Shown: one piece after another, positions 1-64,000 of the stretch
Layout: every line of letters starts with the position of its first letter
Position numbering within the stretch: the first letter of the stretch is position 1
Source of the DNA: Aureococcus anophagefferens
Taxonomy: Eukaryota; Sar; Pelagophyceae; Pelagomonadales; Pelagomonadaceae
Length of the DNA stretch: 64,000 bases
Assembly (NCBI RefSeq): GCF_000186865.1
Contig: NW_008705562.1
Coordinates: 1,685,335 to 1,749,334 of the forward strand
Reading direction: 5' to 3'
Position numbers and translations under genes: made by a program
Notes under the pieces: model-generated
Databases searched by the model: none
Told to the model about the DNA's origin: nothing
Seen by the model: the letters and a program-made list of their open reading frames with translations, nothing else

Positions 1-1226
1 TGTCGGCGCCGCTGCGCGCGAGCCTCGCGGCGACGCTCGGCGCGGACGACGGCGCGCCGGCGCCGGCGCCCGGCGCGGGCGGCGACGGGGCGCCGGAGGC
101 GGAGTCGGCGGAGTCGGCGGAGTCGGCGGAGTCGGCGGAGGACCTCCTGCTCGCGTGGCGGGAGCAGCAGCGGCTGCGGCGCGCGGGCCTCTGGAGCCCC
201 GCGGGCCGCCGCGCGGGCGCGCCGGCGCCGGCGCCGCGGCGGTCGGCGCCGCGCGAGGCCGCGGGCGAGACGCCCTTCGCCGCGGCGCTCGCCGCGGGCG
301 CGGCGGCCGCGGGCCTGGCCGTCGACCGCGGCCGCGTCGTCGGCTACGCGGCGCCGACGGACGCGCTCCTCGCGGCCGCGCACGGCGCCTGCGCGCTCGC
401 CCTGCCCGCCGGCGACGCCGAGGACCTGGCCATGGTCCGGCTCGCGCAGCGCTACTACGAGCACTGGCGCCCGGCGAAGGTGCGGGTCGTGCTCCTCGCG
501 GAGTCGCACGTCTTCACGGCGCCGAGCGACTCGGCGGCCCGGCCGCTCAGCGGCGAGGCGCTCGCGCGGCTCGCGGCGGCGGGCTACGACGGCCCCACGG
601 GCTTCGTGCACCTCGTCCACAGCCTCGGCTACGGCGAGGACGATTTACTGGAAACGCCCGCGGGCGCGAACAAGGGCACGCCCCAGTTCTGGCAGCTGTT
701 AGCCGCGGCGAGCCGCGACGGCGTCGGCGACGACTGCCTGGCGCGCGGCGCCTTCGACGACGTGCTCAAGAAGCACGGCTCGACGCCCCTCGCGCGCCTC
801 GACGCGAAGCTCGCGGTGTTGCGGCGGCTGAGGGACCGGGGCGTCTGGCTGCTCGACGCGTCCGTGCTCGGCTGGTACATCCCCCAGGAGGCCGTCTACC
901 GGCGGAGCGCCGTGTCCGGGGAGGTGCACCGCTGCGCGAAGGACCGGCCGCCGAAGCGGTGCAAGCGGCCCGCGCTCCTGTTGTCCTGGGAGCTCTACAT
1001 GAAGCACGTCGTGCGGTCCGCCGCCGACGGCGGCTGCCTCCAGAGCGTGCTGCCCATCGGCAAGGAGGTCTTCGGCGCGCTCGGCGAGGACCGGCTCAAG
1101 GACGCGGCCGGCGGCGCGGCGCTCCTCGAGCCGCACCCGGCGCCGAACGCGTGGGTCCCCGGCGGCTACGGCCCCTACTTCGCGTCCCTCTCCCGCGTCT
1201 GCCGGCCACCGCCTTCGGAGCCTTAG
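1..1226 (+). CDS. Unknown protein, 5' end outside window
   Basis: The reading frame is open from base 3 to a TAG at 1224-1226, so the start lies upstream of the window. The first ATG in view (432) is unlikely to be the true start, because the upstream frame is clean and codon-biased. Residues near 33-45 are four tandem Glu-Ser-Ala repeats, followed by a Trp/Arg-rich stretch. The C-terminal 260 residues look globular: a strand-like VRVVLLAESHV, a Gly/Tyr loop, GVWLLDASVLGW and PHPAPNAW. I do not recognise the family. The layout faintly recalls uracil-DNA-glycosylase-like folds (a late HPxP motif), but this is too weak for a call. The stop codon overlaps the stop of the convergent RPB8 gene, so the two 3' ends share DNA. 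Confidence 0.6.
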   Translation, partial: SAPLRASLAATLGADDGAPAPAPGAGGDGAPEAESAESAESAESAEDLLLAWREQQRLRRAGLWSPAGRRAGAPAPAPRRSAPREAAGETPFAAALAAGAAAAGLAVDRGRVVGYAAPTDALLAAAHGACALALPAGDAEDLAMVRLAQRYYEHWRPAKVRVVLLAESHVFTAPSDSAARPLSGEALARLAAAGYDGPTGFVHLVHSLGYGEDDLLETPAGANKGTPQFWQLLAAASRDGVGDDCLARGAFDDVLKKHGSTPLARLDAKLAVLRRLRDRGVWLLDASVLGWYIPQEAVYRRSAVSGEVHRCAKDRPPKRCKRPALLLSWELYMKHVVRSAADGGCLQSVLPIGKEVFGALGEDRLKDAAGGAALLEPHPAPNAWVPGGYGPYFASLSRVCRPPPSEP

Positions 1227-1847
1227 ACCTTGCGGATGAGCGTGTAGACCTCCGCGTCGACCTTGAGCTTCTGGAGATGTCGCTGGTCGCCGATGAAGCG
1301 CGCGAGGAGGCCGCCGTGGGAGAGCAGCACCTCGACCTTGGTCCCGCCCACGGCCTTGAACTTGTAGACGACGCCGTGCATGACGTAGTCGTACTGGTCG
1401 AGGAGCGACGGCCGGCCGTCGAGCTGCAAAAAGTCCGTCGTGTCCGTGCCGTCGAGCGACAGCGACGTCGCGATGGCCACGCTGAGCTTGTTGCCGTCGT
1501 CGACGTCGAAGATCTCGCAGTTGATGTCTGCGCGCGGGGGGTTCGGGTCTCGGCGCGCTTCGCGCGCTCCGGGCGCGGCGCGCGCGCCGACGAGGAACTC
1601 GAGCTCGTAGACGACGCCCTTGCACAGGAGCCGGTCGACTGCGCGGGGGCGGCGCGGTCGGCGGCGGGCGCGGGGAAGCGCGCGCGCGCGTCTCGGCGCG
1701 CGGCCGTCGTTGCGCGCGCGTCTCGGCGCGCGTCCGCCATCTGTTGCGCGCGCGGCGGTGTTTCCGGAGCGCACCTTTCTCGAATTTTTTGCCCTCGGGG
1801 TTCACCTGCTCGACGCGGAACTCGTCGCTGAAGACGACGGACGACAT
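1223..1847 (-). CDS. RPB8: RNA polymerase I/II/III subunit RPB8 (RPABC3)
   Basis: Shared small subunit of the three nuclear RNA polymerases. Exons on the minus strand are 1847-1775, 1638-1588 and 1527-1223, giving 142 residues (animal RPB8 has 150). The joined protein begins MSSVVFSDEFRVEQVNPEGK, like the animal FDVxxIDPEGKKFD start, and ends in the family core DYVMHGVVYKF, LLSHGGLLARF and VYTLIRKV. Intron 1 (1774-1639, 136 nt) is GT-AG. Intron 2 (1587-1528, 60 nt) keeps the conserved spacing FLV-DINCEIF only if spliced with a GC donor (G|GCGCGC) and CAG acceptor. Both introns carry the motif GCGCGCCGAGAC, twice in intron 1 and once in intron 2. The TAA overlaps the stop of the convergent upstream gene. 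The gene is recognised by conserved motifs; the splice choice is inference. Confidence 0.9.
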
Positions 1848-2011
1848 CGCGTCTTGCGAGCGGCAGTGGCGGCGGCCGCGGTGATGGCCTACAGCTCGCG
1901 CAGCTCGCCCGCGATGAGGCAGCACGTTGAAGAGCAGGAGCGCCGACATTGAAGATTTGGGGCCGCCGGCCGGGAAAATGGAGAACCATTTTTAGCGTGG
2001 GCAGCCTCTCC

Positions 2012-4726
2012 ATGAGACTGGGGACGGCGGCGCTCGCGCTCGTCGCAGCGTCGTCGTCGACCCCGGCGCCGTCGCCCAGCGGCTGCGTCGACGACGCGTC
2101 CTGGGCCTGGACCTACGGCCTGGACATCACCTGCGCCTGGGTCGCCGAGAGCCCGGCGACGCGCTGCGAGTCGACGTTCCAGGACGCCGACGGCGTGCGC
2201 GCCGCGGAGGCCTGCGGGTTGACGTGCACGCTGAGCTGCGCCGACGACTACGTGCCCCCGACGGCCGCGCCGAGCCGCGCGCCGTCCGCGGCGCCGTCGC
2301 GCGCGCCGTCCGCGTGCCCGAGCGCGCGGCCGTCGTCCGCGCCCTCGAGCGCCGGGCCGAGCCCGTTCCCCGCGCCCGCGCCGTCGTCGCCGCCGACGGC
2401 GTCGCCGACGTTGCTCCCGTCCCGGCCGCCCACCGCGGCGCCATCGCCCGCGCCCGCGCCGACGCGGCCGCCGACCGACCGTCCGTCCCCTGCGCCCTCG
2501 ACGCCGCGGCCCTCGACGCCCGCGCCGTCGCCGCGGCCGTCCACGCCGTCCCCGACGCGCCGCCCGTCGACGCGCGCGCCGAGCGCGCCGCCGACCGCGT
2601 CCCGGACGCCGACGGCCGAAATGGTTCCCGTGACCGTGTCGTCGGCCGTCGCGCTGCGCAACGTCTCCGCGCCCCTCGACGACGGCGAAATCCGAGCCTT
2701 CAAGGACGCGCTCGTCGACGTCCTCGGCGCCGTCGACGACGCGTCCCAGGTGACGAGGGTGGCCACGGACCGGTCCCGCGTCCGCCGGGGCTTGGCAAGC
2801 GACCTGGCCGTCTACTTCGACCTCGCGCTCGCGACGACGGCGGGCGCCGCGGCGGCCCTCGAGGCCGCCGTCGTCGACGACCTGGACGCCGCCGTCGCCG
2901 AGGCCGGCGGGGCGAGCGCGCTCACGGCGTCGCTCCGCGGCAACGGCTGGGCCGCCGCGGCGGCCGACGGGGCCGCGTCCGCGGCGCTCATCGCCGCGAC
3001 GACCCTCGCGTTCCCCGCGACGGCCAATCCCACGGCGGCGCCCCAGGCGCAGAAGTCCGACCCCGACGCCGCGTCGGGCAAGGGTCTGGTCTTCGTGCTG
3101 GCGGTCGTCGCGGGCGTCGCGCTCCTCGCGGGCCTCGTCGCGGGCCTGTTGTCGGCGACGGGCCTCGCGCCGGCGCCCTGCAAGGTCGCGGAGGCGGGCG
3201 TGCGGGACCACCACACGACGCAGCGCATCCCCGTCATCGGCGGCTTCGACGACGACGCGTCGCTGGACGTCGGCGACGGCGAGGACGACGGCGACGGCGG
3301 CGGCCGCGTCGTGACCTGGGCCTACGACGCGCGCCTCGAGGCGCACCGCGCGACGGTGGCCTGGCCGTCGCGGCCCGAAGCCGTCGTCCGCACCTTCGCG
3401 TCGCCCGCGCGCGACGGCGACCTCGGCTTCGCGCGCGGCGGCCTCCACGAGGGCGAGATCCTGGACCTCGCGCGCGCGGACGCGGGCTTCGCCGTGTGCC
3501 CCGTGCGCACGCAGCTGAAGACGGCGCTCGTGCGCTCCCGCCCCCTCCTGGAGCGCCTCGACGCGCTGAACGCGGAGCTCAAGGTGCTGCGCATCCCCTA
3601 CGACGCGGGCCGCGTGGAGATCTCCGTGCGGCGCGACTCGCTCGTCGAGGACTCGTTCCTCGCCTTCGGGCGGCTGCCGCCGTCGCGCATGCGCCAGGCG
3701 CTCTTCGTCAAGTTCCAGGGCGAGGAGGGCCTGGACGCGGGCGGCGTGAGCCGCGAGTTCTGGCTGCTGTTGTGGCGGCGGTTCCTGGACGCGGACGTGG
3801 GGCTCTTCGCGTTCGGCGGCGGCGGCGACGCCGACGGGCCCGTCTACGGGCTCAACGGCGACGCCAAGGTGTCCGTCGACGACCACCTCGTGCTCTTCCG
3901 CTTCGCGGGCCGCTGCCTCGGGAAGGTGCTGTTCGACGGCCACCAGATCGACGCGCAGTTCGACCGCATCCTGCTGAAGCATTTGGTGGGCGAAGCCGTG
4001 GACTTTGATGACCTGCGGCACGTCGACGTCGAGCTCTGGCGCAGTTTGAAGGGCTTGCGGGACCTGCCGGGGGACATCGTCGACGACCTCGCGCTGAGCT
4101 TTTCGGTGGACAACGTGCGCTTCGGCGCGACGGAGACGCGGGAGCTGCTGCCGGGCGGCGCGGAGCTCGCCGTGTCCGCGGACAACGTCGACGAGTTTCT
4201 GGCGTTGAGATTGCGGGAGCGCGCGCTCGACGCGCTCCGCGACGAGCTCGCGGCGTTCCTGGCCGGGTTCTACGAGGTCGTGCCCGTGGAGGTGCTGCTC
4301 CTGTTGAGCGCCGCGGACCTCCAGCGGCTCCTCGCGGGGTCCCAGAGCCTGGATTTGGACGACTGGAAGCGGCACACGAAGTACAAGGGCGCCTACGAGG
4401 CCGCGGGCGCGGACCACGCCGTCGTCGCGTGGTTCTGGGCCGCCGTGGCGACGTACGACGACGACCGGCGGCGCCGCCTCCTCCAGTGGTGCACGGGCTC
4501 GAACCGCATCCCCCTCCAGGGCTTCTCCCACCTCCAGTCCCGCGACGGCGCGCGCCGCGCCTTCACGATCACGTCCGTCGACCGCGACCAGGCCCGCTAC
4601 CCGCGCGCGCACACGTGCTTCCACCGCGTCGACCTCCCGCTCTACGAAAAGGAGGCGGACCTCGTCGCGGCCTTCGACGACGTCCTCTCCAACGAGGCGG
4701 GCATCGTCGGCTTCTCGATGGACTAA
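2012..4726 (+). CDS. Receptor-like transmembrane HECT E3 ubiquitin ligase
   Basis: Single-exon gene of 904 residues. The ATG at 2012 opens a signal peptide (MRLGTAALALVAASSS); an earlier in-frame start at 1949 would bury it. Order of parts: signal peptide; a Cys-rich ShK-like module at about 24-76, with CAWVAESPATRC and a Cys-x3-Cys-x3-Cys end; a Pro/Ser/Ala-rich stalk of APS and PST repeats at about 80-205; a SEA-like stretch of the kind found before membrane segments in stramenopiles; one membrane helix at about 357-380 (VFVLAVVAGVALLAGLVAGL); an acidic cytosolic linker; and a complete HECT domain to the C terminus. HECT hallmarks are FQGEEGLDAGGVSREFW, GRCLGKVLFDG, WCTGSNRIPLQGF and HTCFHRVDLPLY, with catalytic Cys869. 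HECT ligases take ubiquitin from an E2 as a thioester before substrate transfer. Here the ligase would sit under an extracellular sensor. The topology is inferred. Confidence 0.88.
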   Translation: MRLGTAALALVAASSSTPAPSPSGCVDDASWAWTYGLDITCAWVAESPATRCESTFQDADGVRAAEACGLTCTLSCADDYVPPTAAPSRAPSAAPSRAPSACPSARPSSAPSSAGPSPFPAPAPSSPPTASPTLLPSRPPTAAPSPAPAPTRPPTDRPSPAPSTPRPSTPAPSPRPSTPSPTRRPSTRAPSAPPTASRTPTAEMVPVTVSSAVALRNVSAPLDDGEIRAFKDALVDVLGAVDDASQVTRVATDRSRVRRGLASDLAVYFDLALATTAGAAAALEAAVVDDLDAAVAEAGGASALTASLRGNGWAAAAADGAASAALIAATTLAFPATANPTAAPQAQKSDPDAASGKGLVFVLAVVAGVALLAGLVAGLLSATGLAPAPCKVAEAGVRDHHTTQRIPVIGGFDDDASLDVGDGEDDGDGGGRVVTWAYDARLEAHRATVAWPSRPEAVVRTFASPARDGDLGFARGGLHEGEILDLARADAGFAVCPVRTQLKTALVRSRPLLERLDALNAELKVLRIPYDAGRVEISVRRDSLVEDSFLAFGRLPPSRMRQALFVKFQGEEGLDAGGVSREFWLLLWRRFLDADVGLFAFGGGGDADGPVYGLNGDAKVSVDDHLVLFRFAGRCLGKVLFDGHQIDAQFDRILLKHLVGEAVDFDDLRHVDVELWRSLKGLRDLPGDIVDDLALSFSVDNVRFGATETRELLPGGAELAVSADNVDEFLALRLRERALDALRDELAAFLAGFYEVVPVEVLLLLSAADLQRLLAGSQSLDLDDWKRHTKYKGAYEAAGADHAVVAWFWAAVATYDDDRRRRLLQWCTGSNRIPLQGFSHLQSRDGARRAFTITSVDRDQARYPRAHTCFHRVDLPLYEKEADLVAAFDDVLSNEAGIVGFSMD

Positions 4727-4891
4727 CGTTCGGGGGTTTTGAGACGGCGTCGCGCGTCGACAACAAGGCTACAACTTGTGACATCAAGAGGTCAACAGAT
4801 GGTCAACGCCGGCTTGGACCAGCCTTGGTGCCGCATGCGTTGTTTATGGGCTCGACCTCCTGACATGGCGCGCGGCGCGCACTAGCACCGC

Positions 4892-6549
4892 ATGAACGTG
4901 CAGCTCGTCACGGGCAACCCGGCCCTCGGCGAGGGCGCCCTGCACCTCGGCGTGGCCCGGCTGACGAGCGCGCCCGCGCGCACGACAGGACAGGGCGGCG
5001 CGGCGAGCGTGAGCGCCGGCGCCGGCGCCGAGCCGCCGGCGCACCACCTGCGGCGGCGGACGCTGGCCATGGTCGGCGTGCCCGCGCGGTTCGTGCCGAG
5101 CGACGTCATGCAGCTGCTCGGGCCCTTCAAGGGGCTGCGGAACATGCGCGTCGCGCGCCACGGCGAGCCGCCGCGATGGCCGCCGACGCTCGCGGTCGTG
5201 CTGCTCGAGCTGTCGTCGGTCTTCGAGGCGGCGGCGGTCTACGGCGCGCTCCACGGGCGGCCGTTCAACAGCTTCGAGCCCGAGGTCGTGCGCCTCGCGT
5301 TCGTCGACCGCGTCGACTGGGTCGGCGCGGCGCCGCGGCGCGAGACCGACGCGAGCACGTGCGTCGTGTGCCTCGAGCCCCTGCGGTCGCGGGGCCCCAT
5401 CTTCACGACGGCCTGCGACCACAGCTTCCACAGCGCGTGCCTCGGGCGCTGGGCCGACGCGCCGTGCCCCGTGTGCCGCTTCCATCCGTCGGGCGTCGGC
5501 GCGGCGACGTGCTGCGTCGCGTGCGGCCTCGAGCAGGACAAGGGTGATTCAACGTCGCTTCAACGTGAGTGTTCCGCGCGCGCGCGTTCTAGAAAAAGCA
5601 TCCACGCTTCGAGAGCGCTCCGAGAGATGATCGCTCGTCCAAAAATCAGCCGAAACGAGCGGAAAACGACCGAGATAGAAGCCTTTGAAGTTGGGAATTT
5701 CGCACCCTTTTGCTGCCCAGGTGCGGCCTCGAGCCGTCCGGCGGCGGCGCCGGCGCCGAGGACATGCTCGACCGGCGCACGCTCTGGGTGTGCCTGATCT
5801 GCGGCCACGCGGGCTGCGGCGGCGGCGACGCGACGGAGCCGGGCCACGCGCGGGACCACTACCGCGCGACGCTCCACGCCTACGCGCTCGACGTCGCGTC
5901 GCAGCACGTCTGGGACTTCGCGGGCGAGGGCTACGTGCACCGCCTCGCGCTCCAGCGCGGCGGCGAGGACCGGGAGCCCGCGTCGCCGACCGGCGGCAAG
6001 ATCGCGGAGGTCGCGCCGCCGCCGCCGCCGGACCGCTCCGGCCGCGGCCGCGCGAGCTCGTTGGGCCGCGTCGCGGCGCTCCACGCGCGGTCCTGCGCGC
6101 CGCCCTTCGAGCCCGCGGCGGCCGACGACTCCGAGCGCGTGCACCGGAAGTTGGAGGGCCTCGCGCTCGAGTACAACGAGCTCCTGCGGTCGCAGCTCGC
6201 GCGCCAGCGCGACATCTACGAGGCACGGCTGCTCGCCGCGGCCCACGACGAGCCGCGCGGCGACGGCGACGACGGCCTCGCGGCGCTCGCGCGCGAGCGC
6301 CGGGGGGCGGACGCGCGCGTCGCCAAGGCGCGGCGCGCGCTCGCCAAGGCCGGCGACGACGTATCCTTCGTCGCGGAGCTCAACGCGACGCTCGAGGCCG
6401 ACGCGGGCCGCTGGGACGCCGAGGAGGCCGCGGCCGCCGCGGACCTCGCGCGCGCGCGCGACGCCGCCGCGCGCCTCGCGCGGCCCCTCGAGGACAAGCT
6501 CGCCGCCGCCTACCGCATGCTCGACGACGACCCCGGGGGAGCGCCCTAA
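4892..6549 (+). CDS. BRAP2-like RING and ZnF-UBP ubiquitin ligase
   Basis: Relative of BRCA1-associated protein 2 (BRAP/IMP), an E3 ligase that modulates Ras-MAPK signalling in animals. Exons are 4892-5520 and 5721-6549 (485 residues). Parts in order: an RRM-like BRAP2 domain (RRTLAMVGVPARFVPSDVMQ, about 55-140); an H2-type RING at about 155-197 (CVVCLEPL, CDHSFHSAC, CPVC); a ZnF-UBP domain (CVACGLE, LWVCLICGHAGCG, then HYRATLHAYALD) that binds free ubiquitin tails; and a long Ala/Arg/Glu coiled coil to the end. The 200-nt intron is an introner insertion. Splicing from GT at 5521 to CAG at 5718-5720 restores ...CCVACGLEPSGGG in frame and keeps the zinc ligands together. Reading through the element would destroy the ZnF-UBP domain. 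Confidence 0.9.
5529..5720 (+). mobile_element. Introner element, family 1, copy 1 (sense orientation in BRAP2-like gene)
   Basis: 192-bp element forming, with the upstream target duplication, a 200-nt intron. The 8-bp duplication GTGCGGCC is at 5521-5528 and 5721-5728. The first copy gives the GT donor and the element's right terminus (TTTTGCTGCCCAG) gives the acceptor. The interior is nearly identical to copies at 23479, 50180 and 52451. The left terminus is degenerate here (TCGAGCAGGACAAGGG rather than CTGGGCAGCAAAAGGG), and the flanking match extends to 14 bp (GTGCGGCCTCGAGC). No coding capacity, so presumably mobilised in trans. Confidence 0.93.
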
Positions 6550-7093
6550 CAACGGCCGCGGTCTTAGTGTTCAGCTGCAGTGCATCCAAGAGGTATGCAC
6601 AAACAACCTTAACCACTGTCATGCTGATCTGAGATGGGTGCTCTGAGAATGGGGTGAGGTAGTGGTGGTGGTGGTGGGGGTGGTACCCCTGGGGCCGCTG
6701 GAGACCACTCGAATCCACCGGAAATATGCTTGTTTTGGCTCTATCGACCAGTTTTGATCTCGAGCTCGAGCAAATTGGTGGTTTTGGCGCTCGATCATAA
6801 ATTTCGACCGTGTGGAGGTCGTGGCCGAGCAGCCCTCCAGCTGCCGATCGGCCAGGACGGGTGGTTCACAGGCTTCGTTGACCCCATGTTGCAGCTGTTT
6901 TGACCACTCATTTTGAGCAAGTCGCGACTCTGGGGTAGTCAGTTAGTGGTGCTTGGTGTCGTGGGGTGGTTCACTGCCTGCCTCTTGAGTGCATCATGCA
7001 TTTTTTAAAATCAAACGCGATGGGCTGCTCCAAGCTGTAACGCAAACGCAGAGCTACGCCGTCGGGAATACTTGGGCTTCCCTGTGACCATCC
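6550..7093. other. Gene-free stretch of about 540 bp, lower GC
   Basis: I find no convincing coding frame. The stretch is visibly less GC-rich than the surrounding genes. It holds a run of GGT/GGTGG units near 6656-6690 and a TCTCGAGCTCGAGCAAATT segment near 6760 that shares its CGAGCTCGAGC core with the tandem repeat at 60725-60820. It presumably contains the 3' end of the BRAP2-like transcript and the promoter of the U-box gene. I see no tRNA or other structured RNA. Confidence 0.5.
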
Positions 7094-7918
7094 ATGTCGA
7101 AGCCAGCGGCTAAGAAGGCGAAGACCGATTCGAAGAAGGCAGACTCGGTCTCCAGGGTCAGCCTCGAAGCCGTGGTCGAAAACGTCCTGTGCCCCATTAC
7201 CTCGGCACTGCCAGTGCGTCCAGTCGTCGCGGAAGATGGCCATGTTTATGAGCGCGACGCGATCGCGAGATGGTTGTCGTCAAAGGCGACGTCGCCTATG
7301 ACCAACGCAGCGATTGGACCGCACCTCGTCGATGCGGGGCACATGCGGACGCTCACCCGCACCATCATCGAGTCAGGCGCGGTCGACGACGACTCGGCGG
7401 CGGCGTGGCATTTCGAGAGCGCTAAGGCCATGGCTGACGGAAAGCTCACGGGCGCGCTCGCTTCGATGAAAGACCACCTCGTTCGCGCCGACGCGCTCTC
7501 GTCGTCGACGGAGATCACGCTCTCTTTGAAGGCCGTGAATTTGAAACTTGAACAGGAAGCGCTTCTGAAGGAGGGTGCCGACGCGGGCATCGACATGGTC
7601 GTTTCCGTTCTCGGCGGCGCGAAGACGGGTGAGGCGCCGATGACGGAGTGGCGCAAGTTGCGAGCAGGCAAATCCGTGATTCGCATCATCAACGATGCGG
7701 CCGAGTTCAAGCGCCTCTGCGAGCGAGAGGCACCTGGAGCCAGTTCCCCTGTCGGGTGGTGCGAGGAAATGTCGGGCTTCTGCGGCAAGGAGTACACAGT
7801 CTTAGAAACTCAGGAGAATGGAGAAATTTATGACTCAGGGTCGGACTACGTTATCGAAAATTCCCCCCTCGATTTTTTTGACGTCCCCTTCGACGCCTGC
7901 ATCCTCGTGGCGGCTTAG
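7094..7918 (+). CDS. U-box domain protein (putative E3 ubiquitin ligase)
   Basis: 274 residues with a basic Lys-rich start (MSKPAAKKAKTDSKK), possibly a nuclear signal. The U-box at about 30-100 reads VLCPITSALPVRPVVAEDG, then YERDAIARWL and SPMTNAAIG. A U-box is a RING-like fold without zinc that recruits E2 enzymes. The middle, with FESAKAMADGKLTGALASM, resembles a helical repeat. The C-terminal 60 residues (VGWCEEMSGFCGKEYTVLE) form a Trp/Cys/Gly-rich module that I cannot place. Codon use is clearly less GC-biased than in the neighbours, with many A/T third positions. This is shared with the ARM gene (19524-20234) and the MYND/Sel1 gene (47021-48202). The ATG at 7094 is the first in frame. 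Confidence 0.82.
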   Translation: MSKPAAKKAKTDSKKADSVSRVSLEAVVENVLCPITSALPVRPVVAEDGHVYERDAIARWLSSKATSPMTNAAIGPHLVDAGHMRTLTRTIIESGAVDDDSAAAWHFESAKAMADGKLTGALASMKDHLVRADALSSSTEITLSLKAVNLKLEQEALLKEGADAGIDMVVSVLGGAKTGEAPMTEWRKLRAGKSVIRIINDAAEFKRLCEREAPGASSPVGWCEEMSGFCGKEYTVLETQENGEIYDSGSDYVIENSPLDFFDVPFDACILVAA

Positions 7919-7948
7919 ACCTGTGTCGCGTGTAAAATCCGAGAGATC

Positions 7949-8662
7949 TTAGTAGCGCCGCGCCGGCGCGAGGTGCGGGTGCTTCGCGAAGAACGCGTCG
8001 ATGCCCGCGCGCGTCGGCTGCGACGCCTTGATCCAGGCGGCGAGGTGGGGCGCGAGGTCGTCCATGGTCTCGAAGCCGTAGAGCTTCACGAAGGCGGCGC
8101 GGTCCGGGATGATGTTGAGCATGATGCGCGCCATGGTCCGGTGCGCGGGCAGGTTGTAGGGCGCGCACGTCGCCATGTACGCGTCCGCCGCGCACCGCGT
8201 GAACGACCGGTCCCGGTGGTCGATGAGGTTCTGGAAGCTCGCGGCGATCTGGTGCATGATGCGGTTCACCCAGAACAGCGCGCGCGCCGCGCTGTCCGGC
8301 GCCGACACCGCCGCGGGGTCCGCGGCCGCCTCCGCGAGCACCATGGCGCGCCCCTCTTTTTTGTCGAGCGCGCGCGACCGCTTCCGCAGCTTCTCGACGT
8401 TGCCGAGCACGTCCTTGCGCGCGGCGTTGTCGAAGATGCGCCCGTAGGCCGTGAAGGCCGGCATGAGCAGCTCCACGCCCTCGGTGTAGGTTGCGAGGTT
8501 GATTCTCTTCCCGCCGGCCTTGGCCAGCTTCTTCGCCGACGCGTCGAGCGCGTGCACCGCCGCCGACGCCGAGCCGCCGCCGCTGCCTTTGGCGTAGCGC
8601 TGGCCCGCCATGAGCGCTGCGACGGCGGCGAGGAGCTTCCACTGGAGGGCGAGCAACAACAT
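7949..8662 (-). CDS. Glycolipid transfer protein (GLTP)-fold protein
   Basis: 237 residues. The start at 8662 (MLLLALQWKLLAAVAALMAG) gives a hydrophobic leader, suggesting secretory-pathway or membrane anchoring. The rest matches the all-helical GLTP fold, which moves sphingolipids or ceramide-1-phosphate between membranes. Visible features are a D-x2-x-N-x2-K/R core (KDVLGNVEKLRKR), the R-rich helix ALFWVNRIMHQIAASF, and a late A-x2-AY-x6-H segment (AADAYMATCAPYNLPAHRTM) corresponding to the conserved His region. Its length fits the GLTP/ACD11 class. The downstream + gene starts about 140 bp away, so the two share a short divergent promoter region. Family assignment rests on motif spacing, not a search. 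Confidence 0.7.
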   Translation of the reverse strand: MLLLALQWKLLAAVAALMAGQRYAKGSGGGSASAAVHALDASAKKLAKAGGKRINLATYTEGVELLMPAFTAYGRIFDNAARKDVLGNVEKLRKRSRALDKKEGRAMVLAEAAADPAAVSAPDSAARALFWVNRIMHQIAASFQNLIDHRDRSFTRCAADAYMATCAPYNLPAHRTMARIMLNIIPDRAAFVKLYGFETMDDLAPHLAAWIKASQPTRAGIDAFFAKHPHLAPARRY

Positions 8663-8804
8663 CGTTTGCACCGGCGGCGCTGGCGGGAAGGTCGGCTTGT
8701 TGCCTGTGGCAATCCTTGTGGCAATCTGAGCAGTTGAAGCTCGCACCGAGAGCCGCGTGCCGAGCACCGACACCAAGGCCGTGCAGAGCACCGGCACCAA
8801 GACG

Positions 8805-9950
8805 ATGCGCCCTACATTCGCCACATCTTTGGCCCTCTGGGCGGCATCGACAACATGCGCATTCCATGGCCCGACGCGCAGATCCGCGACGTACGCGCTG
8901 CGCGCCGAAGCCCCGACGAAGACGGGCGTCGGCACGCCGCTCTTCGACAAGCGCGTGTCCGCCGACGCGCCGCGCGCGTCGGCCGTCGGCGCGGCGGAGA
9001 GCGCGCGCACGGAGCGCCTCGTCGCGGACCTGCAGTCCGCCGCGGGCGAGGCGAACAAGCAGACGTTCGCCGGGGCCGCGGGCCGCGCGCTCGCGCTCGC
9101 CGTCGCCGGGGGCCTCGCGTTCGCGCCCGTCGCGTGCGGGCTCCGCACCCTGGTCAACGACGAGGGCCTGGCGGTGCTCGCCAACGACGAGGGCCAGTAC
9201 TTCCAGAACTACGTCAACGCCATCAACGTCTTCTTCGCTTTGCTGCTCGCGAACACGTTCAACTGGCTCTACGGCCAGCAGGAGCAGCTCTTCATCGCGC
9301 TCTTCGGCGAGGTGAGCGTCGCCAAGGCGCTGCTCGAGCAGGTCGCCTTCGTGAGCCGGGGCCGGCCGGCCTACGCGGCGGAGCTGCTGGGCTACGTCCG
9401 CGAGTACGTCGACGACGACCTCACGGCGATCGACGACAATCCCGTGAGCCGGCTCGTGGGCGGCGAGGGCGCGCGGAAGCGCGACGCGCTCGAGCGCGTC
9501 ATGTGGCTCACGTCCGTGGGCGAGCCCGGGCACATCTACGACAGCGTCAAGGCGCTGCGCGAGGCCCGGGGCCGGCGCCTCGGCGCGCTCCAGCGGAAGC
9601 TGCCCCTCGCGCACTTCGCGCTCCTCGCGGTGCTCGGCGCGCTCGTGCTCTGCCTCTTCCCGCTGCTCGCCGCGGCGACGGGCGCCGCCGTGGCGGCCGG
9701 CGACGGCCTCCTCGAGGTCCAGGCGGTCCTCTTCGCGCTCATGACGTTCGCCATCGCGCTCACGCTCGACCTCCTCTACGCGTTCTGGGTGCCGTCGGGC
9801 TCCGCCTACAACGTCGACGGCATCCTCCGCGTCATGGTCGCGGGCCTCGACGCGGAGATCGACGACCGCCTCGCGGACGCGCGCGGCCGCTCGGAGCGCG
9901 ACGAGTTCTTCGCGGACGCGCGGGGGCTCTCGGACTACGAGCGCTACTAA
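8805..9950 (+). CDS. Plastid-targeted membrane protein, bestrophin-like (DUF4239 type)
   Basis: The first ATG in frame is at 8805. The N terminus is a bipartite secondary-plastid leader: signal peptide MRPTFATSLALWAASTTC, cleavage at A-F (CAFHGPTRRS), then a Ser/Thr/Arg-rich transit peptide. This is the ASAFAP-type signal of algae with red secondary plastids. The mature part has a helix at about residues 90-110 (ALAVAGGLAFAPVACGL), a conserved NTFNWLYGQQEQLFIALFGE segment, and a C-terminal pair of membrane helices (FALLAVLGALVLCLFPLLAA and VQAVLFALMTFAIALTLDLL). The arrangement resembles plant and algal DUF4239 proteins related to bestrophins, so an ion-channel-like role is possible but unproven. 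It ends 42 bp from the convergent methyltransferase. Confidence 0.72.
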   Translation: MRPTFATSLALWAASTTCAFHGPTRRSATYALRAEAPTKTGVGTPLFDKRVSADAPRASAVGAAESARTERLVADLQSAAGEANKQTFAGAAGRALALAVAGGLAFAPVACGLRTLVNDEGLAVLANDEGQYFQNYVNAINVFFALLLANTFNWLYGQQEQLFIALFGEVSVAKALLEQVAFVSRGRPAYAAELLGYVREYVDDDLTAIDDNPVSRLVGGEGARKRDALERVMWLTSVGEPGHIYDSVKALREARGRRLGALQRKLPLAHFALLAVLGALVLCLFPLLAAATGAAVAAGDGLLEVQAVLFALMTFAIALTLDLLYAFWVPSGSAYNVDGILRVMVAGLDAEIDDRLADARGRSERDEFFADARGLSDYERY

Positions 9951-9991
9951 GCCCCGGCCGGCGTGGTCTCGGGCTCGCGCGCCGTCGGGCC

Positions 9992-10548
9992 TCAGGCCGT
10001 GCGGTCCGCGCGGCGGTAGATCGTGAGGGGGTCGCGTAGGTGTAGAGCTCCATGGGGAGGTGGAGGACGGGCTGGTCGACGACGAAGCGGCCCGCGGCCT
10101 CGAGCGCGGGGATGGGCGGCGCGGCGACGACGTACTCGAGGTTCGCGGCCTCGCGGAGGATCTTCGCCTGGAGCCGGTCGCGGACCTCCGCGGGGAAGCA
10201 GGCCTGGTTGACGTAGAGCGTCGTCGCCTCGGCGAGGTCGACGTCGAACATGTCCTCGTTGCGCAGGTCGACGTCGGCGCCCTTGGAGGCCAGGGCCGCG
10301 GCGCGGAGCGCGAGCGCGGCGACGTGGCGGCCGTCGTTGACCTCGACGCCGACGGCCCTGGCCGCGTAGCCCGCGAGGGCCATGTGCGCGACGACCTTCC
10401 CCGCGCCGGAGCCGAGGTCGTAGAAAACGGGGGTTGGCGTCTCGTCGAGGCCGAGGGCTTTCGCGAGGTCGTCGACGGCGGTCCGCGCCAGCTCGCCGTA
10501 GCCGTCCGGCTCGCAGCAGGAGACCGGGGGCTCCTCGACGGCCGTGAG
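9992..10548 (-). CDS. SAM-dependent methyltransferase (DOT1-like Rossmann fold), apparent frameshift near 3' end
   Basis: The core reads TPVFYDLGSGAGKVVAHMAL (motif I, SAM binding), RAVGVEVNDGRH (motif II), LRNEDMFDVDL and ATTLYVNQACFP (motif IV region). The GSGxGK glycine loop and the YVN-x-CF step resemble DOT1-type and related algal methyltransferases; the substrate is unknown. The frame runs off into the neighbouring gene unless one base is added to the five-C run on the coding strand (10027-10031). The product would then end TPLTIYRRADRTA with TGA at 9992-9994. The 5' end is unresolved: there is no in-frame ATG. A CACTAG acceptor just upstream of the first conserved residues (about 10549), with a possible GTAAGT donor near 10706, suggests a missing first exon. 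Confidence 0.6.
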
Positions 10549-10837
10549 CACTAGTGGTGAGGTCGAAGTGGTGCGGGTGCGGGTGATGCGGGTGCGGATG
10601 GGGGTGGTGCGCGGGGTGCGGCGTCGAGGCAGCCCGGGCGCCCCTCGAGCGGAACAAACTTGAAAAAAAAAAAAAAGTTCAATGTGACTGATTGAACACT
10701 TACGTGAACAGCCGCGGCGACGGCCGCGGCGACGGCGTCTGCCGCCGCCGCGGGGGAAACGGGAGGGGGGCGGGGGCACTTGCGGGGGCCGCTCGCTGCG
10801 ACGCGGGTCTGCGGAGCGGGCGGCTTTCGGGGGCTTT
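10549..10837. repeat. Degenerate GTGCGG/GATGCGG repeat, A14 run and possible intron
   Basis: Positions 10568-10622 carry imperfect repeats of a GTGCGGGTGCGGGTGATGC type. A 14-base A run lies at 10663-10676 (a T run on the minus strand). Read on the minus strand, GTAAGT near 10706, the T run, and CACTAG at about 10549 could bound one intron of the methyltransferase gene, with the T run as a pyrimidine tract. No upstream exon with an ATG could be found before the next gene's stop at 10838. Confidence 0.45.
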
Positions 10838-12058
10838 TCAGAGGTCGTCCTGGAGCGCGCCGATGAAGTTGGAGAGCCGCGGCGAGGGGAGGACGTCGCC
10901 GGCGAACATCTCCTTGGAGTCGGCCCGCGGCGTCGCGACGACGACGGGCGGCGCCTTGGAGAGGGCCTGGTGGGCGAAGAGCGTCGACTTGTGGAACGTC
11001 GCGGCCTCGGCGCCGGGCGGGCCCCAGCCCTTCGCCGTCGCGCCCGCGACCTCGCGGTCGTCGCTGTCCGAGTCGCCGGCCCAGATCGGGTGGGGCTCCG
11101 GCGGCGGCGGCGGCGGCGCGTCGTCCTCGTCGTCGCTCGACAGCGACGGCGGCGGGCTCGGCGCGCGCGCGGCCGCGCGCTCGGCCTCGGCGTCGTCCAT
11201 GGCCCGGAACCGCGCGATGAGCGCCGCGGGCACGGCGCCGTCGTCGTCCGCCGAAACGCCCGCGTCGCCGTCGTCGCCGTCGAGGGCGAAGGGCAGCTCG
11301 TCGCCGTCGCGGCCGCCGGAGCTCGCGAAGAGCTGGTCGTAGGCGCCCGGCTTGATGCGGTAGCGCGGGGACCGGAGCACGCCCGGGGGCGACAGCACGG
11401 GCGACACGGACCGCCAGGACCGCTCGGACTGGGGCGACACGGGCGAGTCGGCGACCGGCGCGTCCAGCGGCCGCGGCGGCGGCGGCGCGGCGGCCGCGGC
11501 CTCGGCCCACTGCGACCGCGGGCTCTTGGGCGTCGACGGCACGTTCGCGGCCTTCGTCGTGAACTTGAAGTCCGTGCCGCCCTGGTTGTAGGTCGTCGTG
11601 TAGCGGTCGCGCTTCTTCGCCTCCGGCGGGGACGTCGCCGCGTAGTAGTTGTGGCGGCCCGCGGCGCCCGGCGCGACCGGCGGCGGCGGCGGGTAGATGG
11701 CGAGCGGCGCGCCGAACTCCGTGACGCAGCGCGGCGAGTACTCGCGGGGCTCCTTGGGATGCGGCGGGTAGTAGGCCCCGGCGTCGGGCCGGTGCCGCGA
11801 CCGCGCGCCGCGCCGCGACGGCCGCGCGCCGTAGGTCGGCGGCGCCGCGGCGACGCCCGCGGGCGCGGCGGGGATCATCGTCCACTGGCCCACGCGCGCG
11901 TCGTACATGACGTGCTGCGGCCCCACGGGCGGCACGTAGCCGGCGTAGGCCGGCGCCATCGTCGGCGCGGCGTGCCGGGGGGCGCCGCCGCCGCCGTTCC
12001 GCACGGGGCTCACGCTCGGCTTCCCGCCCCGCCGGCCCCCGCGCCGGTTCCGGGGCAT
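10838..12058 (-). CDS. Disordered protein of unknown function
   Basis: 406 residues from the ATG at 12058 (MPRNRRGGRRGGKPSVSPVR). An in-frame ATG further upstream at about 12220 gives a less protein-like extension. The protein is rich in Pro, Ala, Ser and Arg, with acidic patches (SSDDEDDA, DGDDGDAGVSADDDG). Recurrent short motifs are YTTTYNQGGTDFKF, SPRYRIKPGAYDQLF and SPRLSNFIGALQDDL. Several aromatic YYPPHP/YSPR spots suggest short linear binding motifs rather than a fold. I do not recognise a family. SP and TP motifs in basic context would suit proline-directed kinases, but that is inference. Confidence 0.6.
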   Translation of the reverse strand: MPRNRRGGRRGGKPSVSPVRNGGGGAPRHAAPTMAPAYAGYVPPVGPQHVMYDARVGQWTMIPAAPAGVAAAPPTYGARPSRRGARSRHRPDAGAYYPPHPKEPREYSPRCVTEFGAPLAIYPPPPPVAPGAAGRHNYYAATSPPEAKKRDRYTTTYNQGGTDFKFTTKAANVPSTPKSPRSQWAEAAAAAPPPPRPLDAPVADSPVSPQSERSWRSVSPVLSPPGVLRSPRYRIKPGAYDQLFASSGGRDGDELPFALDGDDGDAGVSADDDGAVPAALIARFRAMDDAEAERAAARAPSPPPSLSSDDEDDAPPPPPPEPHPIWAGDSDSDDREVAGATAKGWGPPGAEAATFHKSTLFAHQALSKAPPVVVATPRADSKEMFAGDVLPSPRLSNFIGALQDDL

Positions 12059-12319
12059 GGCCCTGTCGTCGGGGCTCGCTGCACCGAGGACCCGCGCTTG
12101 TCTGTGTTCCGAGCCGCCGGCGCCCCCGTGCAAGGCGCGCCGGGACGGACGTCCACTTGGGAGAGCACTCAAGAAAGCGGGGCGCGAATCTCGCCAGGAG
12201 CGCGCGGATTGATGATACAAATCGTTTCAAGTGCTTGAAAATCTTGCTGAAAGCGTGAATGTTTACCCTTTGTTGCACTAGCCTGGGCTCAGCAGAGCTA
12301 AAGCAGGGTCCTCGATACG

Positions 12320-13282
12320 ATGGCTTTACAAGCCGCGCGCCGCTGCTCGTGCCTCGCGTGCCTCGCTGTGGCCGCCGCACAGTGCGGCATCGGTGTGCGG
12401 CCGAAGCTGAGCTTCGGCCGAGGCGGCGAGATGCAGTGGAAGATGGTCGCGCAAAGCGGGACCCGCCTGACCTTTCTCGCCATCGCGAAAAGCTCGACGC
12501 GCCACACGAACCAGATCCTCAAGAACGCCGATCCCACGGGGGGGAAGGGGTTCACCAGCTACCACCTGCGGCCGCACACGCGGGCCGACGGCGGGGCCAT
12601 CGACAACCTTCGCCGCGGCCCGTGCGCCGGCGGGAACGCGACGCTCGTCGCGGCCTGGGCCGGTCTCTTCCGCGCGCCGCGCCTCGTGCTCGCCGTCGTC
12701 CGCGAGCCGATCGCGCGGCTCCTGAGCGAGTACTCGTTCAACCGCACGGTCTCGGACGGGCTCGGGCGCGCGGCGCGGCCCCTCGCGCCGGGTTCGCCGT
12801 TCGTCGCCGCGGCGACGCGCCACGCGTTCCTCGACGAGCGGCGCAACTGGCAGCTTGCGTTCCTCTCCGGCCGGCGCACGCGCTTCCCCGGGCCCGACGG
12901 TTGCGCCTACTGCGACCCGGACTGGGCCGACCCGGCCAACGCGGCGACGCGCGGCGACCTCGAGGTCCTGAAGCGCGCCGCGCGCGCGGGCGCGTTCCTC
13001 GTGGGGCCGCTCGAGCGCCACGGCGAGCTCCTGCACGTCGTCGCGGCGCGCATGGGCTGGACGGCGCCCGCGATCACGAAGTACGACGGCGCGCCCCGGG
13101 ACCGCATCTTGCCGAACTCGAAGAACACGATCGGCGACAGCAACGACGTCGCGATCCGCGTCGACGAGCTGCCCGCGGCGACGGTCGCGCGGCTCCGCGA
13201 GCGGCACGCGCTCGACGGGGCGCTCTACGCGTTCGCCCACGCGGCCCTCGACGCGGCGGCCGCCGGGACGACGGACGCGTAA
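12320..13282 (+). CDS. Secretory-pathway sulfotransferase-like protein
   Basis: 320 residues. The start MALQAARRCSCLACLAVAAA is a signal peptide or signal anchor, fitting a Golgi type II enzyme. TFLAIAKSSTRHTNQIL occupies the place of the 5'-phosphosulfate loop of carbohydrate sulfotransferases (K-x-[ST]). VLAVVREPIARLLSEYSFNR matches the 3'-phosphate-binding VREPxxRxxSxY element. These PAPS-using enzymes sulfate glycans; the acceptor is unknown. An LVGPLERHGELL stretch corresponds to the common 'FVGxTE' segment, here changed. A second, larger protein with the same domain is encoded at 33234-36455. Confidence 0.72.
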   Translation: MALQAARRCSCLACLAVAAAQCGIGVRPKLSFGRGGEMQWKMVAQSGTRLTFLAIAKSSTRHTNQILKNADPTGGKGFTSYHLRPHTRADGGAIDNLRRGPCAGGNATLVAAWAGLFRAPRLVLAVVREPIARLLSEYSFNRTVSDGLGRAARPLAPGSPFVAAATRHAFLDERRNWQLAFLSGRRTRFPGPDGCAYCDPDWADPANAATRGDLEVLKRAARAGAFLVGPLERHGELLHVVAARMGWTAPAITKYDGAPRDRILPNSKNTIGDSNDVAIRVDELPAATVARLRERHALDGALYAFAHAALDAAAAGTTDA

Positions 13283-13419
13283 AGGCCGATCCCAGTCCGA
13301 GAGACGACGGGTTATGTGCAGCCCTGACCGGGCTCGAACGGGGGCTCGGGCGCGCGCGGTCGACTTGGGCGCGGCGGCGGGGGACGGGGCGGTATGTGAA
13401 AACGGCGGGGGGGCGCCAG

Positions 13420-15342
13420 CTACCTCGGGAGCGGGACGCCCTTGTCGACGTCCATGTGGGCGATCTGGATCGTGCCGAGGACGCTCTCCGGGAGCTCGAG
13501 GAGGTGCTTGGCCTCGAGGACGTAGGAGATGTCGACGACGAGGGCCTTGGCGTAGCCGCCGCAGAGGCGGACGACGGACGCGGCGACGGCGGAGGAGGCG
13601 ATGTCGATGTCGAGCTCGAGGTAGTCGGGCCCCCGGAAGTAGTGCTGCTTGAGCTTCTTGCCCAGGAGCACGGGGTTCTGGCCGACGGCGCGGCGGACGA
13701 CCCAGTTCGCGTCGACGACGCGCGGCGTCATCTTGAAGCGGTCGTCGCGGAACGCGTCGTCGTCGCCGAAGAAGAAGGGCTCGGCGACGCGGCCGAGGGG
13801 CGTGGAGCCGTCCCGCAGCTTCGTCGAGTCGCGGCACGCGTAGTACATGGCGTAGGTGTAGCTCGGCGGCCCCGGCACGACGAGGGTCACGACGAAGGTG
13901 AAGGGCGGCGGCGCGCCGCCCTCGGGCGCCGCGTACGCGTCCCGCGCGACGCGCACGCGGTTCTCCGGGTGGTCGACGACGTGGAGCCCGCGCCGCGGCG
14001 CGGGCGCGCCGCCGGCCGCGTCGGCGCCCGGCGGCGGGTGCGCGCCGTCGCCGTCGCCGTGGAGCAGCAGGTCCGCCGCGACGAGCTCGAACAAAGGCGG
14101 CTCGGACGCGAAGACCTTGACGCGGTCGTCCAAATACGACGCGCCGCGGACGGCGAACGTCGACGCGCGCGGCGACGACCAGTAGCGCCGCCCGTAGGTG
14201 GGCCGCGCGTCCTGGAGCGCCCGCCCCCAGGGCCGCCAGGGCGCGTCGGCGTCATCCAACAAACCCTGGCACGTGCCGCCGCCCAAGAGCACGTAGCCGT
14301 CGCCGTCGCCGTCCGACGGCGCGCCGTCGTCCCAGGCCTTCGCCGCGGGCCCTAAACCCCGCAGATCGTCGAGCGCGCGCGCGGACACGTCGACGAACTT
14401 GGCCGCCTCGGCCTTGTCCTTGGCGACGAGGCACAGCAGCAGCGCGCGCTCGCCGATGGCCTCCAAGCGCTTCGGCGCCACGGGCCGCGCGGACGTCGCG
14501 CGGATCTCCGCTTCCAAATCGACGCCGTCCCAGCGCTCCTTGGCGCTCACGCGCAGCCGCCCGCTCAGCGACTCGGCGCAGCCCCCGGCGTAGGCCGGGC
14601 TCAGCACGAAGCCGTCGTCCGCGCGCGTCGCCGCGACGGACACCAGGTCGTCGCCGCTCCAGGGCTCCGCCTGGCGCCGCGGCAGGCAGAGCGTCGCGCC
14701 GCCGCCCGCGTCGCCGCTCAGCACGGCGCTCAGCGCGTCGAGCACCTCCTCGCGCGACGCGCGCACGGACACGGCGCACCGGAGCGTCTCCGAGGCTAAA
14801 GTAGCCGGCTGCGCGGACCGGCCCGCGCGCGCGGCCGGCGGCACGGCCCGCGCGGCCTCGGGCCCGGCGACGCAGGCCGCGATGGCCCCGCGCCAGGCCT
14901 CGGCCTGCTTGGCGGATCGCGCGCCGAGCAGCACCTTGGCGGCGCCCGCGGGCCCGCCGCCGCCGCGCGGCCGCGCGAGCGTCGCCGCCGACAGCGCGCC
15001 CGTCGCGCCGAGCAGCGACGCCGCGCAGCGCACGTAGCCGTACTGGGCCAGCGCGCCCGCGGCGACGCAGGCGCAGGCGATGGTCCGGCTCCAGAGCTCG
15101 CCGCACCGCGACGCGAGCGACCCGCGCGCGATCGTGAACTTGTAGAGCGCGTCGTCCGCGGCGACGCGCGACACGCGCGCGCCGCTCAGCCGCACGACGC
15201 ACCGGGGCCGCTCGAGGCCCGGCCCCCCGGGGCCGAAGCAGAAGAGCGTCCGGTCCTCGACGGCGAGCACGAAAAAGCCGCGCGCCCAGGAGAGCTCCGA
15301 CTTCTTCTTCGTTCGTAACAAAAGTTCGCCCTGGAGGATCAT
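13420..15342 (-). CDS. PH-like/EDR2-type lipid-binding protein with membrane segments inside the PH region
   Basis: 640 residues from the ATG at 15342. The start MILQGELLLRTKKKSELSWA and RGFFVLAVEDRTLFCF form a PH-domain opening. The PH core is interrupted by a hydrophobic hairpin (TIACACVAAGALAQYGYVRC, then AASLLGATGALSAATLA) before it resumes with AKQAEAWRGAIAACV. A central START-like region follows. The C-terminal 240 residues match the plant EDR2 C-terminal domain (DUF1336): FAVRGASYLDDRVKVFASEP, FTFVVTLVVPGPP, FKMTPRVVDANWVVRRAVG and LELDIDIASSAVAASVVRL. Plant EDR2 binds phosphoinositides and acts in defence and membrane traffic. Here a membrane-contact-site lipid sensor is plausible. 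The hairpin insertion is unusual and is seen directly in the frame. Confidence 0.8.
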   Translation of the reverse strand: MILQGELLLRTKKKSELSWARGFFVLAVEDRTLFCFGPGGPGLERPRCVVRLSGARVSRVAADDALYKFTIARGSLASRCGELWSRTIACACVAAGALAQYGYVRCAASLLGATGALSAATLARPRGGGGPAGAAKVLLGARSAKQAEAWRGAIAACVAGPEAARAVPPAARAGRSAQPATLASETLRCAVSVRASREEVLDALSAVLSGDAGGGATLCLPRRQAEPWSGDDLVSVAATRADDGFVLSPAYAGGCAESLSGRLRVSAKERWDGVDLEAEIRATSARPVAPKRLEAIGERALLLCLVAKDKAEAAKFVDVSARALDDLRGLGPAAKAWDDGAPSDGDGDGYVLLGGGTCQGLLDDADAPWRPWGRALQDARPTYGRRYWSSPRASTFAVRGASYLDDRVKVFASEPPLFELVAADLLLHGDGDGAHPPPGADAAGGAPAPRRGLHVVDHPENRVRVARDAYAAPEGGAPPPFTFVVTLVVPGPPSYTYAMYYACRDSTKLRDGSTPLGRVAEPFFFGDDDAFRDDRFKMTPRVVDANWVVRRAVGQNPVLLGKKLKQHYFRGPDYLELDIDIASSAVAASVVRLCGGYAKALVVDISYVLEAKHLLELPESVLGTIQIAHMDVDKGVPLPR

Positions 15343-15560
15343 GGCGCCTCCGGGGCGGCCGGCCGGCGGGCGACCAGGCGTCGACCCCGGCGGCGACCGT
15401 TGGGCCCGGCGGGCGCGATGGACGCCTAGCCGAACACAGGCTACCGCGACACGCCGCTTGCGCACCGCGTTTGACAAGAGCAGATCCGAGGCGGTCGCGG
15501 CAAGAACGTTTCAAGTGCCAACCGCCCAAGAGGTTGACCCTTTGATGCCGGGCGATCTCG

Positions 15561-15671
15561 AGAAGCATGGGCTGCCTCCTCCTCGCCTCCTTGCTGGCCG
15601 TCGCAGGCGCCCAGCCGAGAAGCATGGGCTGCCTCCTCGCCTCCTTGCTGGCCGTCGCCGGCGCCCAGCCG
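15561..15671 (+). repeat. Tandem duplication covering a signal peptide
   Basis: Two adjacent near-identical units, 15561-15617 (57 bp) and 15618-15671 (54 bp), each starting AGAAGCATGGGCTGCCTCCT and ending GGCGCCCAGCCG. The second lacks one CTC codon and has a single base change. Both contain an ATG followed by a full signal-peptide core, in the same frame. Confidence 0.95.
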
Positions 15672-16463
15672 ACGCCGGTGCCGGACCCCGGGCGGTCGCC
15701 AATCCCGCTCGTGCAAGACTTTGTGGCCGAGATCACGGTGCTCACGTGGAACAACGCCATGGGCCCGCCCAAGCACCCGACGCGCGGCTGGTCGAAGATC
15801 TACGCCGACACGGCGCGCGGCCGCTACCTGACGGCGAGCGACCCCGACAAGAACTACTACGAGTTTCGACCGGACGTGCGCGGCTCCCTGAACTGGCAGG
15901 TCCAGGACTGGGACGGCAACGGCACCGTCGGCTGCGTCGGCCCCTACCACGAGGGCTACGACGACAAGGGCGCCTTCGCGCCCCAGGTCAAGATCCCCGA
16001 GACCGCCGTCGACCACGGCATGGCGCGGACCCTGGGGCGGGACAACGCGACCGCGGTCTCCGCGCGCCGCTTCTCGTGGAACCAGACGAACGTGCCCGAG
16101 GGCTGCGCGTTCGAGGGCGTCGACCTCTACCTCCTGCCGCTGGAGGGCAACGCGTCCCTCTGGGCGCCGCTCTACATGGTCAACACGGACACCGGCTGCG
16201 AGTGGCGCAGCGACACGATCAAGACCTACTGGACGTCCGTGGAGCCGCTCTCGGACGCCGACCGGGCGCTCCTCGCGATGCCCGCGGGCTGCGCCGCCGT
16301 CGCGCCGCCCTGCCCCAAGTGCAACGTCGACTGCACGAAGTGCACGTACCCGACGGCGCCGGCGGCGTGCGAGGTCGACGACCCGGACCACCCGGAGGCC
16401 GCGACGTGCCCCTGCCGCTCCGTCGCGACCTGCAGCGAGTGGGCGCCGGGCTTCCTGGCGTAA
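15567..16463 (+). CDS. Secreted Cys-rich protein with duplicated signal peptide
   Basis: 298 residues from the ATG at 15567. A second in-frame ATG at 15624 would give a protein with only one signal peptide, and either could be used. Each leader is MGCLL(L)ASLLAVAGAQP. The mature domain begins PTPVPDPGRSPIPLVQDFVA and contains VLTWNNAMGP, a WQVQDWDGNGTVGC stretch and several NxT/NxS sites (NGT, NAT, NQT, NAS) expected of an exported glycoprotein. It ends with a Cys-rich tail: CPKCNVDCTKC, then CPCRSVATC. I do not recognise a family. It is divergent from the PH/EDR2 gene with about 225 bp between start codons. Confidence 0.75.
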   Translation: MGCLLLASLLAVAGAQPRSMGCLLASLLAVAGAQPTPVPDPGRSPIPLVQDFVAEITVLTWNNAMGPPKHPTRGWSKIYADTARGRYLTASDPDKNYYEFRPDVRGSLNWQVQDWDGNGTVGCVGPYHEGYDDKGAFAPQVKIPETAVDHGMARTLGRDNATAVSARRFSWNQTNVPEGCAFEGVDLYLLPLEGNASLWAPLYMVNTDTGCEWRSDTIKTYWTSVEPLSDADRALLAMPAGCAAVAPPCPKCNVDCTKCTYPTAPAACEVDDPDHPEAATCPCRSVATCSEWAPGFLA

Positions 16464-16603
16464 TCTCTCAAACGGGCGTCTATTTTTGGGGGGCGGTGCG
16501 CGAATATCGTCGTTCTTCGCGCATATGGCCTTGTTGTTGAAGCGAAGATGCCTCTGAGGTGATCCATGGAGGCTAAAAGTATGGGTCGAGCTCAGCGCGC
16601 GCA

Positions 16604-18043
16604 ATGAATTCCTCCGCAGCATCGATGGACGCGTCGGCCGCCGCTTTGTCGGCGGCCGCGGCGGCCGCTCCTCCTGCAGCGCCGGCGCAGTGGGCGTGTC
16701 GCGCGTGCACCTTCGTCCACGACGGCCCGGAAAACATGAACTTCCTGGCATGCGCGCTCTGCGGCACGAAGAAGGTCGAGGACGCGGTCCCGCCGCCGCC
16801 GGACGCGTCCGCGCCGCGCGCCGCATCGCCGCCGCACGCGTCCGCGCCGCGCGCCGCGTCGCCGCCGGACGCGTCCGCGCCGCCGATCGACGCCGCGCCG
16901 CGCGCCGCGCCGCCGACGATCGACCTCACCGCGCCGGACGACTCCGACGCCTACGTCGCGCCGCGCCGCGAGTTCAACCTCACCGCGCCGGACGACTCCG
17001 AGCGCGCCTACGTCGCGCCGCGCCGCGATATCGACTTGGACTCCGCCGAGGAGCCGCCGCGGAAGCGCCCGCGGCCCGCGGCGCCGACGACGCGCGTCGG
17101 CCGCTGGGACGTCTCGCGCGTCGGCTTCGGGACGCTCGCGCTCGGCGTGCTCTACCCCGACGGGCGGCCGCCCGAGGACGCCGCCGTGAGTATCGTGCGC
17201 GCGGCGCTCGCCAGGGGCTGCACTTTCTTCGACACGGCCGACTGCTACTGCGCGGACGGCGGCGACACGCACTACGCGGAGCGGCTCCTCGCCCGGGCGC
17301 TCGGCGACGCCGACGCGGGGTCGGTCGTCGTCTCGACCAAGGGCGGCAACCGGCGGCGCGGCGACGGCCGCGAGAGCAAGAGCTGGGCCTTCGGCCACCG
17401 CATCGCCGCCGCCGAGGTCCGGCCGGCCATCGCCGCGAGCCGCGCCGCGCTCGGCCGCCGCCACCCGATGATCTGGAGCCTGCACAACACGGACTCGTTC
17501 GAGCCCGAGGGCCCGGACTTCGCGGACATCCTGCGCGCCATGCGCGACGCCAACGACGCGGGCGACTGCGACGCGCTGGGGCTGTCGAACGCGTCCGCGC
17601 GCCACGTCGACGCGGCCGCGGCGGTCCTCGGCGACCGCCTCGTCGCCGTGCAGAACGAGCTGAGCTTCTTCGCGACGCAAGCGTTCAAGCCGCGGAAGCC
17701 CAACGCCGCGAAATCGAACAAGGCGGGCGTCGTCGCGGCCTGCGCGGCCGCCGGCGTCGCGTTCGTCGCCTTCGGCGTCTTCGGGGGCCTCCCCGCGAGG
17801 CAACACAAGCGCGACGTCGCCGCGCTCGAGCCCCTGCGGCGCGTCGCGGAGCGGGCGGGCGCGTCGCCCCACGCGGTCGTGCTCAAGTGGCTCCTGCACC
17901 GCCACCCGGCGGGCTTCGTCGCGCTCGCGGGCACGCGCCGCGCGGACCGCGTCCCGGACGTCGCGGCCGTCGAGGACCTCATCCTGGCGCCCGCGGACTA
18001 CGACGCCATCGACGCCATCAAGGCGCCGCAGGGCCGGCGGTAA
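16604..18043 (+). CDS. RanBP2/NZF zinc finger fused to aldo-keto reductase
   Basis: 479 residues in one exon. A RanBP2-type (NZF-like) zinc finger lies at about 29-57: W-x-CRAC, then CALC. This class binds ubiquitin or RNA. A repetitive linker follows (PDASAPRAASPP copies). It carries two acidic-flanked units, IDLTAPDDSD and FNLTAPDDSE, then DIDLDSAEE, which look like SUMO-interaction motifs. From about residue 165 there is a complete aldo-keto reductase barrel: GFGTLALG, FFDTADCYC (Asp and Tyr), VVVSTKGG (Lys) and IWSLHNTD (His) make up the catalytic tetrad, then a late NADP loop AGTRRADRV. Aldo-keto reductases reduce carbonyls with NADPH. The N-terminal part suggests targeting to ubiquitin/SUMO-marked complexes; this is inference. 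Confidence 0.85.
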   Translation: MNSSAASMDASAAALSAAAAAAPPAAPAQWACRACTFVHDGPENMNFLACALCGTKKVEDAVPPPPDASAPRAASPPHASAPRAASPPDASAPPIDAAPRAAPPTIDLTAPDDSDAYVAPRREFNLTAPDDSERAYVAPRRDIDLDSAEEPPRKRPRPAAPTTRVGRWDVSRVGFGTLALGVLYPDGRPPEDAAVSIVRAALARGCTFFDTADCYCADGGDTHYAERLLARALGDADAGSVVVSTKGGNRRRGDGRESKSWAFGHRIAAAEVRPAIAASRAALGRRHPMIWSLHNTDSFEPEGPDFADILRAMRDANDAGDCDALGLSNASARHVDAAAAVLGDRLVAVQNELSFFATQAFKPRKPNAAKSNKAGVVAACAAAGVAFVAFGVFGGLPARQHKRDVAALEPLRRVAERAGASPHAVVLKWLLHRHPAGFVALAGTRRADRVPDVAAVEDLILAPADYDAIDAIKAPQGRR

Positions 18044-18249
18044 TGTGGGCACGATCCACGATTACTTTGGTTGGCAAAACTTGACTTCACGCTCTCTCAC
18101 TTCAGCTAGATCTAGGCCGCCGGGAAGGAAACTAGAGCGCCGCCTAGAGGCAACTTGACTTCAGTATCCCGAAGGATGACTTGAATTCCTGGCCTTGGTT
18201 TGGAAATTGCTTTGGCTGCCGCCTTCCGTGGAGGAAGACGGGCGGGCCG

Positions 18250-19489
18250 ATGGCCCTCCTCGCGCGGCTGGTCTTCCTCGGGCTGGCCAGCGCCGAGGTC
18301 TCCCGACTCGAGTCGTGGCACGACATCTCGGGCGCGGCGAGCGCGGGCGCGGGCGGGACCGTCGTCGTGCCGTACGTCGAGGTCGTTCCGGGCGCGGGAT
18401 GGGCCGAGGTCCCGCCCAACGCGAGCGTCGCCATCGGAAGCGCCGGCGGCGCGACGGTGAACGGCACCGGCGCCTCGAGGTTCTTCGTCGTCCGGGGCGA
18501 GCTGGCGCTGAGCAACCTGACGCTCGTGGACGGCTACAACGGCAGCTACGGAGGAGGCGTCGCGTCCGCGTTCGGCACGGGCGCGACGGCCGCCGCGGAC
18601 GCCGCGCTCGGCGAGAACCTCAAGGTGCGCCACCGCGACCTCTGCGCCGAGTGCCAGCCCCTCCGCTTCCTCTACAGCGAGTACGACCCGGCCTGCTGGT
18701 ACTTCGAGTGCGTCGAGTGCGTCCGCCGCCTCGTGCTCACGTGCCTCCTCCCGCTCCCCGGGGCCTGGGCCGACCCCGAGTCCATCGCCCACGCCGTCTT
18801 CGCCGTCGCCGTCGCCGTCCTCTTCGCATTCCTCTACGACAACCTCGCGCCCTTTCTAGAGGACTCCGTCGACGCCTTCGCGGACGTCGTCCAGTTCCTC
18901 CTCTTCGTCAACCTCTTCACGATCCTCATCCTCGACTGCGACGCGAAGATGCAGACCGCGGAGGAGCGCACGGGCCTGAGCCGCGCCGGCTTCGGCACGG
19001 TCCTCATCGTCGCGCGCGCCCGGCGACCGCGCCGCCGCCGCCGCGCGCCACGCCCGTCGCGTAGGCCAACACCGTCGGCGCGCTCGGCGCGCTCGTCGTC
19101 GCGCTCAGCACCAACGGCAAGATCGCCGCCGCCGCCGTCGTCGCGCGCGACAAGGCCCGGACCGCGTCGTGCCGGGCCATCGAGAGCGCCGGCGCCTCGG
19201 AGGAGCTCGTCCGCAAGTTCGGCCTCGCGACCGCGCGAGCGGCGGACGAGGTCGCCGCGCTCGAGCCCGCGGCGGACCGCGAACTCGAGGCGGCCCAGGC
19301 GCGCCCGGCCAGCGTCCCGCCGTCGCCCCGGAAGACGACCCCTCGCAGGTCTTCTCCAGCGTCGACGACGAGGAGCTCGCGACGTTCGCCGGCGGCGACG
19401 AGGAGCCCTTCTTCGCGGGGTGCTGCGGCACCGCCCCCGGCGACGCCGCGTTTTGCGGCGACCGCCAGCCCGCGGAGCCGCCCGCGTAA
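18250..19489 (+). CDS. Multi-pass membrane protein of stramenopile extracellular-sensor type, gene model uncertain
   Basis: The ATG at 18250 starts a signal peptide (MALLARLVFLGLASAEVSRL). A short beta-helix-like segment follows (ASVAIGSAGGATVNGTGASR and LALSNLTLVDGYNGSYGGG). It jumps straight to LRFLYSEYDPACWYFECVEC and VRRLVLTCLL, a signature of large membrane proteins with a repeat ectodomain and a polycystin/TRP-like helix bundle. So the usual long ectodomain appears to be missing. At least three more helices follow. Exon 1 ends at 19008; intron 19009-19064 (GT-TAG) restores the helix VLIANTVGALGALVVAL. A further 35-nt GT-AG segment (19314-19348), or a base-level frameshift, is needed to reach the acidic tail VFSSVDDEELATFAGGDEEP with TAA at 19487-19489. 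Confidence 0.55.
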
Positions 19490-19523
19490 GTAGGGGTCAA
19501 CTGTCAGACTTATAGGGGCCGTC

Positions 19524-20234
19524 CTAGAAAAAGGACCCAATCGCCATCTTGATGTCGCGCGGGGCCAACTTGAATCCCGGGACGCAGTCGCGAAGCAGCG
19601 CGGCGACGACCAGCGCGGCTTTTCGCTTGGAGCCAGGGGCGCCCAGGCGTGTCGGGCCGACGGTCATGCGGCCTCGCCGCGCGAGCTCGAAGATCGCATC
19701 GACGCCAAATTCCAGCGCGACCGCGACCATGTCGGCGGCGTTGTTGGCACAGAGGCAGTAAAACGCCTGGCATGCGTGAAACCTTCCGTCGTCCCCGCGC
19801 TTGACCAGCGCGACGAGCGGCGGGATCCCACCGGCGTCACGGATCGCCAAGCAGCAGGCTTCGCTGTCGCGTGCGAGGTATGCTAGCGCCGCCGCGGCCT
19901 GCTCTTTCTCTCCGAGGAGGCCGCTCTCGACCATCGCGACGAGCAGCGGGACGGCGCCGCTCTCCAGGATGGCAAACTTGCTCTCGGCCTCATCATCCCA
20001 CGCGAGCTGGCGCAGCACCCCCAAGGCATTGAATCTCGATAGCGAGGCGCCGTGCTCGAGCTGCGCGACAAGCAAGGGGATGCCTCCGGCCTGCCGGATC
20101 GCGACCTTGTTGGCCCGGATCGCCGTGAGGTCCTCCAAGGTCTCGGGGTACACGAGGTCCCATAACACATACGCGGCGTCCGCCGTGGCATCGTCGTTGG
20201 CCTGCAACGCGGCAATCGCAGAGGCGAGGTCCAT
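19524..20234 (-). CDS. Armadillo-repeat protein
   Basis: 236 residues from the ATG at 20234 (MDLASAIAALQANDDATADA). It has about four to five armadillo repeats with the usual AGGIPLLVAQL / GAVPLLVAMVESG / AGGIPPLVALVKRG turns, each followed by an ALAYLA- or NALGVLRQLA-type helix. ARM repeats form a superhelical protein-binding groove; the partner is unknown. The C terminus (KRKAALVVAALLRDCVPGF) closes the stack. GC content and codon use are lower than in flanking genes, as for the U-box and MYND/Sel1 genes. All three belong to families that tend to be multicopy. The start lies 171 bp from the divergent 5-phosphatase gene. Confidence 0.82.
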   Translation of the reverse strand: MDLASAIAALQANDDATADAAYVLWDLVYPETLEDLTAIRANKVAIRQAGGIPLLVAQLEHGASLSRFNALGVLRQLAWDDEAESKFAILESGAVPLLVAMVESGLLGEKEQAAAALAYLARDSEACCLAIRDAGGIPPLVALVKRGDDGRFHACQAFYCLCANNAADMVAVALEFGVDAIFELARRGRMTVGPTRLGAPGSKRKAALVVAALLRDCVPGFKLAPRDIKMAIGSFF

Positions 20235-20405
20235 CGCAGCAGCGAATGCCCTCTCGAGGGGTCTCAGCACATGACCATGCTCGACAACCCGTGTCTCGGG
20301 GCTGCATCTAGCCAGCGTTGAACCACCTTGCAGCTCTCTCTGTGGCAATGAGCTCCGCGTAGGAGCCAAGAGATCGCGACGCGCGCCGTCGCAAGCACAA
20401 ACAAA

Positions 20406-22205
20406 ATGGACCTCTCCGCCGTGCGCCGCGTCGAGGCCATCGCGCGAAACCTCGAACCGCCGCCGCCGCCGACGTTCACGACGATGAGCGACGTCGACAT
20501 CTTCTGCGGGACTTATAATGTGAATGGGAAGCGGGAGAAGGCGCTGGCGCTGAGCTGGTGGCTCATGCAGGGCTGGACGACGAGCGCGCCCCACCTCTTC
20601 GTGATCACGCTCCAGGAGATGATCGACCTGAGCGCGGCGAACGTCGTCAAGGAGACGATCGCGGACACGCGCTCCAAGCAGGCCGCCGAGGACTGGGCCG
20701 CGGAGCTCCGGCGCGCCTTCGGCTACGTCGCCGCCGCGCGGCCCGGGTGTTTCGATGGAGCAACACCGCAGCTCATCGCCGAGGAGCACATGGTGGGCAT
20801 CGCGCTCTTCGTCTTCGCGTGGGACGAGACCGTGCTCTCGTCCGTCGAGGACCTCTGCTCCGCCAAAATCCCGACGGGCGCCGTCGGCGGCCGCCTGGGC
20901 AACAAGGGCGCCTGCGCCGTGCGCTTCCGGCTCCGGGCCTCGACGCTCTGCTTCGTCGGCGCGCACCTGAGCGCGCACCGCGGCGACGTCGCCGGCCGCA
21001 ACGCCGACTACGCGGCCGTCGTCGGCAAAGACTGCTTCTCGCGCTTCGCGCCCTGGCGCGGCGACGTCGATGGAGATAAGGCAGAGATGACCGCGTCCGA
21101 CGGACCGCCGAACCCCTGCCGCTGCGACTTCGGCGTGCTCGACCACGACGTCGTCGTCTTCGCCGGCGACCTCAACTACCGCGTCGACGCGTCGATCGCG
21201 GACCGCGAGGTCCAGTTCCTCGTGCGCGGCGACCTCCCGAAGCTCGTCGCTCTCGACCAGCTCAACGTCGAGCGGTCGGCGGGCCGCACCTTCGCCCACG
21301 GCTTCGCGGAGGCGCCGCTGACGTTTCTTCCGACCTATAAATACGCGACCGGCACGACCCAGTACGACTACGAGGTCGCGGACGCGGACGGCGCCACGAA
21401 CAAGAAGACGCGGTGCCCGGCCTGGTGCGACCGCGTCCTCTGGCGCGCGGAACCCACGGGCCCGCGGCCCGCCGACGGCGCCTTCGCGGAGAGCGTCGCG
21501 GCGAGCACGTACGACCGCGCGGACGACCGGTTGAAGGTGAGCGACCACCGCGCCGTCTTCGCGCTCCTGACCGCGCGGCTCCGCGACGTCGACGCCGACG
21601 CGCGCGACGCCGCGGGCCGCGACGCCGCCGCCGCGGCGCGGGGCGAGGCGCCCCGGGCGCCGCGCGCGGACGAGCAGCGCGGCGGCTTCGAGGTGCTCAC
21701 GCGGCCCGCGAGCCTCTCGGCGCCGCCGCCCGCGTCGCTCGCGCCCGCGACCCGGAGGACGAGCCTCTCGGCGCCGGCGCTCCCGTCGCCGGCGCCGGCG
21801 CGGCACGCGGGCGTCGACTTCGACCCGCCGCTGCTCTGGCTCCGCGCGGGCGTCGACGCGGTGTCGACGATGACGAACCGCTCCCGCGAACCCGTCGCGC
21901 TCGCGCTGGCCCGCGCGCCGCCCTGGGCGCGCCTCGCGCTGCCGCTCTCGCTCGCGCCGGGCGCGTCGGCGACGTTGAAGGCCCACGCGGCGCTCGACGC
22001 GGCCGCGAAGCTCGCGCTCGCGGAGCACGGCGGCCTCCTGGCGGCGACGGCGACCGTGTCCGTCGACGGCGCGGCGACGCACCTCCTGCCCGTCGTCGTC
22101 TCGGCGACGCCGAACTGGCCCGCCGCGCACCCGGCGGCCGACGCGCCGCCGCGCGCGCCGCCCCAGCGCGCGTCGTCCGTGCTCGCGATCCCCGGGATTA
22201 AATGA
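20406..22205 (+). CDS. Inositol polyphosphate 5-phosphatase, OCRL/INPP5B-like
   Basis: 599 residues in one exon. The catalytic domain shows all expected blocks: IFCGTYNVNG, LFVITLQEMIDL, GGRLGNKGACAVRF, FVGAHLSAH, VVFAGDLNYR, LTFLPTYKY, RCPAWCDRVLW and VSDHRAVFA. These enzymes remove the 5-phosphate from phosphoinositides such as PI(4,5)P2. After a Pro/Ala-rich linker with twin copies of SLSAP motifs, the C-terminal 120 residues (VDFDPPLLWLRAGVDAVSTM, then an immunoglobulin-like strand pattern) resemble the ASH domain of OCRL/INPP5B. The RhoGAP-like domain of the animal enzymes is absent. A role in endocytic or ciliary membrane identity is known for the animal enzymes; here it is inference. 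Confidence 0.9.
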   Translation: MDLSAVRRVEAIARNLEPPPPPTFTTMSDVDIFCGTYNVNGKREKALALSWWLMQGWTTSAPHLFVITLQEMIDLSAANVVKETIADTRSKQAAEDWAAELRRAFGYVAAARPGCFDGATPQLIAEEHMVGIALFVFAWDETVLSSVEDLCSAKIPTGAVGGRLGNKGACAVRFRLRASTLCFVGAHLSAHRGDVAGRNADYAAVVGKDCFSRFAPWRGDVDGDKAEMTASDGPPNPCRCDFGVLDHDVVVFAGDLNYRVDASIADREVQFLVRGDLPKLVALDQLNVERSAGRTFAHGFAEAPLTFLPTYKYATGTTQYDYEVADADGATNKKTRCPAWCDRVLWRAEPTGPRPADGAFAESVAASTYDRADDRLKVSDHRAVFALLTARLRDVDADARDAAGRDAAAAARGEAPRAPRADEQRGGFEVLTRPASLSAPPPASLAPATRRTSLSAPALPSPAPARHAGVDFDPPLLWLRAGVDAVSTMTNRSREPVALALARAPPWARLALPLSLAPGASATLKAHAALDAAAKLALAEHGGLLAATATVSVDGAATHLLPVVVSATPNWPAAHPAADAPPRAPPQRASSVLAIPGIK

Positions 22206-22281
22206 ACCGACGACGGGAAGATAAAATTGCGGGCGCGCGCGAGAGGGGAGAAGGCGGGAGCGGGCGCGCGGCGGGCCGGGC

Positions 22282-24642
22282 CTAGGGGTACTCCCGGCCG
22301 AAGCAGGCGAGGATCGTCGGGAGGATCCAGGCCTCGAGCTGGTCGATCCAGCCCTGGTGCGCGATCGCGAAGACGAGGCCGCCGATCCACGTCGCCACGA
22401 GCACGTACTGCGCCGGCTGCGGGAGCTGGAGGTTGTTCGCCGCGAGGACGCCGCAGTAGACGACCAGAACGGCGAAGAGGAAGAGGATCTGGACCATGAC
22501 GCCCGTGTCCGCCATAGTCGCGTAGGGCTTGCCGTAGATGAGCGGGTAGAGCGTCCAGGGCACGCCGAGGGCGATGACGATGTTGAAGACGTTGGACCCC
22601 AGGGCGTTGGACACGGCCATGGCGCCGAAGCCCTGCTTCGCGACGACCATGGACGCGACGAGATTCGGCAGCGACGTGCCGACGGCGCCGAGCGTGAGGC
22701 CGACGACGGCCGACGGGATCTTCAGGATCTCGCCGAGGTGCTCGCAGCAGAAGACCATGACGTAGGACAGCGCCGCCAGCCAGAAGATGGACGACCCGAT
22801 GGCGCCGCCGACGGAGCCGCCCTCGCGGACGTCCGGGATCGAGTGCTTGAACGCGGCCTTGAGCGGCAGGAGGCCGACGTGGGCGACCACCGCGACGCCG
22901 TAGGACCCCTTGGCGTATAAAGACGCGTCGGCCGCCGGCGCGTGGGGCCAGGCCGTGAGGTCCTCGACGTCCTCGTCGTCCTCCTTCTCGAGCGCCTCCT
23001 CGACCAGCGTCGCGCGCTGCTCCTCCGCGCCCGGCAGCGGGTGCTCCGACGCCCGCTCGAGGCCGCCCTTCATGGCGTTGGCCTTGGCCGCCTCGATGAG
23101 CAGCGAGATCTTGAAGACGCAGTCCTTCATGATGCGGCTCGACGGCGCGAGGTATTCCAGATCGCCGAACGGGTGGTCGGGCCGCTCGACGCGGAACCGG
23201 AGCCGCTTCTCGTCGACGACGACGCAGGCCGTCGCCAGCTCCAGGTTGAAGACGCGGAGCCCGCTCTCGGAGTCGCTCAGCGCCTCCGACGCGTCGCGCC
23301 GGCTCTTGAGGGGCGCCGCGGCGCCCTCGGCGAGGTCGAGCTCCCACCACCGGAGCTGCCACGCGCGCGAGCTCGACCGCACGGCCGTGTAGAAGCGGCT
23401 CATGCGCCACAAATAGCACCCGTAGAGGTGCGCGCCGTCGCTCTTGGGCGTCCGGAGCTCCGCGACGTCGCCGGGCACCTGGGCAGCAAAAGGGTGATTC
23501 AACGTCGCTTCAACGTGAGTGTTTCGCGCGCGCGCGTTCCGAAAAAAGCATCCGCGCTTCGAGACCGTTCCGAGAGATGATCGCTCGTCCAAAAATCAGC
23601 CGAAACGAGTGGAAAACGGCCGAGATCAGAGCCTTTGAAGTTGGGAATTTCGCTCTCTTTTGCTGCCCTGCCGGGCACGGCCTCCTCCTTCTGCGTCGGC
23701 CCGCGGAAGCTCAGGCGCCGCTCCGACATGCGCCGCACGGACATGCGCGTCTCGCTGAGCTGCTTGGACGCGATGGCGACGGAGTCGTCGCCCCGGGGCA
23801 CGACGGACGGCCGCTCCGCGTCGTCCGCGGCCGCCGCCGGCAGGTCCGCGACGGCGTCCGCGGCCTCGGGCGCCGCGGGGGGCGCCTCCTCGTCGGGCGG
23901 CGGCGCCATGGGGTTCGCCGCCGGCTCGCCGACGCTCGACGTCATCTCCGCCGACATGGGCCGCGCCGTGGCCTCGCCGCCCGCGAGCTTCTCCGCCGCG
24001 CGCTTCGGGAACGTCGCCGCGCCGTGGAGCGTCAGCAGCTTCCCGACGACCTTCTCGAGGCCCCCGGCGCAGACCCAGACGTAGGCGCCGTAGCAGGCCA
24101 GGAGCGGCAGGCACTGGGCCGTGTGGACGACGATGATGGGCTCCGTGACCCCCTCGTCGTCGTGCTCGAGCTCGACCGTGCGGATCTGCACGTCCGACGC
24201 CGCGTAGGCCAGGAGGAAGAGGCTCAGGGCGTAGAAGCCGCACTCGCGGAGCGTCGACCCGAGCTCGAGCTGGAGGGGCTTGCCGCCGGCCGTGCAGCGG
24301 ATGGACCCCGCGGCGATGACCATGTGGTTGAAGAGCTCGCTGCCGATGATCGTGCCGACGCCGAGCTCGCTGTGCGTGATGAAGATGGCGATCATGTTCC
24401 TGCGAGCGCGGGGCGGGGGCGTCGCGCGGCGCGTTTCTTTGGCGACGGTCCACGCACCCGAAGAGCTCGGGGCTGCTGGCGCCGGCAGCCATGAGCGTCG
24501 CTCCGGCGACGGCGGGAGGGATGCCGGCGATGGCGCAAAACGCGTTGAGCGACGGCACGAACTTCTCCTCCGTGACGAGCGCGAGGGCCCAGAACATGAT
24601 GCCCGCGCCGATGATGTAGACGACGAGCAGGAGGGCCTCCAT
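22282..24642 (-). CDS. K+-dependent Na+/Ca2+ exchanger (NCKX-type, CaCA superfamily)
   Basis: Exons on the minus strand are 24642-24458, 24399-23679 and 23478-22282, giving 700 residues. The two alpha repeats are complete: FVPSLNAFCAI, GATLMAAGASSPELF and VGTIIGSELFNHMVIAAG, then AVVGLTLGAVGTSLPNLVAS and AMAVSNALGSNVFNIVIALG. This pattern marks NCKX exchangers, which extrude Ca2+ with K+ using Na+. Between them is a long cytosolic loop with Ser/Arg clusters (MSVRRMSERRLSFRG), suggesting kinase control. It also carries a PH-like stretch (DGAHLYGCYLWRMSRFYTAV, WQLRWWELDL). Intron 1 is 58 nt. Intron 2 is introner copy 2 in antisense and joins QKEEA to VPGDVAEL in phase 0. The start is the first ATG before the first helix; the cleavable leader of animal NCKX is missing or further upstream. 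Confidence 0.88.
23479..23670 (+). mobile_element. Introner element, family 1, copy 2 (antisense in exchanger gene)
   Basis: 192 bp with intact terminal inverted repeats: CTGGGCAGCAAAAG on the left and CTTTTGCTGCCCTG on the right. The 8-bp target duplication CCGGGCAC is at 23471-23478 and 23671-23678. On the gene (minus) strand the duplication reads GTGCCCGG and gives the donor, and the element's other end gives TGCCCAG as acceptor, for a 200-nt intron. About 95% identical to copy 3 by eye. Confidence 0.95.
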
Positions 24643-24792
24643 GGTTCCGATCACCAGCGCCAGTCCTGTCCACCAGATCGAGAGACAACAATCGTTACGG
24701 TTTTGATTGAACCTCAACACACGCGATTTTTTTGGGCTGCCCGATTCTGCTCTCACGATGATGCGAACAAAGCAAACCAGAGGCTCCGCAGC

Positions 24793-25254
24793 ATGTGGCA
24801 TCGATTCGCCGCCGGCAAGGGCAAGCACCTGCTCGTGGCCGCCGGCCTCATCTCGACGACGCGCAGCGAGAAGAACCACGCGCACGACGCGTACAATGGG
24901 TGCAAGCAGTGCCGCTCCTACGCCACGGGCCGCTCCGACGACCAGGTCTTCGACACCACGTGCAAGCTCGTCTGGGAGCACAGCACGGGCCGCGCGCTCG
25001 AGACGACCTTCGAGGAGGCCGGCTGCTCCGTCGGCGCGGTCGTCGGCGAGGTCCTCTGCCCCGAGCTCGTGCTCGTCGGCGAGTTCGCGGGCCTCGCGGT
25101 CGCCGGCCTCACGGCGGAGACCTGCAACGAGGCCATCGAGGCGCGCGTCGTCGAGCCCGTCGCGCGGAGGCTCGCCGCCATCGCCCGGGACACGCGGTGC
25201 GAGCGGCGCGTCGCCGACGCCGCGTGCTACGCGTTCCTCGAGGGCCTCGCCTAG
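24793..25254 (+). CDS. Small Cys-rich hypothetical protein
   Basis: 153 residues from the ATG at 24793 (MWHRFAAGKGKHLLVAAGLI). Features seen: a basic start, a CKQCRSYATG segment, VFDTTCKLVWEHSTGRALE, FEEAGCSVGAVVGEVLCPEL and TAETCNEAIEARVVEPVARR. Seven or so Cys are spread through an otherwise helical, Ala/Val-rich sequence. I do not recognise it. The start codon lies 150 bp from that of the divergent exchanger, and its stop is about 50 bp from the convergent CCDC87-like gene. A real gene is supported by strong third-position GC and the clean open frame; the function is unknown. Confidence 0.6.
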   Translation: MWHRFAAGKGKHLLVAAGLISTTRSEKNHAHDAYNGCKQCRSYATGRSDDQVFDTTCKLVWEHSTGRALETTFEEAGCSVGAVVGEVLCPELVLVGEFAGLAVAGLTAETCNEAIEARVVEPVARRLAAIARDTRCERRVADAACYAFLEGLA

Positions 25255-25306
25255 CGCGAAGCCCGCACACCCCAAAAGCGCGAGGTTCCCTGCAGCGTAA
25301 AAAACA

Positions 25307-28300
25307 TTAGGCCCCACCCAAAGAAACGACGTCCCTGGAGGCGATGGAGGAGTCGTCGTCGCGCCGCGACCGCGCGGCGGACCACTCGTCGATCGTCGAG
25401 AGGTAGCCGCTCGGCAGGGACGCCAGGACGTCGTCGCGCAGGTCCTGGAGCTGCTTCCCCAGGGGCCCCTTGCCGCCGACGACGTGCTCGCCGTAGTCGT
25501 CGCGCAGCTCCTCGAGGATCTCCGCGACCCGCGCGAGCGACGCGTTCAAAGCGACGACCAAGTCCGCGGCCGCGCCCGCGTTCTTCCCGTCCGTGTCCGA
25601 CGCCACCAACGGCAAACCCTTCTCCAGCAGGCCCTTCTTCTTCTGGCAGTCCGCCGCGGGCTCGAGCAGCGCGTCCAGCAGGTCCGCGACCTGCTCCTGC
25701 CGCGGCGCGTACGTCCGGTGCACGTACTTGCAGATGAAGTCGAGGCGGTCGAGCTCGTCGACGGCGAAGGTGTCCCAGACCTTCTCGATGCGCTGGAGCG
25801 TCAGCGTCGGGATGGGCGTCGGGTTCGGCTCGCGGGCCCAGTCCGGGTCGCCCGGCCGGGGGAAGTCCGCGGCGCTCGGCGGCGGCGGCGGCTCGCCGCC
25901 GGGCTCCGCGGGATAAAAGGCCGCGAAGGGGTCCGGCAGGCCCGCCTTGGGGTTCTCCGCGGGCGCCCGGCCGATGGCGTGGCCCATGAGCGCGACGATG
26001 ACCTGCTTGAGGTGGTCGTGGCCCCGCGGCGGCAGCGACGCGAGCGACGGCTGCGGCGACGCGGACGCGAGCGACGCGGCGCGGCTCGCCGGCGCCGAGT
26101 CGCCCGCCGGCGGCGCCATGGTCCGCCGCGCGTTGGCGCCCGCGCGGCGCGCCGTCGACGCGCGCGGCGCGGGGCCGCCGGCCCTCTTCGCCGCGGGCGC
26201 GGTCCGCGCGCGCGACGGCGGCGCGCGGTTCCCCGGCCCGTTCCTCCCGAAGAGGGACGTGCGCCGCGTGGACGTCTTGTCGACCTCGGCCGCGTCCGCC
26301 GCCCGCTTCGCCGCGCGCTCGCTCTTGGTCAGGAAGGGCTCGCGCTTCGGCGGCTCGCGCTTCCGCGGGTACGGGGTCATGCGCGTCTGCCACGCGAGCT
26401 CGCCGGAGACGGCCATCTCGCCGATGGGCCGCCGGTGCCACGTCTCCACGGGCTTCTCGAGCGTCGAGTGGGGGAACTCCTTGGCGATGTCGTCGTAGAT
26501 GCGGTGGATCAGCGCCTCGGAGTCGGGCGTCGTCTCGGACCCGTCGGGCCCGCCGACGCCGTAGTTCGCCTCGCCGACCTGGAGCCGGTGCCGGATCTCC
26601 GCGATGAGCTCCTCGCGCTCCCGCGCGCCGCCTAACAGGTTCGCCGCGCAGAACGCGTCGCTCGAGATCGGCGGGTTGAGCCGGAAGACGAAGTCCGAGC
26701 CGTCGTCGACCTCGGGCACGTGCATGAAGGGCACGGGCCGGAAGATGAGCAGCTCGCGGCCGTCGGGCGCCGTGATGTTCACGGGCTCGAAGCCGAGCTC
26801 GCGGATGGAGCTGTTCTTCTGCTTCGGTAAATTCTTCATGGCCTCCTCGAAGGCCGCGGACACGGGGTAGTCCTCCAGGATGGTGTTCCCGGGCTTGTGG
26901 TGGATGAGGAGCGACCGGAGGATGGACGTGAGGTAGCGCTCGCGCTTCTTCGGGCCCGCCGGGGCCGCGGGCTCTCCGGGATCCTCGGCCTTGGCCTCCT
27001 CGAGCGCGACGACGTCGTCGTCGCCGGAGCCGTCGTCGCCCTTGGCCTCCTCCGCGCCGCCGCCGCCCGTCGCCGTGGACCGCATGCCCCGCACGCGCGC
27101 GGACATGCCCGCCTTCATGGAGAACGCCGCGGCGGCCGCCGCGGCCTTGGAGTGGACCTTGGCGGGGTCGTCCTTCTTCTTGAGGCCCAGCAATTTCAGC
27201 GACGCGGCGACGACGGCCGCCGTGGACCGGTTGCCGTTGGCCTCCTCCTCCTTGCGCCGCTTCTCCTCGGCCCGCAGCGCGGACAGGTAGACGAGGTGCG
27301 CGCGCGCGCCCTCCGCGGCCTTGGCCGCGCGGTCCGCGTCCTCGGCCTTGGCCATGAGCGCCGCGCGCGCCTCGGGCGTGCTCAGGGACTCCATCATGGT
27401 CTTGTGGCTCCGCTTGGGCATGCGCGTGTGGAGCGGGTGCGACGCCTCGTAGGTTTCGACCCAGGACGAGATGTTCGCCTTGAACTTGGGCAGCTCGACG
27501 TCGCGGACGGCCGAGGCCTTGACCTTGGCCGGCGAGTCGCCCTTGGGCGGCGACGGCACGCGGACGGCCGACCGCGACTCCGGTTGCTCGTCGTCGTCGT
27601 CGTCGCCGCGGTCCGCCGGCTTGTCGACGAGGACGCCGAGCGACGGCGGGATCGACGCGGGCACGTGCGTGAGCTTGTTCACCAAGTCGTCGTCCTCGTC
27701 GATCTGCCCCGTGGACTCCGACGCGTCCTCGATGCTCCCGCCGTCGCTCTGGTCGTCGCCGTCGCGGACAACCCTTATCTCGCGCTCGTAGAGCGACGCC
27801 TGCGCCTCGAACTCGGCCGTCAGCGCGTCGGGCGCGAGGAGCGCGCGGAGGCCGTGGCTGAAGTCGATGCGCGCCATCTCCGACGTCACCGAGGGCGGCA
27901 ACGCGCTGAGGCCCGCGCGCTCCGCGCGCTTGCGCTTCGACGACTCGCCGAGCGCGAGCAGCCGCTCCTCGAGGCTCGCGTAGAGCCGGCTCCGCAGCTC
28001 CTTCATCTGGCCCTCGTGGAGCCCGGGCCGCTGGAAGCGGTTCACGAGGCACCGCAGGCTCGCCTCGACCTCGGGCACGAGCTGCGTCGCGAAGGCGACG
28101 CTCTTGAGCTTCTGGTGGTCGATGATCATGCCGCGCCGCTTCCGGCTCCGGGGCTGCGCCTGGCGCGTCGGCGCCAGGTTCGCGACCATCGTGCGCCGCT
28201 GGGTCCGCCCGCCGCCGCGCTCGGTGTTGGCCGTGCCGCCGCCGCGCCGGGCGCCGCTCGCGGTCTTGCTCACGCGCGTGTCGTCGCCGGCCTGCTTCTC

Positions 28301-28432
28301 CTGCATGAGCATGGAGAAGCGGCCGCCCCGGTTCGTCGCCTCGCCGGCCGTGCGCGGCGGCGCGCCGCGCGGACGCACGGGCGACGCCGCGGGCGCCGGA
28401 CGCACGGGCGACGCCGCGGGCGCGGGCGCCAT
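25307..28432 (-). CDS. Large CCDC87-like protein (probable axoneme/cilium protein)
   Basis: 1041 residues from the ATG at 28432. The N terminus has a tandem PAASPVRPA repeat (27-bp unit), then an Arg-rich region. Several helical, charged segments follow: PEVEASLRCLVNRFQRPGLH, LRSRLYASLEERLLALG and LRAEEKRRKEEEANG. The clearest link is near residues 860-930: TLTLQRIEKVWDTFAVDELD, then RLDFICKYV and a Glu/Lys coil. This recalls the animal CCDC87 motif in which a short helix with 'LDMAIKYS' follows a 'W-x-x-L' segment. Acidic Asp runs and Lys-rich patches occupy the rest. CCDC87 is linked to sperm and flagella in animals. Assignment is moderate, by motif resemblance only. It is divergent from the ion-channel gene. 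Confidence 0.55.
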   Translation of the reverse strand: MAPAPAASPVRPAPAASPVRPRGAPPRTAGEATNRGGRFSMLMQEKQAGDDTRVSKTASGARRGGGTANTERGGGRTQRRTMVANLAPTRQAQPRSRKRRGMIIDHQKLKSVAFATQLVPEVEASLRCLVNRFQRPGLHEGQMKELRSRLYASLEERLLALGESSKRKRAERAGLSALPPSVTSEMARIDFSHGLRALLAPDALTAEFEAQASLYEREIRVVRDGDDQSDGGSIEDASESTGQIDEDDDLVNKLTHVPASIPPSLGVLVDKPADRGDDDDDEQPESRSAVRVPSPPKGDSPAKVKASAVRDVELPKFKANISSWVETYEASHPLHTRMPKRSHKTMMESLSTPEARAALMAKAEDADRAAKAAEGARAHLVYLSALRAEEKRRKEEEANGNRSTAAVVAASLKLLGLKKKDDPAKVHSKAAAAAAAFSMKAGMSARVRGMRSTATGGGGAEEAKGDDGSGDDDVVALEEAKAEDPGEPAAPAGPKKRERYLTSILRSLLIHHKPGNTILEDYPVSAAFEEAMKNLPKQKNSSIRELGFEPVNITAPDGRELLIFRPVPFMHVPEVDDGSDFVFRLNPPISSDAFCAANLLGGAREREELIAEIRHRLQVGEANYGVGGPDGSETTPDSEALIHRIYDDIAKEFPHSTLEKPVETWHRRPIGEMAVSGELAWQTRMTPYPRKREPPKREPFLTKSERAAKRAADAAEVDKTSTRRTSLFGRNGPGNRAPPSRARTAPAAKRAGGPAPRASTARRAGANARRTMAPPAGDSAPASRAASLASASPQPSLASLPPRGHDHLKQVIVALMGHAIGRAPAENPKAGLPDPFAAFYPAEPGGEPPPPPSAADFPRPGDPDWAREPNPTPIPTLTLQRIEKVWDTFAVDELDRLDFICKYVHRTYAPRQEQVADLLDALLEPAADCQKKKGLLEKGLPLVASDTDGKNAGAAADLVVALNASLARVAEILEELRDDYGEHVVGGKGPLGKQLQDLRDDVLASLPSGYLSTIDEWSAARSRRDDDSSIASRDVVSLGGA

Positions 28433-28677
28433 GGCTGCGGGGCTGCCCACGCGCGATTTACAAAACCGCAGCCATCGTCGAGCAGCCGAGGCAAGGGTTC
28501 AAGGACCGTTCAATGTCGGCCGGGTATCAAGACGTCGGCCACCATCTCGGCCACATCTCCGAAGCCCGTCAACGCGAAGTGCTTCATACGGGGCTGCATT
28601 GTGTGCTGCCACCCCGCGTTCCGCAGCCGCGGCGCGACCGCGGCCGCGGCGCGGGATCCCCGAGGTCCGCCGAAACC

Positions 28678-31110
28678 ATGCGCGTGCCGCCGATCGACCA
28701 CCAGGATTGCAAGGACGACGAGTCCGGCCAGGCTGCCCCGGCCCCCTCCGAGGACGTGAGCTTCGTGCCGCTGCGGGGCGACGAGGAGGCCCCGCCGGAG
28801 AAGAAGGCGCTGAGCCTCGACGTCCCGGCGCGGGCGCGGCCCGCGGGCGGCCGCGACATGTCCTTCAGCTGCGTGCAGGAGCCGGCGACGCCCGACATGC
28901 CCGACGGGCGGTCGCAGGCGTCCGCGGAGCCGCCGTCGCCGAGCGACCTGGGCATGGTGTCGCGCGTCGGCGACGGCGGCGGCTTCCAGCGGCGGCGGTC
29001 CATGGACATCAACATGATGGCGCCGGACCACCTGCGGGAGCTCATGAAGATGACCAGCTCGGCTGCCGACGACAAGGAGGAGGAGGCGGAGGACGACCTG
29101 CTCGGCAAGCCCTTCCCCAAGCTTTTGCTGCACCCCCATCGCACGTTCCGCACGGCCTGGGACATGGGCACCTTGATCTTCCTCTTCGCGGCCGCGATCC
29201 AGCTGCCGCTCGTGCTCTGCTTCGACCTCGACACCGAGGGCGTGCTCCTCGTCTTCACGGTCATTCAGGATTCGTTCTTCGCCGCGGACATCGTGCTCAA
29301 CTTCTTCACGGCCGTGGAGATCCGGCACCAGATCGTCACGTCGCGGCGCGTCATCGCGGTCGAGTACGCGCGGACGTGGCTGCTCTGCGACGTCGCCGCG
29401 GTGCTGCCCCTCTTCGTGCTCGTGCTGGAGCAGAACGAGAGCGAGAACTCCCAGTTCTACGCGTTCTCGCGCATCCTGAAGCTGCTCAAGGCGGCGAAGC
29501 TCCTCCGCGTCGTCAAGGCCTTCAAGGTCTTCCGCTTCATGCGCCTGAACCGCGTGATGGCGCGCCTCGAATACACGTTTATCATGAAGCAGCACCTCAT
29601 CCAGATGGTGAACTTCCTCGTGCTGAGCCTCCTGTTCTGCCACATCTTCGCCTGCCTCTTCTACGCGACCGCGGCGAGCGGCAAGCGCTACGGCGAGTTC
29701 GCGACGAGCACGTGGATCGAGCGCTACGGCCTCGGCGGCCGGTCCAAGGCGGACCACTACGTCGCGGCCTTCTACTGGACCATCATGATCGTCACGACCG
29801 TGGGCCTCGGCGACGTCGCCGCGGCGTCGACGGAGGAGCGGCTCCTCGCCATCGTGACCATGGTCTGCGGCGCGGCGATCTTCACCGTCGGCACGTCGTC
29901 GATGATCCACCTCCGGGACCAGCTCCAGTGGAAGAAGCGCCAGTTCGCCCAGTCCATGCACCAGCTCAACTTGTACATGGACGAGCACAAGATCTCGCCG
30001 GACCTCCGGGGCGAGATCCGCGAGCACGCGGTGAGCCAGGCGCAGCGCTACGCGCTGACGCTCACGGAGGAGCAGCGGCTCCTCGAGGGCCTGAGCCTGG
30101 AGCTGCGCTCGAAGCTCACGCTCGAGCGCAACGTCCACTTCCTCCAGCGCGTCCAGTTCATGAAGGGCAACGCGCCGCCGGAGCTGCTGCGGGCCATCGC
30201 CGCGAAGCTCCACATCGCCTACTTCTCCGCGGGCGACGTCGTCGTGCGCCAGGGCTCCGTCGCCGACGCCATGTTCTTCATCGTGCGCGGCGCCGTCGAG
30301 GTTTTGGTGGGCATCGACGGCGGCGAGCGGAGCCGCCGCGTGGCCATGCTGAGCCGGAACGAGTTCTTCGGCGAGGGCGCGCTCGTGGGCGAGCTCGTGA
30401 AGCGGAACGCGACGGTCCGCGCGATCATGTTCACGGAGGTGCGCACGCTCCTGCGCGGCGACATGCTCGAGATCATGGCCAAGGCCGCCGCGTCCGCGTC
30501 CGCGGGCGCGTCGTCGCGGAGCCGGAAGCCGCCGCGCGAGAAGCGGCGGACGCCCGAGCCGTCGGGCAAGGTCTACGCGGAGCTCGACGCCCACGGCAAC
30601 CGGGCCGACGACGACACGTCGAGCATGGACGGGTCGAACTCGTCCCGGTCCAAGTCGGAGCGCGCGCCGCGGCCGTCGCACCCGCTCCTCTTCTCCATGC
30701 GCAAGATCCTGGAGGGCCGCGAGGAGTCGAACAAGCAGACGCTCGACGCCAAGGGCGACCGGCCCCGCATGGGCAGCTTCCGCCGCGCGGCGAGCGCGCC
30801 GGGCCGGCCCCGGTCGCCGGCGTCGCCGGACCCCGCCGCGCGCGAGAAGCGGCCGTCCGCGCCCGATCAGGACGGCATGCAGCACCCCGTGGCGAACCTC
30901 ATCTCGACGCCCGCGCACGCGCAGCGCGCGCCGCGCCTGAGCCGCAACGACATGCTCCTGGACCTCGCCGCCAAGGTCGACGCCATCGGCCGGGAGCGCG
31001 CGGACGACGCGCGGCTCCAGGACGACTTCCGCGCGGAGATCTCCTCGAAGCTCGCGGCCATCGCCGACATGCTCGCCCACCTCCACGACTCCTCGGCGGG
31101 GCCGTCCTAG
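28678..31110 (+). CDS. Cyclic-nucleotide-binding-type voltage-gated K+ channel (EAG/CNG family), GLG filter
   Basis: 810 residues from the ATG at 28678. An in-frame ATG at 28513 would add 55 residues that read like untranslated DNA. A disordered N terminus precedes six membrane helices: TLIFLFAAAIQLPLVLCF (S1), FTVIQDSFFAADIVLNFFTA (S2), a Lys/Arg-rich S4 (ILKLLKAAKLLRVVKAFKVF), and S5, pore and S6. The selectivity filter reads TTVGLGDV, with Leu377 where K+ channels have Tyr or Phe. A C-linker (AQSMHQLNLYMDEHKISPDL) leads to a cyclic-nucleotide-binding fold (FSAGDVVVRQGSVADAMFFI, FFGEGALVG). The RNATVRA segment occupies the phosphate-binding cassette. A Ser-rich tail with RRAASAP follows. 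Ion selectivity and ligand are not certain from sequence. Confidence 0.87.
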   Translation: MRVPPIDHQDCKDDESGQAAPAPSEDVSFVPLRGDEEAPPEKKALSLDVPARARPAGGRDMSFSCVQEPATPDMPDGRSQASAEPPSPSDLGMVSRVGDGGGFQRRRSMDINMMAPDHLRELMKMTSSAADDKEEEAEDDLLGKPFPKLLLHPHRTFRTAWDMGTLIFLFAAAIQLPLVLCFDLDTEGVLLVFTVIQDSFFAADIVLNFFTAVEIRHQIVTSRRVIAVEYARTWLLCDVAAVLPLFVLVLEQNESENSQFYAFSRILKLLKAAKLLRVVKAFKVFRFMRLNRVMARLEYTFIMKQHLIQMVNFLVLSLLFCHIFACLFYATAASGKRYGEFATSTWIERYGLGGRSKADHYVAAFYWTIMIVTTVGLGDVAAASTEERLLAIVTMVCGAAIFTVGTSSMIHLRDQLQWKKRQFAQSMHQLNLYMDEHKISPDLRGEIREHAVSQAQRYALTLTEEQRLLEGLSLELRSKLTLERNVHFLQRVQFMKGNAPPELLRAIAAKLHIAYFSAGDVVVRQGSVADAMFFIVRGAVEVLVGIDGGERSRRVAMLSRNEFFGEGALVGELVKRNATVRAIMFTEVRTLLRGDMLEIMAKAAASASAGASSRSRKPPREKRRTPEPSGKVYAELDAHGNRADDDTSSMDGSNSSRSKSERAPRPSHPLLFSMRKILEGREESNKQTLDAKGDRPRMGSFRRAASAPGRPRSPASPDPAAREKRPSAPDQDGMQHPVANLISTPAHAQRAPRLSRNDMLLDLAAKVDAIGRERADDARLQDDFRAEISSKLAAIADMLAHLHDSSAGPS

Positions 31111-31205
31111 CCGCCGTTTGTACTTATTCGTCCGATGTCCGACGCTCGTCCTCCTAGCCGCCTTTTGTACCCTCCCTTATTCGTCCGATGTCCGATTCTC
31201 CTCGT
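31105..31205. repeat. 47-bp-period duplication spanning two convergent gene ends
   Basis: Unit 1 (31105-31151) and unit 2 (31152-31205) both read TCCTAGCCGCC, then a TTTGTAC segment and TTATTCGTCCGATGTCCGA, differing by a few bases and a small insertion. Unit 1 contains the channel gene's TAG. Unit 2 contains the TAA of the TPR gene on the other strand. Confidence 0.85.
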
Positions 31206-31740
31206 CCTCGTCGTCGTCCTCCTCCTCCTCGTCGTCGTCGTCGCTGTCGCCCTCGTCGTCGCCCTCGTCGATGACGCCGTTGTAGCGCCGGCTCATGGGC
31301 GGCGCCTCGGGCTCCTCCATGCCCTCCATGAGGAGGCCGACCTCGCCGCGGAGGCGGTCCGCCTCGTCGCTCCGGCCCAGGGCGCCGTAGAGCGCGATGA
31401 GCTCGAGGAGCGCGGACGCGCGGTCCATCCGCGCCGCCGCGGCCGGCTCGAGGCCCTCGAGGATGAGGAGCTGGCGCTCGTACATGGTCGCGGCCATCTT
31501 CGTCTTCTTCTGGGCCGCGCAGGCCCGGGCGAGGTACCCCAGGATCGTCGCCGTGAGCTTCGACTCGCCGTCCATGGCCGAGGCCTGCTCCAGGGCCGCG
31601 GCGTAGCAGTCCTCGGACATGGCGTACTCGCCCTTCTCGAGGTAGTGGAGCGCGTGGGCGAGCTCCCGCCGGATGGACGCGTGGACCTCCGCGTTCTCGT
31701 CGCCGGCGAAGGGCGCCGTCCGCATCATGCACGCCTCCAT
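31177..31740 (-). CDS. TPR-like helical protein with acidic tail
   Basis: 187 residues from the ATG at 31740 (MEACMMRTAPFAGDENAEVH). Three tetratricopeptide-like helix pairs are visible: ELAHALHYLEKGEYAMSEDC, ATILGYLARACAAQKKTKMA and LLELIALYGALGRSDEADRL. They have the small-large residue spacing (A-x3-G/A-x3-Y) of TPR units. The last 35 residues are almost pure Asp/Glu, encoded by GAC/GAG runs. TPRs are protein-binding scaffolds. The partner is unknown; the acidic tail may bind basic proteins. The ATG is 246 bp from the divergent EF-hand gene; a TTATAT box at about 31807 lies in the gap. Confidence 0.75.
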   Translation of the reverse strand: MEACMMRTAPFAGDENAEVHASIRRELAHALHYLEKGEYAMSEDCYAAALEQASAMDGESKLTATILGYLARACAAQKKTKMAATMYERQLLILEGLEPAAAARMDRASALLELIALYGALGRSDEADRLRGEVGLLMEGMEEPEAPPMSRRYNGVIDEGDDEGDSDDDDEEEEDDDEDEENRTSDE

Positions 31741-31986
31741 CGTCGTCGGGGAGGCAACGGGAGTACAGCCGAACGGCAGCGTCGGCCTCCCAGGATCGGG
31801 GCAGCCTTATATCCCCGCGCGCTGCTGTTTTGCTTCGAGCGGGCCGCCGTCGTTGTTGGCTGGTACGCGCTTTGTGCGTGCGCCGCGGGGGAAGCGGTCC
31901 GGCGAGGCAGGGCCGTCCGCGCGCGTCCGGGGCCGCGCCCCGAAGTGCCGGTCGGCCGTTTCCCCGCCGGGGCTCCGCCGCGCACC

Positions 31987-32991
31987 ATGGCGGCGCCGGC
32001 CTACAGCAAGGAGGAGGTGAGCGCCCTGCGCGGCATCTTCGCGCTCTACGACCCCGACGGCACGGGCGAGATCGGGTCGAACGACCTCGAGAACCTGCTC
32101 CAGAAGATCGGCCTCGGCAAGGAGGCCGCCGTCGAGCTCATCAAGCAGTTCGACGTCGAGGAGCCGAAGACGATCGACTTCGCCAAGTTCCTGGAGATGG
32201 TCAAGGCGGGCCAGCCGGACCAGCCCGGCGAGGAGCCCGACCCGAAGGTGCTCGAGTTCCTGCGCATCCTCGAGCAGTACCGGCGCAAGTGCGAGAAGGA
32301 GGGCAACTACCTCGAGGCGGACCGCGCGCACCAGCAGCTCGAGATGCTGCGGAAGCAGGAGGAGAAGCGCCAGCAGAAGGCCGTGCGCGCGCGCCAGATC
32401 GCGGAGCGGCAGGACGTGCAGATCGCCCACAACATGCAGTACACGGACTTCAACGCCGCGTGGGACAAGTACCTCGAGGAGTACGACCGCATGGCCCAGA
32501 TCTACATCCAGCAGATGACGGAGCGCCACGCGACGAACCTGCTCGAGTTCCAGCGCAAGCTCCAGAGCGAGATGGCCGAGCGGCCGCCCAAGTGGTCCCG
32601 CGAGCTCCTCGAGTGGCGACGACGGCAGCACATGCTCGCGCGGCAGAAGAACTACGCGGAGGCCCAGCGCATCAAGAAGATCGCCGACAAGCTCGAGGAG
32701 AAGGAGCGCCGGGGCTGCGAGCAGCTCACGGGCTCCGTCTTCGCGCGCAAGGACGCGCAGTTCCGCCAGCAGCAGCAGGCCGAGCTCCAGGCGCTGCTCA
32801 AGCGCATCGACGCGCGGCGCAAGGAGCACATCAAGCAGCGCACGCTCGACTCGAAGCGGCTCCTCCAGCGCAACCGCAACGTCCAGAGCGTCCTCGAGTC
32901 GAAGCAGGCCGCGGAGTCCAACGCGACGTTCATGGAGATCAAGAAGAACCTCATCCAGTCCACGGCCCTCGACAAGAGCGTCACCGCGTGA
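31987..32991 (+). CDS. EF-hand plus long coiled-coil protein (axonemal type)
   Basis: 334 residues from the ATG at 31987. The first EF-hand loop is canonical, with DPDGTGEIGSND supplying the D-x-D-x-T-x-E side chains. The second (QFDVEEPKTIDFAKFLEMVK) is degenerate. From residue 90 the protein is a continuous charged helix (YRRKCEKEGNYLEADRAHQQ, LEMLRKQEEKRQQKAVRARQ, EFQRKLQSEMAERPPKW). The phrase 'GNYLEADRAHQQLEMLRKQE' and the ARQKNYAEAQRIKK repeat recall conserved flagellum-associated proteins of algae and animals. A Ca2+-sensing axonemal or centrosomal role is inference from this resemblance and from the nearby CCDC87-like gene. Confidence 0.78.
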   Translation: MAAPAYSKEEVSALRGIFALYDPDGTGEIGSNDLENLLQKIGLGKEAAVELIKQFDVEEPKTIDFAKFLEMVKAGQPDQPGEEPDPKVLEFLRILEQYRRKCEKEGNYLEADRAHQQLEMLRKQEEKRQQKAVRARQIAERQDVQIAHNMQYTDFNAAWDKYLEEYDRMAQIYIQQMTERHATNLLEFQRKLQSEMAERPPKWSRELLEWRRRQHMLARQKNYAEAQRIKKIADKLEEKERRGCEQLTGSVFARKDAQFRQQQQAELQALLKRIDARRKEHIKQRTLDSKRLLQRNRNVQSVLESKQAAESNATFMEIKKNLIQSTALDKSVTA

Positions 32992-33233
32992 GCGCGCGCG
33001 ACGGGGGCGCGCCGCGCCGCGCGGCCCGCCCCCGGCGCCCCACCTCCTAACCACGCGGGGAGACGTGCCATCCGCGGGGGGGAAGGCGCGGTTGCTCAGA
33101 AGGTGAAGCCGCGGTTGCCATCTGGTTGCCGCTCATTTTGCGATGATGGACCCCATCATGCGCATCAGACTTGCAAGCTTCGATTTGAGCGCATGATGCT
33201 CGCAAACGCCTAATCGCACGCGAAGCCTAGGTG

Positions 33234-36200
33234 ATGCGCCGGTTTCTCGCGCTCTGGGCCGTCGTCGGCCTGGCGACGTGCGCCGGCCGCGAGAGCCTGG
33301 CGGCCCGCGCCGCTGCCGAGCGCGAGGCGCGCCACGCCGAGCGCGACGGCGCCACGCCGCGCGGCGCGCAGCACGGACACCAGGGCGACGCGAAGCGCGG
33401 TGGCGACGCGAAGCGCGGCGCGCAAGGCAAGAAGAAGCCCGCCAAGCAAGGTCGGAAGAAACGGGGAATAGGGCAGAAGGAGCGGGCCTACCGCGAAAAG
33501 AAGTGGGCGAAGCGGCAGCGCCAGCGCGACGCGGAACAGGGGGCGGCGCTGCAGCGCTTCGGCGCGCGCGTCGGCGACCTCGACGGCGCCGCGGCCGCCG
33601 CGATGCTCGCGGCGACGCAGGCGCCGCTGACCTGGGACGGCGACGTCTCGTCCTTCGAGCCGTCGGTCCGCGCGAACGCGACGACGCCGCCGGGGCGGCG
33701 CGTGCCCTTCTTCCTCAAGCTCGAGCCGACGGAGCCGCTCTGGGCGCTCGCGAAGCAGCGCCTGGGCCGCGGCGTCTGCGCCGCGGGCGGCGACGGCGGC
33801 GTCTCCGAGGACAAGTACCACGAGCAGCGCGGCGGCGGGTCGTCGGAGAGGCGCCCGGTCTCCGCGTGCGCGCTCGTCGGCGCGAAGGGCTCGGCGTCCG
33901 CGTTCCTGCACCCGGCGGCGCCGGCCTACGCGGCCTTCACCGTGCTCTCGGAGCCCGCGGCGCGCGCGCTGCGCGCGCTGCGGCGGACCGTCGACGACGG
34001 CAAGGTGCCCGGGCCCCTCGGCGCCGCGGCCGCCGCGTGGTTCCGGCCGGGCTGCGCGCACGACTTCCGCCGCGTCTGCGCGGGGAGCGACGCGTGCCGC
34101 CTCGGCGGCGCGTGCGGCCAGTTCTCGAACCCGACGGCGTACGCGCTCGCGGGCGGCCACGGCCGGTCCCTGCGGACGCTGCTCCGCCTCGCGCGCGACG
34201 ACGCCCTCGTGCTCGCGACGGCGCGGCGGACGCTCGCGGAGCTCGCCGTCGTCGGCGTCGCGGAGCAGGTCCTGGGCACCGCGTGCCTCGTCGCGGACCA
34301 CGTCGGCCTCGGCGACCTCGCGGCCAAGTGCTGTCGGGGCGGCGGCGGCGGCGCGTGCCCGCTCGACGACGTCGCGCCGCCCGACGCGGCCTTCGCGCCG
34401 CCGCTCCTCTCGCTGGCCGCGCGGGCCAACGGCATGGACCGCGCGCTCTACCGCGAGGGCCACGCGCGCTTCTCGGAACGCCTCGCCGACCGGTTCCCCG
34501 GAATCGCGCCCGCGCCGCTCGCGACGGCGGCGGTCTACGACGGCGACCTCGCCGACGCCTTGAACGGCACGGCGCCGCCGGGCCCGGCGCCGCCGCGCGT
34601 CGCCTGGGCCGCGGCGCGCATCGACGACGCGACCGGCGCGCCCGCGGACGCCGACGCGCTCGCCGTGAAGCCGCTGGGCGTCGTCGTCTTCGCCGCGGGG
34701 GCCCTCGCGACGAGGCGCGCGTTTCGCGCGGCCGAGTCGCTCCGGCGCGCGGCGCCGACGCTGCGGGGCGCGCCGCTCCACGCGACGCTCGTCACCGACG
34801 CGACGGGCCTCGCGGCGAGCGCCGACTTCTCGCGGTCCGGCGCCTTCGACCGCGCGGTCAACGCGTTCGGCAACTCCGCGGCGCTCGACGAGGCGCTCGA
34901 GGGCGGCCTCTCCGTGCACGCCGGCGGCCTGGAGAAGATGCTGGCGCTCCGGCGGGCCAAGCAGGCGGCGGTCCGCTTCGGCGTCGCGCTCTACGAGCGG
35001 GCCGTCGTCCTCGACGCGGACACGTTCGCGTGCGACGCCCGGGCCGTCGACGCCGTCGCCGCGGCGCTCGAGCGCGCGGACGTCGTCGTCGTCTCCGAGG
35101 CGCGGCTGCCCAAGTGCCCCCAGCAGATCGCCCGCGTCCTGGGCGTCGCGGACCTCCTCCCCGAGTACAACACGGGCGTGCTCGGGCTGTCGCGCGCGTC
35201 GCTGCCGCTCCTCGAGCGCTGGGACCACTGGCACGCGAAACTCCAGTGCAACGGCCAGGACCAGCCCGCGTTCCGCGCGGCGCTCACGGAGGCGGCGGCG
35301 GCGGGGCTCGCCGTCGCGGACCTCGACGACGACGCGACGCAGCGGCGCTTCTCCGAGCCGTCGGCGAAGCCCTACAACTGCCGCGCGCGCGACAGGCACG
35401 ACAACGAGACGCGCAAGGACAAACGGGGCCAGTGCGGCTCGCGGGTCTACGGGTCCTGCTCCATCATCCACGGCCACGACCTGAGCGGCGTGAGTTTGCG
35501 GGGCGTCGAAGCGCTCGCGCCGCGCCGGCCCGCCGTCGCCGTCTTCCTCCACATACCCAAGACCGCGGGCCATTCCGTGAAGGCCGGCGTGCTGCCCTGG
35601 CTGCGGAAGCGGCGCGGCGACGCCGGCGGGAAGGCGCGCTCCGCCGACGCGACGGCCGTCGGCGTCGCCCTGGCGGCGGCGCGGAGCGCGGACGCGGCGC
35701 CGTTCGTGACGCGGGGCGAGCGGCGGACGTACGACGCCGCGTGGTTCGAGAAGCGGAAGCCCCGACCCGGCGCGGTCTACGCGGGCGCCTTCGCCCACGG
35801 TCTCTGCGATGGCGTCGACGACTGCGCCTACTTCACGGTGCTGCGCGATCCCGTGGACCGCTTGATCTCGGAGCACAACTACTGCGTCGAGGTCGACTGG
35901 GTGGGAGACCAGACGTGCTCCGGCCCCGCGGGCGCGCGCGCGCTCCAGCGGCTCGCCGAGGAGAAGGGGTTCATGGCCTTTGCGAGGGCGCGCGGCAACG
36001 TGCTGCTCGCGCATTTGGCGGCGCCCGTGACGCTGGCGGACTTCGCGTTCCGCGACGACCCGTTCCCGTGGCACGCCCGCGACCCGGAGACGCGCGTCCC
36101 GCCGATCGAGGCGCGGCGGCGGCGCCTCGGGCCGCCGAACGCCGCGGACCTGGCGGCGGCCAAGGCGCTGCTGGCCCGGCGCTTCGCGGTCGTCGGGCTG

Positions 36201-36455
36201 ACGGAGCGCTTCGACGAGTCCATGCGCGCGTTCGCGGAGGTGTTGGCGGGCGCGCCGCTGCCGGCGTCCGTGCTCGCGGCCGACAAGGCGTCCTCCCACA
36301 CGCGGCACGCGGACGACGACCGCTTCGTGAGCCGCGCGGACCTGTCGAAGGACGACGAAAACAAGCTCGCCTCGCTCCTCGCGTTCGACCTCGAGCTCTA
36401 CGCCTTCGCGAAGGCGCGCTTCGAAGCGAGGTACGGGAACGGGACGACGAGTTAA
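33234..36455 (+). CDS. Multidomain Golgi enzyme: glycosyltransferase flanked by sulfotransferase-like domains
   Basis: 1073 residues from the ATG at 33234 (the GTG just before it is not needed). A signal anchor (MRRFLALWAVVGLATCAG) is followed by a very basic Lys/Arg stem. Residues about 140-420 resemble a decayed sulfotransferase (YAAFTVLSEPAARALRALRR, then AELAVVGVAEQVLG), lacking a clear PAPS loop. Residues about 480-710 look like a GT-A glycosyltransferase: VALYERAVVLDADTFACDAR with a DxD, then EYNTGVLGLSRASLPLLERW and NGQDQPAFRAAL. The C-terminal third is an intact sulfotransferase: VAVFLHIPKTAGHSVKAGVL, YFTVLRDPVDRLISEHNYC and RFAVVGLTERFDESMRAF. One polypeptide could thus add a sugar and a sulfate to extracellular glycans. 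Domain functions are established for the families; the coupling is inference. Confidence 0.8.
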   Translation: MRRFLALWAVVGLATCAGRESLAARAAAEREARHAERDGATPRGAQHGHQGDAKRGGDAKRGAQGKKKPAKQGRKKRGIGQKERAYREKKWAKRQRQRDAEQGAALQRFGARVGDLDGAAAAAMLAATQAPLTWDGDVSSFEPSVRANATTPPGRRVPFFLKLEPTEPLWALAKQRLGRGVCAAGGDGGVSEDKYHEQRGGGSSERRPVSACALVGAKGSASAFLHPAAPAYAAFTVLSEPAARALRALRRTVDDGKVPGPLGAAAAAWFRPGCAHDFRRVCAGSDACRLGGACGQFSNPTAYALAGGHGRSLRTLLRLARDDALVLATARRTLAELAVVGVAEQVLGTACLVADHVGLGDLAAKCCRGGGGGACPLDDVAPPDAAFAPPLLSLAARANGMDRALYREGHARFSERLADRFPGIAPAPLATAAVYDGDLADALNGTAPPGPAPPRVAWAAARIDDATGAPADADALAVKPLGVVVFAAGALATRRAFRAAESLRRAAPTLRGAPLHATLVTDATGLAASADFSRSGAFDRAVNAFGNSAALDEALEGGLSVHAGGLEKMLALRRAKQAAVRFGVALYERAVVLDADTFACDARAVDAVAAALERADVVVVSEARLPKCPQQIARVLGVADLLPEYNTGVLGLSRASLPLLERWDHWHAKLQCNGQDQPAFRAALTEAAAAGLAVADLDDDATQRRFSEPSAKPYNCRARDRHDNETRKDKRGQCGSRVYGSCSIIHGHDLSGVSLRGVEALAPRRPAVAVFLHIPKTAGHSVKAGVLPWLRKRRGDAGGKARSADATAVGVALAAARSADAAPFVTRGERRTYDAAWFEKRKPRPGAVYAGAFAHGLCDGVDDCAYFTVLRDPVDRLISEHNYCVEVDWVGDQTCSGPAGARALQRLAEEKGFMAFARARGNVLLAHLAAPVTLADFAFRDDPFPWHARDPETRVPPIEARRRRLGPPNAADLAAAKALLARRFAVVGLTERFDESMRAFAEVLAGAPLPASVLAADKASSHTRHADDDRFVSRADLSKDDENKLASLLAFDLELYAFAKARFEARYGNGTTS

Positions 36456-36457
36456 TT

Positions 36458-36546
36458 AGCTTACGCGGCGGGCACGGCGCAGTCGTCGCACTCCGAGCTA
36501 AGACGCCGGAGCTTACGCGGCGGGCACGGCGCAGTCGTCGCACTCC
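36458..36546. repeat. Exact 37-bp direct repeat duplicating the 3' end of the thioredoxin gene
   Basis: AGCTTACGCGGCGGGCACGG and the following 17 bases occur at 36458-36494 and again at 36510-36546, period 52. The second copy encodes the C terminus ECDDCAVPAA and stop of the minus-strand gene. The first is a spare copy of stop plus tail just downstream, in the gap before the convergent enzyme gene's stop. Confidence 0.95.
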
Positions 36547-37526
36547 TCCTTCGCCTTCGCCCCCTTGGGCGCCGCCGCGCCGTCCGGCACTTTGACGGCC
36601 GCGGCCGCGGACGCGGCCGCCGCGGCCGCGGGCGCCGGCTCGAGGGCGGCGCTCAGCGCGGCGAGGGTCTGGAGGCCGCTGAGCTCCGCCGGCGGCGCGC
36701 CCGCGCCGCGGGGGATGACCCACGTCGGGTACGCGGCGACGTCGGCCTTCGCGCATCGGCCGGGGTCGCCGCCCTTGCCGCGCGGGTCGCACTCGACGCT
36801 CGGCACGGCGCTCCAGGCCGCCTTCCCGAAGAGCTGGCGCTGCTTGTCGCAGTAGGGGCACCAGTAGGTGCCGTAGAAGACCGCGCCCGCGGCCTTCAGT
36901 CTGGAAGCGACGGCGACGGCCTCCTTCGACGACGCGCCGTCGACGGGCGGCGGCGCGACGGAGCCGGGCTTCGGCGCCGGCTTGGCCGCCTCCTTCCGCA
37001 GGCCGGCGATGACCTCGAGCTGCTCGAGGCTCCGCACGCCCGTGTAGAGCTTCCCGTCGGGCGTCGCCCACGTCGGGTACGCGCGGATCTTCGCGGCCGC
37101 GCAGAGCGCGGGGGTGCCGTTCAGGCCGTCGGCGTCGCACTCGACGTAGTTGACGAGCTGCGCCGCCTCCCGGCCCAGGAGCTGGCGCTGCTCGTCGCAG
37201 AAGCGGCACCAGTACGCGCCGTAGAACTCGACGCCGAGCGCCTTGAGCCGCTCGGCGACGCGCCGCGCGCGCGCGGTCGAGCTCTGGGTCACGGGCGGCG
37301 GCTCCAGCGCCGTCGCGACGCAGCCGAAGGAGTTGCACTTGACGTTGGGCGGCATGGGCGGCGCGGCGCGGGCTGTTGCAGTCGTCGTGAGCGTCGTCGC
37401 CGCCGCCGCGCCGCTTAGGAAGGCGCGCCTTTGGAGCGCGCGCTGGTGTTGTGGCGCGAGCGCGACTGCAGACGGCTGGTGTTGTGGCGCGAGCGCGACG
37501 GCAGACGCGAAGAGCAAGACGCGCAT
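36513..37526 (-). CDS. Thylakoid-lumen tandem thioredoxin-like protein (VKOR-associated type)
   Basis: 337 residues from the ATG at 37526. The tripartite leader has a signal peptide (MRVLLFASAVALAP), a transit part containing an 11-residue tandem repeat (SAVALAPQHQ twice, 33-bp unit), and a twin-arginine lumen signal (RRAFLSGAAAATTL), which implies Tat import into the thylakoid lumen. Two thioredoxin-like domains follow: VEFYGAYWCRFCDEQRQLLG and VFYGTYWCPYCDKQRQLFGK. Each has a CxxC (CRFC, CPYC), a downstream Cys pair in a VECD-x-G-x8-C loop, and a YPTW cis-proline-like segment. This matches the domain fused to VKOR (plant LTO1), which forms disulfides in lumenal proteins. Here two such domains are in tandem without VKOR helices. 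The Cys-rich end ECDDC is notable. Confidence 0.85.
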   Translation of the reverse strand: MRVLLFASAVALAPQHQPSAVALAPQHQRALQRRAFLSGAAAATTLTTTATARAAPPMPPNVKCNSFGCVATALEPPPVTQSSTARARRVAERLKALGVEFYGAYWCRFCDEQRQLLGREAAQLVNYVECDADGLNGTPALCAAAKIRAYPTWATPDGKLYTGVRSLEQLEVIAGLRKEAAKPAPKPGSVAPPPVDGASSKEAVAVASRLKAAGAVFYGTYWCPYCDKQRQLFGKAAWSAVPSVECDPRGKGGDPGRCAKADVAAYPTWVIPRGAGAPPAELSGLQTLAALSAALEPAPAAAAAASAAAAVKVPDGAAAPKGAKAKEECDDCAVPAA

Positions 37527-37737
37527 GGCGCACGACGCTGAGGAGCTGGGTGACGACGGCGGCGGCGGCTTTTGTGCAAGGTCTTGCGCGGCGCCGTCTC
37601 GCCACAGCTCCTCCCCGGAGGTCCGGTCGCCCGAGGCGCCGCCGCACGGCCGCCGCGCGCGAGCCGTCGCCGTCGCCGCCGCCCGAGCGGCCGACGCGAC
37701 CACCGCCTCCGTCGCCGTCGCGCGCCGCCACTCAACC

Positions 37738-40062
37738 ATGGCGTCGACGACGATGAGCTCGAAGATCAGCTTCCACGCGGCGAACGTGGGCAAGACCCGG
37801 CCGGCCCTCGAGGCGCTCGTGGCGCGGTCCGGCGTCGCGTCGGAGAAGGCCGTGGCCCTGTCGCGGCGCGTGCGCGAGCTCGACGACCGGCGGACGCGGC
37901 TCGCGGCGGCGATCCAGGCGACGTCCGACGTGCTGTCGCTGCGGAGCTGCGTGTCCGGCGTCGCGGACGCCATCGCCGTCGACGACCTCGAGCGGGCGAC
38001 GGAGTTCGTCGGCCGCTTCCGGCGCATCGAGGCCGCGGCGGAGGCCGGCGGCGAGGCCTACGACAACGAGCTCGCGCAGATGCGCGAGTCCACCGCGCGC
38101 GTCGAGGAGGTCGCGCGCGCGCGCTACTTCGAGGCCTGCGTCGCGCGCGACGACGAGGCGCTGGAGCGGTGGCTGCCGCTCGTGAAGCGGTTGGGTTTGG
38201 TGGACGCGGCCTGCGGCCAGGCCTTCCTCGAGCACTTCCGCCACCTGCTGCGCGGCGCCGTGCGCGACGTCGTGGCCGACGCCGAGTGCGCCGAGAAGCC
38301 GCTGCTCGCGCTGCAAAAGGTCATCAACGCCGTCGCGGGCGTCGTCACGCGGCGCCTGACGCACGGCGCCGTCGCGCTCGAGAGCGAGCGCTGCGGGCCC
38401 AAGGGTTTGTTATTAGCCCACGACGCCTGCGAGGCCGCGGCCCTCGCCGTCGTCGCGAAATTCGCCGCGGAGTCGGGCGTCGCCGCGCTGGCGGCCGAGG
38501 CGCGGCGCGACGACCGGTGGCCCGCCGCGGAGTCCGCGCGGCCCGTCGGCCTCGACGATCTCGACGGCCTGCTCGAGGACGTCGCGACGGCGCTCCAGCG
38601 CCTCGAGACCTGGCGGCGCTTCGCGGCGCACTACGCGCGGGCGACGCTCGGCGAGCCGGACGTGCTCGAGACGCTGGAGAAGAACCGGCTCGCGGACGCG
38701 GCCGCGGAGCTCGGCGGCTGGTACGCGACCCTCGAGAACCGGCTCTGCCTCGTGGCGCTGCGGACGGCGGAGCGGCTCGACGCGACGGCGGACGTCGCGG
38801 GCGCGCTGCGCAGCGGCGACGCGCCGTCCGACGCGCCCGTGTCGACGGCGGCCGACGACGGCTTCTGGGCCGCGCGGCGGTCGGCGGCGCGCGCGCTCGG
38901 CAGCGGCCACGCGGGCGCGGCGTTGGAGGTTTTGACCTTCGTCGCCGAGCACCTCGGGTCCGTGACGCAGCACGGCCTGTCGACGCGGGCCTTCGACGCG
39001 TGCGGCCGCGCGGAGGCGCTGTTGAGGGCGGAGCTCGGCTTCGGCGGGTTGCTCGAGGCGTCGACGGCCGACGAGACCGTCGAGGCGCTGCGGGCCGGGC
39101 TGGAGCGGCGCGCGGAGGAGGTCGCGGCGAAGACGCTGGGGTTGGCCGCGCGCGCGCAGGGCGCGCTCGAGGGCGCGGAGGTCGTCGCCGCGGCGAATTC
39201 CGCTTTGGGCGCGTCGTCGCCCGAGGACCGCGCGCGCGACCTCGACATGGCGCTCCTCGAGGCCCAGGTCGCGCTCAACACGCTGGACCTCGCGGCGTCG
39301 ACGCACCTCCCGCGCTTCCGGCTCCACGTCGACGACGAGGTCGCGGCGAGTTACGGCTCGGACGCGTCGAAGCCCGAGGTCGCGGCGCTCCTCGGCGCGG
39401 CCGCGGCGCTCGGCGACGGGCCCGGCGCCACGCTCCCGAGCGTCGGCGCCAAGTTCGCCGGCGCGCTCGAGGCCGCGCGCGGCGCGCTCGTGAGCTCGGC
39501 GCTCGCGCGCGACCTCGAGGCCGCCGTCGCCGACGCCGCGGGCCTCAACGCGCGCGCGCGCTTCGCCGTCGGCGCCGGCGGCGCGCCGCACCGCTACGCC
39601 GCCGACGAGCAGCTCTTCGAGGCGCTCGACGCCGTCGACGACTTCGGGGACCGCGTCGGCCGCGCGGCCGCGGCCGCCGCCGCGCGCGCGACGGCCGCGC
39701 TCGGCCCGGCGAACAAGACGCGCGTCGCGGGCCTCCTCGCGGAGGTCGCGGCCGACGCGCTCCTCGACGACCTCCAGGACAAGGCCGCGGCGGCCCGGGT
39801 GACGGCGCTCGGGGCGCTCCAGCTCGACCGCGACGTCCGCGCGCTCCGCGGCGCGCTCGCCGCGGCCTTCGCGCCGGGCGACGCGCGGCCCGACGCGGCG
39901 CTCAACGCCGCCGTGCGCGAGGGCCTCGGCGTCGCGTCGCACGCGGCGACGCTCCTGGGCCTCGAGGACCCGAAGGAGGCCGCGGACGTCGTCTCCAAGT
40001 TCGTCATGCCCGAGGACCTCCCGCCGATCCTCGCGCTGCGCTGGGGCGACGCGTCGCCGTAA
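37738..40062 (+). CDS. COG4: Conserved oligomeric Golgi complex subunit 4 (COG4)
   Basis: 774 residues in one exon from the ATG at 37738. The COG complex tethers vesicles for retrograde traffic within the Golgi. The N-terminal helix (RRVRELDDRRTRLAAAIQAT) and the LERATEFVGRFRRIE segment match the COG4 N-terminal coil region that binds COG1/COG2. The family signature near the C terminus, ALGALQLDRDVRALRGAL, is very close to the human 'LGALQLDKDVR' stretch, and is followed by LGLEDPKEAADVV and a final LPPILALRW. Length agrees with the roughly 780 residues of animal COG4. Start codons of COG4 and the divergent thioredoxin gene are 211 bp apart. Confidence 0.9.
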   Translation: MASTTMSSKISFHAANVGKTRPALEALVARSGVASEKAVALSRRVRELDDRRTRLAAAIQATSDVLSLRSCVSGVADAIAVDDLERATEFVGRFRRIEAAAEAGGEAYDNELAQMRESTARVEEVARARYFEACVARDDEALERWLPLVKRLGLVDAACGQAFLEHFRHLLRGAVRDVVADAECAEKPLLALQKVINAVAGVVTRRLTHGAVALESERCGPKGLLLAHDACEAAALAVVAKFAAESGVAALAAEARRDDRWPAAESARPVGLDDLDGLLEDVATALQRLETWRRFAAHYARATLGEPDVLETLEKNRLADAAAELGGWYATLENRLCLVALRTAERLDATADVAGALRSGDAPSDAPVSTAADDGFWAARRSAARALGSGHAGAALEVLTFVAEHLGSVTQHGLSTRAFDACGRAEALLRAELGFGGLLEASTADETVEALRAGLERRAEEVAAKTLGLAARAQGALEGAEVVAAANSALGASSPEDRARDLDMALLEAQVALNTLDLAASTHLPRFRLHVDDEVAASYGSDASKPEVAALLGAAAALGDGPGATLPSVGAKFAGALEAARGALVSSALARDLEAAVADAAGLNARARFAVGAGGAPHRYAADEQLFEALDAVDDFGDRVGRAAAAAAARATAALGPANKTRVAGLLAEVAADALLDDLQDKAAAARVTALGALQLDRDVRALRGALAAAFAPGDARPDAALNAAVREGLGVASHAATLLGLEDPKEAADVVSKFVMPEDLPPILALRWGDASP

Positions 40063-40139
40063 CACAGACCCGGGGTTACCCGGCTCGGGTCGCCGAGGTA
40101 CCCCGCGAACCCTCGTCGGCGTCCGAGTTAGCCGGGATT

Positions 40140-41090
40140 CTAGGGCGCGGCGGCCGCCTGGCGGCTGCGCTTGTGCTGGAGGACGAGCTGGGAGCGGAGC
40201 GCGGGGAGCACGAGGCGGCTCTTGGGCACGCGCCCGCGGCCGAGCGACGACCACGTCGCCGCGGCGGCGACGTTGTGCTCGCCGCCGAACGCGCGCGCGG
40301 CCGCGGCGGGCCGCGCCGTCGCCTTGGCGGCGACGCGGTTCTCCGAGAGCTTGCGCCGCCGCTGGCGGGGCGTCGCCGTCGTCGCGCGGCGCGGCGACCC
40401 CTTGGGCGGCCGCGGCCGGTCCATGGCCGCGCGGTCCCGCGGCGACGCCGTCGTCCGCGGCCGCTCGACGTCGAGCGTCGCGATCGCCGACCCGCGCGCG
40501 GACTCGGGCCGCCGCGCCTCGAAGCCCCTGGCGTACGCGACCACGCTCTCGGACACGGGCCCCGCGTCCGGCGCGAGGGTCGCGCAGAGGGCCGGCGCCA
40601 CGGCCGCCGCGGCGTCGACGGCCGCGGCCTCGTCCGCCGTCGCCGCGCGGCGGCCCTCGCCCGTCTCGACCCAGAGCACGGGGACGACGGTGCCCAGCGC
40701 CTCGGGCGCCGCCGCGCGGCCGCCGACGGTGGACATGAAGTCCTCCTCGAAGGGCCGCGCGCCGCGCGCGACGAAGGACAGGCCCACGCAGCGGAACCGC
40801 CCCTTCCTGAGCCGGAGCCGCAGCGACACGTCGGGCGCGGCCGCGTCGCCCCGGACCCGGAGCCCCGCGGTGTAGCCCTGGCCCCTCACGTCCAGGTCGA
40901 ACTCGACGCTCCGCTGCGTGTCGTCGCCGACGAACTTCTGCACGCTCTCGCGGAGCAGGGCCGCGTGCTCGTAGTACTGGGCCGCGAAGGCGCTCGGCAC
41001 GCCGCCGACGACGGCGAGGCCCTCGAAGCGCGCGCCCGAGCTCTCGTCGAGCAGGGCCCGGCCGCCCACGCGCAGCACGTCCGGATCCAT
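40140..41090 (-). CDS. Hypothetical protein with basic tail
   Basis: 316 residues from the ATG at 41090 (MDPDVLRVGGRALLDESSGA). An upstream GTG at 41138 begins GTGAGT and looks more like a splice donor than a start. The first 160 residues look folded: FEGLAVVGGVPSAFAAQYYE, RESVQKFVGDDTQRSVEFDL and VSLRLRLRKGRFRCVGLSFV, with a WVETGEGRR segment. The second half is Ala/Arg/Pro-rich, with RPRPPKGSPRRATTATPRQR-type basic motifs that suit nucleic-acid or microtubule binding. I do not recognise a family. Third-position GC bias supports real coding. Confidence 0.6.
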   Translation of the reverse strand: MDPDVLRVGGRALLDESSGARFEGLAVVGGVPSAFAAQYYEHAALLRESVQKFVGDDTQRSVEFDLDVRGQGYTAGLRVRGDAAAPDVSLRLRLRKGRFRCVGLSFVARGARPFEEDFMSTVGGRAAAPEALGTVVPVLWVETGEGRRAATADEAAAVDAAAAVAPALCATLAPDAGPVSESVVAYARGFEARRPESARGSAIATLDVERPRTTASPRDRAAMDRPRPPKGSPRRATTATPRQRRRKLSENRVAAKATARPAAAARAFGGEHNVAAAATWSSLGRGRVPKSRLVLPALRSQLVLQHKRSRQAAAAP

Positions 41091-41326
41091 CCCGCCCCCG
41101 GGATGTCGAGCGGCGTCGGGGGCGTCGTCGATACTCACGTAGCCACGCGAGCTTGAGAATGCAGCCCCTTGGCGGAGCTCTCCCAGATACGCCCGATAAC
41201 TGACTTCAATATTTACCTTTTTGGCAGCCCGTGCATTCTCGCGCGAGACGACCGTCGATTGAAGCCAGTCGCCGGGGCCTCCGGCGCGTGCCCGCTCGCG
41301 CCGACCGACCGATCGCGAGCAAGACG

Positions 41327-42322
41327 ATGCCGATGCCGACGCGCGCGGCGTGGCGGTCCGTCCTTTGGGACGTCGCCGCGACCCTCAGCGTCCCCCTGGG
41401 CATCAAGCTCGCCATGGAGTCGACGGAGTACCAGTTCTTCGCGTCGGGCGTCAACCACATGTGCGTCTGGTGCCGCTGGGGCAGCCTGGGCAACTCGGAC
41501 TGCTACGCGAACTGGACGGCCCTCTGGCGCGACATCCGCGCGGCGGGCCCCGTGGACGACTTCGCGTTCTTCGTCGGCGGCACGACGGTCGTGCACCTGG
41601 GCGTCTTCTGGACCTACTGCCTCGCGCTGAGCGTGCTGGACCTCTGGGGCCCGGCCTGGGTCGTGAAATACAAGGTCCAGGAGAAGCACGCGGCGACGCC
41701 GCTGTCGCCGCGGAAGTGGTGGAAGGGCGTGCGCCGCGTGCTCTTCAACAACATCGTCGTGACGATCCCGCTCACGGCGCTGGCCTACGGCCGCTTCGAG
41801 GGCCGCCTGGACATGCCCCTGCCGTCGCTGTCGTCCGCGCTGCTCCAGATGACGGCGTTCGTCTTCGTCGAGGAAATTTTGTTCTACTACAGCCACCGGC
41901 TCCTCCACCACCCCAGGCTCTACCCCCACATCCACAAGATCCACCACCAGTTCACGCACCCCGTGGGCTTCGTGGCGCTCTACGCGCACCCGCTCGAGCA
42001 CGCGCTCTCGAACCTGCTCCCGGCCGTCGCGGGCGCGCTCGTCATCAAGTCCCACTGCTTCCTCTTCTGGGTCTGGATCACGCTGGGCATCTGCTCCACG
42101 GTCAACACGCACTGCGGCTACCACTTCCCGTGCTTCATCTCGCCGCGCGCGCACGACTTCCACCACGAAAAGTTCACCGAGGTCTACGGCGTCATGGGCT
42201 GGCTCGACACGCTCCACGGCACGAACGCGGAGTTCGTCGCGTCCGAGTCCGCGAAGCACTACAAGGTCTACTACACGCTGCGGCCGCCCTGGGTCGACGC
42301 GAAGCAGGGGAAGGCGGCGTAA
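41327..42322 (+). CDS. Fatty acid hydroxylase/sterol desaturase superfamily enzyme
   Basis: 331 residues from the ATG at 41327 (MPMPTRAAWRSVLWDVAATL). It is a di-iron membrane oxygenase with the superfamily's histidine boxes: HRLLHH, HKIHHQFTHP, HCGYHF and HDFHHEKF, in the usual order. At least four membrane helices surround them. The F-x-EE-x-x-F-Y-Y-SHRLLHH context and the 'YAHPLEH' element resemble C-4 sterol methyl oxidases and related FAXDC2-type proteins. Enzymes of this family use O2 and NAD(P)H-derived electrons to hydroxylate sterol methyl groups or fatty acyl chains in the ER. Whether the substrate is a sterol or a fatty acid cannot be told from the sequence. Confidence 0.88.
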   Translation: MPMPTRAAWRSVLWDVAATLSVPLGIKLAMESTEYQFFASGVNHMCVWCRWGSLGNSDCYANWTALWRDIRAAGPVDDFAFFVGGTTVVHLGVFWTYCLALSVLDLWGPAWVVKYKVQEKHAATPLSPRKWWKGVRRVLFNNIVVTIPLTALAYGRFEGRLDMPLPSLSSALLQMTAFVFVEEILFYYSHRLLHHPRLYPHIHKIHHQFTHPVGFVALYAHPLEHALSNLLPAVAGALVIKSHCFLFWVWITLGICSTVNTHCGYHFPCFISPRAHDFHHEKFTEVYGVMGWLDTLHGTNAEFVASESAKHYKVYYTLRPPWVDAKQGKAA

Positions 42323-42482
42323 TTAAAGCGCTTCAAGTATACATAAACATAGCTTCAATGAAGTGCTTCAACATTTTTAGCCCCGACGTTTATAGCGGCC
42401 GGCGCGCTTCGAGACAGGCTGCGCGCGCACGGCGGCCGCGCGGCGCGGCGTTCGACCGTCGACGCGCGCCGCTGCAGCGACC

Positions 42483-45400
42483 ATGGCGCCGAAGTCGCGG
42501 CGGCGCTCGGAGCTGGACCGCGGCGAATGGGTCTTCGTCGAGGACGCCGCCGAGGCCTGGGTGCTGGGCAAGGTCGAGGCCCGGAGCGCGGGCGACGTCA
42601 CGGTCCTCGTCGGCGGCGAGCGCAAGGTCATCAAGCTGCGGAAGGACGGCGGCAACGTCGCGGACTCGGGCACGAGCCTCAACGAGGACATCGAGAACCT
42701 CGTGGACCTCGACTCGTTTACCGAGGGCAGCATCCTGCACCACGTGCGTAAGCGGTTCCAGGGCGACCTGATCTACACGCTGGTCGGCAGCATCCTCGTC
42801 GCCGTGAACCCGTTCAAGCGCCTGCCCATCTACACGCCCGAGCTCATGGACAGCTACCGCGCGCGCGCGAGCGGCGGCGACCCGCCGCCGCCGCACGTGT
42901 TCCTCACGGCCGCGCGGTGCTACGACGCCATGGTCGACACGAAGCAGTCGCAGTCCGTCCTCATCTCGGGCGAGTCCGGTGCGGGCAAGACGGAGACGAC
43001 GAAGTTCGTCCTGGCCTTCGTCGCGCGCGTCGCGGGCCGCGGCGGCGGCGCGGGCGCGGGCAAGTCCGTCGAGGAGCAGATCCTCCAGAGCAACCCCGTG
43101 CTCGAGGCCTACGGCAACGCCAAGACCCTGCGGAACAACAACTCGAGCCGCTTCGGCACGTGGCGGCGTCCCGCGGCCGCGACGATGTTCGAGAGATTTC
43201 GGGCGGGAAACCGACGAACCGTCGTCACCGTCGCGCTCGGTAGGCAAGTGGATGAAAATAGAATTCGAGGGCAACTCCAAGATCCGCGGCTGCAGCATCA
43301 CGAACTACCTCCTCGAGAAGTCGCGCGTCGTCTGGCAGTCCAAGGGCGAGCGGTCCTACCACGCCTTCTACCAGCTCTTCAAGGGCGCGAAGGAGCGCGA
43401 GGCCTACGGCATCGGCGCGGACCCCGAGGCCTTCGCCACGCTCACGAAGGGCGGCTGCACGACCGTCGACGCCATCGACGACGCGCAGGAGTGGGACGAC
43501 CAGCGCGCGGCGCTCGACATCCTCGACTTCTCCAAGGACGACCAGCGCGTCGCGCTCGGCGTCGTCGCCGCGACGCTCCACCTCGGCCTCGCGGCCTTCA
43601 GCGCCGACGGCGACGGCTCGCGCGTGAGCGACGCGGCGTGCCTCGCCAAGGCCGCGCCGCTGCTCGGCGTCGACGCGGGCAAGCTCGCGGCCGCGTTGAC
43701 GACGCGGACGGAGCAGATGGGCCGCGGGTCCATGGTGACCATCAAGCTGAGCCCGCCGGCGGCCAAGGACGCCGCCGACGCCCTGGCGAAGGCGCTCTAC
43801 GGCCGCCTCTTCGATTGGCTGGTCGTCAAGATCAACGCGTCGATCTCGCGCGGCGAGGGCGCGTGCCACGTCGGCGTGCTCGACATCTTCGGCTTCGAGG
43901 TCTTCAAAGTCAACTCCTTCGAGCAGCTCTGCATCAATTATACCAATGAGAAGCTCCAGCTCTTCTTCAACGACGTCGTCTTCGGCGAGGAGATGAAGAT
44001 GTACGAGTCCGAGGGCGTGCCGCACACGCACATGGCCTTCGAGGACAACGCGAGGTGCGTCGCGCTGCTCGACGGCAAGCCCGTGAACCTGCTCTCCCTG
44101 CTCGACGACGAGTGCTCCGGCGGCGCGTCGGCGAAGGACGCCAAGTACGGCTCCAAGGCCATCAACACGTTCGCGCAGGGCCCGCACAAGAACGCGTACT
44201 TTGGGGGCAAGGACCCGTCGGGCCGGTCCTTCGCCGTGCGCCACTTCGCCGGCGCCGTGACCTACGACACGGCGGGCTTCGTCGAGAAGAACCGCGACAC
44301 GATCTCGACGACGCTCTCGACGCTCTGCATGGAGGCCGCGGTGCCGCTCGTCGCGCGGTTCTTCGCGGAGCCCCCCGCCGCGTCGCCCGCGTCGCCCGCG
44401 TCGCCCGGCGGCGGCCGCAAGAAGAAGAAGGGCGCCAAGACCCTGGGCGCCGCCTTCCGCGCCCAGCTCCACGGCCTCATGGACGCCCTCAAGGCCACGC
44501 AGCCCCACTTCGTGCGCTGCGTCAAGTCGAACCCGGGCAAGAAGCGGCGTCCCGCGGCCGCGACGATGTTCGAGAGATTCGGGGTGGGAAAACAAGGAGA
44601 AATCGTCACCCCTTGGTAGGCAAGAAGCCCGACGTCTTCGACGGCGCCCTCTGCCTCCAGCAGCTCAAGTACAGCGGCCTCTTCGAGGCCATCAAGATCC
44701 GCAAGGCCGGCTACGCCTACCGCGTGCCCCACGCGGTCTTTGCGAAGCGCTACGCGCTCACGGCGCCCAGGGGCGGCTTCGACCTCGTCCGCAAGCACGG
44801 CAAGAACCTGCCCGCGGACGTGGCCCTGACCTGCTGCGAGAACATCCTCAACGACCCGGCGAACCTCGCCGCGCTGCTCGCGGCCGACGGCGCCAAGGAC
44901 GCGGCCGCGGTCATGGCCGTCGGCAAGACGCGCGTCTTCCTCAAGGACGCGCTCGCGCAGAAGGCCCTGGAGACGCGGCGCGCCCGGGCCATGGAGTCCT
45001 TCGTCGTGCTCTGCCAGGCCGCGTGGCGCTCCTTCGCCGCGCGGTCCAAGGCCGGCGGCGGTCTGGCGGAGTCGCGGCGCAAGGCGAAGCGCGACGCGCT
45101 GCGGAAGCAGCGGGCCAAGGCCGCCGGCGACCTCGTGACGCGCTGGATCCGCGGCGCCCGCGTGCGCCGGAGCCTCGCCGGCGCGCGCAAGAACCTCGCG
45201 GGCCTCCGCGCGGCGGCGAAGCGCACCGCGGGCGCCGCGGTCGACGACTACGGCGCGCTGCGGGACCTCGACGACGCGCTGCGGCCCTTCCTCGAGGCCC
45301 AGACGGGCCCCGACGGCGCGCCGCGCGCGGATCTGGGGAAATGCTTCGCCGGGCCGCCCAAGGCCGGCGAGCCGAGCGCGCACCTGCTCGCGCACTTACC

Positions 45401-46760
45401 GGCGCCCGTCGCGCGGGAAGTCGCGGCCGCGGCCGCGGCGCTCTACCGCCTCCGCGAGGGCGGCAAGCTCCTCCACGCCATCGCCGACGCGCGCGCGTCC
45501 CACGACGTCAAGAAGCTGCGGCGCCTGCTCAAGCGCGCCGACGACCTCGACCTCGGCGACTGCGAGGCCGTCGCTTCCGCGCGCGCGGAGTTCGAGGACA
45601 TCGTGAAGCGCGCGGAGCTCGTCGAGAGCCTGCGGCGCTTCGTCGCGGACCCCTTCGGCGCCCAGGCGCCGAGCGGCGCGGACCTCGACGTGCCCAAGCT
45701 CCTCGAGGAGGCGGCGCGGCTCGGGCTCGCGTCGCCGGAGGTCGACGAGGCCCGGCGGCGCTACGACGAGGTCGAGCCGACGCTCGACGCGCGCCGCGAG
45801 CTCCGCCACGCCGTCGAGGGGGTCCACGCCGACGGCATCGACGAATCCCTCAAGCGCGTGCTCGCGCTCCTCGACGACTGCGACCCCGCGGCCGCGGCCG
45901 CGGGGCGACAATGGCCCGAGCTCCGCGCCGCGCGCGCGATGCGCCGCATGCTCAAGTTCGAGAAGCTCGCGTGCGCGCCGAGCGGCCGCGCGAAGACGAA
46001 GGCCCAGAAGGCCGAGCCCGTGCTGTCCGAGGCGCTCCTCGAGCTCTGCTTCCGCTGCGAGCTCGCGTCGGACTCGCCCGCGGCCGCGGCGGAGGCGTCC
46101 GCGGGCCTGGCGCACGCCGCGGGCGAGGACCGCGACGCCGTCGTGCGGGCCTACAAGTGGCGCGCCATGTTCTGCACCTGGCTCTACCCGTCGGCGCCCG
46201 AGGACGTCGACGTCGACGCGCTCCACGCGGCCGCGCCGCCGCCGAGCCCGCCCGCGGACGCCGCGCCGGCGACGCCGGACCGCCGCTACTCGGACGTCAG
46301 CGGCGCGTCGACGCCGGAGGCGTCGCCGACGCGCCGGGGCGGCGAGGACCCCGCCGAGGCCCTCGGGGCCGTCGTCTTCGAGGGCCTCGACGTCGCCGCG
46401 GCGCGGCGCGCCTACTGCGCCGCGAGCTTCGTCGACGGCACGGCGGCGCCGCCGCAGATCGCCGCCGCGCTCGCCGCGCCCGCCGCGGCCTGGGTGCCCC
46501 GGGAGGGCGCCTTCGACGCCGCGCGCGGCCCGCGGTCGCCGCGGCCCGACGCGCTCTCGGCGCGCGCGCCGCTCGACGCCGGGCCCTCGCGCAGGGCGCC
46601 GGACTACCCGGGCATCTCGCGCCAGGAGGCGTCGGACCTGGCCAAGAGCCGCGCCAACCTCAAGAAGAGCCGCGCGGCGCTCCAGCGGACGAACAAGAAG
46701 CTCCACATCGTCACGGGCGTCCACGCCGCGCGCCGCCGCAAGAGCGCGTGGCATCCGTGA
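42483..46760 (+). CDS. Myosin heavy chain with two short introner-derived introns
   Basis: 1368 residues from exons 42483-43155, 43244-44536 and 44620-46760. The motor domain is complete: SH3-like start (WVLGKVEARS), P-loop SGESGAGKTET at about 161-171, switch I NNNSSRFGKWMKIEFEGN, switch II/relay LDIFGFEVFKVNSFEQLCIN, actin-binding loop LMDALKATQPHFVRCVKSNP, then converter and at least one IQ-like motif (VLCQAAWRSFAARSK). The tail is about 550 residues, mainly short charged helices, ending with a basic cluster (KKSRAALQRTNKKLHIV). Both introns interrupt the most conserved motor motifs (switch I and the actin-binding loop). Each needs GC-AG splicing to restore them: FG|KWM and NPG|KKPDVFDG. 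Myosins move cargo along actin using ATP; the class is not assigned. Confidence 0.93.
43164..43243 (+). mobile_element. Short introner element, family 2, copy A (myosin switch I)
   Basis: 80-bp insert starting CGGCGTCCCGCGGCCGCGAC and ending CTCGGTAG. It is flanked by GCACGTGG (43156-43163) and GCAAGTGG (43244-43251), an 8-bp duplication with one mismatch. Intron 43156-43243 is 88 nt with GC donor and TAG acceptor. The first 35 bases are identical to copy B at 44545. No clear terminal inverted repeat. Confidence 0.85.
44545..44619 (+). mobile_element. Short introner element, family 2, copy B (myosin actin-binding loop)
   Basis: 75-bp insert with the same first 35 bases as copy A, a diverged middle and a TTGGTAG end. 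It is flanked by an exact 8-bp duplication GCAAGAAG (44537-44544 and 44620-44627). Intron 44537-44619 is 83 nt with GC donor and TAG acceptor. Removing it restores SNPG-KKPDVFDG. Confidence 0.87.
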
Positions 46761-46964
46761 GCTTATACTGGGGGGATCGTCGACTCTAAGCCTCGGATGG
46801 AGCTCTGGCTTCGCGAGCCTATGGCGTCGCCGGGGCGACAACTCCCGTAGCCTTCCCGTGGATCACTCGAGACTCGTCGAGTCGACCTGAATCCGAGCGC
46901 GTCGCTTGTGGAAATCGCTTGAGGCGACCATCAGCGCCGACGACCGCGCCGCGCCCGCCGCCCG

Positions 46965-47007
46965 CTCGCCGTTTCCCAACCTCTCGCCGTTTCCCAACCT
47001 CTCGCCG
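46965..47007 (+). repeat. 18-bp tandem repeat upstream of MYND/Sel1 gene
   Basis: Two exact units CTCGCCGTTTCCCAACCT (46965-46982 and 46983-47000) plus the start of a third, ending 14 bp before the ATG at 47021. It probably lies in the 5' leader. Confidence 0.9.
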
Positions 47008-47020
47008 CTGCGGCAACAAG

Positions 47021-48202
47021 ATGGAGGCAGAGTGGGAAAAGAAACAACGCGAGTTCGAGCAGGTCAAGGCCCGGGCGAAAGCGCTCAGGCTCCGCCTCAC
47101 GTGTACCATCTGCGGGGCGAAACCGAAGACCTTGCTCAACTGCCCGTGCGGGACGACACAGTGCGCGCCGGCGCCGTCGCGACGCGCGCGAATGGTCGGG
47201 GGCGTCGCGCGATCGCGCCGCGACGCGAACCCGTAGGTACTGTTCGACGGACTGTCAACGCGTCGACTGGCGCGATCGGGGCCACCGGAAGGCGTGCAAG
47301 AAGATCCGGCCGAGCGTGCGGCGGAGGAGGCGCGGGCGGAGGCCCCGACGCCCCCGCCGTCGCCGCCGGAGGAGGTCTTCTACGGCCCCGCGCCGCGTTC
47401 TCACGCCGACGAGGTCCGCGCTCGTATCGCCGCGGAACACGAGGCCGCTCGCGCGCGGCGCGAGGCGAACCCGGAGCCGGAGCCATTTTCGGCACGGATG
47501 GGAGCGCGGTGTCCTGTCTGTCGCGAGGACTGGGACGTGAATGATGTGCCAAATCTTCGCGCCTGTTGCTGCCGGATGATCTGCCAGTCTTGCGGCGAAT
47601 CGATCCAAAAGCGAAGAGAGCACAAGTGCCCTCTCTGCCGCGCACCAATCGCACAGACTAATGAGCAGGCCCTGGCGCAGATTCGTCGCCACGTGGAAAA
47701 TGAAATACCGGAGGCAATTGCGGCCTTGGGGCACGCCTACCACTCCGGTGACCTTGGCCTCGTGAAAAGTAGTAAGAAGGCCGCGAAGCTCTACAAGCGC
47801 AGCGTTGAGCTTGGCAGCGTGGATGCGATGATCAATCTTGGGCATATGTATACGTACGGAGACGGCGTCAAACGGGACATGAAGAAGGCGTCACAGCTGA
47901 ATCTCATGGCCGCGGACCGAGGCCACCCGACGGCGCAGAACAATCACGGGAATAATCTCGACAAAGCTGGCGACAAGGAAGAGGCTGTCCGCTACTTCAG
48001 GCTAAGCGCAGAAGCAGGCTTTGCCTTGGGCCAGTACAACCTCGGATGGGCATACCAGCACGGCGAAGGTGGTCTCGAAAGGGACATCGAAGAAGCTGTG
48101 CGATTGTACGTGCACGCGGCCGCCAAGGGCTGCCAGGAAGCCATACACGCTCTCGATGAGCTCGGGATTCTTGACACGATCAGAGAGCGCCTGAACGCGT
48201 AG
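47021..48202 (+). CDS. MYND/RING-like/Sel1-repeat protein with an apparent one-base frameshift
   Basis: Exon 1 (47021-47160) starts MEAEWEKKQREFEQVKARAK and carries the first MYND zinc ligands CTICGAKPKTLLNCPCG. Intron 47161-47236 (76 nt, GT-TAG) leads to YCSTDCQRVDWRDRGHRKAC, completing the MYND finger. After KACKKI (near 47306) the frame must gain one base to enter the long open frame AERAAEEARAEAPTPPPSPP. That frame encodes a second zinc module (CPVCREDWDVND, CCCRMICQSC, CPLC) and four Sel1 repeats (AIAALGHAYHSGDLGL, AMINLGHMYTYGDGV, AQNNHGNNLDKAGDK, GQYNLGWAYQHGEGG). MYND and RING fingers bind proteins or E2s; Sel1 repeats are scaffolds. The 3' half has distinctly lower GC. Either an assembly error or a recent disabling indel. 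Confidence 0.72.
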
Positions 48203-48345
48203 TGGTTAGGGTTAAGGCCGCCTCCTAAAACGTCCACCACGCGACCGCGCGTGACACTGACAGGACACTTTGATCCTCCCTCCCTTCGATTCCTCCCTGC
48301 GCCGTGGCTAACTGACAGGACACTGGCTATGATCGAATTGTACCG

Positions 48346-51300
48346 TTAGACCGCGGGCCCCGGGTAGTTGTCGCCGAGGTCCTCGTCGTGCTCGGCGTCC
48401 GGCGGCGGCTCCTTGCGGTCCTCCGTCGTCGTCGCCACGGTCAGCGTCGGGTCGTTGTTGGCCGCGCGGCGGAAGAGGATCGACGACCGCGCGCGGCTCA
48501 GCGCGGTGGCCTGCTTGCCCACGTAGGGGCTCGCGACGGCCTTGTCCTCGTCCTTGTCGTGCCAGGGCAGCACGGGCTCGAGCGTGCCCTGGAGGAGCGC
48601 GGGCTGGCGGAAGTACTCCGTCGTGAACGCGTCGCACGTCGGCTCGTCGCCGCTCGCCGCGTCGTAGGCCTCGTCGGCCGCGATGGCGCTCTCGAGCGCC
48701 AGGTTCTGGTTCATGTGGCCGAAGCCCACCTGGAAGAAGATCCAGGCGATGAGGGTCGCGAGGAGCGGGCCCGTCGACGCGAGCGCGTGGTAGTACGCCT
48801 TCGACACGAGCAGGTAGAACGTGAACGTGAGGCAGCCGCTGAAGAGCGACCCGATGAGCGAGTAGATGATGATCTCGAAGAAGGCGCCGCCGGCCTCGTA
48901 GTAGGGCACGTAGACGTACAGGAACTGGCGCGTGTAGACAAAGTAGGCGCAGTAGAAGAAGACGAGAGCAAAGGGGTAGACGATGGGCGCGATGCCCGCG
49001 AAGACGAACGCGTAGGTGAGCACCATGAGCTTGCTCGGGTACTGGAAGCCGTAGCGGAACTCCGGCGGCTCGAAGGCGCCCTTGGTCAGGTCCCGGTCCG
49101 TGAGCCGGTCCTTGAAGGACCGCCGCACGAACTCGATCCTAAACCAGGGCCAGAGCCGCGAGATCTCGAACGGCAGCACGAGCATGAGCTTCATGATGAT
49201 CATCTCCACGAAGTAGACCGCGGCCTGGGGCATGATGAGCGCGATGTACTCGAGCACGGTCACGGGCTCCTCGGCGAGCAGCTCCAGCAGCGTCCAGATC
49301 GTGCCCGACACGAGCGCGAGCCAGATGTTCGCGAGCTCGAACATGAGGTAGCGCCGGAACACGGTCTGCTGCACCTCGGACGTGAACTTGAAGCGCTCGT
49401 AGTACTTGCCGATGAACATGAGGATGAACGGCAGAATACACAAAATCAGATTCACGAGCAGGATGGGCGCGTAGGCCTGCATGAGCTCGTAGCAGTAGCT
49501 CAGCCAGTAGTTCGTCGTGTTGTTGTCCCAGAAGATGCAGACGTTCGACACCTTCTCGCAGAGCTCCATGACCATGGACCAGTTCAGCGCCGCGCAGGCG
49601 AGGGCCAGGGACATGATGTTGTGGCGCACGAGCCGCTCCGTCTTCGACGACGTCACGTTCGCCCAGATCACGTTCCGCGGCTCCGGCCGGTGGTCCGCGG
49701 CCTCCATGCAGAAGGGCCGCGGCGACAGCTGGGCCTGCCTCGCGATGGCCGCGGACCGCAGGCTCCGGAAGGTCACGAAGCCCGTGCCGCCCTTGGTGCC
49801 GAGCCGCGGCTTCTCCGACCGGAGGCTGAAGGCGCGGCGCCGCGCGCGGCCGAGGCGCCCCAGGCCCTGGACCTTGCCGCCCGCGCCGACGCGCACGCCC
49901 CCCAAATCGCCGCCGAGCACGCCCCGCGAGCTCACGAAGCTCGCCGACGCCGCGCCGTGGTCCACGCCGTCGAGCTCGAGGTCGTCGTCGTCCGACCGGA
50001 GCGTGTTCGACGACGAGTGCGTCGCGCCGGCGCCCAGGAGGCTCTCGCCCTCGCGCCCCGCCGCCGCGGGCTCCGCCGCCGCCGCCGCGGCGTCGCCGGC
50101 GGCGACCGTGACCTCGTAGATGACGTCCGCGCCCACGGCCGCGGCGACGATCTGCGCGTTGCCCGCCTCCTCGCCGTACCTGGGCAGCAAAAGGGTGATT
50201 CAACGTCGCTTCAACGTGAGTGTTCCGCGCGCGCGCGTTCCGGAAAAAGCATCCACGCTTCGAGACCGTTCCGAGAGATGATCGCTCGTCCAAAAATCAG
50301 CCGAAACGAGTGGAAAACGGCCGAGATATGAGCCTTTGAAGTTGGGAATGTCGCTCTCTTTTGCTGCCCTGCGCCGTACGCGTCGAGCCGGTCGTCGTTG
50401 GCCAACAGCGCCTCGCGGTCCGTCGTCACGACGAGCGCGGCCTCGTCCTCGATCTTCTGCTCCGCGAGGTAGAGGCGCTTCAGCAACTCCGTGCGCTTCG
50501 CGTTGAGCTGGCTCAGCACCGCCGTGTAGAACGGGATCGCCTCGACGCGCGCGCCCGCGCCGCGCGCCGCGGCCGCGCAGTTCTCGTCGACGTGCCACTC
50601 CGTGGGCTCGTCGCCCGTCGTCTCCCGCTCGAGCAGGAGGTGCTCGAGCTGGGACACGACCGTCTCCTGCGCGCCGAGCAGCGCCTCGAGGTCTTCGAGG
50701 TCGACGAGGCTCACGACCGCGGACGCGACCTCGCCGGGGAAGAGGTGGTCGAAGTAGGCCTTGAGCGCCACGTCCGCGCGGCACTCCGAGGGGATGCGCT
50801 CGATCATCACGGAGAACGTCGACTGGAGCTGGCCGTGCTCGCCGATGTTCGCGCCCTCGGCGGCCTTCTCCGCCGTCGTCATGAACGCCTGGCGCAGCCG
50901 CACGAAGGCCTTGCACTCGGCGAAGAGCTCGTAGAGCGCGTGGGCGACGATGAGGTAGACGCCGACGACGGGCGCCCAGAGCCGCCCGGAGCGGTGCACG
51001 ACGTTGCCGATCGTCCACGAGTAGAACGTGTCGCTCAGCGCGCCGCCCTCGTGCGGCGTCGTCGCGAAGACGACGAGGAGCACGACGCCGATGCAGGACC
51101 CGAAGGCCGTCATGCGGATGCCCATGCGCATGAACCTAATGAAGACGAAGGCCTCGAGCCCCACGAGCTCGACCATCTCGTCGTCGGGGATCGCCTTCAG
51201 CGGCGCGAGCCACGCGCCAAAGCCCGGGTACTGGCTGTCGAGCACCTTGCCCGGGCAGTAGCGCGCCCGGGGCCAGAACGACGTGCGCCGGTGGCGCTGG

Positions 51301-51437
51301 AGCTCGAAGACGGCCAGCATGAAGACGCAGGGCACGGCGCTGCAGGCGGCGACGACCCAGACCTCGTACCAGCCCAGCGTCGACACCCAGGACCGCGCGG
51401 ACAAGTCCGACGACTCCATGGACTTGTAGCCGACCAT
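48346..51437 (-). CDS. OSCA/TMEM63 (CSC1-like) mechano/osmosensitive cation channel
   Basis: 963 residues from exons 51437-50380 and 50179-48346. The start is the ATG at 51437 (MVGYKSMESSDLSARSW), since upstream in-frame codons are GTG. Layout: N-terminal RSN1-like membrane segment (WYEVWVVAACSAVPCVFMLA; VGVYLIVAHALYELFAEC); cytosolic domain with STFSVMIERIPSECRAD; the family hallmark GFVTFRSLRSAAIARQAQLS and PEPRNVIWANVTSSKTERLV; then a multi-helix pore domain (ILLVNLILCILPFILMFIGK, YEAGGAFFEIIIYSLIGSLF). OSCA/TMEM63 proteins open on membrane tension or hyperosmolality and pass Ca2+ and other cations. Introner copy 3 splits the cytosolic domain in phase 2 and joins DRLDA to YGEEAGNAQ. Confidence 0.92.
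50180..50371 (+). mobile_element. Introner element, family 1, copy 3 (antisense in OSCA gene)
   Basis: 192 bp with termini CTGGGCAGCAAAAG and CTTTTGCTGCCCTG. The perfect 8-bp duplication CGCCGTAC is at 50172-50179 and 50372-50379; on the gene strand it reads GTACGGCG and provides the GT donor. The 200-nt intron ends TGCCCAG. This is the cleanest copy for defining element length and target-site size. Confidence 0.96.
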
Positions 51438-51662
51438 GGGTCCCGCGGGTCCCACGGGTCAGGCCGGCCCTTCACCGGCCGACGCGCAGGCCGAGCGAGA
51501 GGGCGCGCCGCCGCGACGCAGCCCCAGCCTCGACGCGTCTTCGTAAATCTGCAACAAAGCTATGGAGAGGCCCACGGTGCCGCCCAACGTACGCTCTACC
51601 TTTACGCCCGGCGGGCGGGGGCCGCCATAGCGCCGGGGCGGGGGCGGGGCGGGCGCCGGCCC

Positions 51663-53544
51663 CTAGAGCTCCTTCTGGAACTCCTCGAAGCGCTCCTTGC
51701 GCGTCTCGTGGACGTCGTCGGAGAACTGCATCTCCTCGGGCAGGTCCTGGATCCAGGTGCGGCCCTCGATGGCCTTGGCGTGCATGATGTCGAAGTCCTT
51801 GAACTGGGCGTTCTCCTCGTCCTTCTTCTTGCGATCCTCCTTCTTCGCCTCCTGCTGGACCTCCGCGACGATCTTCATGAGCATCTCCGACGTGAGCTCG
51901 TAGGGGTCGTGCTTCTTCACCGGGATGCGCTTCGGCCGGACGCACTGCGGGGGCGCGCGAATCGCGGCGGATCGCGGCGGCGCGCGCGCGGCGCGCGGCG
52001 GCCGCGCGTTCGGACGCGGCGAGACGGACGAAGTGCGTCTGCTGCGCGCAGAAGTCGTTGACCGCCGGCGGCACGGAGCTCGGGTTGAGCTTGATGTTCT
52101 CCGCGGGCTTCTGCTTGTACGTGAGCGTGTTGATGATCTCCGTCTCGTACTCGTCGAGGAGCTCCTCGCAGACCTCGGATACGACGGCGTTGTCGCCGAT
52201 GCGGCTCTTGACGGGGAAGCCGCAGAGGTCGTTCTGGACGAGCTCCTCGACCTCCTCGCGGTCCCGCGGGTAGTCGCCGCGCGGGTACGCGAGGATGCCG
52301 TCGGTGAGTAGGATGATGGAGTTGCAGGCCTCGCACTTGTTGAAGGAGTGGCCGCTCACGAGGCCGCAGGCCTCGGCGGCCATGCCGCAGACCGCGTCGC
52401 GGTGCTGGGGGATGAGGTCCGGCGCGGTCTCGACGATCTTCTTGAGCGACCTGGGCGGGAAATGAGAGATTCAACGTCGCTTCAACGTGAGTGCTCCGCG
52501 CGCGCGCGTTCCGAAAAAAAGCATCCACGCTTCGAGGCCGTTCCAAGAGATGATCGCTCGTCCAAAAATCAGCCGAAACGAGTGGAAACCGGCCGAGAGA
52601 GGAGCCTTTGAAGGTGGGAATGTCGCTCTCGTTTCCCGCCCCGCGAGCGACGGCTGGCCGTCCCACGCGTGCGCCGTCTCCGGCGCGCCGTGCATGGCGT
52701 GCTGGATGTACTTGTAGCCGTGGATCAACGCCTCCTGGAAGGTGCGGTTGTTGACGATGAGGTTGCAGGCGAAGTCGACGTCGCTGCCGACGATCGCGGA
52801 CGTGCCGAACGTCGTCGCGCGCATCGACATGACGCGGTCGCACGTGTAGTCGAACTCGAACTCGGCCTCGATCTTGTCGCCGTAGGCCTTCCAGGCCCGC
52901 GTCGTCTTGTTCGCGCTCTTGGGCGGCGGCGGCGGCTTCTGCTTGAAGTAGGACCAGAGCTCGCGCGACGCGCCGTCGCCCTTGTAGACCTCGTCGAAGA
53001 TGGCGTTGCACGCGAGGCAGTGGTAGGGGTAGGTCTCGAGCCAGTTGCGGAGCTCGTTGTTCTGGATGGCGTCGAACAAATCGTAGCGCGCCTGGTCCTC
53101 GAGCTTGACCTGCATGGCCTCCCTGCCGATGTCGTAGCCGCCCTTGAGCGGCTGCACGGACCGCCACCGGCCGATGCGCGTCTTCTTCAGCGTGATGTCG
53201 ACGCCGTCGTCGCGCTTCTCGAAGGTCGACCACTTGATGACGATGCGGTTCCGCAGGGGCAGCTCGAGGTGGTAGCCCTCCTCGTTGTTGAACGCGAAGA
53301 CCTCGAGCGTCTGCGTGTCGAAGAAGACCTCGACCTCGTCCATGGGCTTCTGGATGCCCGTCTCCCCGAAGAGGCTCTCGTCGTCGCCCTTCTTCTTCCC
53401 GAGCTTCGGGCTCCAGTAGACGTTGAGGTAGAGCTTCGCGTTGTCCTCGCTCCAGAGGAACGACGGCCGGTGCACGGGCCGGTCGTCCGCGGCGGCGCGC
53501 CGGGCGACGAGAAACACCGCCAGGCTCATCGCGCAAAAGGCCAT
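51663..53544 (-). CDS. ER/secreted protein with saposin-B/canopy-like Cys domain
   Basis: 531 residues from exons 53544-52652, 52450-52030 and 51944-51663. A signal peptide (MAFCAMSLAVFLVARRAAAD) precedes a beta-rich lumenal domain (LYLNVYWSPKLG, VFFDTQTLEVFAFNNEEGYH, RIVIKWSTFEKR). A CLAC pair sits near residue 175. The middle resembles a saposin-like/canopy module: KCEACNSIILLTDG, LVQNDLCGFPV, SEVCEELLDEYETEI, then DFCAQQTHFC. The C terminus is a charged helix (IVAEVQQEAKKEDRKKKDEE). Canopy proteins are ER chaperone partners; the match is by Cys spacing only. Intron 1 is introner copy 4 (201 nt), joining GQP to SLKKIVE; intron 2 is 85 nt. It shares a 197-bp divergent promoter region with the aminotransferase gene. 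Confidence 0.68.
52451..52643 (+). mobile_element. Introner element, family 1, copy 4 (antisense; variant termini)
   Basis: 193 bp. The interior matches the other copies, but both termini differ in a matched way: CTGGGCGGGAAATGAG left and CTCGTTTCCCGCCCCG right, so the inverted repeat is preserved with new sequence. The 8-bp duplication TGAGCGAC/CGAGCGAC (52443-52450, 52644-52651) has one mismatch at its outer base. The gene-strand donor is GTCGCTCG and the acceptor CGCCCAG. Confidence 0.94.
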
Positions 53545-53740
53545 GGCGCGGCGCGGGGCGCGGTCGACGCCGCGGGGCGGGGGCGCGGGCTCCGGGCCGA
53601 CCGACCGGCGCCGCTCGAGAGAAACGCCGCGTGGCTGAGCTCCTTCGGGGCTGCCCGCGCCGCCGCAAACTCGGAAGATGGGGGGGAAACTTAGAAAGGT
53701 TGAAACGTTGAACTTTGGGGCCGCCCCGACCCGAGCCAAG

Positions 53741-55093
53741 ATGATGCTACAGCGAATGCTAGTCGCGCCGCGCCGCGCCGCCGGCAGCGCGCGGGCTTTG
53801 GGCCTCTTCGCCGGCGTCGAGGCCGTGCCCCAGGTAATGAATATAAATCATCACTAAAATGACCGACACCGTTAGGACCCGATCCTCGGCCTCGTCGCCG
53901 AGTTCAAGGCCGACGCCTTCCCGGCCAAGGTGAACCTCGCCCAGGGCGCCTACCGCACCGAGGGCGGCGAGCCGCTGCTCCTCGAGGCCGTCAGGGAGGC
54001 GGAGCGGCGCGTCGTCGCCCGGGGCGCGTCGAAGGAGTACCTGCCCGTCGAGGGCCTCCGGAGCTTTGTCGACGCGGCCGCGGCGTTCGCGCTCGGCGCC
54101 GACTCGCCGGCGCTCCTCGACGGGCGCGTCGCGTCGCTCCAGGCGCTGTCGGGCACGGGCTCGCTGCGCGTCTGCGCGGAGATGCTCCGGGACGTCGCCG
54201 GCGTCGCCGAGGTGCACCTGCCGCGGCCGTCCTGGGCGAACCACGCCGCGATCTTCGCCAAGGCCGGGCTCGCCGTCGGGGACTACGCGTACCTCGACGC
54301 GACGCGGACGTCCCTCGACTTTGAAGCCATGGTCGCGGACCTCGAACGGCTCCCGCCCGACTCCGTCGTCCTCATGCACGCCGCGGCCCACAACCCGAGC
54401 GGCGTCGACCCGACGCGCGACCAGTGGCGGGCGCTCGCGGACCTCTTCGCGGAGAAAAAACTCGTCCCCCTCTTCGACACGGCCTACCAGGGCTTCGCGT
54501 CGGGCGACGAGGAGGCCGACGCCTTCGCCGTGCGACTCTTCGAGGCCCGGGGCCACGCGCCCATCCTCTGCCAGTCCTTCGCGAAGAACCTGGGCCTCTA
54601 CGGCGAGCGCGTCGGCGCGGTCCACGTCGTCTGCGACTCCGAGGCCGAGGCGGCGAACCTGCTGTCGCGCGTCAAGCAGCTCGTCGTGCGACCCATGTAC
54701 TCGAGCCCGCCACTCCACGGAGCGAGCCTCGCCGCGGAGGTGCTCGGCGACGGCGAGCTCCGGGAGCGGTGGCGCGGCGAGCTCCTCGCGATGGCGCAGC
54801 GCATCGTCGACGTCCGCGCCGCGTTGCGGGGCGAGCTCGAGCGCCTCGACGCGGCGCCGCCGGGCGCCCACGGCTGGCGGCACATCACGGACCAGATCGG
54901 CATGTTCGCCTTCACGGGCCTCACCGCGCCGCAGGTCCGGTCCATGCGCGCGGTGGAGCACGTCTACTGCACGGAGAACGGCCGCATGAGCCTCGCGGGC
55001 CTCGCCGCCGCGGACGTGCCCTACGTCGCCGCCGCCGTCAAGCGCGCCACGGACGCGATCCCCTACGAGGCGCGCGTCGCCGTCGCCGCGTGA
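53741..55093 (+). CDS. Aspartate aminotransferase (class I, probably mitochondrial)
   Basis: 436 residues from exons 53741-53833 and 53876-55093. The 42-nt intron is AT-rich with GTAATG donor, a CTAAAAT branch-like site and TTAG acceptor, quite unlike the introner introns. The N terminus MMLQRMLVAPRRAAGSARAL is an Arg/Leu-rich mitochondrial-type presequence. It then follows the family: DPILGLVAEFKADAFPAKVN, LAQGAYRTEGG, the AHNPSGVDPT loop, PLFDTAYQGFASGD, and QSFAKNLGLYGERVGAV with PLP lysine at residue 268. The ADVPYVAAAVKRA tail is typical. It converts aspartate and 2-oxoglutarate to oxaloacetate and glutamate. The gene ends 18 bp from the convergent ATP-grasp gene. Confidence 0.93.
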
Positions 55094-55111
55094 TCACGAA
55101 GCGAGGTGTGT

Positions 55112-56692
55112 TTAGGCGATGACCCAGAGCCCCGGGTCGCGCGCGGAGACGTCCGCGAGGAACGCGTAGTCGCGGTCGACCTGGGCCTCGTCGGCGCCGT
55201 TGAGCTTGACGACGCCGCCCCAGGTGAAGCAGTCCTTCGTCGGGACGACCGCGGCGCCCGCGGCGACGAAGAACTCGTGGCCGCGGTAGGAGGGCAGGGC
55301 CGTGATCTGCTCGACGACGGCGGCGTCGATGTCGGCCAGGGTCCCGCCCTTGTGGAAGAGGAGGTACTTGAGGCGGCCGCGCGCAGCGAGCGCGGCCGGC
55401 GGCCGCGGCGGCAGCTTCGCGTACGCGGCCGCGTCGACGTAGGCGTCGAGCGCCGCGCAGACCTGGTTCCGGCCGCAGCACTCGTCGGCGACGGACATCC
55501 AGTAGCCCTCGCCGCCGTGGCACCGCGCGCCGACCTCGACGAGGCAGGGCCCGCCCGAGCCGGGCGCGAGCTTGACCTCCATGTGCGAGGGGCCGTGCTT
55601 CAACTCGAGCGCGTCGAGCACCGTCGTCGAGTAGGCCGCGAGGAGGTCGACCACCGCCTCGCCGCCTCCGACGAAGCGCTGGCCGTGGCAGACGAAGCCC
55701 GCGCCGTTCGTCGGCTTGCGGTCGTAGAGCCACATGCCCACGACCTTGTGGACGCCGTCGCGGCTCGCGGAGTCGACGACGTACTCGTCGCCCCGGAGGA
55801 ACTCCTGGATCAGGACCTGCTCGTTCCTCTGGCCGAGGGCGTTGGGCGCGCTGAGGAGGGCTCCGACGGCCGCGCGCACCGCGCCGACGGTCTTGCAGCC
55901 CGTGACGCCGTCGGAGCCCGCGGACTCCGTCGGCTTGACGATCAGATCGACGGCCGCGGCGTCGTCCGCGGGGTCGACGTTCCAGTCGTCGCGGAGCCAG
56001 CGCTCCAGGGTCGCGTCCCAGCCCGCGGATCGCAGCTGGCGCACCGCGCGCACGCCCGCGCCGCGGACCTTCTCGCCCATGTCCCACTTGTTGCGCCGCG
56101 CCTCCGCGCCGGCGGCGCCGTTCGTGCGCACCGCGGGCGCCCAGCGCGCCACGGCCTCGCTCAGGCAGTCCGCGAGCTTCACGCCCGTCTCCGCGCCGGC
56201 GACGACGGCCGCGACCTCGGCGCCGTCGCGGTCGCACCAGTCGCGAAGGTCGTCGGCGACGTCCGCCGCCGAGGCCTCGAGCGGCGCGCGCGCGTCGACG
56301 CCGAACTCCGCGGCCCACTGGATCGCGCCCTTGAGGTGCCCGGGGATCAGGGACGCGATGTCCATGCCCGAGTCGTCGCCGAGGCTCAGCACGTGCGCGA
56401 CGCGGAAGCCCCGCGCGGCCGCGTCCGCCGCCACGCACGCGCCCGTCGTGAACGCGTCGACGACGACGACGACGCGCCCCGCGGCGAGCTCGGAGAACGA
56501 CCGGGGCCGCGGCAGGCGCCGGCGCGTCGCGTCGGGCGAGAACGCGAAGTTCGAGCGGAGCAGGCGCCGCTTCAGGAACCGGAGCGACGACTCGTCGCCG
56601 GAGGCGAAGGTCTCGCGGCGGCCGGAGACCGACAACATGACGAACTTGCGCGGCACCTCGTCGTCGAGGGACTTGGAGGTTTGACGCGCCAT
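55112..56692 (-). CDS. ATP-grasp ligase (L-amino-acid/dipeptide ligase type)
   Basis: 526 residues from the ATG at 56692 (MARQTSKSLDDEVPRKFVML). A Rossmann-like pre-ATP-grasp domain (GRVVVVVDAFTTGACVAADA) is followed by ATP-grasp elements: VDLIVKPTESAGSDGVTGCK (glycine loop), EQVLIQEFLRGDEYVVDSAS, and a metal-binding ending CLVEVGARCHGGEGYW. This set resembles enzymes that join an amino acid to an acyl or peptide partner using ATP (carnosine synthase/BacD-like). Substrates cannot be read from the sequence. Neighbouring genes also encode amino-acid enzymes. An in-frame extension upstream to 56845 exists, but its sequence reads as leader DNA. Confidence 0.82.
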   Translation of the reverse strand: MARQTSKSLDDEVPRKFVMLSVSGRRETFASGDESSLRFLKRRLLRSNFAFSPDATRRRLPRPRSFSELAAGRVVVVVDAFTTGACVAADAAARGFRVAHVLSLGDDSGMDIASLIPGHLKGAIQWAAEFGVDARAPLEASAADVADDLRDWCDRDGAEVAAVVAGAETGVKLADCLSEAVARWAPAVRTNGAAGAEARRNKWDMGEKVRGAGVRAVRQLRSAGWDATLERWLRDDWNVDPADDAAAVDLIVKPTESAGSDGVTGCKTVGAVRAAVGALLSAPNALGQRNEQVLIQEFLRGDEYVVDSASRDGVHKVVGMWLYDRKPTNGAGFVCHGQRFVGGGEAVVDLLAAYSTTVLDALELKHGPSHMEVKLAPGSGGPCLVEVGARCHGGEGYWMSVADECCGRNQVCAALDAYVDAAAYAKLPPRPPAALAARGRLKYLLFHKGGTLADIDAAVVEQITALPSYRGHEFFVAAGAAVVPTKDCFTWGGVVKLNGADEAQVDRDYAFLADVSARDPGLWVIA

Positions 56693-56914
56693 GCTTTTGG
56701 TGGCGTCGTGGCGTTTCGTCGGCGCGTTGGTTGTTGACGAGACGACTGCGACGGTGGTTGGATCGAGCCTCAAGGTGATGATGCTCGAGATTTTGCTGAT
56801 CGGATGATGCTGATCGGATGAGCGAGCGTCTTGTGGCAGCACCATCTTCGGCGCCGGGCGCCGCGTGCAGGCGCACTAAAACCCGCTCTACGCGGCGCCG
56901 CACCGGCACCACCA

Positions 56915-58510
56915 ATGGCGCTCGCGTCCGCATGGATCCGCGCGCCGCTGCGGCGCGGCCGGCGGCACCTCCGGCGGCGGCGGCTGCACACCTCCCACGC
57001 CGACGCCGTCGTCTGCGGCGGCGGCATCGCGGGCTGCGCAGCGGCGTACCATTTGGCGCTGCGCGGCGCCGGGCGCGTCGTCGTCGTGTCCGCGCACGCG
57101 CCGCTGACGCTGACGAGCGCGATGAGCACGGAGTGCTACCGCGACTTCTGGCCGTCGCCGGAGATGGCGGGCCTCATGGGCCGGAGCATCGACCTCATGG
57201 AGGGCCTGGCGCGCGACACGGACAACGCCATCGGCATGACGCGGCGGGGCTACGCCTACTTCACCAAGGACGCGGCGACGCTCGCGAAAGTCGAGGCGAC
57301 GTGCGCGGCGCTCGCGGCCGCGGACGCGGCGGGCATGCCGTACCGGCGCCACGAGGGCGCCGCGCCGGCCTACGAGTTCGGCGACGCGGGGCCCCTGTCG
57401 GCGGCGGCGCTCGCGGCGGGCGGCGGGCCCCGGGGGCTCGACGTCCTCGTGGGCAACGACGCGGTGCGGCGCGCGTTCCCCGCCGTCGGCGGCGACGTCG
57501 TCGGCGCGCTCCACGCGCGGCGCGCGGGCTGGGTCTCGGCGCAGCAGTACGGCGCGGCGCTCGTCGCCGCCGCCCGGGAGCTCGGGGTGGAATTCGCCAC
57601 GGGCGAGGTCCGGGCCGTCGACTTCGAGGGCGGGCGCGTCGCCGCGGTGCGCTACGCGGACGCCGGCGCGGCGCACGGCGACGCGGCCCTGCCCGGCGGC
57701 GCGCCGACGCACGCGCTCGCGACGCCGCGCTTCGTCAACGCCGCGGGGCCCTGCCTGAACGCGGTCCACGGCCTGCTGCCGGGCCGCGACGCGATGGCGT
57801 CCGAGGTCGCGCGCGCGCTCGGCGTCGACGCGCCGGGCGACGGGCGGCGGCTCCCGCTGCGGAACCACCTCCACGCCAAGGTCGTCTTCCGCGACGCGGC
57901 GGGCGCCGTGCCCCGCGACGCGCCGATGATGATCTCCCTCGACCCGCAGACGATCTGGCCCGTCGACGACGACGACGAGCGCGCGGCCCTCGCCGAGGCC
58001 TTCGGCGAGGCCGCGGCGGCGAAGCTCACGGGCACCGCGGGGCCGGGCGTGCACCTGCGGCCCTACGCGCACGACGCGCTGCTGCTCCTCTGGGAGCACT
58101 GGCACGGCGACTGGGCCGTCGCCGAGCCGCCGGACCTGCACCCGGCCTTCGACGCGGACCTCTTCCCCGAGGTCTGCCTCCGGGGCCTGGCGTCCTTCAT
58201 CCCGGCGCTCGGCGCGGCCGTCGACGACCCGGGCGACCGGCCGGTCGTCGACGGCGGCTACTACACGGAGACGCCGGAGCTCGTGCCGCTGCTCGGGCCC
58301 GTGCCGGGCGCGCGGGGCGCGTTCCTCTGCGGGGGCCTCGCGGGCTACGGCCTCATGGCCGCGCACGCCGCGGGCGAGCTCGTCGCCGCGCACGCGCTCG
58401 GCGACGAGCTGCCCTGGTACGCGCCGGCCATGGCCCCGGCCCGCTACGCCGACCCGGCCTACGCCGACACGGTCCGCCGCATCGCCGAGGCGGGCGACGG
58501 CGGCATCTAA
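56915..58510 (+). CDS. FAD-dependent amine/amino-acid oxidoreductase (DAO family)
   Basis: 531 residues from the ATG at 56915 (MALASAWIRAPLRRGRRHLR), an Arg-rich mitochondrial-type presequence. The FAD-binding Rossmann start is clear: ADAVVCGGGIAGCAAAYHLA with GxGxxG-like glycines. The DAO-type substrate domain follows (GWVSAQQYGAALVAAARELG and a late FLCGGLAGYGLMAAHAAGEL that closes over FAD). The family includes sarcosine, dimethylglycine and glycine oxidases and FOXRED1; substrate is not assignable. Two acidic-rich insertions lie between. The preceding ATP-grasp gene is divergent, about 220 bp away. Confidence 0.85.
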   Translation: MALASAWIRAPLRRGRRHLRRRRLHTSHADAVVCGGGIAGCAAAYHLALRGAGRVVVVSAHAPLTLTSAMSTECYRDFWPSPEMAGLMGRSIDLMEGLARDTDNAIGMTRRGYAYFTKDAATLAKVEATCAALAAADAAGMPYRRHEGAAPAYEFGDAGPLSAAALAAGGGPRGLDVLVGNDAVRRAFPAVGGDVVGALHARRAGWVSAQQYGAALVAAARELGVEFATGEVRAVDFEGGRVAAVRYADAGAAHGDAALPGGAPTHALATPRFVNAAGPCLNAVHGLLPGRDAMASEVARALGVDAPGDGRRLPLRNHLHAKVVFRDAAGAVPRDAPMMISLDPQTIWPVDDDDERAALAEAFGEAAAAKLTGTAGPGVHLRPYAHDALLLLWEHWHGDWAVAEPPDLHPAFDADLFPEVCLRGLASFIPALGAAVDDPGDRPVVDGGYYTETPELVPLLGPVPGARGAFLCGGLAGYGLMAAHAAGELVAAHALGDELPWYAPAMAPARYADPAYADTVRRIAEAGDGGI

Positions 58511-58611
58511 GTGTCCTATTTTGTCGAAGCTGCTGCGTCCGACCGCGCGCCGGGCTAAGTTGAAGGCCGACTTGAAGGGCTCGCTAAAACGCTCTTGCCA
58601 GTGTGGCAACG

Positions 58612-59646
58612 ATGCTCTCCTTCGCGCGCAGCGCGTCGCGCGCATCGCTGCGCGCCGCGGCGCCCGCGCGCGTCGCATCCCGCGCGCTGGCGACGCCGTC
58701 CGGCACCATGTTCACGGGCGTCTGGCCCATCATGGCGACGCCGTTCCGGCCCGACGAGAGCCTGGACCTCGAGGGCTTCGCCAAGGCCGTGGCCTTCATG
58801 GCCGAGGCCGGCGCCGACGGGTGCACGATCGCGGGCGTCCTCGGCGAGAGCAACCGGCTCACGGACGCCGAGCGCGCGGCCATGATCGAGGCGGCCGTCG
58901 CGGCCGCGGCCGGCGCTGGCCGGCCGTTCCCGATCTGCGTCGGGACGTCGCACGCGGGCACCCACGCGACCGTGGCCCTGAGCCAGATGGCGCGGGACCT
59001 GGGCGCGGCGGCGGTCATGGTGACGCCGACGAAGGAGGCGGCGCCCCAGAGCGACGCGGCGCTCCACGCGTACTTCGCGGCCGTCGCCGACGGCTGCCCG
59101 GGGCTGCCCATCGTGCTCCAGGACCACCCGGCGAGCACGCAGGTCTTCATGTCCGCGGACCTCCTCGTGCGCATCTGCGCGGACCTGGCGAGCGTGCGCT
59201 GCATCAAGCTCGAGGCCGTGCCGACGCCGACGAAGATCCGCGCGATCCGCGACGCGTGGGCGTCCGCGCCGCCCGCGGCGGGCGACTGCACGATCCTCAC
59301 GGGCCTCGGCGCCCTCTACGCCGGCTTCGACATGGAGCAGGGCACCGACGGCTTCATGACGGGCTTCGCCTTCCCGGAGATCCTCGCGGCGATGAACGCC
59401 GCCGCGCGAACCGGCGACCTCGACCGCGCGCACGCGCTCTACGCGGCCTACCTGCCCCTCCTCGTCTTCGAGCAGCAGCCGGGCGTCGCCGTGCGCAAGG
59501 AGCTCTACAAGCTCCGCGGCCTCATCGCCTCGGGCCACGTCCGCAAGCCCGGCGGCCAGATCGCGCCCGCGGCCGCGAAGGGCCTCGCGGACCAGATCGC
59601 CCGGTCCCTCCCGGGCCGCGACATCACGAAGCCGCTCGTGCTTTAA
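58612..59646 (+). CDS. DapA/N-acetylneuraminate-lyase family class I aldolase, non-DHDPS
   Basis: 344 residues from the ATG at 58612 (MLSFARSASRASLRAAAPAR), a mitochondrial or plastid-type presequence rich in Arg/Ser/Ala. Family blocks: VWPIMATPFRPDESLDLEGF, VLGESNRLTDAERAAM, AVMVTPTKEAAPQ, and the Schiff-base lysine in VRCIKLEAVPTPTK. In dihydrodipicolinate synthase a Tyr in a Y-N/D-x-P segment assists catalysis; here that place reads VLQDHPASTQ, so the Tyr is missing and lysine biosynthesis is unlikely. Family members cleave or condense 2-keto acids with aldehydes. The nearby amino-acid enzymes suggest a related pathway; this is inference. Confidence 0.84.
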   Translation: MLSFARSASRASLRAAAPARVASRALATPSGTMFTGVWPIMATPFRPDESLDLEGFAKAVAFMAEAGADGCTIAGVLGESNRLTDAERAAMIEAAVAAAAGAGRPFPICVGTSHAGTHATVALSQMARDLGAAAVMVTPTKEAAPQSDAALHAYFAAVADGCPGLPIVLQDHPASTQVFMSADLLVRICADLASVRCIKLEAVPTPTKIRAIRDAWASAPPAAGDCTILTGLGALYAGFDMEQGTDGFMTGFAFPEILAAMNAAARTGDLDRAHALYAAYLPLLVFEQQPGVAVRKELYKLRGLIASGHVRKPGGQIAPAAAKGLADQIARSLPGRDITKPLVL

Positions 59647-60155
59647 TTTCTTTGGGAGTGGTGTGGCTGCTTGGTTTGGCGGGCGACCCGCGGACGCCTC
59701 CGTGGCGTGAAAGCATCAAAATTTTAGCGAATCGGGAGCTTGGCAATTGGCCGTCGTGAAAATAAAAGCGTCGTCAGGTATTGAGCCTGTTGAAGGCGAC
59801 GCATCTCGCCCACTCGAACCGCAACGCCCCGCGTCAATCTTCGCGTCCGCGCCTCTAAAACTCCGCCGCTCTCTCGCTCACGCCTCCCGAGGGTCTACAC
59901 TTCGGTCGGAGAATCGTCCGGGCGCCATGCGATTGATTGCTCACCTCACAGGTAAACACCCAAGAGGATCACCTGCATCAACGTCGCGCGGAACCCCGGC
60001 CGCCGCTGCGGCCTCGACGGCGCCGCGGACGCGTGCGCGAAGACGTGCGGCGCGTGCTGAGCGCCGCCCCCCTAGCCGCGCGAAAGCGAAGCGCCGCTAC
60101 CCTCCCTCCTAACGAGACAGCAACAAAGCAATTACTTCTAGTACGAGACCATTCT
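59647..60155. other. Gene-poor 500-bp gap with an orphan ShK-like half-domain
   Basis: No complete gene found. From 59965 to the TGA at 60058-60060 one frame encodes 31 residues with Cys at 4, 15, 24, 28 and 31: ITCINVARNPGRRC, then DACAKTCGAC. This is the second half of a stramenopile ShK-like toxin-fold domain, as in the HECT gene. The frame has a TAA just upstream (59954), so it would need a splice acceptor near 59964 (CAAG) and an unseen first exon. A candidate ATG/GT-donor pair (59928, 59953) does not fit it. It may be a gene fragment. Confidence 0.45.
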
Positions 60156-60689
60156 TCACTGGCTCGGGAGGCGCGCGGCGGCGATCCAGGGCCGAGGCAC
60201 GCGCCGGCTCGGCGGCCGCGAGGGCCGCGGCGTCGATGCGTCGTCAATGACGCGGTACGGCGGCCCGCGGCGGACGCGTCCGTGCGCGTCCCTCGCCGCG
60301 AACGTGATCATCTCGGAGTCGCCGTCGTCGTACTCGACGAGGAATGTGCCCGCCGTCTCCTCGCAGCGGTCCGCGACGGTCCCCGCGTACCAGCGGTCCT
60401 CGCGGTCCCAGTAGACCTCGACGCGCGTGCCCTCGGCGACGTCCCGCGCGACGTCCTCGACCGGCGGCGTCGCGTCCATGAGGCGGCAGGGCGCGCCGCG
60501 CGCTCGCGCGACGCCCTCGGCGTCGACCGGCGCGAGAAACATAAACTCCGTCTCGTTATCGTCGTCGTAGAGCACTTCGTACCTGCCCGTGGCGGCGTCT
60601 TGGCTTCTGACGGTGGCCGCGAACCAGGCGTCCATGCGATCCCAATAGATGGAGACCCGACACGGGGTCGTGAGATTCGTAGCGCTCAT
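60156..60689 (-). CDS. Tandem Tudor/Agenet-like protein
   Basis: 177 residues from the ATG at 60689 (MSATNLTTPC). Two similar units, each about 55 residues: CRVSIYWDRMDAWFAATVRS with EVLYDDDNETEFMFL, and RVEVYWDREDRWYAGTVADR with FLVEYDDGDSEMITF. The pattern V-x-V-Y-W-x-x-x-D-x-W-Y/F-x-A/G-T-V, then YDDG, is that of Tudor-family barrels (Tudor, Agenet, PWWP-like), which read methylated lysine or arginine. An aromatic cage is plausible from the W, Y and F residues. The short tail is Pro/Arg-rich. A GTG further upstream would add a repeat-derived Arg/Ala leader; the ATG is preferred. The 5' flank carries a 30-bp tandem repeat. Confidence 0.75.
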   Translation of the reverse strand: MSATNLTTPCRVSIYWDRMDAWFAATVRSQDAATGRYEVLYDDDNETEFMFLAPVDAEGVARARGAPCRLMDATPPVEDVARDVAEGTRVEVYWDREDRWYAGTVADRCEETAGTFLVEYDDGDSEMITFAARDAHGRVRRGPPYRVIDDASTPRPSRPPSRRVPRPWIAAARLPSQ

Positions 60690-60724
60690 TCTTTCAGGCG
60701 GCAGGTCTGGTGCGCTGCTCTGTC

Positions 60725-60820
60725 GATTTCGAGCTCGAGCGCCTCGGAGTAAGATCGATCGAGCTCGAGCGCCTCGGAGTAAGATCGATCGATTTCGAGC
60801 TCGAGCCGCCTTGGAGTAGA
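60725..60820. repeat. 30-bp tandem repeat, about 2.8 copies
   Basis: Two exact units at 60731-60760 and 60761-60790 (GAGCTCGAGCGCCTCGGAGT followed by AAGATCGATC) and a third diverged unit to about 60820, with GATTTC before the first and third. It lies 40-130 bp upstream of the Tudor-like gene's ATG. The palindromic GAGCTCGAGC core and ATCGAT make it a possible protein-binding array. Confidence 0.92.
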
Positions 60821-60961
60821 ACGAGGTACAAGACTTGTGATCGCTGTCCACTGTGGCAAAAACAACCTCCGACTCCACGCGGTTCCTCCCGGGCCCCCTA
60901 CCTAGTTTAGAGACGCGTCAAGGCAAAAACAAGCTCCTCGAGACGACACACGAAGTCACAG

Positions 60962-62689
60962 TCACAGCTTTACGTTCGACGACGCGACGGACCGGCCGAG
61001 CCACTCGCTGGAGTCGCTGTCGCAGAGGTCGTCGACGGGCCGCCGGCGCTCCGGGAGGAAGGAGATCGTCAGGTCCGTGCGCACGGGGAAGTGGTCCGCG
61101 GGCGCGTCCGCGAGCATGTCCGCGAGCGCGTCGTGGTCGTCCTCGTCCGCCTCCGCGGCCTCGGGCGGCACGCCCATGAGCTCCGCGCCGTCGACGCGGA
61201 CGCTCTCCGAGCGGCCGAAGGCGACGGCGCCGTCGATGACGCGGCCCTTCGTCGTCCAGGCCTTCTTGTCGTTGTGGTAGCCGTGGTACGAGCCCCAGCG
61301 CCAGCCCCTGGCGTCGAGGCCGCCCGGTGGCCAGAGCACGCGGAGGTTCGTGCGCCGCCACGCGTTGTCCGGGCCCGCCGCCATGTCGCGGAGGTCCTCG
61401 TTGAAGTCGCCGCAGAGCAGCGCCGCGTCGACGCCGCCGCCGCCGCCCCAGCGCCGGAGCCAGCGCCGCGCGGCCGCGCGCATGGTCCGGTCGCCGCAGC
61501 GCACGTGGACGCAGCCGAGGACGACGCGCGCGGCCTGGTCCGTGCCCGCGCCGCGGACGCGCAGGTCGACGTAGGGCAGCGTCCGCGGCGCCGCGGCGTT
61601 CGCGTCCGGGTCCCAGCCGTCTAACACCGCGTGGCCGGCGTCGGCGACGGCGACGTTCGTCGACGCGAGGATCGCGCGGCCGCGGAACGGCCCGCGCTCG
61701 AGCGGCGACGCGGCCATGGCGTCGCCGTCGACCCAGCGCAGCCCGCGGTCGAGGCCCAGCGCGAGGAGTTCGTGGAAGCGGTAGCGCGCGTCGACGGCGC
61801 CGTCCACGGGCACCTCCTGGAACGCGACGACGAGCGCGCCGCCGGGCCGCGCGCGCGCGGCCGCCCACGCGGCGTTGACGACTCTCGCGACGGCCGCGAT
61901 CGCGCGGACCTGCGCGCCGCGGCCGCCGCGGTTCTCGCCGCCGAGGTTCCAGCTCAGCACCGACAGCGCCGCGGCCGCGGCGGGCCGCGGCGGCGACGCG
62001 GGCGACGCGCGGTCCCGCGTGCGGTACTCGGTCTCGTCGTCGCTGTAGTGGCCGTCGACGCGCTCGATGACGTGGCGCTTCAGGGGCGACAGGACCTTGG
62101 CGCGCTTCGCCGGCGGCTCCCCGGCCGCCGCGGGGCGCCGCGCGCGCTCCGGCGCGGCGACGGGCGCCGGCGCGGCCCAGCGGGCCGCGATCGCGCGCTC
62201 CTCCGCGGCGGACGCGGCGCGCGGCGGCGGCGCGAAGAGGTGGCGCGACACGCCGTCGAGCGCGCCGTAGGGCTCGAGCGCGGGCGCGCCGTGGTCGACG
62301 TCCTCCGCGGCGGCGACGGACGTCGGCGAGTCCGGCGAGTCGTCGGGCGTCGGCTCCGGCGGCGCGGCGTCGACGACGAACGCGTAGCCCGCGAAGGCCT
62401 TCGGGTGGAGCAGGCTGAAGGTCTGGCCCGCGCGCAGCGCGCGCGGCACGCGCGTCGCCGAGAAGCGCGCGCCGTCGCCGGCGATGTAGACGCCGTTGCT
62501 CGAATAGTTCGTGAGCACGACGCTCTCGTCGACGGCGGAGACGGACACGTGCTTGCCGCTGATCTTCGCGCTGTCGTTGACGACGACGCCGCAGCTCCGA
62601 GACCGGCCGATGACGAGCTCCTCCGGGTGGCGCGGCACGGGGTGTATTGTGTCGTCGCGCCGCAGGACGAAGCGCCGCGGTGGAGCCAT
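60962..62689 (-). CDS. FHA domain fused to endonuclease/exonuclease/phosphatase (TDP2/APE-like)
   Basis: 575 residues from the ATG at 62689. The FHA domain at about 20-100 (LVIGRSRSCGVVVNDSAKIS, GKHVSV, TNYSSNGVYIAGDGAR) binds phosphothreonine. A nuclear-looking linker (GEPPAKRAKVLSPLKR) follows. The C-terminal 330 residues form an EEP nuclease: SVLSWNLGGENRGG, LVVAFQEVP (metal Glu), CVHVRCGD, ALLCGDFNED, KGRVIDGAVAF and the catalytic DHFPVRTDL. EEP enzymes include TDP2, APE1 and CCR4. An FHA reader joined to an end-processing enzyme recalls PNKP and aprataxin in DNA repair, so a DNA-end or RNA processing role recruited by phosphorylation is likely. It ends with an acidic/Ser tail (CDSDSSEW). 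Confidence 0.85.
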   Translation of the reverse strand: MAPPRRFVLRRDDTIHPVPRHPEELVIGRSRSCGVVVNDSAKISGKHVSVSAVDESVVLTNYSSNGVYIAGDGARFSATRVPRALRAGQTFSLLHPKAFAGYAFVVDAAPPEPTPDDSPDSPTSVAAAEDVDHGAPALEPYGALDGVSRHLFAPPPRAASAAEERAIAARWAAPAPVAAPERARRPAAAGEPPAKRAKVLSPLKRHVIERVDGHYSDDETEYRTRDRASPASPPRPAAAAALSVLSWNLGGENRGGRGAQVRAIAAVARVVNAAWAAARARPGGALVVAFQEVPVDGAVDARYRFHELLALGLDRGLRWVDGDAMAASPLERGPFRGRAILASTNVAVADAGHAVLDGWDPDANAAAPRTLPYVDLRVRGAGTDQAARVVLGCVHVRCGDRTMRAAARRWLRRWGGGGGVDAALLCGDFNEDLRDMAAGPDNAWRRTNLRVLWPPGGLDARGWRWGSYHGYHNDKKAWTTKGRVIDGAVAFGRSESVRVDGAELMGVPPEAAEADEDDHDALADMLADAPADHFPVRTDLTISFLPERRRPVDDLCDSDSSEWLGRSVASSNVKL

Positions 62690-62782
62690 TGCGCTCAGAG
62701 GGAAGGTTCGGACATCGTGCCTGCAGGCTTTCGCGCTCCTCGCCGGGGGTCCTACTTCACAGTCTTAGTCGCACGGCCGACC

Positions 62783-64000
62783 TCAGTAGTCGTCGCCGTC
62801 GTCGTCGTCGTCGTCGTCCGCGGCGTGGGCCGCGAGGCCCGCGACGTAGCGGAGCTTGTGGTGCGGCATCTTCGTCGCGTCGCCGCCCGTCGCGAGCACG
62901 GAGAGCGCGGTCGTCGCGTCGCCGTCGCCGGCCGCGCCCTGCGCGCGGTAGGCGAGGAGCCGCTCCTCGACGGTGCCGCGGAGGTAGTAGGCCGTCGTCC
63001 TGACGTCGCGCTGCTGGCCGATGCGGTGGCACCGGTTCATGGCCTGGGCCTCCTCGCCGACGCTGAGGAACGGCTCGAGGAGGAAGAGGTGCGCGGCGGC
63101 CGTGAGCGTGAGGCCCGCGGCGGCCGCGCCCGCGTGGAGGACGAAGACGGCGCAGTCGTCGCGCTCGCGCCACTCGCGCACCGCGGCGCTCAGCGCCGCG
63201 GCGCTGTCGCCCCGGCTGAGCGTGACGTGCCTGAGCCCCGCGCGGTCGAGCGCGAGCGACACGTGGCGCACGGCCGGCTTGATCGACGTGACGACGACGA
63301 CCTTCTCGTTGACCTTGCCGCGGATCGCCGCGTCGATGTCGCGGAGCAGCCGGGCGATCTTCGCGGACGGGACCTCGCGCGCGGCCTCGAGGTGCGCGCC
63401 GAGCGCGTTGGGGATGTTCGGCGTGAGGTGGCGGTTCGCGAGGCGCGCGGGGCCGCCGCGGGGCAGCTCGAGCGCGTCGAGGTCCGCGTCGCCGCACGGC
63501 GTCCACTCGGGCGGCCGCCGCGGGTCCGGGGCCTCGCCGGCCGGCGCGGGCGCCGCCGCGGCCGGCGCGGCGCCGTCGTCCGCGGGCGCCTCCGCGCGCG
63601 CGGGGCGGCGCACGAGGACGCAGTCCCGGAGCACGAAGCCCTTGCGGCAGAGCGCGCAGTTGCCCTCGAGGCGGCCCTCGTCCGCGAGGCGGAGCGCGTC
63701 GTCGCGCTGGACGCCGCGGCGGACGGCCTGGTCCACGCCGCCCGTGAGCACGAGCTGCTGCGCGCAGCCGTAGCACGTCGCGTGGACGCAGCCCGTGTAG
63801 CAGAGGCTCCGCGCGCTCGGCGCGGCCGCCGGCGACGAGTCGCAGGTCGTGTAGCACACGGGGCACTTGGTCTCGGGCGGGCTCCGCTCCTCCTCGAGGC
63901 GCGCGAGGTCCTTGAGGCCCTGCTGCGCGACGCGCGCCGAGAGCTGGACCTTGATGGCGCCGGCCGCGGAGCCGCGGTTCGCGAAGAACGCGCGCGCCTC
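62783..64000 (-). CDS. SNF2 helicase with RING finger (SHPRH/Rad5-like), 3' part only
   Basis: The frame is open from the window edge (64000) to the stop at 62783, about 405 residues, so the SNF2 N-terminal lobe lies outside. A RING-type finger comes first (CPVCYTTC, CYTGCVHATCYGC, CALCRKGF), then a disordered Ala/Pro linker. The SF2 helicase C-terminal lobe follows: KIARLLRDIDAAIRGKVNEK, VVVVTSIKPAVRHVSLAL, VFVLHAGAAAAGLTLTAA and EEAQAMNRCHRIGQQRDVRT with motif VI arginines. The RING inside the helicase core is the hallmark of SHPRH and Rad5/HLTF, ligases that ubiquitinate PCNA during damage bypass. It ends in a run of Asp (DDDDDDDGDDY). It is tandem with the FHA nuclease gene, 93 bp apart. 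Confidence 0.87.
   Translation of the reverse strand, partial: EARAFFANRGSAAGAIKVQLSARVAQQGLKDLARLEEERSPPETKCPVCYTTCDSSPAAAPSARSLCYTGCVHATCYGCAQQLVLTGGVDQAVRRGVQRDDALRLADEGRLEGNCALCRKGFVLRDCVLVRRPARAEAPADDGAAPAAAAPAPAGEAPDPRRPPEWTPCGDADLDALELPRGGPARLANRHLTPNIPNALGAHLEAAREVPSAKIARLLRDIDAAIRGKVNEKVVVVTSIKPAVRHVSLALDRAGLRHVTLSRGDSAAALSAAVREWRERDDCAVFVLHAGAAAAGLTLTAAAHLFLLEPFLSVGEEAQAMNRCHRIGQQRDVRTTAYYLRGTVEERLLAYRAQGAAGDGDATTALSVLATGGDATKMPHHKLRYVAGLAAHAADDDDDDDGDDY

Follow-up and report, generated by a model that had tools for sequence, protein, structure and literature searches.

A 192-bp introner of Aureococcus anophagefferens predicted to carry its 3' splice site and to borrow the 5' splice site from a duplicated target

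In the 64,000-nucleotide stretch of Aureococcus anophagefferens DNA analysed here (the window), we find four copies of an element that is, with a probability of about 95%, an introner, namely a 192-bp non-autonomous DNA transposon of the MITE type which carries the acceptor of its intron and borrows the donor, splicing being predicted from the sequence. The copies, their repeats and duplications, the G-Y/AG borders and the restoration of the reading frame are read directly in the DNA. In the mechanism we propose, a transposase supplied from elsewhere would bind the 14-bp terminal repeats, and insertion by an 8-bp staggered cut, as the duplications suggest, would duplicate the target. One of the terminal repeats, read outward, would pass for a complete 3' splice site, with a pyrimidine tract followed by CAG. 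When the element has inserted in sense and the target starts with G-Y, the spliceosome would then cut out 200 nt, the first target copy together with the element, and so recover the coding sequence as it stood before insertion, while insertions that cannot be spliced would presumably be lost by selection.

The window copies and the features around them are listed in Table 1. The sequence-only reading of this DNA had drawn attention to copy 3 and placed it at 50172-50379, an interval that covers exactly the element and both target copies. GT...AG borders on the gene strand are present in all four copies, which gives predicted introns 200-201 nt long. Copies 1-3 have a perfect 8-bp duplication, and the two target copies at copy 4 match at seven of eight positions. 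The same reading described four near-identical copies of 192-193 bp, of which the positions and sizes hold and the word near-identical is slightly generous, BLAST identity to copy 3 being 97% for copy 2, 93% for copy 1 and 91% for copy 4. If target and element were retained, copies 2 and 3 would have stop codons in every frame and copies 1 and 4 in all frames but one. Copy 1 has an altered donor-side end, where TCGAG replaces CAGGG (window 5521-5545 against 5721-5740); TCGAG matches the exon bases after the downstream target copy, so that the direct repeat exceeds 8 bp there, and a patch of gene conversion is a possible origin.

Table 1. Introner copies and associated features in the window (strand is that of the gene)
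Feature	Position	Strand	Remarks
Introner copy 1	5529..5720	+	BRAP2-type gene; target GTGCGGCC at 5521-5528 and 5721-5728; donor-side end altered
Introner copy 2	23479..23670	-	Na/Ca exchanger gene; target GTGCCCGG at 23471-23478 and 23671-23678
Introner copy 3	50180..50371	-	192 bp; gene-strand ends CAGGGCAGCAAAAG ... CTTTTGCTGCCCAG
Introner copy 4	52451..52643	-	193 bp; ends CGGGGCGGGAAACG / CTGGGCGGGAAATG; target copies GTCGCTCG / GTCGCTCA at 52443-52450 and 52644-52651
Copy 3, upstream target copy (gene strand)	50372..50379	-	GTACGGCG; GT is the predicted 5' splice site
Copy 3, downstream target copy (gene strand)	50172..50179	-	GTACGGCG; first exon bases past AG
Copy 3, donor-side terminal repeat	50358..50371	-	CAGGGCAGCAAAAG
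Copy 3, acceptor-side terminal repeat	50180..50193	-	CTTTTGCTGCCCAG; on the gene strand a pyrimidine-rich tract and CAG, the predicted 3' splice site
Coding segment upstream of copy 3	50373..51437	-	Predicted; RSN1_TM; PHM7_cyt profile positions 2-118
Coding segment downstream of copy 3	48364..50178	-	Predicted; RSN1_7TM; PHM7_cyt profile positions 121-174, under the curated cut-off
Coding segment flanking copy 1	4886-5542		Predicted
Coding segment flanking copy 1	5725-6531		Predicted
Coding segment flanking copy 2	22288-23472		Predicted
Coding segment flanking copy 2	23676-24398		Predicted
Coding segment flanking copy 4	51964-52449		Predicted
Coding segment flanking copy 4	52642-53619		Predicted

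The host genes are indeed unrelated, as had been claimed, and encode a BRAP2-type RING/UBP protein, a Na/Ca exchanger, an RSN1/OSCA-type channel and one protein without Pfam match. The coding segments were called from codon usage only, with the element coordinates withheld from the caller, and at all four copies no called end lies more than 22 bp from the predicted border of the intron. The junction of copy 1 is crossed gap-free by a 98%-identical protein (P0001), and that of copy 3 by three of five related proteins (P0049, P0050 and the more distant P0051); the other two (P0048 and P0052) have a gap directly past the junction, which probably reflects the choice of gene model. One spliced host protein of the window matches JL722_4829 of A. 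anophagefferens with 100% identity along 89% of its length, which points to this brown-tide pelagophyte or a very close strain as the source. The statement that the window holds no transposase agrees with Pfam, by which no transposase domain is found in the 40 segments searched of 41 predicted coding segments, 13 of these 40 being without any family match. A myosin gene in the window has two gaps of 70 and 44 bases (43194-43263 and 44575-44618) between predicted coding segments that follow each other almost without a break in the profile, and these are probably other short introns.

Genome-wide occurrence, also proposed from the window alone, is confirmed by a search of 49.05 Mb in 86 contigs. 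With at most two mismatches allowed, a 27-base core gives 1,981 matches and its control none. The mean density is then near one copy per 25 kb, and four copies in 64 kb are thus only modestly above average. The stricter pattern of two exact 14-bp ends (CWGGGCAGCAAAAG) at a spacing of 150-178 bp gives 275 copies, against none for the reversed-pattern control. Similar predicted introns are thus seen to recur in unrelated genes of one genome. We read 90 distinct copies out of the 275 (the exact-end sample), together with a core sample of 40 contig-1 regions among the first 100 core matches listed of the 1,981, which omits places already in the exact-end list and a few further places on contig 1; BLAST gives 43 matches in these 40 regions, 41 of them full length. 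A sequence pattern requiring the AG end yields 135 rows over all loci, 38 from the core sample and 97 others, and misses three of the 41 core-sample copies, whose duplications are perfect and begin with GC. In one region (L142, G000:C1:2490278-2491249) there are two introner copies with cores 245 bp apart and a very short stretch between them.

On the whole, the 8-bp duplication, for which a genome-wide check had been suggested, is present with at most one mismatch in 123 of the 135 rows (12 dropped), the first sense dinucleotide of the target being GC in 69, GT in 53 and CG in one. It is perfect in 73 of the 90 exact-end copies, with one mismatch in nine and two to six in eight, and perfect in 35 of the 41 full-length core-sample copies, with one mismatch in three and more in three. 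The upstream dinucleotide is GT in 45, GC in 43 and CC in two of all 90 exact-end copies; for those with at most one mismatch it is GC in 42 and GT in 40, that is GY in 82 of 82 against a flank background of 0.20 (P about 1e-57). In the core sample we count GC 26, GT 11 and CG 1 at up to one mismatch (n = 38), and GC 28, GT 12 and CG 1 for all 41. Beyond G-Y the donor has no detectable preference, a point added here: donor positions 3-6 do not depart significantly from background (P 0.10-0.63). At the exon base before the donor, G is in excess and A and T are depleted (P 0.005). One locus, L126 (G000:C1:858742-859468), has a non-GY target, CGCGCACC, duplicated without mismatch, and a weak coding signal on the opposite strand; it may be a non-intron insertion in antisense direction.

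The flanking reading frames were then assigned with a codon-usage model, which calls both flanks confidently in 98 of the 135 rows, all 98 on the sense strand. Removal of target and element leaves a single frame in 97 of the 98 (27 of 27 in the core sample and 70 of 71 among the others), one copy, at L094, being out of register after excision. As controls, strand and frame are kept at 514 of 550 testable contiguous random points and in 16 of 537 testable random 200-bp excisions. Calls from one flank only are sense in 114 of 115 cases upstream and 115 of 116 downstream. If the insert were retained, an in-frame stop would be read in 30 of 36 copies and none in the other six. The mechanism that had been read at copy 3, with its ends, 8-bp duplication, borrowed donor, carried acceptor and restored frame, is found there and also in nearly all other copies read, the splicing step itself being predicted.

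The 14-bp terminal inverted repeats vary in sequence, with CNGGGCRGSAMAAG and rarer forms. In each of the 41 full-length core-sample copies a CTGGG end occurs once only; it is the acceptor and reads ...CCCAG on the gene strand. The opposite end is usually CAGGG, the less common forms being CGGGG, CCGGG and AAGGG. Read outward, the 14-bp end gives a pyrimidine-rich tract and CAG, a plausible 3' splice site, so that either end could probably serve. The interior is in fact placed in both directions relative to the splice sites, in 27 and 63 of the 90 exact-end copies; interiors with GCATCC take the two directions in 13 and 73 copies, and those with ACAGCACC in 19 versus 1. A tree of the 135 interiors needs 12 switches of splicing direction, of which well-supported branches force only one, and it is likely that switching did occur.

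The two ends of a copy co-vary. In 39 rows, with kinship uncorrected, they match at 442 of 468 comparisons over positions 3-14, where the best of 2,000 shuffles reaches 432, and at 109 of 156 over positions 15-18, where the shuffled mean is 110. Several causes could give such a pattern: a transposase requiring that the ends match, the copying of one end onto the other, the presence of subfamilies, or an RNA stem that brings donor and acceptor together. The predicted RNA fold of copy 3 has a 12-bp stem formed of both ends, with a stability no better than that of shuffles (z -0.66); one copy with the opposite interior direction folds more stably than shuffles (z -3.51), and no Rfam family is found at copy 3. 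A rule that the donor-side end is never CT, since CT would pair in an RNA stem with the AG of the acceptor, was considered and rejected: exact ends are mixed CA/CT in all 275 copies, variant ends give 7 CT/CT against 265 CG-or-CC/CT, and the A-to-T share of 4% inside the element predicts about these seven (P 0.14).

An autonomous partner with the same terminal repeat, which had been expected from the window, or its transposase, was not found in the genome by weak searches in which the ends were examined among about 100 listed of 854. Such a putative partner would carry CAGGGCRGSAMAAG ends. The hAT dimerisation domain (PF05699) has no match in this genome nor in the control genomes, so that this search has no positive control, and the profile of the KDZ transposase (PF18758), also run without one, has none either. 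Ends with a base other than G at position 18 (3 and 27 places, the latter near the control of 16) form no inverted pair within 10 kb. One 5.2-kb candidate among the roughly 100 ends (C1:3395630-3400855) was rejected, since each of its two ends is part of a different introner copy. Carriage by viruses is not supported: the 12 single matches to the 18-base end pattern in viral contigs are about what chance gives by a hand estimate, and the 27-base core has no exact match in viral contigs. There are two places with a largely common interior unlike that of the introner, the only ones found with it, namely L112:249-750 (G000:C32), of 502 bp, with CAGGG at both ends, an 8-bp duplication (CGCGCGAC) and no AG at the ends, and L039:377-855 (G000:C1), of 479 bp, with CAGGG at both ends and no 8-bp duplication seen. 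We read them as siblings and not as the partner, being too short for an ordinary autonomous transposon. The 502-bp sibling, with its duplication and without an AG end, suggests that CAGGG may be the older end and that a change of A to T at position 2 may have made the acceptor.

Several other explanations have to be weighed against the introner. Multiplication of the introns through RNA, by reverse splicing into further transcripts, reverse transcription and then recombination, without any DNA transposition, would be in accordance with nearly all copies being sense in coding exons, as insertion into mRNA would give; nevertheless we hold it to be very improbable, since the first eight intron bases vary by copy and equal the first eight bases of the next exon (perfectly in 73 of 90 and 35 of 41), which points to a duplicated target and not to a copied intron end, and since terminal inverted repeats exist and co-vary around an interior that lies in both directions relative to splicing. 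It is scarcely credible that we are dealing with an ordinary MITE family which sits unspliced in genes and whose GY/AG borders arise by coincidence from its ends and target. The six of 36 copies without an in-frame stop on retention would suit such a family, but the GY start of 122 of the 123 near-perfect targets, the continuous frame after excision and the stops in the other 30 copies would not.

The same transposition might also take place with the G-Y start of the target as the transposase's own preference, and not as a result of selection by splicing. The near invariance of GY, with other targets almost missing in a genome that is partly non-coding, speaks for this explanation, which we nonetheless judge to be unlikely. 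A symmetrical transposase should give a mirror preference at the other end of the target, whereas no GY-like rule is present at that end in the 82-copy exact-end subset, which favours selection by splicing over the taste of a transposase. Besides, the GY rule is unchanged in the 27 of 90 copies with swapped interior, and GT is retained 2.8 times over GC after background correction in the 123 near-perfect targets, as a splice-site preference would give.

For the introner selected by splicing, which remains our reading, the placement in the genome needs a further remark, also added here: copies outside sense-strand exons appear to be nearly absent. A rough survival model, with random insertion, non-coding insertions neutral, only sense GY insertions tolerated in exons, and about 82% coding by an approximate caller, expects about 55% non-GY targets, against one observed in 123 near-perfect duplications. 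Survival alone would then fail to explain the placement, and some step may direct the element to transcribed exons. Exon targeting, for example by a transposase following open or transcribed coding chromatin, or otherwise strong selection against non-coding copies, is put forward tentatively, as an idea we regard as somewhat doubtful. On this idea the 14-bp end would serve two purposes, as the site for the transposase and as an entire 3' splice site, in a dual-use module.

Among known systems, the nearest is in the same species: Huff et al., in Nature in 2016, reportedly found that introners of A. anophagefferens carry one splice site per element. Micromonas pusilla, a GC-rich alga, also has introners, that is elements making introns, in an unrelated host lineage, the likeness being one of description. 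MITEs of the hAT superfamily have 8-bp duplications and CAGGG-type (CA-G) ends, both in common with the present element. The hAT target bias nTnnnnAn, with A at position 7, is absent here, position 7 being mostly C or G (A in 14 of 82) and position 2 being confounded by splicing.

The introner mechanism is not new, as it has already been published for A. anophagefferens (Huff et al. 2016), and our elements are probably the same, being likened by description. The sequence-only reading, which took introners as established for Aureococcus, is thus confirmed in its observation and supported in its interpretation, a correct and well-read case of a phenomenon already known in its species. The points added here, namely the lack of a detectable donor preference beyond G-Y, the co-variation of the ends and the near absence of copies outside sense exons, may go beyond that account. 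Constant-length direct repeats and terminal inverted repeats are ascribed to the introners of this species in a passage of PMC7789003, and DNA transposition, both orientations and co-opted splice sites in a passage of PMC10228655. According to the relevant part of Gozashti et al. 2022 (PMC9860276), family 4 introners of an Aureococcus sp. likewise have an 8-bp target duplication; unlike the present element, which carries the acceptor only and should add nothing, they carry both splice sites and add 12 bp to the transcript. Figure 2B of the same source describes an introner of Symbiodinium microadriaticum that likewise has a carried 3' splice site, terminal inverted repeats and a 5' site from the target duplication, but in a different organism and with a target duplication of 4 bp, so that it too is likened by description.

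The borrowing of donors from GC-rich targets would explain the abundant GC-AG introns of A. anophagefferens, which a passage of PMC3033335 gives as 39.6%, with 22.2% in M. pusilla, and calls "not easily explained". Since GC 5' splice sites reaching 50% in some introner families are mentioned in part of PMC9860276, the link to GC-AG introns is not wholly new.

Overall, introners bear on the long-standing question of how a genome can gain thousands of introns at one time. The approximately 2,000 similar insertions in this genome amount to a clean natural experiment, in which the first two bases of an insertion show what the spliceosome will accept.
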